Shown here: in pieces, positions 1 through 25,667 of the stretch
Layout of the letters: each line of letters begins with the position of its first letter
How positions within the stretch are numbered: the first letter of the stretch is position 1
Origin: a virus
Virus record (IMG/VR): IMGVR_UViG_3300030117_001349
Location: 1 to 25,667 of that record
Length of the DNA stretch: 25,667 bases
Strand: one strand, 5' to 3'
Notes under the pieces: generated by a model
Databases searched by the model: none
Told to the model about the DNA's origin: nothing
Seen by the model: the letters and a program-made list of their open reading frames with translations, nothing else
Program-made: the position numbers and the translations under genes

Positions 1-3000
1 TGGAAAAAACAATTTATCTATAATCTGTGTATCAGGTAACAATCCACCTGCAGGTATAGCTACCAAAGGTCCTAGACCAGGCATTGGATTACCTGCAACC
101 ATGTTAAGAGATGATGCATAACCTTCTAGTTTCAATCTAACATCTGGTGCTTCCATCATTTCTCCTGTAGCAGGATTTTTGATTACTTGATTTTTATCTT
201 CTCCAAACATAAAGTTTGTAAGAAGTTCTGTTCCAGGAAAGAAAAACATTTCCTCTCCTGATTGTTCATCTGTATGGAAGAAGCCTTCTTCGCCTTCTTC
301 TCCTGTGCCTCTAGCTCCTTGAATAACTCGTTGTACTTTTCTTCCTGATAATAATTTTTGTTGATTGATTAATCTTGACCATGTTCCTAATATTTCTAAG
401 TAAACTTCTGCGAAAGGAAATGCAAGTCTTAACATGTCAGATACTGCATGTCTTTTATTTAAATCATAAAGAAGTTTTTGTGTTTCTGTCAATGCGTATG
501 ACTTAGCCATCTCATCAAGTTGTGCTAAATCATCTGCACCTAACGTTCTTGATGCATCATCTATCTTTGTACCTCTAAGTATCTTTGCTGTCTTAGCAGA
601 GTTTTTTACCCATTTTGATGCTGGTTCTTCTGCTGCTTTTATAATTTCTTCTCTTAGTGCATCATCATAAAATCCTGCGTTGCCTTCAATGTACTTCCAA
701 TAAAATTGTCTAAATGCACTTGAACGAGATAATCTGTTTGTAGGTATTGCCATAAACCCTGTGAACAATCCTTCGATTACTTTATCGTATGTGCTAATTC
801 TTTCTTTACTTAATGTATGAACAGACCTTTTCATAACATGATTGTCTCCATAAATAGCTCTGTCTTTTTGTAATTTATTTAAATAACTTTTATATTTTCT
901 GTGGTCATCTAATGTTTGTGTTCTACCAAATGTAATACGCTCGTCACCAATTTGAAGTAATTGTGGTCTTCCTCTTGGTACAAACTGTGTAGCTCTTTGT
1001 ACTTCTCTACCAAAAGCAATATGTTCTAGTAACTCTTTATCACCTGGTTGTGTTATCTCATGTCTGATAATGCTATCCATTCTTGTACGAGGATTAGCAG
1101 CAACTGACATTTTAGAATCTGTTAGTAATATTCTTGAACCATCAGCAAACTCTTCAAATGTTTTAAAATGACCACCAGTCTTATAATGTAATCTTGCAAG
1201 TATTCCCTCTATGTAACCATCTGCAGCATTTTTATCTGTAAGCATTCTTGCTTTTCCATATTTACCTGGTTCATCAGCAAAATTAGTTAAGGCATATCTC
1301 CATTGTGATAAATCATTTCCTTCTTCAAAAAATTCTTTTTTAATTTGATTAATTACATTTCCATCTATTGTAGATTCAAATCCTGATTTTCCACCTTTTC
1401 TACGAGCCTCTATAAAGTTCTCTAATGTAATAGCGTGTGAAACAGGAGCATCTGGTTTGTAATATCCTAACGTATAATCATCAGGTAAATTATCGATAAC
1501 ATTTAATTGTTTTTCTCTCATATCAGCTAATCTTTTTATTTGATTATCAGATAATCCATCAGGAACTTTACCAGTTTCTAACCAAGTTGCATGTAAATCA
1601 ACAACTTTTCTAATATTTGCATCTGTACTACCTTCTGATATTTTTACTATTGCATCAGGACCACCACCTTGATAATAAAATGGATTAGGTAATTCACCAC
1701 CTCTCATAGCTAAAACAGAACCAGGAGTTCCTCTAGAAACTATTCTAGATACAGATGCATCAACAGGACTACCTAAAAGACGATAAGCAATCTCTGCAGC
1801 TAGTGGGTCATCAGATAACTGTAAAATATCTGTAGCAGCAGCATCAATAAATCCATCATCAACAAGTCTTACTCTTTCAAAACCTTTTTCCATTTCTAAA
1901 TTAAATGGTTCTAGTACACCACCATGAGTTTTTGTCATTGCACTTTGAGCATATAAACTTTCTCCTATTACATCACCCTGTATGTCATATACACCTTTAG
2001 CAATTAATCTTTCTGCTACTTCATCATCATCAAATCCTCTTACCTTATGGAATATTTTTTTTCTATCTTTACCCATAATCCAAGCAAAAGCAGATAAAGG
2101 ATGACTAAATACGTTATCTAGATTTCCCATCCACATACGAACTTGTTCTTCACCAACAACCCTTGATGTCCATGCAGCTCTCAAAAGTATTAATGGTTTC
2201 CATGCTTTGTTCATAAAACCATCACCTACTCTACCTAAATATCCTGCAGTAAGTTCTCTAACTGTTTCATCATCACTAGCAATCTTGAATTGTTTTCTTG
2301 CATTCTTTACAAATAGTTGTGCATATTCTGTAACACTTTTGTCAGGTTTTACTGTTAATTCATAAAGTTCTTTAAGTGGTTTAGAAAGTTCTTTTTCAAA
2401 CTCTGAACTTATAAATTCATCTTTTGCAATACCTTCTAACTTCGTATCTATAAGTCTTCTTTTACCTGTAAGGTTCATAAAAAACTCTCTTGCAGGAGAA
2501 AACACTCGTAAGAACATTCTTGCATCTGGCATAGGTATTGCATCACTTGCAAGGTATTCAGCAATAAGTTGTGCTGTAGGTTGTTCATATATTTTAGAAA
2601 CGTTTTGTATTTCTGCTTGTGTAAGTAATGCTTCAAGAATTTGTGGTTCATCTGGAAATCCAGTCATAGCCATTTTAGATAAAACATTTGTTAGTGCTTC
2701 ATCTTGTCTAGCGATAGAACCTTTTGTTGCTTTACTATCAACTAATCTAAATCCTTCATTTACTTTTTGAGCTAACTTATTCATAGATTCAGGATTTTCT
2801 AATGCCCACTCTTCCCACAATTTTTCATAAAGATTTTTTGTAGAATCAAAATCTCCTGGTCTTACTTGACCACTTCCATCAGGTGCTCCTGATTTACCTT
2901 TAGTTCCAGGAGTTCTTTTATTTTTTATAGTGTTTTGATAAACATCTTCTATTGTTCTACCTGCATAAGGTCCTTCTCTAAATGTTGCATTTAAAGCAGA

Positions 3001-6000
3001 AAACTTTTTACCTAGTTCATCACCAGCAGTAGATACTTCAAATGCACCTTTTCTTCCTGCACCTATTTGTCTATTTTGAAAAAAGTCAAGTAATTGTTGT
3101 GGTGTAAATTTACTGTTCTCAATAACTTTTCTACCTTCTTTTGTAACAAGTTTGTTTCTACCTTTCATAAAGATTGGTTTCAGTAACATAGCTAATTTTT
3201 CTTTGTTTTTAAAGTCTCTTGAACCTGCAACATTAACAGTTTTTCCATTTATTAATTTTCTAGCTTCTAAAATAAATTCATCTGTAAGTTTTGTATTTTC
3301 TTCTATAAGTATTAATGGTTTGTTTAAAGTATCTTTAAATACACCTGTTTTAAATTTTTCTGTATCTTTAACTATTGCTGGTAACTCATCATTTCCTACC
3401 CATCTATTTCTTGATGCATACACTAAAGTTTTTAATGTACCAACGTTTTTACCAGACCGACCTGAATTAATTAATTTATTTTTATTAAATACAACTATTG
3501 TTACATCTGTATTATCAACATTAGCTGTAGACCTTTTTGCATACCATCTTGCATTTGGTTGAACTGCACCTGGGTCTGATTTAAGTGCAGCTATTTGTTC
3601 ATTAAGGTCTATATATTTTTGGACTTGAGCACCTTTCATATCCCCAAGTTTGTCTAATTGTAAAAGCTGTAATTGATTATTTTTTAGTTCAGCTCTTAAC
3701 ATTTTTACTTTTTCTCCACCTGCTTTTTCATGTTGCCTATATGCATCAATATCAAAATTGTCATATTCAATTCTTTGATAGGTTTTGTTTATGTTTCCTT
3801 TACCAATACTTGCACCTTCAGGAAGAATAGGCTTACCTAAATTATTTCTTGGTACACCAGCATCTGTAGTTCCTCTAGGATATTCTGCAACTTTGATTGC
3901 TCTTTTTAAAATTCTAGGGTCTGCAACTACATCTGCTTCGTTGATACCAACATAATAAACAACTTTGTAATCACCAGCAAAATCTATTGGTGAACCTATT
4001 CGTTCAAATTCTGTAATAATATCTTCTAATGGTCTGTCTCTATCTACACCTAAATCATCTATGTTTACAGAAGTTTCTTTTATTCTTTTACCCTCTTGTG
4101 TTTGTCCTTTAAAGTTTTTACCTTGTAATTTAACATTCAAAGATTCTAAAGTTTGTTTAGCTTTTATAGCTCGTTTTAAAGTATATTGAATTTGTTGGTC
4201 TGTAGGATTGACATCAAGTATACCTTTGTTTAAAAGAGCAGTTGTTTCTACATTTATTTGATTTATAAGACTATCTATTTTTTGTTCTAGTTCGTATCTT
4301 TTATTTAACAAAGATGGTGTGTCATCAAGAATCATGTCGTTTATTAGACGTTCTGATAATTGTTTTAATGATTTATCTTTAGGTAAAGATTTGTAACCAC
4401 CTCTTGCTAATGCGTTTAAAGCTAACCATCTTTCAGTTTCACTCTTTGTAAAAGGAATATTGTTCTCTCTTTTTTTTCTAAGTGCAACATACGCTGCTTT
4501 ATTTTTGTCTGTAAGTCTATCAAATTCAAATTTAGAATCTTTAAATCTTTTATTTGATTTCAACATTTGTATTTCTAATTGTTTTAATTCATCTTGTAAT
4601 GATTGCAATACTTCTTCTGTTGTATCTTCAACATTGTATTTAAGTAACTTAGATTGATTAGCATCCCACCTACCATCAATTTGTCTTGCTTGTGTAAGTC
4701 CTGGCATACCTTTACCACCTGTAGGAATACCTAGTTCTTCAGCAATTTCTAGTGCTAAAGTATCAACACCATCTTGACCACCACTATTTACAGCTTTAGG
4801 AAATATGTTTGCTTCTGGTTCTAATAAATCTGCGTAACCTTCTGGTTCTGCATATTCTAAAAACTCATCTTGTAATTGTTTAAGACTACCTATCTCTTCT
4901 TTCCTCATGCCTGTGGTTGTAGCAATGTTATCTAATATTTTAAGTATGTCTTCAGCAGGTAGCTGTTGAGCTAATATGTTTGTACCAGCAGAATCCCCTG
5001 CTACTAATTTTTGTCCTTGAAACCATTCTTCACCAAAGTTAGTTGTAAAGTATTTTCTAGTTTCATCTACTGAAGTCATAAATTCTCTCATACCTTTTAC
5101 AAGTTCTGGTGGTAAATCAAGTGCAATAAATTTTTTCTCTATATGTGGAAACACTCCTGTTTTTGGATTACCTAAAATATCTAAAACATAAACAAGATTT
5201 GCTAACTTAGCAGGTCTTGGGTCTTGTGGTCCTCTTTGCAAATTTTGTAAATTTTTTATTGTTTCATCATCTACACCATCTGCTAATTTATCTAATGCTT
5301 TTATAGCTACATCATCATCTACTTTTGCCCATCTCATCCAATCTTTTAATTCAAAGAATGTAAGATTTAAATCATTTGCATAAAGTTTTGGAGAAGGAAA
5401 CTGAGTAAACAATCTACCCCATTTAGAATCGGTAGCATTTAGTTTCATAGAAGTTCTAAAACCAATACCTTTATTACCATAGAAAGTTCTTGATGCGGCT
5501 CTAGAAAATTTACCTTTAAATATTAATGAGTTGTTATCAAGTCTTTGTGTAAGATTTGATGCAGGTTCATCTATTACATTTGCTAACAATGATGATATTT
5601 CTTCTGGGTCTTTTGAATCTCTTAGTTTTTTAAGAAGTGACGCACCACCATCAATTTGTCTTGCTTGACCTTTTAAAATTATATCTATATTGTCATATGT
5701 GGTTTGTTCAGCAATAAGTTCTGCTATTTCTCTACCTACAGGACCTTGAAAAAATTCTTTACCTGTAGGTTGATGTACAGTTGCTCTAACAGCTTTGTTT
5801 ATCAAACCAGCTTGTTCTTTAATATTTGGATTGTAAGTTCTTGCAGCTTTACCAGCTTTTGCCAAACCAATTCCGACATATGTTGAAGGGTCTGTAAATA
5901 TTGTATATGCACCATCAATAAGACCTGACATAAATTTAAATGCTTTCGAGCCAGGTTCAAATATAGAAACAGCAGCTACACGACCTGGTGATAGTTTAAC

Positions 6001-6729
6001 TGTACCTCTTCTACCTGTGTAAGATGATGCAGCTCTTTCTCTTCTATCTATAACATCTTGAGATATTGGAGCACCATATTCGTTTTGTATTGCTTCTGCA
6101 ACAACATCTGGGTCTGCACCTCTACCTACTAATTCTTTATAGAGTTCTGTATCTTGTGCAAGAGTAGAATTACCAAAGTAACCTTCACCTAAGTTTACTT
6201 TATTACCTTTTGCAATCTCTCTAATAGCTTTACCTGCAAGTGTTGGTCCTGTTTCTTTTTGTACATTTTTTACTTCTGTATAAAAATCAGGATTAATTAA
6301 TGCTGCTGCTGTACCTATACCAGAAAAAAACAATAAAGGGTTTTGTTGTTTCTTGTTATAGTATCTCATACCAGCAGTGCCATATCTTTTTATAAATTGA
6401 CTTGCAGACTCTAAACCAACAAATGTACCTCGTATTGCACCTCTTCCAGCAGCTTTAATACTTTCCCACCAACTTCTTTCTTTATTAAGATACTCATTAA
6501 TAATTGGTGTAAACTCTGGAGACTCAGCAGCAAGACCAATCATAGCTGCACCTACTTGTACATCAGGTGGTAAGAACCCATACTTCTGTGCAATAGCTGC
6601 AGTATTTTGTGCTATTTGATTTTGTGAAAAATAATTTCTTAATTCTTGTGCTTGTTTTTTTCTAGCTTCAGCAAATTGACTACCTAAGAAGTCTTCGTAT
6701 GGAGATGTAAAATTCCATTCCCATGCCAT
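1..6729 (-). CDS. Giant virion/polyvalent-type protein, C-terminus outside window
   Basis: An uninterrupted reading frame of 2243 codons runs off the left edge. It starts MAWEWNFTSP, with AAGGAGA seven bases upstream. It lies directly downstream of terminase and portal, where phages place large internal virion or head-associated proteins, so a packaged, injected multi-domain protein is likely (inference). Residues 649-702 read SGGQDGVD, then GIPTGG, then NVED. Residues about 1066-1185 hold STANVDNTDVTIVVFN and, near 1166, NVAGSRDF. Together these match the two halves of a molybdenum-carrier/YpsA-type SLOG domain. About 360 residues between them are rich in Lys, Glu, Leu and Gln and look like coiled coil. 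The rest is helical and charged with no family I recognise. No signal peptide is seen. It could alternatively be a tape-measure-like protein, but its site next to the portal argues against that. Confidence 0.85.
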   Translation of the reverse strand, partial: MAWEWNFTSPYEDFLGSQFAEARKKQAQELRNYFSQNQIAQNTAAIAQKYGFLPPDVQVGAAMIGLAAESPEFTPIINEYLNKERSWWESIKAAGRGAIRGTFVGLESASQFIKRYGTAGMRYYNKKQQNPLLFFSGIGTAAALINPDFYTEVKNVQKETGPTLAGKAIREIAKGNKVNLGEGYFGNSTLAQDTELYKELVGRGADPDVVAEAIQNEYGAPISQDVIDRRERAASSYTGRRGTVKLSPGRVAAVSIFEPGSKAFKFMSGLIDGAYTIFTDPSTYVGIGLAKAGKAARTYNPNIKEQAGLINKAVRATVHQPTGKEFFQGPVGREIAELIAEQTTYDNIDIILKGQARQIDGGASLLKKLRDSKDPEEISSLLANVIDEPASNLTQRLDNNSLIFKGKFSRAASRTFYGNKGIGFRTSMKLNATDSKWGRLFTQFPSPKLYANDLNLTFFELKDWMRWAKVDDDVAIKALDKLADGVDDETIKNLQNLQRGPQDPRPAKLANLVYVLDILGNPKTGVFPHIEKKFIALDLPPELVKGMREFMTSVDETRKYFTTNFGEEWFQGQKLVAGDSAGTNILAQQLPAEDILKILDNIATTTGMRKEEIGSLKQLQDEFLEYAEPEGYADLLEPEANIFPKAVNSGGQDGVDTLALEIAEELGIPTGGKGMPGLTQARQIDGRWDANQSKLLKYNVEDTTEEVLQSLQDELKQLEIQMLKSNKRFKDSKFEFDRLTDKNKAAYVALRKKRENNIPFTKSETERWLALNALARGGYKSLPKDKSLKQLSERLINDMILDDTPSLLNKRYELEQKIDSLINQINVETTALLNKGILDVNPTDQQIQYTLKRAIKAKQTLESLNVKLQGKNFKGQTQEGKRIKETSVNIDDLGVDRDRPLEDIITEFERIGSPIDFAGDYKVVYYVGINEADVVADPRILKRAIKVAEYPRGTTDAGVPRNNLGKPILPEGASIGKGNINKTYQRIEYDNFDIDAYRQHEKAGGEKVKMLRAELKNNQLQLLQLDKLGDMKGAQVQKYIDLNEQIAALKSDPGAVQPNARWYAKRSTANVDNTDVTIVVFNKNKLINSGRSGKNVGTLKTLVYASRNRWVGNDELPAIVKDTEKFKTGVFKDTLNKPLILIEENTKLTDEFILEARKLINGKTVNVAGSRDFKNKEKLAMLLKPIFMKGRNKLVTKEGRKVIENSKFTPQQLLDFFQNRQIGAGRKGAFEVSTAGDELGKKFSALNATFREGPYAGRTIEDVYQNTIKNKRTPGTKGKSGAPDGSGQVRPGDFDSTKNLYEKLWEEWALENPESMNKLAQKVNEGFRLVDSKATKGSIARQDEALTNVLSKMAMTGFPDEPQILEALLTQAEIQNVSKIYEQPTAQLIAEYLASDAIPMPDARMFLRVFSPAREFFMNLTGKRRLIDTKLEGIAKDEFISSEFEKELSKPLKELYELTVKPDKSVTEYAQLFVKNARKQFKIASDDETVRELTAGYLGRVGDGFMNKAWKPLILLRAAWTSRVVGEEQVRMWMGNLDNVFSHPLSAFAWIMGKDRKKIFHKVRGFDDDEVAERLIAKGVYDIQGDVIGESLYAQSAMTKTHGGVLEPFNLEMEKGFERVRLVDDGFIDAAATDILQLSDDPLAAEIAYRLLGSPVDASVSRIVSRGTPGSVLAMRGGELPNPFYYQGGGPDAIVKISEGSTDANIRKVVDLHATWLETGKVPDGLSDNQIKRLADMREKQLNVIDNLPDDYTLGYYKPDAPVSHAITLENFIEARRKGGKSGFESTIDGNVINQIKKEFFEEGNDLSQWRYALTNFADEPGKYGKARMLTDKNAADGYIEGILARLHYKTGGHFKTFEEFADGSRILLTDSKMSVAANPRTRMDSIIRHEITQPGDKELLEHIAFGREVQRATQFVPRGRPQLLQIGDERITFGRTQTLDDHRKYKSYLNKLQKDRAIYGDNHVMKRSVHTLSKERISTYDKVIEGLFTGFMAIPTNRLSRSSAFRQFYWKYIEGNAGFYDDALREEIIKAAEEPASKWVKNSAKTAKILRGTKIDDASRTLGADDLAQLDEMAKSYALTETQKLLYDLNKRHAVSDMLRLAFPFAEVYLEILGTWSRLINQQKLLSGRKVQRVIQGARGTGEEGEEGFFHTDEQSGEEMFFFPGTELLTNFMFGEDKNQVIKNPATGEMMEAPDVRLKLEGYASSLNMVAGNPMPGLGPLVAIPAGGLLPDTQIIDKLFFP

Positions 6730-6738
6730 GTTGTCTCC

Positions 6739-7044
6739 TTAAAATCCGTCATCCATCAATGCTAAAATGTCTGGACTCGGTAAGACGGCATACATTTGTC
6801 GCAATATAAAATTTCTATCCATCTGCATATCATTACCAAATTGATTTAAGTTGTTTGCTGTAACAGGTTCAAAAGGTCTTTCTGTTGGTCTATTAAGAGG
6901 TTGTGCATCTACTCTTGGTGGACCTGCTGGTGCAGGTGCTAATTCATCTGCAGCTTGTGTAAATAATTCTGCAGACTTTCTTTGTTCTTCTAATTCTTTA
7001 CCCTCACCATAAGATGTAGATAAATATTTTCTACCTCGTGTCAT
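6739..7044 (-). CDS. Small hypothetical virion-operon protein (101 aa)
   Basis: No family is recognised. The protein has a basic start (MTRGRKYLS), a charged stretch (residues 12-25), a Pro/Ala-rich linker around residues 36-58 and a C-terminal amphipathic part ending LALMDDGF. The start has GGAGAT just upstream and lies within the last codons of the preceding gene (14-base overlap). The stop overlaps the ribosome binding site of the giant gene. Position between portal and giant protein suggests a head or connector accessory or a small scaffold, but nothing in the sequence proves this. Confidence 0.75.
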   Translation of the reverse strand: MTRGRKYLSTSYGEGKELEEQRKSAELFTQAADELAPAPAGPPRVDAQPLNRPTERPFEPVTANNLNQFGNDMQMDRNFILRQMYAVLPSPDILALMDDGF

Positions 7045-7264
7045 TCATATCTCCATATTCAAAATCTTCTGGAACAATTAAAATATCTATTCTTCCTACA
7101 TTAGGAATGTAACAAACAGTCAAAATATCTATTATCCATTCTGATTTACCATATTCTTCACTAGGTGTATACAAAGGTTTTGAGTCTTCATCCCACATAG
7201 GTTGTTCGTCAACTGTATAGTTTGCTGCAATTATTTGTGCAAACTTGTGATTTAAATCATCCAC
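7031..7264 (-). CDS. Small hypothetical protein, GTG start (77 aa)
   Basis: The protein begins MDDLNHKFAQ, and the start codon is GTG. AGGAGG sits six bases upstream, inside the last codons of the portal gene, which fixes this start. It overlaps the portal by 8 bases and the next gene by 14, so the three genes are probably translationally coupled. The protein is acidic with a hydrophobic core near residues 44-64 (IIDILTVCYIPNVGRIDILI), suggesting a small beta-rich fold rather than a membrane protein. Function is unknown; head-tail connector or portal accessory is a guess from position. Confidence 0.75.
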   Translation of the reverse strand: MDDLNHKFAQIIAANYTVDEQPMWDEDSKPLYTPSEEYGKSEWIIDILTVCYIPNVGRIDILIVPEDFEYGDMNDTR

Positions 7265-9017
7265 CTAAACCTCCTAACAATGCACCAATATTTGGTGGAC
7301 CTTGTTGTGGTGCTGCTTGACCTTGTGCTGCTTGTAATATTGCTTGTTCTTCAGGACTTGGTTCTTCTCCTTGAGTTGTAAAATATTTATCAAGAATATT
7401 ACCCATGTTCTTTGGATTGTTGTAAATTTCTACTACAGCCATCATTGCACCTTTGTCACCTTGCTGTGATTGTTGTAATAACATTTGATATAAAATCTCT
7501 TCTGTTCTTTGTTTAGTAATTCTTTCATTAATCTGTGTTAAGTTTTCTAAACCATCCATTTCTTGTTGCATAGTTTCTCTATCTATTATTCCAGCTTGTA
7601 ATAACTGTAAGCCTGTAATAATTTTATTTGGTGCATCAAAAGACGCCATAGCACCATATTTTCTTCTTGTAACATAATTCTTATCAATATCAGATGCAGG
7701 TGTATAGTTTTCTGAAAAAGATGCACCTTTGTATGTACCAGTAATAGGTTTTCTTTTTCTTGTAAATAAAACCTCGTCCATCTCTAATCTTTTAGAATCT
7801 ACTTCTTGTAAAGCATTTTCTAATATAGTGTGATATTCAGACACCATAGCTCCAACACCAGCTTCTAATTCCTCTAAGCCTCTACCTGTTACAAAAGAGT
7901 TTGGTGATATAGAGTCATCTTGGACAGGATATCCAGCCACGACTCTTAGTTGTCTTTCAAGTCTGCCTACCGATTCAAATAATTGATATGGTAAGTTATT
8001 AACTGGCTTGATAACTTGGCTACCTGGAGAAAGATAGTTAATACTATTTCTTCCTTTTCGGTACTGTCCTGACTCTAATTCACCAATAATGTTTGTTTCT
8101 GTAAATACAGCATCCTCCATAGCTATGACAGATAAAATATTTATCTTTGCCATAGATGCCATAAGACCGACAACTTGGTCAAACTGTCCTTGTAACTTAT
8201 CAAATGAAAATCTTTTTGCAATTACAAATGCTGGACCTTGTTTCAGTGGGTTAGGTACAAAGTCTACAATCTTACGAGATGCAGGATGTAATATGTATGT
8301 ACCTTCTATATTCATGTACTCAAGGATTACTTCACCATTTTCGTCCATGTTTTCCCATGAGCCATCATTTGAATACTGGTTATAAGTAATATTGTAATAT
8401 TGTTCTTGTTGTTCTTTGTTATCAGCTTCAAAATATGCTTTAAGCTCTGGATACATTTGTATTAAGTTCTTTACAGGAACTTTTTGTATGATTGCAAGTT
8501 CTTGTGGTTCTTGCATATTTCCATAATATCCAGGAAAACAATCGTAAGGATTGCGTAATTCTGCACATGGGTACATGTTTCCATTTGCATCTGGCTTAGA
8601 AGTTATAACCCAAACTGCAAATCCGTAACCTGGTAACCATCTAGCTACTTGAGGCATCTGTAAATCTAATCTTTGCATCTTGTCAAAAGATGTAATAATT
8701 CTTTCTAACTTATCTTTTTTTGCTTTGTTCCTTTGACTATCTCTTGCATTTGTAATATGCACATCTAATGTAGGTACTTTACCTATTTTTTGTGCAAGTC
8801 TATCTAAAGCAGACAGCATTAAGTTTGGTGCAGGAAGTGTATAGGAATCTAATTGGTCCATACCTGAACCTAATAAATCTTTTATACCTTGTTCCCCACC
8901 ATTTAAAATACTTCTAAATCTTGCTCTATCTATAAGTGCATCATCATGCATCTTCTTTAGATAAATTGCTCTGTCTAAAATCTGGTCAGGTGTCAATTTA
9001 ACTCCATGGTATATCAT
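7257..9017 (-). CDS. Portal protein
   Basis: The portal forms the dodecameric ring at the capsid vertex through which the terminase pumps DNA. This 586-aa protein has the usual portal length and sits directly after the large terminase, overlapping it by 20 bases. A charged N-terminal helical part is followed by the clip/stem region, with QGPAFVIAKRFSFDKLQGQFDQ and a mixed alpha/beta core. The C-terminus is a Gln/Pro/Gly-rich tail (QAAQGQAAPQQGPPN). There is no strong Shine-Dalgarno before the ATG, so translation probably relies on coupling to the terminase. The call rests on neighbourhood, size and overall portal-like character; no single diagnostic motif exists. Confidence 0.8.
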   Translation of the reverse strand: MIYHGVKLTPDQILDRAIYLKKMHDDALIDRARFRSILNGGEQGIKDLLGSGMDQLDSYTLPAPNLMLSALDRLAQKIGKVPTLDVHITNARDSQRNKAKKDKLERIITSFDKMQRLDLQMPQVARWLPGYGFAVWVITSKPDANGNMYPCAELRNPYDCFPGYYGNMQEPQELAIIQKVPVKNLIQMYPELKAYFEADNKEQQEQYYNITYNQYSNDGSWENMDENGEVILEYMNIEGTYILHPASRKIVDFVPNPLKQGPAFVIAKRFSFDKLQGQFDQVVGLMASMAKINILSVIAMEDAVFTETNIIGELESGQYRKGRNSINYLSPGSQVIKPVNNLPYQLFESVGRLERQLRVVAGYPVQDDSISPNSFVTGRGLEELEAGVGAMVSEYHTILENALQEVDSKRLEMDEVLFTRKRKPITGTYKGASFSENYTPASDIDKNYVTRRKYGAMASFDAPNKIITGLQLLQAGIIDRETMQQEMDGLENLTQINERITKQRTEEILYQMLLQQSQQGDKGAMMAVVEIYNNPKNMGNILDKYFTTQGEEPSPEEQAILQAAQGQAAPQQGPPNIGALLGGLGG

Positions 9018-10908
9018 CTAAGTCTAACATATTATAACCTTCATAACTAGGAGTGTAATCCAAACCCATTTCTGCATATGTTAATTTTTGTAAGTTCCTA
9101 ATAACTTTCATAGGAAACCAACTTGCCATAACTATATCACTTTTGTAAGAGTTTTTATTGCCTTTTGATGCAAAATATGCAAGTTGTTTTGTGTATGCTA
9201 TTGATTTACTTTGTGCTTCTGGTGACATAAAAGGTAGCTTGATTGCCTTTTCAGTAAACATAGGAGCTAGTGATGTAACACCAAATCTTTCATCCCATTT
9301 GTTTTTATGTGTTTCATGTCCTTCTAACTTGATACCATTTATGTTTGCAAACTTTTTAGTTGTTTCATCTTGCCTAATAGCTTTTTGGAAACCATTCTCT
9401 TCAATAACCCAGTGATAACATCCATACATGTCAAACCATTTCTTTATTAAGTTTCTAGCTTCTTCTAGTCCACCACCTTGTTGATTCTCCATATCAACCA
9501 TTTGTAACTGTATTGAGTCTGCATATGTATCTACAGCCCATAAAAACCCTGCTTGGTAACCTGTAGCTGCAGGGTCAAGACCTGCTACTAAATAAGATGA
9601 CTGTGGTACTTGACCTAAATCTAAATTGACATCATAACATTCTTTTATAATTTCTGGATTAAACAGTGCTATACCTTGTGATTGTGCTTTATTTAGATAA
9701 ACCATCTCAAATCTACCTAATCCACCAGTTGTTTGTGCATCACGCTTTCTGTTCATCAACCATTTAAAACTTCTTTTATCACCCCATAACATACAATCTT
9801 TATGTTCATCTTCTTCAAACTCAGCTATTGTACACATAGAATCATGTGCTTCTTCTACTATTGTTTCCCATGCTTCGTTTTCTAATAAAGCAGAATATAA
9901 ATCTTCAGGGTGTTGTCTTGAACCAATTACAACAATAGCTGTATGTTCTTCTTTTCTTGAACCTAAGGTTGTTGTCCACCAGTTTTTAGTATTGTTTCTG
10001 GATGCAGGTTGCATTGTAGATGAGAAGTCTTCTATGTCATCTGCAATAATTATGTCACAGTCTCTTGATAGAATCTTACCACCTCTACCTATACCTACCA
10101 TTGTAGGTGATTTGATACCAGAAACTGTTCTAGTAGATACAGTAAAACCATTTTGTGACCATGACTTACCTGTTCTTGTTGCTGGTTTAAAATTACCACC
10201 TGGTCCACAAAAGTCTTCTTTTAGTGCTTCATTGTTTTCTAATGTATCTATTACAGATGACACAGCATTTTTAGATATATCTTCGTTACCACCTACCCAT
10301 AATATTCTTATATTAGGATTTCTACATATCAACCAAACTACAAAGTGTATGAGTAGTTCTGTTTTACCATGTCTAGGTGGACTAAGTATCATTTGTTGTC
10401 CACCATTAAGTAATGCTTTATTGATTGACTTAATCCAATTATTGTGAAAATTTGCTGTTTCAAAAGGTACACCTAGTTCTGTAAGAAAGTATCTATCTCT
10501 AAAATTTTTAAAATCATCTAATGATTGTTTTGCATCATCTGATACTTCCCAGTTTTCTGCTTGTATGTCTTTCTCTAAATCTTCTCTATATGCAGCTAAC
10601 ATTCTTGCTACATGTCCTGTTGTACAACTAAGTGCATCTGCAACATCTTGTCTTGTTAGTTCTTCTGCTATTAGTTCAGCAGCATAACCTTCGTTTCTAA
10701 ACTTGTCATACAATGCTCCTCTTCTTATAGTTGCAGCTTTTGGTTTATTTATTTCTTTAATAGGAATTTCGTATGTCTCACCTTTTTCTTTTGCTCTATG
10801 TATGCGTTGAGATATTCTTTTGTAGCATCTATCACTACAATATTTTGTTTTATTTTCAGGTAAAGTGTTATCGCAATCAGGTGCGATACAAATAATGTTC
10901 TTTACCAT
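8998..10908 (-). CDS. terL: Terminase large subunit with N-terminal zinc finger and HTH
   Basis: This is the DNA-packaging motor ATPase and nuclease (636 aa). The Walker A motif is SPPRHGKTE at residues 176-184, Walker B is DIIIADD at 285-291 with E293 nearby, and the coupling motif IVVIGS is at 325-330. The RNase H-like nuclease has Asp445 (AGLDPAATG), Glu503/504 (VIEENG) and Asp591 (SDIVMAS). Unusually, the N-terminus carries four cysteines (C7, C12, C24, C28) like a small zinc finger, then a probable helix-turn-helix at about residues 86-108 (RQDVADALSCTTGHVARML). This could supply the DNA recognition normally given by a separate small terminase; no separate small subunit is seen nearby. 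It overlaps both neighbours. Confidence 0.95.
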   Translation of the reverse strand: MVKNIICIAPDCDNTLPENKTKYCSDRCYKRISQRIHRAKEKGETYEIPIKEINKPKAATIRRGALYDKFRNEGYAAELIAEELTRQDVADALSCTTGHVARMLAAYREDLEKDIQAENWEVSDDAKQSLDDFKNFRDRYFLTELGVPFETANFHNNWIKSINKALLNGGQQMILSPPRHGKTELLIHFVVWLICRNPNIRILWVGGNEDISKNAVSSVIDTLENNEALKEDFCGPGGNFKPATRTGKSWSQNGFTVSTRTVSGIKSPTMVGIGRGGKILSRDCDIIIADDIEDFSSTMQPASRNNTKNWWTTTLGSRKEEHTAIVVIGSRQHPEDLYSALLENEAWETIVEEAHDSMCTIAEFEEDEHKDCMLWGDKRSFKWLMNRKRDAQTTGGLGRFEMVYLNKAQSQGIALFNPEIIKECYDVNLDLGQVPQSSYLVAGLDPAATGYQAGFLWAVDTYADSIQLQMVDMENQQGGGLEEARNLIKKWFDMYGCYHWVIEENGFQKAIRQDETTKKFANINGIKLEGHETHKNKWDERFGVTSLAPMFTEKAIKLPFMSPEAQSKSIAYTKQLAYFASKGNKNSYKSDIVMASWFPMKVIRNLQKLTYAEMGLDYTPSYEGYNMLDLDDIPWS

Positions 10909-11174
10909 TTTGTTTTGTTAGCCCAATATGCTGCAGACATTTTACCTTTTTTGATGTTCTTTGCATGTCGAGCCTTAAATGATTTTCTCCTAGCTTTGTC
11001 TTTTGCTGACTTTGGATTTTTACCAGCACCAGATACACCTTGTTGTCCAAACCTTATAAGTTTGACTTTGCTACCTTCTTTTGCTAATACAGCATGAGAT
11101 TTAGTAGGGTGTTTAGGAGTACGCTTCGGTTTGTTGTAACCAGAAAATTTTTCTCCTCTATATGTAATAGCCAT
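10902..11174 (-). CDS. Small basic phage protein with RRKSFKARH motif (90 aa)
   Basis: This very basic protein ends ARRKSFKARHAKNIKKGKMS, followed by AAYWANKTKW. The pattern RRKSFxARH, about ten residues, then AxYW and a terminal W is one I associate with small conserved proteins next to packaging genes in marine phages; this is from memory and unverified. FGQQGVSGAGKNPKS precedes it. Its stop overlaps the terminase start by 7 bases, and its own start overlaps the previous stop as TAATG. A nucleic-acid-binding or capsid-associated role is plausible from charge and location. Confidence 0.8.
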   Translation of the reverse strand: MAITYRGEKFSGYNKPKRTPKHPTKSHAVLAKEGSKVKLIRFGQQGVSGAGKNPKSAKDKARRKSFKARHAKNIKKGKMSAAYWANKTKW

Positions 11175-11299
11175 TATTTTTTCCTTATCTTTTTTATTTT
11201 GCCGTTTTTAGTTCTAGCAAACTTATGTGTCTTAGTTTCTCTAATAAGAGTTCCATAGTATCTCTTACCCTTCCACATCCAACTTACAGTTTTAGCCAT
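11174..11299 (-). CDS. Small basic protein (41 aa), coupled
   Basis: The protein begins MAKTVSWMWKGKRYYGTLIR and ends in a run of Lys, Ile and Arg. The start ATG overlaps the stop of the 18-aa frame upstream (TGATG), and its stop overlaps the next start (TAATG). The exact tiling on both sides, with no spare bases, supports real translation. The first half looks like a short beta hairpin (SWMWKGKRYYGTLI) and the second half is a basic tail, suggesting nucleic-acid contact. No family is recognised. Confidence 0.65.
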   Translation of the reverse strand: MAKTVSWMWKGKRYYGTLIRETKTHKFARTKNGKIKKIRKK

Positions 11300-11355
11300 C
11301 AATCATCACCTGCCCAGTTAGGATTACCTGCATAATCTTTATCAGATTCTTCCAT
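11299..11355 (-). CDS. 18-aa micro-protein between overlapping genes
   Basis: The frame reads MEESDKDYAGNPNWAGDD, then TGA. The start overlaps the previous stop (TAATG) and the stop overlaps the next start (TGATG), so it fills the gap between two basic proteins exactly. It is strongly acidic, whereas both neighbours are strongly basic. It could be a true micro-protein, or simply the path that keeps ribosomes moving through the junction. No independent ribosome binding site is seen. Confidence 0.5.
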   Translation of the reverse strand: MEESDKDYAGNPNWAGDD

Positions 11356-11555
11356 TATTTTTTCTTTCTTTTTTTTACAGCCCTTGATTTCTGTACAGCT
11401 TTCAAATCTATGTATCGACCTTCTTTATAAGCCTTAGAGGTTCTTTTTATTTCTGCAGCAACAGATGACCTAGATTTCTTTTTATTATCAAGATATTTTT
11501 TAGGTACACCTTTTTCATAAGGTACTTTACGTTTACTTTTTTTTCTTTTTGGCAC
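11355..11555 (-). CDS. Lys/Arg-rich small protein, GTG start (66 aa)
   Basis: The protein is about 40 percent Lys and Arg (MPKRKKSKRKVPYEKGVPKK, ending VKKRKKK). The start codon is GTG and lies inside the 3' end of the previous gene, with AAAGGTA a few bases upstream. The central part (RSSVAAEIKRTSKAYKEG) is likely one helix. It ends in a TAATG overlap with the 18-aa frame. The charge suggests DNA binding or condensation, or a minor head protein; family unknown. Confidence 0.7.
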   Translation of the reverse strand: MPKRKKSKRKVPYEKGVPKKYLDNKKKSRSSVAAEIKRTSKAYKEGRYIDLKAVQKSRAVKKRKKK

Positions 11556-11802
11556 TACCTTTACCTTTACGCTTTATGTCATTATCTTGAGAATGACCAC
11601 CCCTAATAAAGGAATTAACTCTGCCCATAGCCCAAGCAGCCATGGAAGCTGACTTACTACCTGATGATAAATAAGCTCCTTGTCCTCTTCTGTATACTTG
11701 TGCGAGTTGTCCATATGTATATTTTGAATTAGCTGCTTTTTTTTGTAAAGTAGCTTTAGTCTTTGCGTTAATTGGTTTTCGTTTTGGTTTTTTCTTCGCC
11801 AT
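11533..11802 (-). CDS. Small basic phage protein (89 aa), DUF5824-like motif
   Basis: I place the start at the ATG giving MAKKKPKRKPINAK, because GGAGAAATTTA lies directly before it; a longer frame starting 12 codons earlier lacks such a site. After a basic N-terminus comes YTYGQLAQVYRRGQGAYLSS and then AAWAMGRVNSFIRGG. This resembles a conserved marine-phage small protein family that I recall as DUF5824; the name is from memory. The C-terminus is a lysine run. It overlaps the upstream gene by 35 bases and the downstream gene by 23. Confidence 0.75.
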   Translation of the reverse strand: MAKKKPKRKPINAKTKATLQKKAANSKYTYGQLAQVYRRGQGAYLSSGSKSASMAAWAMGRVNSFIRGGHSQDNDIKRKGKGSAKKKKK

Positions 11803-11983
11803 TAAATTTCTCCAAGTTCTCGTTATAGTCCATAACAAATTTTTCTATCAAAGCATCTACTTTAGATACATTTGGTTTCTTATTAATTATAACGCTTCCA
11901 CACGCATCAGATAACTCTATAGCCCAATCTTTTAAATGACTAGGCGTACGAAAAATGTTTGGACCTCCTTTAATATTAGGCAT
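11768..11983 (-). CDS. Small hypothetical protein (71 aa)
   Basis: The protein begins MPNIKGGPNIFRTPSHLKDW and has two probable helices (residues 16-28 and 41-60) and a Lys/Thr tail. The N-terminal NIFRTPSHLKDWA looks like a small winged or HTH-like start but is not convincing. The ribosome binding site is AGGAT or GAAGGATG just upstream, inside the end of the 17-aa frame. No family is recognised; the operon context is packaging and head genes. Confidence 0.65.
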   Translation of the reverse strand: MPNIKGGPNIFRTPSHLKDWAIELSDACGSVIINKKPNVSKVDALIEKFVMDYNENLEKFNGEEKTKTKTN

Positions 11984-11986
11984 ATC

Positions 11987-12040
11987 CTAATACATCCTTC
12001 CCATTTTTTTCTTCTTTTTTTTGCCTTTATGTTTTGGCAT
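11987..12040 (-). CDS. 17-aa lysine-rich micro-protein
   Basis: The frame reads MPKHKGKKKKKKMGRMY, then TAG. AGGAG sits five bases before the ATG, the expected spacing. Very short KHKGKKKKK proteins recur in phage head operons, in my recollection. It ends 4 bases before the next start. It is too short for homology to be decisive; the ribosome binding site and the exact packing are the support. Confidence 0.55.
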   Translation of the reverse strand: MPKHKGKKKKKKMGRMY

Positions 12041-12048
12041 AGTTGCTC

Positions 12049-12150
12049 CTATTTTAGATAATCTATACATCCTAGATTAACACAAACTATCTTTTTATTG
12101 CGTTTATCTTTAGGTCTCTTACAACTGCCACATTTGTCAACCATTTTCAT
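12049..12150 (-). CDS. 33-aa putative zinc-knuckle protein
   Basis: The protein begins MKMVDKCGSCKRPKDKRNKK. It has four cysteines as CxxC, a 12-residue spacer, then CxxxxC, which would bind one zinc. Stop codons lie immediately upstream in frame, so the start cannot be earlier; a second ATG two codons in is an alternative. No clear ribosome binding site precedes it, although an orphan AGGAGG sits about 43 bases upstream within a hairpin loop. The stop lies just before the next ribosome binding site. Confidence 0.55.
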   Translation of the reverse strand: MKMVDKCGSCKRPKDKRNKKIVCVNLGCIDYLK

Positions 12151-12181
12151 ATTTTACTAGATAAAATGATAGAGAGGGGTA

Positions 12182-12210
12182 AGTCTAGGATTTCCTCCTT
12201 TACCTAGACT
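12182..12210 (-). promoter_or_regulatory. Hairpin with Shine-Dalgarno-like loop
   Basis: AGTCTAGG (12182-12189) and CCTAGACT (12203-12210) form a perfect 8-bp stem. Read on the minus strand the 13-base loop is TAAAGGAGGAAAT, an ideal ribosome binding sequence with no start codon at normal spacing. It follows the nuclease gene and precedes the 33-aa zinc protein, so it may control ribosome entry to the downstream run or mark an RNA processing site. Confidence 0.45.
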
Positions 12211-12743
12211 AAGACGGCAGAAATGCCGTCAACCCCTTGTAACACATCTTCTACCATTCCGTAATCTAAGTGCAGCTCGTTGACCACCCCAGTATCTAGC
12301 ACTGTGCTTATTGGAACTATTAAGTTGCGTGAAAAAAATTTTTTGTTTTCTACATCCACAAGTTTCTCTGTTTCTAACCATTTAAGAATATAAGGATTTA
12401 TATCTTTTGGCTGCCAGTAAAGGACTCTCGTGGTGGGGAAAATCCAGTAGAAAAGAAAATCAGAAAATGTTTTCATTGCTGCACCTATGGTGACTTTTCC
12501 GTCCTCATGTTGTATGTATACTTCAAAAGCTACATTATCTGTATCATATGCTTTTGTGTCTGTCTTTACCTCTACATACCTAGTATTTAGGTGTCCGTCA
12601 ACTACAAACAAATCAGAACCTTTCATCTGTTCTTCCATAAGTGCATCTCGTGCTACATATTGTTTGTTTTGACTATGATAGAAGTTCTTGATAAGTTTCT
12701 CACCTATCTGACCAATATCATTCTGTTCTTTGAAATTGTACAT
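12204..12743 (-). CDS. PD-(D/E)XK-type nuclease
   Basis: The 179-aa protein has the signature of the restriction-endonuclease-like fold: Glu15 in QIGEKLI, Asp44 in KGSDLFVV and Glu58-x-Lys60 in RYVEVKTD, the expected order and spacing for the metal-binding site. The remainder has long mixed strands and no second domain. Likely roles are cleavage of replication or recombination intermediates (resolvase-like) or host DNA. AAAGGAGAAAG precedes the ATG and a TATAAT promoter lies about 30 bases upstream, making it the first gene of the leftward operon. The fold call is fairly secure; the substrate is unknown. Confidence 0.75.
   Translation of the reverse strand: MYNFKEQNDIGQIGEKLIKNFYHSQNKQYVARDALMEEQMKGSDLFVVDGHLNTRYVEVKTDTKAYDTDNVAFEVYIQHEDGKVTIGAAMKTFSDFLFYWIFPTTRVLYWQPKDINPYILKWLETEKLVDVENKKFFSRNLIVPISTVLDTGVVNELHLDYGMVEDVLQGVDGISAVLV
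12213..12230 (-). terminator. GC-rich hairpin at end of nuclease gene
   Basis: GACGGCA and TGCCGTC form a perfect 7-bp stem with a 4-base loop (GAAA on the plus strand, TTTC on the minus strand). It overlaps the last codons of the nuclease gene. No uridine run follows on the minus strand, so it is more likely a partial terminator or an RNA 3'-end stabiliser between the nuclease and the late operon than a full stop. Confidence 0.4.
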
Positions 12744-12759
12744 CTTTCTCCTTTGTAAC

Positions 12760-12787
12760 TTGATTTAAAAAATTATAGCACTATAGT
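12760..12787 (+). promoter_or_regulatory. Candidate rightward promoter for small RNA
   Basis: TTGATT (12760-12765), 16 bases, then TATAGT (12782-12787). Transcription would start near 12794 and read into the structured segment at 12795-12934, where no protein is encoded. It overlaps the leftward promoter, so the two may compete for polymerase. Confidence 0.35.
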
Positions 12788-12799
12788 AAATTTAACAAA
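12772..12799 (-). promoter_or_regulatory. Promoter of leftward late operon
   Basis: On the minus strand TATAAT lies at 12777-12772, preceded after 16 bases by TTTGTT at 12799-12794. It sits about 30 bases before the nuclease ATG, the right distance. It overlaps a plus-strand promoter candidate, giving a back-to-back divergent arrangement. Confidence 0.5.
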
Positions 12800-12934
12800 T
12801 AGTTTTTTACAACTACAGAGTTACAGGTAAGAGCTATCGGACGGCAAAAAGCTGACTGCATCTACCAGATGGAATGGGATTACCACAAAGTCAGTACCCA
12901 AGGACTCTCGAAACGAGAAAACTCAATTTTTTTT
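12794..12934 (+). ncRNA. Candidate structured small RNA
   Basis: There is no reading frame here, but the sequence folds well. CTGACT (12852-12857) pairs with AGTCAG (12889-12894). Inside this lie CATCT/AGATG (12859-12871, 3-base loop) and a weak TGG/CCA hairpin (12875-12885), giving a three-way junction. TCTCG-AAA-CGAGA (12906-12918) follows and, 8 bases later, a run of eight T (12927-12934). A promoter-like pair precedes it. It does not match a riboswitch or ribozyme class that I can name. Chance folding cannot be excluded by eye. Confidence 0.4.
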
Positions 12935-12992
12935 ATGTGCGTAGCATATATGTCCGCTACTGCCTGAAACAACCCCCTACAATCGTACTGTA

Positions 12993-13020
12993 AAAATAAG
13001 TCTTTTAGACTTCATTTTTT
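12993..13020. terminator. Two-way terminator in control region
   Basis: AAGTCT and AGACTT (12998-13012) form a 6-bp stem with a TTT loop, with TAAAAAT before and CATTTTTT after. Both strands therefore have a U-run downstream of the hairpin. The stem is AT-rich, so termination may be weak. Confidence 0.5.
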
Positions 13021-13047
13021 ACTGTAAGTATGTTAAAATACTACATT

Positions 13048-13159
13048 AGGTAGTTAGTAACTTATAGGATTGTTTCTACATCTGTAACCTGTAACTTACT
13101 CTAGCGATAGAGTTTATAACAACTTATAGGATTACTAGCTACCTTTTTTTATGTAGCTA
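13048..13159 (+). ncRNA. Candidate RNA with alternative 3' hairpins
   Basis: AGGTAGTTAGTAA (13048-13060) pairs with TTACTAGCTACCT (13132-13144), 13 bp with one G-U in RNA, followed by T7 (13044-13050 offset: 13144-13150). Inside is a perfect ACTCTA-GCGA-TAGAGT hairpin with a GNRA loop (13098-13113) and two copies of AACTTATAGGATT (13059-13071, 13121-13133). TAGCTAC (13136-13142) can instead pair with GTAGCTA (13153-13159), so the long stem and the downstream hairpin exclude each other, as in attenuators. A weak promoter (TTCATT, 17 bases, TAAAAT at 13034-13039) would start transcription right at the stem. No protein frame is present. Confidence 0.4.
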
Positions 13160-13797
13160 AAATTACCAGTAATTTATTGACTACTTACATAATACCATAC
13201 CCCCTAGTGCCGATTAACACTCGCCGTGCACACCAGCAGTTTGCTTTATATTATGTGTACACCAACGTTTCTTAGCAATATGTACATTGAGTACATATCG
13301 GTCGTAATAACACTATATATAGTAGGTATGTCGTTCTTTGTCGTATTTTACCTAGCCTTTGCATTAAAACGATACAAACTCTCTATATTGTTCACACAAA
13401 TTACCCCTACTAAAAATAGAACTGTGAACTTCCTTCCCTTCCCCCGACCACCACCCCTTCTTGTACATAATCTGCATAGAACAGCATAACTTGTCTTGTG
13501 TTTAGGTATCTCTTGCTGTTCATTTAAGAGTTCCTTTTTTCGTTCTAGCATACTTTTCCGAAGTAGTAAAATTTATTCTGCAATATGCTGGGCTCTCCCT
13601 TATAAATATTTAAACCTTCCTTTCCTTCGGAAATTCCTTGCAAATATTTCCACTCAAGCTACGCAATAGGATACAAAACAAATTTGACAACTTAAAAAAG
13701 CATACTCCCTCATATTTTTGTAACTCTTTTATATCATGATGTAAAGCCTTGGTATAGAAGGGTTACTTAGTATTGTCATATAGAAAAGGAGAATAAA
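13160..13797. other. Rest of gene-free control region
   Basis: No credible gene is found here. It holds the palindrome AAATTAC-CA-GTAATTT (13160-13175) and the inverted repeat at 13278-13298. It also contains a pyrimidine-rich tract (13430-13460) and the inverted pair TTTCCGAAG (13555-13563)/CTTCGGAAA (13625-13633). A TTGACA (13684-13689) lacks a well-spaced -10 box. The last 20 bases hold the ribosome binding site AAAGGAG for the first rightward gene. The layout fits a promoter-operator region, possibly with a replication origin, but no origin is demonstrated. Confidence 0.4.
13278..13298. repeat. Operator-like inverted repeat
   Basis: ATATGTAC and GTACATAT are perfect 8-base arms around the 5-base spacer ATTGA. 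Arm length and spacing fit a dimeric helix-turn-helix repressor site. It lies mid-way in the divergent control region. Confidence 0.4.
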
Positions 13798-14217
13798 ATG
13801 ACTGATACATGGGTTAAACAACCTAAAGTCTATTCGGGTGGTGCATTTCTTAATACACCATTTATAGGCGTAAAATCTATCGATAACAAAACTGGAAAGT
13901 ATATCTATTTCATTGGACAATCCAATGACAAAGGTATTCCAATCGATAGTACCTTACAACAAATCCCAAGTGGTAGTTACAAAGCTATCATGCAATTTCA
14001 AGATATATTGAGCGAGTGCCCAACTATATTAAAGAAAGGTGAGTTCAAGCTAACCAAACAAGGTAGATTACCTAAAGCGTTACTTGACGCACTTGGTAAA
14101 GATACCATTGCAAAAGCTACCAAAAACAAAGTCAGAACTCTTGCACTATGCGAGGAGGAGATGAAGTCTTGGAGTAGTAAAGGTAAAAGTACAGCTAAGA
14201 AAACATATCGTAGATAG
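13798..14217 (+). CDS. First rightward gene, unknown (139 aa)
   Basis: The protein begins MTDTWVKQPKVYSGGAFLNT. The N-terminal two thirds look beta-rich (GKYIYFIGQS, SGSYKAIMQF) and the C-terminus is basic with many Lys/Ser, ending KSTAKKTYRR. AAAGGAGAATAAA precedes the ATG. As the first gene after the divergent control region it may be an early, host-directed or regulatory protein with a nucleic-acid-binding tail. No known family is recognised. Confidence 0.75.
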   Translation: MTDTWVKQPKVYSGGAFLNTPFIGVKSIDNKTGKYIYFIGQSNDKGIPIDSTLQQIPSGSYKAIMQFQDILSECPTILKKGEFKLTKQGRLPKALLDALGKDTIAKATKNKVRTLALCEEEMKSWSSKGKSTAKKTYRR

Positions 14218-14230
14218 TACATAGTGCAAA

Positions 14231-14266
14231 CGCCGAGCTTCGCTCGGCGTAAGTGCTACGCACTTA
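14231..14266 (+). promoter_or_regulatory. Two adjoining perfect hairpins between genes
   Basis: CGCCGAGC-TTC-GCTCGGCG (14231-14249) is followed without a gap by TAAGTGC-TAC-GCACTTA (14250-14266). Both have perfect stems and 3-base loops. No T-run follows; a ribosome binding site comes 4 bases later. This looks like an mRNA processing or stability element that uncouples the two genes rather than a terminator. Confidence 0.5.
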
Positions 14267-14278
14267 GAAAGGAATTAT

Positions 14279-14518
14279 ATGCAAATTACATTTGAAGTAA
14301 TCGCACCTACATTAGATAACAGTATGGTATCTCACATACAAACTTATGAAGGTACGCTTAAAGAAATCAATGATAAAGTAGAGCATTTATCTGCTACACC
14401 CAACGTATATTATGAGCCAATCAAAATCATGTACAAAGGTATAACAGTAGACTGCAACTATATGAATATCGTAGATACATTACAATTGCTAGACATATTC
14501 CCCGATATGAGTAAATAG
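14279..14518 (+). CDS. Small hypothetical protein (79 aa)
   Basis: The protein begins MQITFEVIAPTLDNSMVSHI. It is a small alpha/beta protein with a strand-rich start and middle (YYEPIKIMYKGITVDCNY). AAAGGAATTAT precedes the ATG, right after the double hairpin. The protein is slightly acidic and has no membrane segment. No family is recognised. A strong hairpin follows the stop. Confidence 0.7.
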   Translation: MQITFEVIAPTLDNSMVSHIQTYEGTLKEINDKVEHLSATPNVYYEPIKIMYKGITVDCNYMNIVDTLQLLDIFPDMSK

Positions 14519-14527
14519 CAACTAGGT

Positions 14528-14557
14528 TAGTGGTGGGTAGTGATACGCCCACCATTA
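14528..14557 (+). terminator. Hairpin ending first rightward unit
   Basis: TAGTGGTGGG (14528-14537) pairs with CCCACCATTA (14548-14557), 10 bp with one G-U, loop of 10. An AT-rich stretch follows (ATATAAAAAATTTTAAA) rather than a clean T-run. It lies just after a stop codon and before 300 gene-free bases, so termination is likely. Confidence 0.5.
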
Positions 14558-14634
14558 GCCATATAAAAAATTTTAAACAAGTCGCCCCACTTCGTGCCCC
14601 GACACCCCACCCTTCCACCATAACTAGAATACAA

Positions 14635-14682
14635 TTACCATAGCCTGATACCCCAACGCTTACCATAGCCTGATACCTCAAC
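14635..14682. repeat. 23-bp direct repeat, 25-bp period
   Basis: Two copies of a 23-base unit beginning TTACCATAGCCTGATACC (14635-14657 and 14660-14682) differ at one base and are separated by 2 bases. They lie in the gene-free leader (14519-14876) of the next gene. A 25-bp period is near 2.4 helical turns. They may bind a regulator or act as iterons. Confidence 0.6.
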
Positions 14683-14734
14683 TCCTATTTATTATTATGC
14701 AAGGCAAACAGAAAAAAAATATTCCTATTATCCA

Positions 14735-14752
14735 ATGCATAAATATATGCAT
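14735..14752. repeat. ATGCATA inverted repeat
   Basis: ATGCATA (14735-14741) and TATGCAT (14746-14752) flank four bases. The same ATGCAT word is arrayed in the promoter at 20038-20058, so the two leaders may share a regulator. The rest of 14519-14876 is A-rich with no gene. Confidence 0.4.
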
Positions 14753-14797
14753 CAAAGAAATAAGAAAATGTCAAGTCATTCTATGTAGAGAAACAAA

Positions 14798-14861
14798 TTG
14801 CGAAAATTTCGCAAGTCGCCAAAATTAGTTTGAGATTTTTTCTCGTTGTACATTTTCGCAA
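14798..14861 (+). promoter_or_regulatory. TTGCGAAA palindrome plus spaced half-site
   Basis: TTGCGAAA-A-TTTCGCAA (14798-14814) is a perfect palindrome. The half-site TTTTCGCAA recurs at 14853-14861, immediately before the ribosome binding site AAAGGAG of the 178-aa gene. A repressor bound here would cover promoter and translation start. Confidence 0.5.
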
Positions 14862-14876
14862 GAACAAAGGAGTAAT

Positions 14877-15413
14877 ATGAAAAACTACAAGAAGGCTAGT
14901 GTACCTCGTGGTAAGAGGATTGCAGTAGCCTATGACAAAAAGAGAGATGCAGTTATTGTTGTAGACAGTTCAATACCTGACCTCAATGGTACAAGGCAAC
15001 CTATACAAGAGATACCTGATGGAGATAAATTCCTATGGGAGTGTCGTTTCTGTGGTGCTACTACAAAGGTAGGTAGAAAGGTGTGCAGTCTATGTAACAA
15101 GGACATATCATTGGCTATCAAAGCTATGGACAAGATAGATGAGTACAAACAGCATGTACAAAACTGTGAGTGTTGTAGTTGTGAGCCAGACATCATTATC
15201 AAAAAAGATGTCATAGAAGTAGAGTATGATGAGTGTGATTGTATCTGTTCCCATGAGCCATTGATACCTAGTGTAAGAGATGGTAGATGGAAACCTGCAC
15301 AGAGATGGGATTATGTAGAGGATGAAAAGAACAATGTTTGTTCTGTATGTTTCATTGTGCTACCCTTATCACAAGGTAACAGAAGAAAGTGTGATAGTTG
15401 CAGGAAGTCTTAA
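14877..15413 (+). CDS. Multi-zinc-ribbon protein (178 aa)
   Basis: Cysteine pairs are CRFC and CSLC near residues 56-73, CECCSC near 97-102, CDCIC near 119-123, and CSVC with CDSC near the end. At least two classical zinc ribbons are therefore present, the first and last each made of two CxxC knuckles. Such proteins usually bind nucleic acids or adapt polymerase. AAAGGAGTAAT precedes the ATG. The gene has its own repeat-rich, probably regulated leader. No precise family is recognised; a transcription or replication adaptor is a reasonable guess. Confidence 0.75.
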   Translation: MKNYKKASVPRGKRIAVAYDKKRDAVIVVDSSIPDLNGTRQPIQEIPDGDKFLWECRFCGATTKVGRKVCSLCNKDISLAIKAMDKIDEYKQHVQNCECCSCEPDIIIKKDVIEVEYDECDCICSHEPLIPSVRDGRWKPAQRWDYVEDEKNNVCSVCFIVLPLSQGNRRKCDSCRKS

Positions 15414-15418
15414 TTAAA

Positions 15419-15541
15419 CGCTACATGTAATACCTAATTCCATTTCATTCATTAGGTAAGTAAGAAAAAATTATGTGTAGCGTGGTGTTCATGGTTGTAA
15501 CCAATTAGCCCTTTGTTCAATCAACTGTGAGCACCACGCTA
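15419..15541 (+). ncRNA. Two-domain structured leader RNA with mutually exclusive stems
   Basis: Domain 1: CGCTACA (15419-15425) pairs with TGTAGCG (15476-15482), and inside it TACCTAAT (15431-15438) pairs with ATTAGGTA (15451-15458). Domain 2: TAGCGTGGTGTTC (15478-15490) pairs with GAGCACCACGCTA (15529-15541), 13 bp with one G-U, with GGTTG/CAATC possible inside. TAGCG (15478-15482) is needed by both domains, so only one outer stem can form fully at a time. No T-run follows, so the element is not an ordinary terminator. It is the leader of the MoxR-vWA operon; the ribosome binding site of its first gene starts about 10 bases later. Confidence 0.55.
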
Positions 15542-15563
15542 TTCATATAAAAGAAGGAGAGTA

Positions 15564-15725
15564 ATGGATATGCAATGTGATGTCTGCCCTACGGGCAGAT
15601 ATATCAATCTATTGGTAGAAGCATGTGTCAAGAGTTCCGTTTATTACAGAGTTCAATGTACAACATGTGGACACCAGCAAGTAAATCGCAGCAATACTAA
15701 GAGAGATGAGAGGAGGTATATGTGA
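15564..15725 (+). CDS. Zinc-ribbon micro-protein (53 aa)
   Basis: The protein begins MDMQCDVCPTGRYINLLVEA and contains CxxC at residues 5-8 and CTTCGH at 32-37, a two-knuckle zinc ribbon. AAGGAGAG lies seven bases before the ATG. The stop overlaps the GTG start of the next gene (GTGA), so the two are coupled. It is the first gene after the structured leader and may be a small DNA/RNA-binding regulator of the operon. Confidence 0.7.
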   Translation: MDMQCDVCPTGRYINLLVEACVKSSVYYRVQCTTCGHQQVNRSNTKRDERRYM

Positions 15726-16255
15726 GCGAATTATACGAGCCTAGTGAAGGCGAGGCTAAAGACTATGAGGAACGATTGGAAAATGTGTTTGACATGCAAG
15801 ACCTTGTTACATATTTTCCAGCACCGATAAAAACTATGTTCGGTGGTAACGTCATATTCAGTAATGACAATAAGCTTGAACAAAAACGTTTCAAGTTCAA
15901 AGCTACCAATCCTGTCGTGGTGATGGCTATGTTCTGGGAAAGTTTGTGGCAACAGTTTCTTATGGACACCCACCATGCTTTGGTAAATACATTACAGACT
16001 CTTGTAAAAGATATCAAAGATGATGAGCACAATACTGTGCCCACTGAATTGATTGAGAGTTTACTTAAGAAACTTGCGACTAGAAAAGCAAGTGATGAGT
16101 TGCTAGAACTCTTTTACAAGATGATGCCTGATGCAGTAGCTATTGGTAATCCTGATGTAATCGGCAGAAGTCAAGCAAAGATGATTGATGATAAAGATAT
16201 CAAAGGTTATGTTGATGATATGTTGAAAGAAATATTCAATGCTGAGGAGGAGTAA
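15722..16255 (+). CDS. Unknown protein of the MoxR-vWA operon, GTG start (177 aa)
   Basis: The protein begins MSELYEPSEGEAKDYEERLE. The start is GTG, fixed by AGAGGAGG upstream and the GTGA overlap. It is acidic and helical, with a hydrophobic stretch near residues 66-80 (VVVMAMFWESLWQQF) too short and charged to be a clear membrane segment. The C-terminus is a helix ending NAEEE. It could be a substrate, adaptor or structural partner of the ATPase; there is no recognised family. Confidence 0.75.
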   Translation: MSELYEPSEGEAKDYEERLENVFDMQDLVTYFPAPIKTMFGGNVIFSNDNKLEQKRFKFKATNPVVVMAMFWESLWQQFLMDTHHALVNTLQTLVKDIKDDEHNTVPTELIESLLKKLATRKASDELLELFYKMMPDAVAIGNPDVIGRSQAKMIDDKDIKGYVDDMLKEIFNAEEE

Positions 16256-16347
16256 TGGATAAACCAGATGATTACTGGATTATTACACCAAGTGGAGATA
16301 GGGTACACTCATCTTGGCTTGATGATGTAAAGAAAGAGGAGGAATAA
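16255..16347 (+). CDS. 30-aa micro-protein
   Basis: The frame begins MDKPDDYWIITPSGDRVHSS and ends DDVKKEEE. The start overlaps the previous stop (TAATG) with GAGGAGGAG upstream, and its stop overlaps the next start, again TAATG. Exact tiling in a tightly coupled operon supports translation. The order resembles one small strand-loop (YWIITPSGDRV) plus an acidic tail. Function unknown. Confidence 0.6.
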   Translation: MDKPDDYWIITPSGDRVHSSWLDDVKKEEE

Positions 16348-16604
16348 TGAAAGATAAATTCCTTGAAAACTATAAGGAATATCTGTTCATGTCTTGTAAA
16401 GAGTGTTCACAAGATAGACCAGATGGTAAATCCCTTAGAGATTGGCAACGATTACAAATCGGTGTCAATGGAAGTACAATGATTATCTTTTGTGAAAGGT
16501 GCGAGGATATTGTTGCAAGATTTCAACATGATATGGACGTACCTGAATCATGTGATTGTTGTACAGATGAAGTAATAGAAGGAGGATATAATGAGTGGAA
16601 ATAA
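16347..16604 (+). CDS. Zinc-binding small protein (85 aa)
   Basis: CKEC at residues 17-20, CERC near 50-53 and CDCC near 69-72 give six or seven cysteines, enough for one or two zinc sites. AAAGAGGAGGAATA is directly upstream of the ATG. It overlaps the next gene by 14 bases. The acidic C-terminus ends GGYNEWK. It is the second zinc-knuckle protein in this operon. Nucleic-acid or protein adaptor roles are possible; no family is recognised. Confidence 0.7.
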   Translation: MKDKFLENYKEYLFMSCKECSQDRPDGKSLRDWQRLQIGVNGSTMIIFCERCEDIVARFQHDMDVPESCDCCTDEVIEGGYNEWK

Positions 16605-16917
16605 CTTCACTCCAAAAAAGATAGGAAAGGAATTTCCTAAGACAAGAAAAGGGGGGACTGCAAAGTACTTTACTGAAGGTACAGCAAGTCTTCTAAGTGC
16701 AAATATGGGAGATGTGTTCTTAATTGTACACATTGAAAATATTGGTAATGCACAAAAAGTAATGGCGAAAGGTAACTCTTTGAGAAACTCTGCTCGTCTA
16801 TTTCAGTTGAAATTTGATACTGATAACCCTGACTTAGAGTTCAAGTATGCTGTAAGACAGTCAGTCAAAGATGGTGGTTATGTAAAGGTATTCGCCAAGA
16901 TAATAGAAAGGAACTAA
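16591..16917 (+). CDS. Unknown beta-rich protein (108 aa)
   Basis: The protein begins MSGNNFTPKKIGKEFPKTRK, a basic N-terminus, followed by strands such as DVFLIVHIENIG and RLFQLKFDTDN and a C-terminal YVKVFAKIIERN. GAAGGAGGATATA precedes the ATG. Alternating hydrophobic patterns suggest a small beta-barrel or sandwich. An OB-fold ssDNA-binding protein is possible but unproven. It is part of the MoxR-vWA operon. Confidence 0.7.
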   Translation: MSGNNFTPKKIGKEFPKTRKGGTAKYFTEGTASLLSANMGDVFLIVHIENIGNAQKVMAKGNSLRNSARLFQLKFDTDNPDLEFKYAVRQSVKDGGYVKVFAKIIERN

Positions 16918-16919
16918 TT

Positions 16920-17477
16920 ATGGACTATGACAACAGTTTCAGTCCTGAGGTACAAGAGATGGTTGATAAGGTACAGAACTGTGCTATTACTGTCGCTATT
17001 CTCAACTACCTCAACAATGAATCTATTGAAAGAAACTTCAATAGACAGATTAGAGAAGGCTTCCTTGATATAAGTAAGCCTCCTACAAAAGAAGACATAG
17101 ATAGATATGGTGCAGAACAATGTAACCAAGTTGCAGATGACAGATTCCCTGTCATTGTAAAACTAGCTATGCCTCATTATTGGAAGCAAGGTATACCAAG
17201 TGAACTTCACTTCAGACTTATGGTAGAAGTCGTTGTGAGAAATCTTGATGGTACTGAGCCTGACAAGAAGTATGCTTCTTTGTTTGTAGATGTTACAAAA
17301 GAAGCATTCGGTATGTTGCCTAATATACCAAGCCTAACTTGGTTGAACGAGGTAACAAACACAACTGATGAGTTCTTTAAAGAGTGGTCTGAAAAAGATA
17401 CAGACCAAATGACAAAGGACTTCATTGATGAAATAGAAACAATGCTGAATAGTTCAGCAGAAGGAGAGGAAGAATAA
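16920..17477 (+). CDS. Unknown protein before MoxR (185 aa)
   Basis: The protein begins MDYDNSFSPEVQEMVDKVQN, is acidic and helical, and has WL and FF aromatic patches in the second half (SLTWLNEVTNTTDEFFKEW) with an acidic end (AEGEEE). AAAGGAACTAATT precedes the ATG, and it ends 1 base before the ATPase start. Tight linkage suggests that it works with the ATPase, possibly as substrate or adaptor. No motif is recognised. Confidence 0.75.
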   Translation: MDYDNSFSPEVQEMVDKVQNCAITVAILNYLNNESIERNFNRQIREGFLDISKPPTKEDIDRYGAEQCNQVADDRFPVIVKLAMPHYWKQGIPSELHFRLMVEVVVRNLDGTEPDKKYASLFVDVTKEAFGMLPNIPSLTWLNEVTNTTDEFFKEWSEKDTDQMTKDFIDEIETMLNSSAEGEEE

Positions 17478-17478
17478 C

Positions 17479-18165
17479 ATGACTAAAGAGAGTAGTCAGT
17501 GTTGGAAAATCTTTGATGCTATCATGGGCAACACTCCAAGAGTATTGCTTTATGGTGTACCTGGTACAGGTAAATCGTATCAAGCCAACACAACAAATCT
17601 AGAAGGTAGAGAAAGCTTCAATGTTACGCTAACTGAGGACAGCTCAGCTAGTGAGATGATTGGACACTATGTTCTAAATGAAGAAGGTGGTATGTCTTGG
17701 ATGGACGGAGTAGGTATTCAAGCATGGAAAGATGGTGCTAGACTTGTTATCAACGAGATAGACCATGCAGGTACAGACGTTATGTCTTGTCTACATGCAA
17801 TCCTTGATGACCCTGAGTTCACAAAGTATACACTACCTAATGTACAGAAAGAAACTGTAAGACCACAGCCTACGTTTCAAGTTGTTGCAACTATGAACGG
17901 AGTGCCTGAGGACTTACCAGAAGCATTACTTGACAGATTTCCTGTCAAGATACATATTGATACTGTTCACCCAGATGCAATAGAGATGCTTCCTGAGAAA
18001 CTAAAGTATGTCTATCACGACTACAACAATGGACAGTTCTCTGTTCGTAGATGGATAGCACTAGCTGAGCTAATGGAGAAAGAAGTAGATACTGATATTG
18101 CAGTCAAGTCTATTTTTCCAGACCAAGCTGATGATATACTAGATGCTCTTGCTGTTGCAGAGTAA
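17479..18165 (+). CDS. MoxR-type AAA+ ATPase
   Basis: The Walker A motif is GVPGTGKS at residues 26-33 and Walker B is LVINEID at 89-95. Sensor 1 is TMN at 138-140 and the arginine finger is in DRF at 152-154. These are the elements of the MoxR / AAA_5 clade, which remodels partners with a von Willebrand A co-factor, as in RavA-ViaA and NorQ-NorD. At 228 aa it is shorter than usual (about 300) and has only a short C-terminal lid (RRWIALAELM). GGAGAGGAAG precedes the start. Its stop overlaps the vWA start as TAATG, ensuring paired synthesis. It probably forms a hexamer; the substrate is unknown. Confidence 0.9.
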   Translation: MTKESSQCWKIFDAIMGNTPRVLLYGVPGTGKSYQANTTNLEGRESFNVTLTEDSSASEMIGHYVLNEEGGMSWMDGVGIQAWKDGARLVINEIDHAGTDVMSCLHAILDDPEFTKYTLPNVQKETVRPQPTFQVVATMNGVPEDLPEALLDRFPVKIHIDTVHPDAIEMLPEKLKYVYHDYNNGQFSVRRWIALAELMEKEVDTDIAVKSIFPDQADDILDALAVAE

Positions 18166-19919
18166 TGCTGTTCAAGAAAAGAAGTAAAGCACTTGATAAA
18201 GAAAATCACTTTATCAATCTAGCTTTACAAGATGAAGGAAAGAAAGAAGTCTATGTACATGACTTACTAGATGTACCTAATGTACTAGACAAGAATACTG
18301 TTCCTGTTCTTATTAATGCTGATAAACAAATACAACGTAGAGAACGTATGTATGGTTTGATGCAGAACAAACTATTTGGTAAAGCAAGGTACTTGAAAAT
18401 GTTACCACATGACAAGAAGTTTGCTCTACCTGTTGCTCAAAGGATGTCAGTTCTCTGGCAGTTTGACAGAATAGCGTTTACAGCACGAAGGACATTTCGT
18501 AATCTGTATTCAATGAGGCAGGAAAATGGTTTGAGAACATCATTGACTTTCTCATCATTGAGAGATATTGCTTATCGTATTGTACATGAGTTCTACAATG
18601 AGAGCGACAAGAAAACTATTTGGAAACTACTGAGTAGGACTGTCGGTATGTACAATATTCGTGTAGCTAAAAGTGATTATTACTATGGTTTGAACACCGA
18701 GTTACCAACGCACATTGCTAAACACTATATTAACAATGAGCCTTTGGAAACAGGTTATTACAACTTTAGTGATTATGCTACTGATATTCCATATCATTTT
18801 GCTGTTTACATAGCACAATCTATTGAACAAGCACAACCTACTGCAAGTAGAAATCAACTGATGGAGGACTTCAAGTTCATATATATTCATATATTGGCTT
18901 ATTGTCAAGGTCTTAAATCAGGTGCTAGAGTTCTATCAAGAAAGAGAAACAGCAATGTTACTCAACAGAATGTAAAAGATATTGTAATGTACCTAAGTTA
19001 CAATAACTTTTTGAATTGGCTAGAAACCTCTGTGAACAACGGAGATATACTAGAGTTACCTTTTGGTACACCAATCACTAATTCTAAGATAGAAGCTCTT
19101 GATGATGATGAGTTTGATAGTAAATTCTCAATCAGTGAGTATGGTCGTGTTACTGAGAGAGAGGACAATGAGGAATACGAACTACTGAAGGAAAACAGTA
19201 TGGTATTACCTGATTGGGTAGACAGCGACTTAGAAAATGAAATCATTAAACAAGCTAATGATATGGTAGAGAAACATGTTCTCAATGCTTGGTCGCATGA
19301 AGCTCAACATGGTAAAGCAGTACGCAGAAAGTTTGTTCCTAATCGTAGGGATAAAGTTGCAGAGATGAAGTTGCGTAAGCAACTAAGTGATGCAGGTGTC
19401 AAACCTAGAGATGTACACAGAATACTTACTGATAAGAAAGTATTTTCTAGAAAGAAAAGAGTTGCAGGTGGCTCTGTAATGATTGACTTTAGTGGCTCTA
19501 TGGGTTGGTCTGTTGATGAGATTAGAGAGATTATACGCATACTTCCAGCTAGTACGATAGCTGGTTATGTCGGTTATGATGGTATTGAACACAATGGTGA
19601 AATTGTGTCGGGAGATATTCGTGTCATTGCTGATAAAGGCAAGTATGATGATAGTGCTGTTCTTAAACTGAAACAGCATGGTGCTAACAATATTGACTTA
19701 GCTGCTATTAAGTGGCTAGGCGAACAAGATGAGCCAAGAATATTTGTAAGTGATTTGCAAGTTGTCGGTGTTAATGAATATGGCGATACTGCAAGTGGCT
19801 TATCTAAAGAATGCAGGGCAGATGTTGTGAGAGCTATTGCTAAACATAACATCATACCTATTGAAAGCTATGATTTGGTAAAGAGATTTGCTGAGAGATA
19901 TGCTAAGCATGTAGGTTAA
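18165..19919 (+). CDS. von Willebrand A-domain partner of MoxR
   Basis: The 584-aa protein has a helical N-terminal part (about residues 1-360) unlike any family I recognise. A basic linker (384-432) leads to a C-terminal vWA domain. The metal site (MIDAS) is DFSGS at 441-445, with the third Asp in RIFVSD near 530. Where canonical domains have Thr there is GANNID (506-511), so one ligand may be replaced. There is no ribosome binding site of its own, and it is coupled to the ATPase. Phage MoxR-vWA pairs are rare; the archaeal virus ATV has a known analogue. Likely function is chaperone-like remodelling of virion or host complexes. Confidence 0.85.
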   Translation: MLFKKRSKALDKENHFINLALQDEGKKEVYVHDLLDVPNVLDKNTVPVLINADKQIQRRERMYGLMQNKLFGKARYLKMLPHDKKFALPVAQRMSVLWQFDRIAFTARRTFRNLYSMRQENGLRTSLTFSSLRDIAYRIVHEFYNESDKKTIWKLLSRTVGMYNIRVAKSDYYYGLNTELPTHIAKHYINNEPLETGYYNFSDYATDIPYHFAVYIAQSIEQAQPTASRNQLMEDFKFIYIHILAYCQGLKSGARVLSRKRNSNVTQQNVKDIVMYLSYNNFLNWLETSVNNGDILELPFGTPITNSKIEALDDDEFDSKFSISEYGRVTEREDNEEYELLKENSMVLPDWVDSDLENEIIKQANDMVEKHVLNAWSHEAQHGKAVRRKFVPNRRDKVAEMKLRKQLSDAGVKPRDVHRILTDKKVFSRKKRVAGGSVMIDFSGSMGWSVDEIREIIRILPASTIAGYVGYDGIEHNGEIVSGDIRVIADKGKYDDSAVLKLKQHGANNIDLAAIKWLGEQDEPRIFVSDLQVVGVNEYGDTASGLSKECRADVVRAIAKHNIIPIESYDLVKRFAERYAKHVG

Positions 19920-19933
19920 TCTAGATTAATTTA

Positions 19934-20028
19934 CTAGCTATGTCGCTCTCTTCGTAGCTAGAAGTGGGGTGTAGTGTAAAAGGCGTTTATTCATTTAGCC
20001 TTCCTTTTCTACACCCCACATTTTTTTT
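19934..20028 (+). terminator. Strong terminator after vWA gene
   Basis: GTGGGGTGTAG (19964-19974) pairs perfectly with CTACACCCCAC (20009-20019), 11 bp, followed by eight T (20021-20028). Inside, AAGGC can pair with GCCTT. Just upstream lies a smaller CTAGCTA/TAGCTAG hairpin (19934-19961). It closes the plus operon that began near 15419. No gene lies in 19920-20071. Confidence 0.8.
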
Positions 20029-20037
20029 ATTTTATCT

Positions 20038-20065
20038 ATGCATATGCATATGCATATGGTATGAT
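20038..20065 (+). promoter_or_regulatory. ATGCAT-array promoter, probably leaderless
   Basis: ATGCAT is repeated three and a half times (20038-20058) and is followed by TATGAT (20060-20065), a good -10 box. Transcription from it would start at about 20071-20072, at the ATG of the next gene. The array covers the -35 position, so it could be an activator or repressor site. A weak ribosome binding site makes leaderless translation likely. Confidence 0.55.
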
Positions 20066-20071
20066 TAGCGT

Positions 20072-20341
20072 ATGAAAGATACAGAGAATATAGATACGTT
20101 GCTTGATAAAGCAACTAAGAATACTAAAGGTGGACATGTATCTTGGTACAAAAGAGTACCTAGTGATGCCCAACCTTTTGTAGATGAATTACAAAACAGG
20201 GTTGTAAACGAAGGTGTCAAAGCTAATGCAAGAGTGGTAGCAGACATCTTAGCTAATGAATACGATTTCGTAGTATCGTACTCTAGGGTACGTTCTTGGT
20301 TAGCCAAATTGGAACAACAACATGCCGAAAAAAACGGATAA
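20072..20341 (+). CDS. Putative helix-turn-helix regulator (89 aa)
   Basis: The C-terminal half (residues 50-83, containing ANARVVADILANEYDFVVSY and SRVRSWLAKLE) has the pattern of a helix-turn-helix. The N-terminus is acidic with a short basic/aromatic patch (GGHVSWYKRVP). No Shine-Dalgarno is present and the ATG coincides with the predicted transcription start. It overlaps the phosphoesterase gene by 20 bases. A DNA-binding regulator or an initiator or small terminase-like protein are the main options. Confidence 0.55.
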   Translation: MKDTENIDTLLDKATKNTKGGHVSWYKRVPSDAQPFVDELQNRVVNEGVKANARVVADILANEYDFVVSYSRVRSWLAKLEQQHAEKNG

Positions 20342-21386
20342 ACAACTAGCTAGTCTAATCGCTGAAGCTGAAAGCGATAAGATAAAAGACCTTAAGAACA
20401 CTAACGAACGATTGCTTAGACAAATAGACAAACTCAAAGACAAGAAAGCAGACTTAATAGAAGCTGTATATCAAGGTGCTCGTGATGGTATGAGCACTCT
20501 AACCCTTCCTAAAATATCTAAAACAACAATCCCCAATAAAAAGACTAAGGACACCGAGATTTGTGTGCCGTTGCTCTCAGATATTCAACTAGCAAAGCGA
20601 ACCCCAGACTATGACAGTAAGATTGCAGAGAAGAGAGTTATCGAGTATGCCAATCGTATAGTCAAATTAACTAAGATTCAAAGACAATCACACAATGTAA
20701 ACAAATGTGTAGTTCTTGCACTAGGAGATATTGTAGAGGGAGAGCTTATATTTCCAGGGCAGTCACATTTAATTGATAGTTCTTTATATAGACAAGTTAC
20801 AGTAGATGGTCCAAGAATATTGTATGCATTTTTTACAACTTTATTACAAGAGTTTGATGAAGTAGAGTGTTACTGGGTTATAGGAAATCATGGAGCACTA
20901 GGCGGTAGGTCTAGGCGTGATTATAATCCTGAAACAAATGCAGACAGAATGTTAGGTAAGATACTTGACACTATGTTTGCAAATGAAAAAAGAATAAAGT
21001 TCCATATACCAGAGGGTGTTGACAATCATTGGTATACAGTAGCTGACTTAGGTGTCAAAGCTAAGTTCTTCTGTTTCCATGGTGATAACATTCGTGGAAG
21101 TATGGGGCTTCCTTTCTATGGTTACAACAAAAAAATACTTGGGTGGAAAGCATTAGCATCACAAGGTCTAATGGAAAACTTCACCCATGCAGTCTGTGGT
21201 CATTACCATACTCCAACATCTTTGTACATAAATGATGTTCGTGTATGGGTAAATGGCTCAACTGAAAGTTATAACAGTTATGCACAAGAACAACTTGCAA
21301 GTATGGGAAGACCTTCACAATTTTGTTTGTTTGTGAAACCTTCCAAAGGAGTTACTGCAGAGTATCTTGTTAACCTAGAGGAATAA
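20322..21386 (+). CDS. Calcineurin-like metallophosphoesterase
   Basis: Metal-binding motifs appear in order: LLSDIQL (85-90), LGDIVEG (134-140), GNHG (188-191), FHGDN (252-256) and GHYH (293-296). The first motif reads D-I-Q where the family normally has D-x-H, so one metal ligand is altered and activity or metal use may differ. A coiled-coil-like N-terminus (about residues 14-46) precedes the domain. The 354-aa length is typical. Such enzymes include SbcD/Mre11 nucleases and nucleotide phosphatases; next to the recombination-type gene a DNA role is plausible. Translation is coupled by a 20-base overlap. Confidence 0.85.
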   Translation: MPKKTDKQLASLIAEAESDKIKDLKNTNERLLRQIDKLKDKKADLIEAVYQGARDGMSTLTLPKISKTTIPNKKTKDTEICVPLLSDIQLAKRTPDYDSKIAEKRVIEYANRIVKLTKIQRQSHNVNKCVVLALGDIVEGELIFPGQSHLIDSSLYRQVTVDGPRILYAFFTTLLQEFDEVECYWVIGNHGALGGRSRRDYNPETNADRMLGKILDTMFANEKRIKFHIPEGVDNHWYTVADLGVKAKFFCFHGDNIRGSMGLPFYGYNKKILGWKALASQGLMENFTHAVCGHYHTPTSLYINDVRVWVNGSTESYNSYAQEQLASMGRPSQFCLFVKPSKGVTAEYLVNLEE

Positions 21387-21387
21387 A

Positions 21388-21546
21388 ATGGCGAAAGTAA
21401 AAGAAACTAATGTCAAAGCTGTTGAGTTTGCAGGGGTTGGTTCAATACCATATCTTGTAATACAACAGAAAGATGGTAAGTATAAACATGTACCTATCAG
21501 AACAGGTGTAACAAACCTAAGCGACATTGGTCAAGAAGAAGAATAA
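21388..21546 (+). CDS. Small hypothetical protein (52 aa)
   Basis: The protein begins MAKVKETNVKAVEFAGVGSI, followed by PYLVIQQKDGKYKHVPIRTG and an acidic end DIGQEEE. It starts 1 base after the phosphoesterase stop, with GAGGAATAAA just upstream. The repeated strands suggest a small SH3-like or OB-like barrel. No family is recognised; it lies between two DNA-metabolism genes. Confidence 0.7.
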   Translation: MAKVKETNVKAVEFAGVGSIPYLVIQQKDGKYKHVPIRTGVTNLSDIGQEEE

Positions 21547-21565
21547 ATATAACAAAGGAGTAAAA

Positions 21566-22336
21566 ATGGCTTGGCAGGACAACTATGAAATGGTTGAGGA
21601 TAGGCTCAAAAAGTTTTGGGCAGACTATCCAAATGGAAGAATAGATACACAAGTAGTACACATCACTGATGATGGAACATGTGTAACTATTAAAGCAGAG
21701 ATATTTACTGGAGAAGAAGGAGAGGTATTTCCTGTAACATCAGGTATAGCTCAAGAAACTAAAGGGCAAGGCGGATTTGCAAATGAAGATGCTTGGGTAG
21801 AAAACTGTGAGACATCTGCGATTGGTAGAGCGTTGGCTAATTATAAGTATCAAGGCTCAGGTAAAGCAAGACCTAGTGTTGAAGAAATGAGTAAAGTTAA
21901 AAAGGGTAAGCAACCGCCAATGCCAACCAAAAATGAGGAGAAGGACATTGCTCAGGGGGATGGAAAAAAGGCTACGCCTCCGTCCTCCACTTCTCCTGTA
22001 CAACAAATAAAGGACGCAGGGTTTGGCAATAGGATTGGAGATAAACACCCAAGCGGTGAACTTGCCATAAGTGCAGATGGTTTGCTTTGTATATGTGGTG
22101 GTCTCGTGAAATATGTAAAGGCTCAAGAAAAAAACAAACCTACTAGCCCTGACTTTAGATGCACTCTTGCAGCTAAATGTACAGCAGGAGATACAGTAGA
22201 TGGTAAAGTATTTTCTAAATCATGGTGGATGGACAACAAATCTACACCAGAGAGTTGGAAAGATTTTGCAGCAGTATCTAATGGTATGAAGTTACCAGAT
22301 ATTAAGACTCTTGATAAAGGTGATGTACCTTTTTAA
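21566..22336 (+). CDS. Putative ssDNA-annealing/recombination protein with SSB-like tail
   Basis: I start at MAWQDNYEMV because AAAGGAGTAAAA directly precedes this ATG; an earlier in-frame ATG 13 codons upstream lies inside the preceding gene. Residues 79-93 (ENCETSAIGRALANY) resemble the conserved ETSAIGRAL-type motif of phage Rad52/ERF-like proteins. A Lys/Pro/Ser-rich linker (about 100-150) follows, then a possible zinc site (CICG, later FRC and AAKC). The protein ends DKGDVPF, like the C-terminal DDDIPF tail of SSB that recruits replication enzymes. It probably acts in recombination or replication; the family call is from pattern memory. Confidence 0.65.
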   Translation: MAWQDNYEMVEDRLKKFWADYPNGRIDTQVVHITDDGTCVTIKAEIFTGEEGEVFPVTSGIAQETKGQGGFANEDAWVENCETSAIGRALANYKYQGSGKARPSVEEMSKVKKGKQPPMPTKNEEKDIAQGDGKKATPPSSTSPVQQIKDAGFGNRIGDKHPSGELAISADGLLCICGGLVKYVKAQEKNKPTSPDFRCTLAAKCTAGDTVDGKVFSKSWWMDNKSTPESWKDFAAVSNGMKLPDIKTLDKGDVPF

Positions 22337-22345
22337 TTAAATCAG

Positions 22346-22383
22346 CAACAGCCGTGGTAGAAAGGATAACACCCACGGCTTTG
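22346..22383. terminator. Bidirectional hairpin between convergent operons
   Basis: AGCCGTGG (22350-22357) pairs with CCACGGCT (22373-22380). The stem extends by CAA (22346-22348) with TTG (22381-22383) across one bulged C. It lies between convergent stops at 22336 and 22392. No long T-run is present on either side, so it may be a weak terminator or a transcript 3'-end stabiliser. Confidence 0.55.
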
Positions 22384-22391
22384 CTATAAAA

Positions 22392-22682
22392 TTATTTACT
22401 AATTTGTTTTTTTGCGTACGCTTTGACAACAGCTAAAGCTGCACCGCCACCTGCAATAGCCGCTAATTGTAATGAATCAGCGTCTACTCCTGCAAGTGGA
22501 GCAACAACTAAAGCACCTATGAACGCTTCAATGAATGTCCATACTGTTCTCTCTAGCATATCTTTGAGTTCTTCACTCATCTTGTAACTCCATGCTTCAT
22601 TCCAAGGAGTCCACCCCACATCTTTCTTAAATGTGCCGTCTTGGTTTCTTCTTCTATTATTTTTTTCAAATAAATCTGACAT
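22392..22682 (-). CDS. r1t-type holin
   Basis: Residues 1-42 are hydrophilic and charged. Then comes RTVWTFIEAFIGALVVAPLA (about 45-64) and a second hydrophobic helix LQLAAIAGGGAALAVVKAYA (about 71-90), followed by a basic tail. Two transmembrane helices with the RTxWTF start are typical of r1t-like holins, frequent in actinobacterial phages. It would form the pores that trigger lysis. The start overlaps the stop of the candidate lysin (TAATG), so the two are co-translated. Confidence 0.75.
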   Translation of the reverse strand: MSDLFEKNNRRRNQDGTFKKDVGWTPWNEAWSYKMSEELKDMLERTVWTFIEAFIGALVVAPLAGVDADSLQLAAIAGGGAALAVVKAYAKKQISK

Positions 22683-23245
22683 TATGTAATATTCCTACCA
22701 CTAAGTTTAGCATTCAAAACTTTGATTTCTCCACTTATCTCTTGTAACTTCTCATAAACATCTGATTGTTCTGCAGGTTTGTCAAGCAAGTTTTGTATGG
22801 TTGTATATTCTATTGTAACTTTCTTACCTTGAAGTAATTGATTAGCTACTTTTGCATACATTTTTTTATAAGCTACTGTGCTTGAACCTACAAAACCATC
22901 TTTAGATATTTCTAAGTCTTGTTGTGTTTCTCCAACAATAAGACAACCTGATGTATGTTCGTCTGTGTTGCCTGTATGAATTAGTATGTAAGTAAAGTTA
23001 GGTACATCTTGTACATGCAACATACCATAATGTGCATTCTTATATCTTTCTGAATACTTGGCGTGAAATCCACCAGTCTTTCTAAATTCAATATCATACT
23101 TACCCTCTGGTATGCATGTCTCATGCATTACTTTTACCGCTTGATATTGGTCTTCTAATGTATAACATTCAAACTGTCCGTCAATCAACAATATTCCGTT
23201 GGTTGCGTCAGTTCCGAATTGTGTCCTTACTACTGTTAGTTCCAT
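22682..23245 (-). CDS. DUF5675 / L,D-transpeptidase-like candidate lysis enzyme
   Basis: Residues 45-110 contain IPEGKYDIEF, then FTYILIHTGNTDEHTSGCLI with His90 and Cys101. The IHxGN...SGC pattern matches DUF5675, which is related to the YkuD catalytic His-Cys arrangement. Such proteins cut or modify peptidoglycan cross-links. The C-terminal helix (150-187) may be a substrate-binding tail. GGAGGAG precedes the ATG. Being coupled to the holin supports an endolysin role, but the activity is inferred. Confidence 0.65.
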   Translation of the reverse strand: MELTVVRTQFGTDATNGILLIDGQFECYTLEDQYQAVKVMHETCIPEGKYDIEFRKTGGFHAKYSERYKNAHYGMLHVQDVPNFTYILIHTGNTDEHTSGCLIVGETQQDLEISKDGFVGSSTVAYKKMYAKVANQLLQGKKVTIEYTTIQNLLDKPAEQSDVYEKLQEISGEIKVLNAKLSGRNIT

Positions 23246-23318
23246 GTGATTCTCCTCCGTATTTACAATTACATATGGATATATGTGTTCCTTCTTTAGT
23301 TACGTTTGTATAGCACAT
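23208..23318 (-). CDS. Possible 36-aa cysteine-containing micro-protein
   Basis: The frame begins MCYTNVTKEGTHISICNCKY. The start overlaps the stop of the two-helix membrane protein (TAATG), a junction used repeatedly in this genome. It overlaps the lysin start by 38 bases. CNC and an N-terminal Cys suggest metal or disulphide binding. It has no ribosome binding site of its own and may simply be chance. Confidence 0.35.
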   Translation of the reverse strand: MCYTNVTKEGTHISICNCKYGGESHGTNSSKDTIRN

Positions 23319-23500
23319 TACTTTCTAAATCCTATAGTCAGTAACCAAACAGCAAGTGTTATTACTGTAGCTAGTCCTGTTATCTGTTGAGCACTACCTG
23401 TAAGGGTAAGTGTAGCAATAACTAAACCAACTAAAGTCCATGATAAGTTCAATGTTTCTTTTATAGCCTCAACTAACCAAGTCCATAGTTTTTTTATCAT
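23318..23500 (-). CDS. Two-helix membrane protein (60 aa), holin-like
   Basis: A basic start (MIKKLWTWLVEAIKE) is followed by two hydrophobic helices, about residues 18-36 (LNLSWTLVGLVIATLTLTG) and 41-57 (ITGLATVITLAVWLLTI), then FRK. AGGAAAACATT precedes the ATG, which overlaps the stop of the large exported protein (ATGA). The size and topology suggest a second holin, antiholin or pinholin. It cannot be assigned to a family by eye. Confidence 0.7.
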   Translation of the reverse strand: MIKKLWTWLVEAIKETLNLSWTLVGLVIATLTLTGSAQQITGLATVITLAVWLLTIGFRK

Positions 23501-25476
23501 AATGTTTTCCTAAACATAAATGCTGCCATAGTAGCTATTCTAGTCAAAATAACTGGCACTACCACTTCTTGTGCTTTTTCTTTTTGGTCTGAAGTCATGT
23601 CATCTCCAATGCTTGATAATTTAATTTCTGTTAAATCTATATCAACAAATGTTTCTATTGGATTATCTAAGAATGTTTCAAACTGTACCTCTGTAACAAC
23701 GTCAGCAAGTGTGTAGTTTTCTACATCTGCATTTTCTACAGCTCTCTCGACATACTCTTCAACAGCTACTGCAACAACTTCGTCTTCTTTTACAGCCTCT
23801 GCAATAATCTCAACATCTTCTTTCTGTACCTGTAATACTTCTGCAACAACCTCTACTTGTTCCTCCGTAAGTTCTTCTATTTCTTCTATAGCCTCTTCAA
23901 CAACAGCTTGTACTATCTCTTGTACTTCTTCTGTAGCTTGGTCTAGGTTTTGTACACCTATATCATTGACCTCTTCTATAACTTCTATAACTTCTTCGGT
24001 GTCGAGTTCTTGCACATATACTTCAATGGCTTCTTCAACTTCTTCATCTGTTAAGTCTTCTTCTATTTCTATTTCAATAATTTCAATTTGTACTTCCACG
24101 ATTTCATCTTCTTGCGGAATTTCTTCCTCTGTCTCGGAGTCATCTCGTAGTACATCTTTGTCCAACTCATTAACTTCTTCCTCTATAATTATTTCTTCTA
24201 TATCAATTACGATATCTTCTATCTCTTCTATTATAACAATTTCTATATCTTCGAAGGTGTCTAAGTATTCTTCAACCTGAAGGACTGTTTCATTAAACTC
24301 TTGAATTTCTTTTTCAATATTTCTTTCTTCTTCAGTTTTATGTTCGGGTTCATCTTGATGTCTATCTTCATTAACATCAGGTATATCAACATCATCAGAA
24401 AGCTCTTCTCTGTCCTCAACCATATCTTCGTCATCAATGATTTCAATATCATATTGTTCTAAATCTCCTCTCTCAATTTGTTCGTCAGTTAATTCTACAC
24501 CATATATTTCGTAATTTTTTCTACGTTCATTATCTCTTTCTACAGTGCCATCATCTATCTCATGTTGTTCATACTCTGCTTCAGTTCCATCATCAAGTAC
24601 AACAACAATTGTTTCGGGTTCGGGTGGTGCAGGAGGTGGTGGAGGAGGAGGAGGTGGAGGAGGTGGCAATGTTGTAGTAGTTGTTGTAGTAGGTTGTATA
24701 TATTTAAATGATATATTATCTAACAAAGACCAGTCATTTATTGTTATGGTAAAACTTTCTATAAAAGTTTCAAGAGTATCGTATATGTTATACACCACAT
24801 CTTCAAACATATTTTCTATATCTGTATTGTCCTGACCTTCAAGAACATTTTCTTGTGTAGTTTCATCAGTGTGTGTATATGTAACTGTGCCGTCATTATT
24901 TAATGCACCAATTCTAAAACCTACTTCATATATATCTATTTCTAGTTCTTCTTCATCTACTGTTGTTGTTTCAGGAAGAGTAAATGTATAGTCATTACTA
25001 TCATTTCCATGTTGAAAATAATGTAAGTTCATATGAAAGTCTTCCATACCACAACAATTCCAATTACCATTGCTGTGTTTATCGTCTATTTGTATATTAT
25101 TTTCTACTTCATTACCCTGACTATCTAGCTCATCTTCAGGAATAATTATGTCTGTAGTCTGTTCATAAGTTTCAGGAACAGTTGTTGTAGTTGTTGTAGT
25201 CGTAGTAGTAGTTGTAGTATCTGTAGTTTCTTCTTCTACTTCTTCTTCTGTTTCTTCTTCTGTTTCTTCTTCTACTTCTTCTTCTGTTTCTTCTTCTAAA
25301 GGACCATCAAAAGTTTCTACTTCCTCGACTTCTCCTGGGATAGTCGTAGTAGTAGTATCAGGTACAGTAGTGGTAGTAGTAGTTGTAGTATTATCTGATT
25401 CATTTGCTAAAGCCGATAATGGCATAACAATAAGTGATAGTACTAACCACCATTGCAACAGCCGTGTCCGCAGCAT
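23497..25476 (-). CDS. Exported acidic low-complexity protein (659 aa)
   Basis: A signal peptide is visible (residues 1-25, hydrophobic core LLQWWLVLSLIVMPLSALA). Tracts of Thr follow (TTTTTTTTVPDTTTTTIPG), then repeats of Glu with Thr/Val (about 57-84), more Thr, a Pro run near residues 272-286, and a long Glu/Ile/Val-rich coiled-coil-like part (about 400-600). The C-terminus (VVVPVILTRIATMAAFMF) may be a membrane anchor. NWNCCGMEDFHMN holds its two cysteines. Poly-Thr-Val-Pro linkers resemble secreted proteins of marine Acidimicrobiia-like actinobacteria. AGGAGG is 9 bases before the ATG. It probably acts in the envelope: lysis, exclusion or attachment. Confidence 0.75.
   Translation of the reverse strand: MLRTRLLQWWLVLSLIVMPLSALANESDNTTTTTTTTVPDTTTTTIPGEVEEVETFDGPLEEETEEEVEEETEEETEEEVEEETTDTTTTTTTTTTTTTVPETYEQTTDIIIPEDELDSQGNEVENNIQIDDKHSNGNWNCCGMEDFHMNLHYFQHGNDSNDYTFTLPETTTVDEEELEIDIYEVGFRIGALNNDGTVTYTHTDETTQENVLEGQDNTDIENMFEDVVYNIYDTLETFIESFTITINDWSLLDNISFKYIQPTTTTTTTLPPPPPPPPPPPPAPPEPETIVVVLDDGTEAEYEQHEIDDGTVERDNERRKNYEIYGVELTDEQIERGDLEQYDIEIIDDEDMVEDREELSDDVDIPDVNEDRHQDEPEHKTEEERNIEKEIQEFNETVLQVEEYLDTFEDIEIVIIEEIEDIVIDIEEIIIEEEVNELDKDVLRDDSETEEEIPQEDEIVEVQIEIIEIEIEEDLTDEEVEEAIEVYVQELDTEEVIEVIEEVNDIGVQNLDQATEEVQEIVQAVVEEAIEEIEELTEEQVEVVAEVLQVQKEDVEIIAEAVKEDEVVAVAVEEYVERAVENADVENYTLADVVTEVQFETFLDNPIETFVDIDLTEIKLSSIGDDMTSDQKEKAQEVVVPVILTRIATMAAFMFRKTL
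25180..25395 (-). repeat. Low-complexity triplet tracts inside the exported protein
   Basis: Two Thr-encoding tracts (25180-25220, 25335-25395) flank 15-base-like repeats coding EEETE (about 25227-25298). A Pro-encoding GGA/GGT tract lies at 24630-24666. They are in frame and encode the linkers, and are likely to vary in length between relatives through slippage. Confidence 0.6.
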
Positions 25477-25481
25477 TCCAT
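25443..25481 (-). CDS. Possible 12-aa Cys-rich peptide upstream of exported protein
   Basis: The frame reads MECCGHGCCNGG, then TAG, and overlaps the start of the 659-aa gene in another frame. The same AGGAGG serves both: 4 bases before this ATG, 9 before the larger one. CC-G-H-G-CC would bind a metal. It may be a leader peptide or chance. Confidence 0.25.
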   Translation of the reverse strand: MECCGHGCCNGG

Positions 25482-25489
25482 ATAACCTC

Positions 25490-25667
25490 CTACATTAGTG
25501 CGTTGACCAACACCACCAATGCAGAGCCTGCAACTAACCAACCACTTAGTTCTTGTCTTGATATTTTTGAATTTACTTTCTCATGAAGCAAATCAATTCT
25601 CTCGTTTGTTTTTTCTTGAGTTTCAATAATAATATTTAAAAGTTCTTTATTTGTGTAACCATTACCA
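25490..25667 (-). CDS. Partial small coiled-coil/membrane protein, N-terminus outside window
   Basis: The frame enters from the right edge and ends SGWLVAGSALVVLVNALM. A charged helix (NKELLNIIIETQEKTNERID and LLHEKVNSKISRQE) precedes one C-terminal hydrophobic segment. This coiled coil plus one membrane helix resembles XhlA-type hemolysin/holin partners. The stop overlaps the ribosome binding site of the exported protein, so it belongs to the same lysis block. Confidence 0.6.
   Translation of the reverse strand, partial: GNGYTNKELLNIIIETQEKTNERIDLLHEKVNSKISRQELSGWLVAGSALVVLVNALM

Follow-up and report, generated by a model that had tools for sequence, protein, structure and literature searches.

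An eight-gene cassette on the + strand of the window (the whole analysed stretch, a 25,667-base virus record; cassette at positions 15564–19919) is most plausibly read as the main non-structural module of its phage lineage, in which a MoxR-vWA AAA+ remodelling machine with dedicated partners would act on an early host or phage client. MoxR-vWA pairs remodel protein complexes. The two-gene motor of ATPase and vWA protein is a known viral module, and any novelty of phage-borne pairs as such that the initial annotation might imply does not hold, as they have already been published (PMC8651126, PMC7824862, PMC4124505). For the conserved cassette around the motor and for the C-terminal glutamate tails of its proteins, no description was found in the searchable literature.

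Gene organization and the ATPase-vWA pair

All eight + strand ORFs of the previously described coupled run are present, joined by overlaps of 1–14 nt or gaps of 1–2 nt. The first gene encodes P0001 (15564..15725, 53 aa), a zinc-ribbon-like protein with a CxxC...CxxC pattern, whose family was found in 22 relatives in the first scan. It is followed by P0002 (15722..16255, 177 aa, family F21), a helical protein ending in EEE, and by the 30-aa P0003 (16255..16347), which also ends in EEE and is kept only in the closest relative; other relatives carry different genes of 41–46 aa at this position. P0004 (16347..16604, 85 aa) is zinc-binding-like with a CxxC motif and belongs to family F37 in the relatives. 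The CxxC motifs of the two proteins formerly called zinc-knuckle proteins are present, but zinc-ribbon-like is the better name and none scored above a Pfam cut-off. P0005 (16591..16917, 108 aa, family F46) precedes P0006 (16920..17477, 185 aa), the third core component, which was used to seed a scan of its own and again ends in EEE. The AlphaFold2 model of P0006 (pLDDT 85) had no match in the PDB, and its best BFVD matches were unnamed or uncharacterised viral proteins of 91–116 aa. Kinship among the cassette families was not detected by hhalign, apart from a weak match between Zn2 and Zn3.

P0007 (17479..18165, +, 228 aa) is a MoxR-class AAA+ ATPase, as the initial annotation had proposed. 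It consists of a bare AAA+ domain with an AAA_5-type core and matches Pfam AAA_5 (2.7e-19, 70 bits, cut-off 22), Pfam bpMoxR (3.6e-7, 29.9 bits, cut-off 27) and the CobS-like PHROG 249 (4.8e-23). In profile comparisons, the ATPase matched NorQ (1.4e-16), CbbQ (4.4e-14) and Midasin (3e-16 for the best single domain; the very low E-value of the whole protein adds up several AAA domains). The Walker A (GVPGTGKS in P0007), Walker B (VINEID), sensor and arginine-finger motifs are kept in 16 relatives. The Walker B aspartate is replaced by asparagine (N92), which is invariant in 16 diverse relatives and also occurs in the ATPase of Brevibacterium phage Cantare; the catalytic glutamate is kept.

P0008 (18165..19919, +, 584 aa) comprises a helical N-terminal part, which had no sequence match, and a C-terminal vWA domain with a MIDAS site (D441/S443/S445, N508/D511, D530). 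The DxSGS motif (D441, S443, S445) and D530 are invariant in 44 diverse vWA proteins. The MIDAS threonine is replaced by an invariant asparagine (N508), as read from the vWA alignment. No Pfam match was obtained for P0008. The model of its C-terminal domain has a vWA fold, with weak, marginal Foldseek matches to TFIIH p44/Ssl1 and BatB, which together with the invariant DxSGS bears out the vWA assignment made earlier. Direct profile comparisons of P0008 with the partner genes of three other phages were not significant, and tblastn found no match of the vWA protein in isolates. Given the asparagines N92 and N508, ATPase and MIDAS activity are assumed here.

Flanking RNA structures and genome context

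A leader hairpin (15472..15547, +, 76 nt, approximately 25 bp) lies about 20 nt before the first start codon, and an intrinsic terminator (19964..20019, +, T-run to approximately 20028) follows the vWA gene. Both are far outside shuffled sequences (leader fold of 15425–15563: −44.1 kcal/mol, z −6.0, 0 of 200 shuffles as good; terminator: z −7.4), in agreement with the structured leader and strong terminator described initially. A hairpin with T-run is found 3' of the vWA gene in most relatives. At the leader position, most relatives have long hairpins of other sequence, which are weak or absent in some. A known RNA family for the leader was not found in Rfam.

A different structured RNA element was observed upstream of or inside the cassette in 40 nonredundant relatives (L040:4058-4146, L030:4467-4555, L036:5382-5470 and 37 other loci). 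It consists of a stem P1, a conserved internal loop (AGUA R G / C Y GAA), a covarying stem P2 and an apical CCCUGUU; compensatory double changes were detected in 10 of the 14 predicted pairs in an alignment of 25 sequences. The element had no Rfam match. A covariance model located about one strong copy per relative contig. It gave no match in the window, where the long hairpin further downstream is all that is kept. For L010 and L040, an alternative pairing of the 3' arm with a second, later occurrence of the 5' arm is conceivable, which hints at a possible switch.

The next gene downstream, in the relatives as well, encodes F8 (20072..20341, +, 89 aa), which is HTH-like by inspection. It is followed by a gene for an SbcD-like metallophosphoesterase/exonuclease (20322..21386, +; PHROG 284, 3.2e-40) and by F9 (21527..22336, +, 269 aa; PHROG 11717 of unknown function, 2.8e-29). 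The C-terminal tip of F9, GDVPF in the window and GEAPF or DDAPF in most relatives, resembles the tail tips of SSB proteins. The cassette lies on the strand opposite to the terminase, portal and capsid genes and adjoins the exonuclease and other non-structural genes, in the early/recombination arm. Searches with the larger proteins of G004, a relative of 44.6 kb, recognised no polymerase, primase, helicase, ribonucleotide reductase (RNR) or cobalamin family; this is an absence of recognition only, since most of these proteins had no match at all.

Two long ORFs on the − strand stand out elsewhere in the window. One, of at least 2,243 aa (1–6729), runs off the contig; its counterparts in relatives have 2,284–2,698 aa, and the one tested had no Pfam match. 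The other encodes a 659-aa protein (23497–25476) near the lysis genes with a putative signal peptide and Thr-rich (TTTTTTVP) and Glu-rich repeats. The threonine repeats recall secreted proteins of Acidimicrobiia. The cassette was found on two contigs of one marine Actinomycetota MAG and also on one contig in a gammaproteobacterial MAG, so that binning may mislead on the host. The nearest exonuclease of an isolate is that of Streptomyces phage Dagobah (43%). The same arm of Dagobah carries a gene annotated as the ubiquitin-like protein Pup (L163:22613-22849).

Conservation of the cassette and the C-terminal glutamate tails

IMG/VR was scanned with four seeds, namely the ATPase, the vWA protein, P0006 and the exonuclease downstream; a single scan found up to 412 relatives, and no more than 80 loci were retained from each. 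The motor was present in hundreds of contigs from related marine phages, almost always accompanied by the same set of small proteins, and conservation of the cassette in the relatives far exceeds chance. The gene order in the relatives is zinc-ribbon gene, P0002 family, small zinc and other proteins, P0005 family (in some clades), P0006 family, ATPase and vWA, followed by F8, the exonuclease, a small gene and F9. An adjacent vWA gene with MIDAS was present in the window and in every locus of sufficient length to judge. Exonuclease loci that extend more than 3.5 kb upstream numbered 198; all of them carried ATPase and vWA genes and 190 carried P0006, counts that are not independent because the loci overlap and several derive from one contig. 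P0006, ATPase and vWA occurred together in 119 loci and were recovered from the independent P0006-seeded scan, in which the ATPase adjoined P0006 in 69 of 70 loci, the exception being a cut contig; P0006 was found only beside the ATPase. Where there was room, the P0002 family lay upstream of the ATPase and vWA genes in most loci (95/136).

The loci are not near-identical copies, as they include ATPases with identities down to approximately 46% and vWA proteins with identities down to approximately 20% to those of the window. The most distant clade retains ATPase and vWA, with no P0006 detectable, so that P0006 is not indispensable to the machine. In this clade, P0002-like and P0005-like genes precede the ATPase according to weak profile matches (hhalign E 3.5e-4, probability 37%, for P0005 and the ATPase-adjacent gene of 101–103 aa). 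The pair is thus accompanied by the same and not by unrelated neighbours across divergent relatives; unrelated neighbours in all of them, the pattern expected if no conserved system existed, were not seen, and the earlier description as a dedicated system gains support. The cassette-bearing relatives appear to form one lineage of roughly 40-kb marine tailed phages, and the conserved neighbours could reflect synteny of this lineage rather than function.

A C-terminal EEE occurs on unrelated small proteins throughout the lineage, on both strands and in many relatives. In the window, four genes end in this way (15722-16255, 16255-16347, 16920-17477 and 21388-21546). On nine contigs of the group, 40 of 446 ORFs had a C-terminal EEE compared to 0.55 expected from the internal EEE frequency (approximately 70-fold), and 33 terminal glutamate runs were exactly three residues long. 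None of 205 control ORFs (Dagobah, 50 kb of HTVC008M and five other phage ATPase loci) ended in EEE; the ORFs were predicted with a simple caller, and the set of controls is small. Overlap with the Shine-Dalgarno (SD) sequence of the following gene accounts for many of the tails (GAGGAGGAA before TAATG), but not for all. With an SD-like motif at the gene end, acidic tails were found in 71/100 cases in the cassette versus 17/69 elsewhere, and without it in 30/141 versus 21/365. Among P0006 members lacking a terminal SD motif, 12 of 14 nonredundant proteins end in two acidic residues, usually within EEE encoded by GAAGAAGAR, and the linkers before the tail vary in length. Two acidic C-terminal residues were also found in 32 of 35 nonredundant members of the P0002 family, and EEE tails occur on small opposite-strand genes. 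A purine run without regard to frame was rejected as a cause, as the 54 all-purine gene ends read 40 EEE, 11 KKK and 3 other.

That the tail might serve as a MIDAS ligand is a guess. As a client tag, EEE would be gripped by the MIDAS metal of the vWA protein, which would bring P0002- and P0006-family and other proteins to the MoxR motor; we consider this rather unlikely. If true, EEE and MIDAS would constitute a virus-encoded tag-and-remodel system. Alternatively, the tail might protect the C-terminus. The CobST phage loci that were examined gave no sign of a general link between phage MoxR-vWA pairs and EEE tails.

Possible function of the cassette

The cassette shares the combination of a MoxR AAA+ protein and a MIDAS vWA protein with NorQ-NorD and CbbQ-CbbO, from which it differs by the lack of a Nor or Rubisco client. 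Midasin/Rea1 has the same AAA_5-class domains and a MIDAS domain binding acidic ligands, but is one giant chain that acts on ribosome precursors. In NorQD, the vWA partner is held by the motor ring and binds an acidic client residue through its MIDAS (PMC13036017, PMC9976466). By analogy to NorQD and CbbQO, the cassette probably acts in a similar manner. P0007 would probably form a hexameric ATP-powered ring, on which P0008 probably docks its vWA domain, offering the MIDAS metal to an acidic residue of the client; ATP turnover would then twist or pull the client, as has been described for NorQD. P0006 and P0002 are most likely clients or adaptors of the machine, the zinc-ribbon proteins less surely. 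The client that matters would most likely be a host or phage complex handled early, for example, of the replication or transcription machinery, because the phage has no recognisable polymerase, primase, helicase or RNR. Gene content, conservation, position and the catalytic and MIDAS residues are observed here; the hexamer, the contact of ring and vWA domain, the identity of the client and the timing are inferred.

Of the two roles proposed in the initial annotation, host takeover fits the position of the cassette better than virion assembly. A chaperone for tail or head proteins has precedents in virus-encoded MoxR proteins with a vWA partner, namely ATV p618/p892 and the MoxR-vWA-metallopeptidase system of jumbo phages, which are proposed chaperones (PMC4124505, PMC7824862), and the giant structural-arm proteins (>2,200 aa) could need such help. 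However, no peptidase domain was recognised in the cassette, its partners are different, and it lies with the exonuclease module, opposite in strand to the terminase, portal and capsid genes. Because of the recombination-gene neighbours and the divergence from the structural genes, early host takeover, judged by position alone, is the better guess, and we regard an assembly role as improbable, though less so than the readings below.

A phage CobST, in which the pair would work with the CobN of the host, so that cobalt enters the corrin ring and more B12 becomes available for nucleotide synthesis, was proposed for cyanophages and haloarchaeal viruses (PMC8651126). This two-gene cobS-cobT cluster is widespread among tailed viruses (PMC8651126). 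It includes cyanophage CobS and the 'peptidase' of PHROG 459 and, as here, sets a MoxR-class ATPase beside a larger protein that bears a DxSGS vWA motif. P0007 matches PHROG 249 and weakly TIGR01650 CobS, and the best isolate matches were cyanophage CobS and an actinophage ATPase, the latter followed by a gene named cobalamin biosynthesis protein. Nevertheless, P0007 is a bare 228-aa domain with 26–34% identity to CobST-type ATPases over approximately 60% of the query and scored 19.5 bits in the CobS NCBIfam model, far below the family cut-off of 558 bits. P0008 had no CobT match in Pfam, PHROGs or NCBIfam and no significant similarity to the vWA partners. For the conserved partners, a place in cobalt chelation is not evident, and P0002, P0005, P0006 and the zinc proteins were not found beside the CobS-like genes of the cyanophage, pelagiphage and actinophage loci examined. 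No RNR, CobN or cobalamin family was found among the proteins tested, although the CobN of the host could serve. The position in the early/recombination arm and the lack of a recognised replication, RNR or CobN gene favour host takeover over cobalt chelation, which we consider quite unlikely. Least probable of all is a counter-defence or conflict module related to MoxR-vWA ternary conflict systems, since P0007 exceeds the Pfam bpMoxR cut-off but scores far better with AAA_5, no beta-propeller or effector partner was found among the cassette proteins, PADLOC gave no convincing match, and the cassette is universal in the sampled lineage, whereas most counter-defence genes are patchy.

Annotation often places viral MoxR-vWA pairs among the B12 genes. 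As this lineage keeps the motor with its own partners and has no recognised gene for B12 or nucleotide synthesis, it offers a simple system for finding the true client, and the EEE tails provide a testable guess as to how a viral MoxR-vWA machine may choose its clients.
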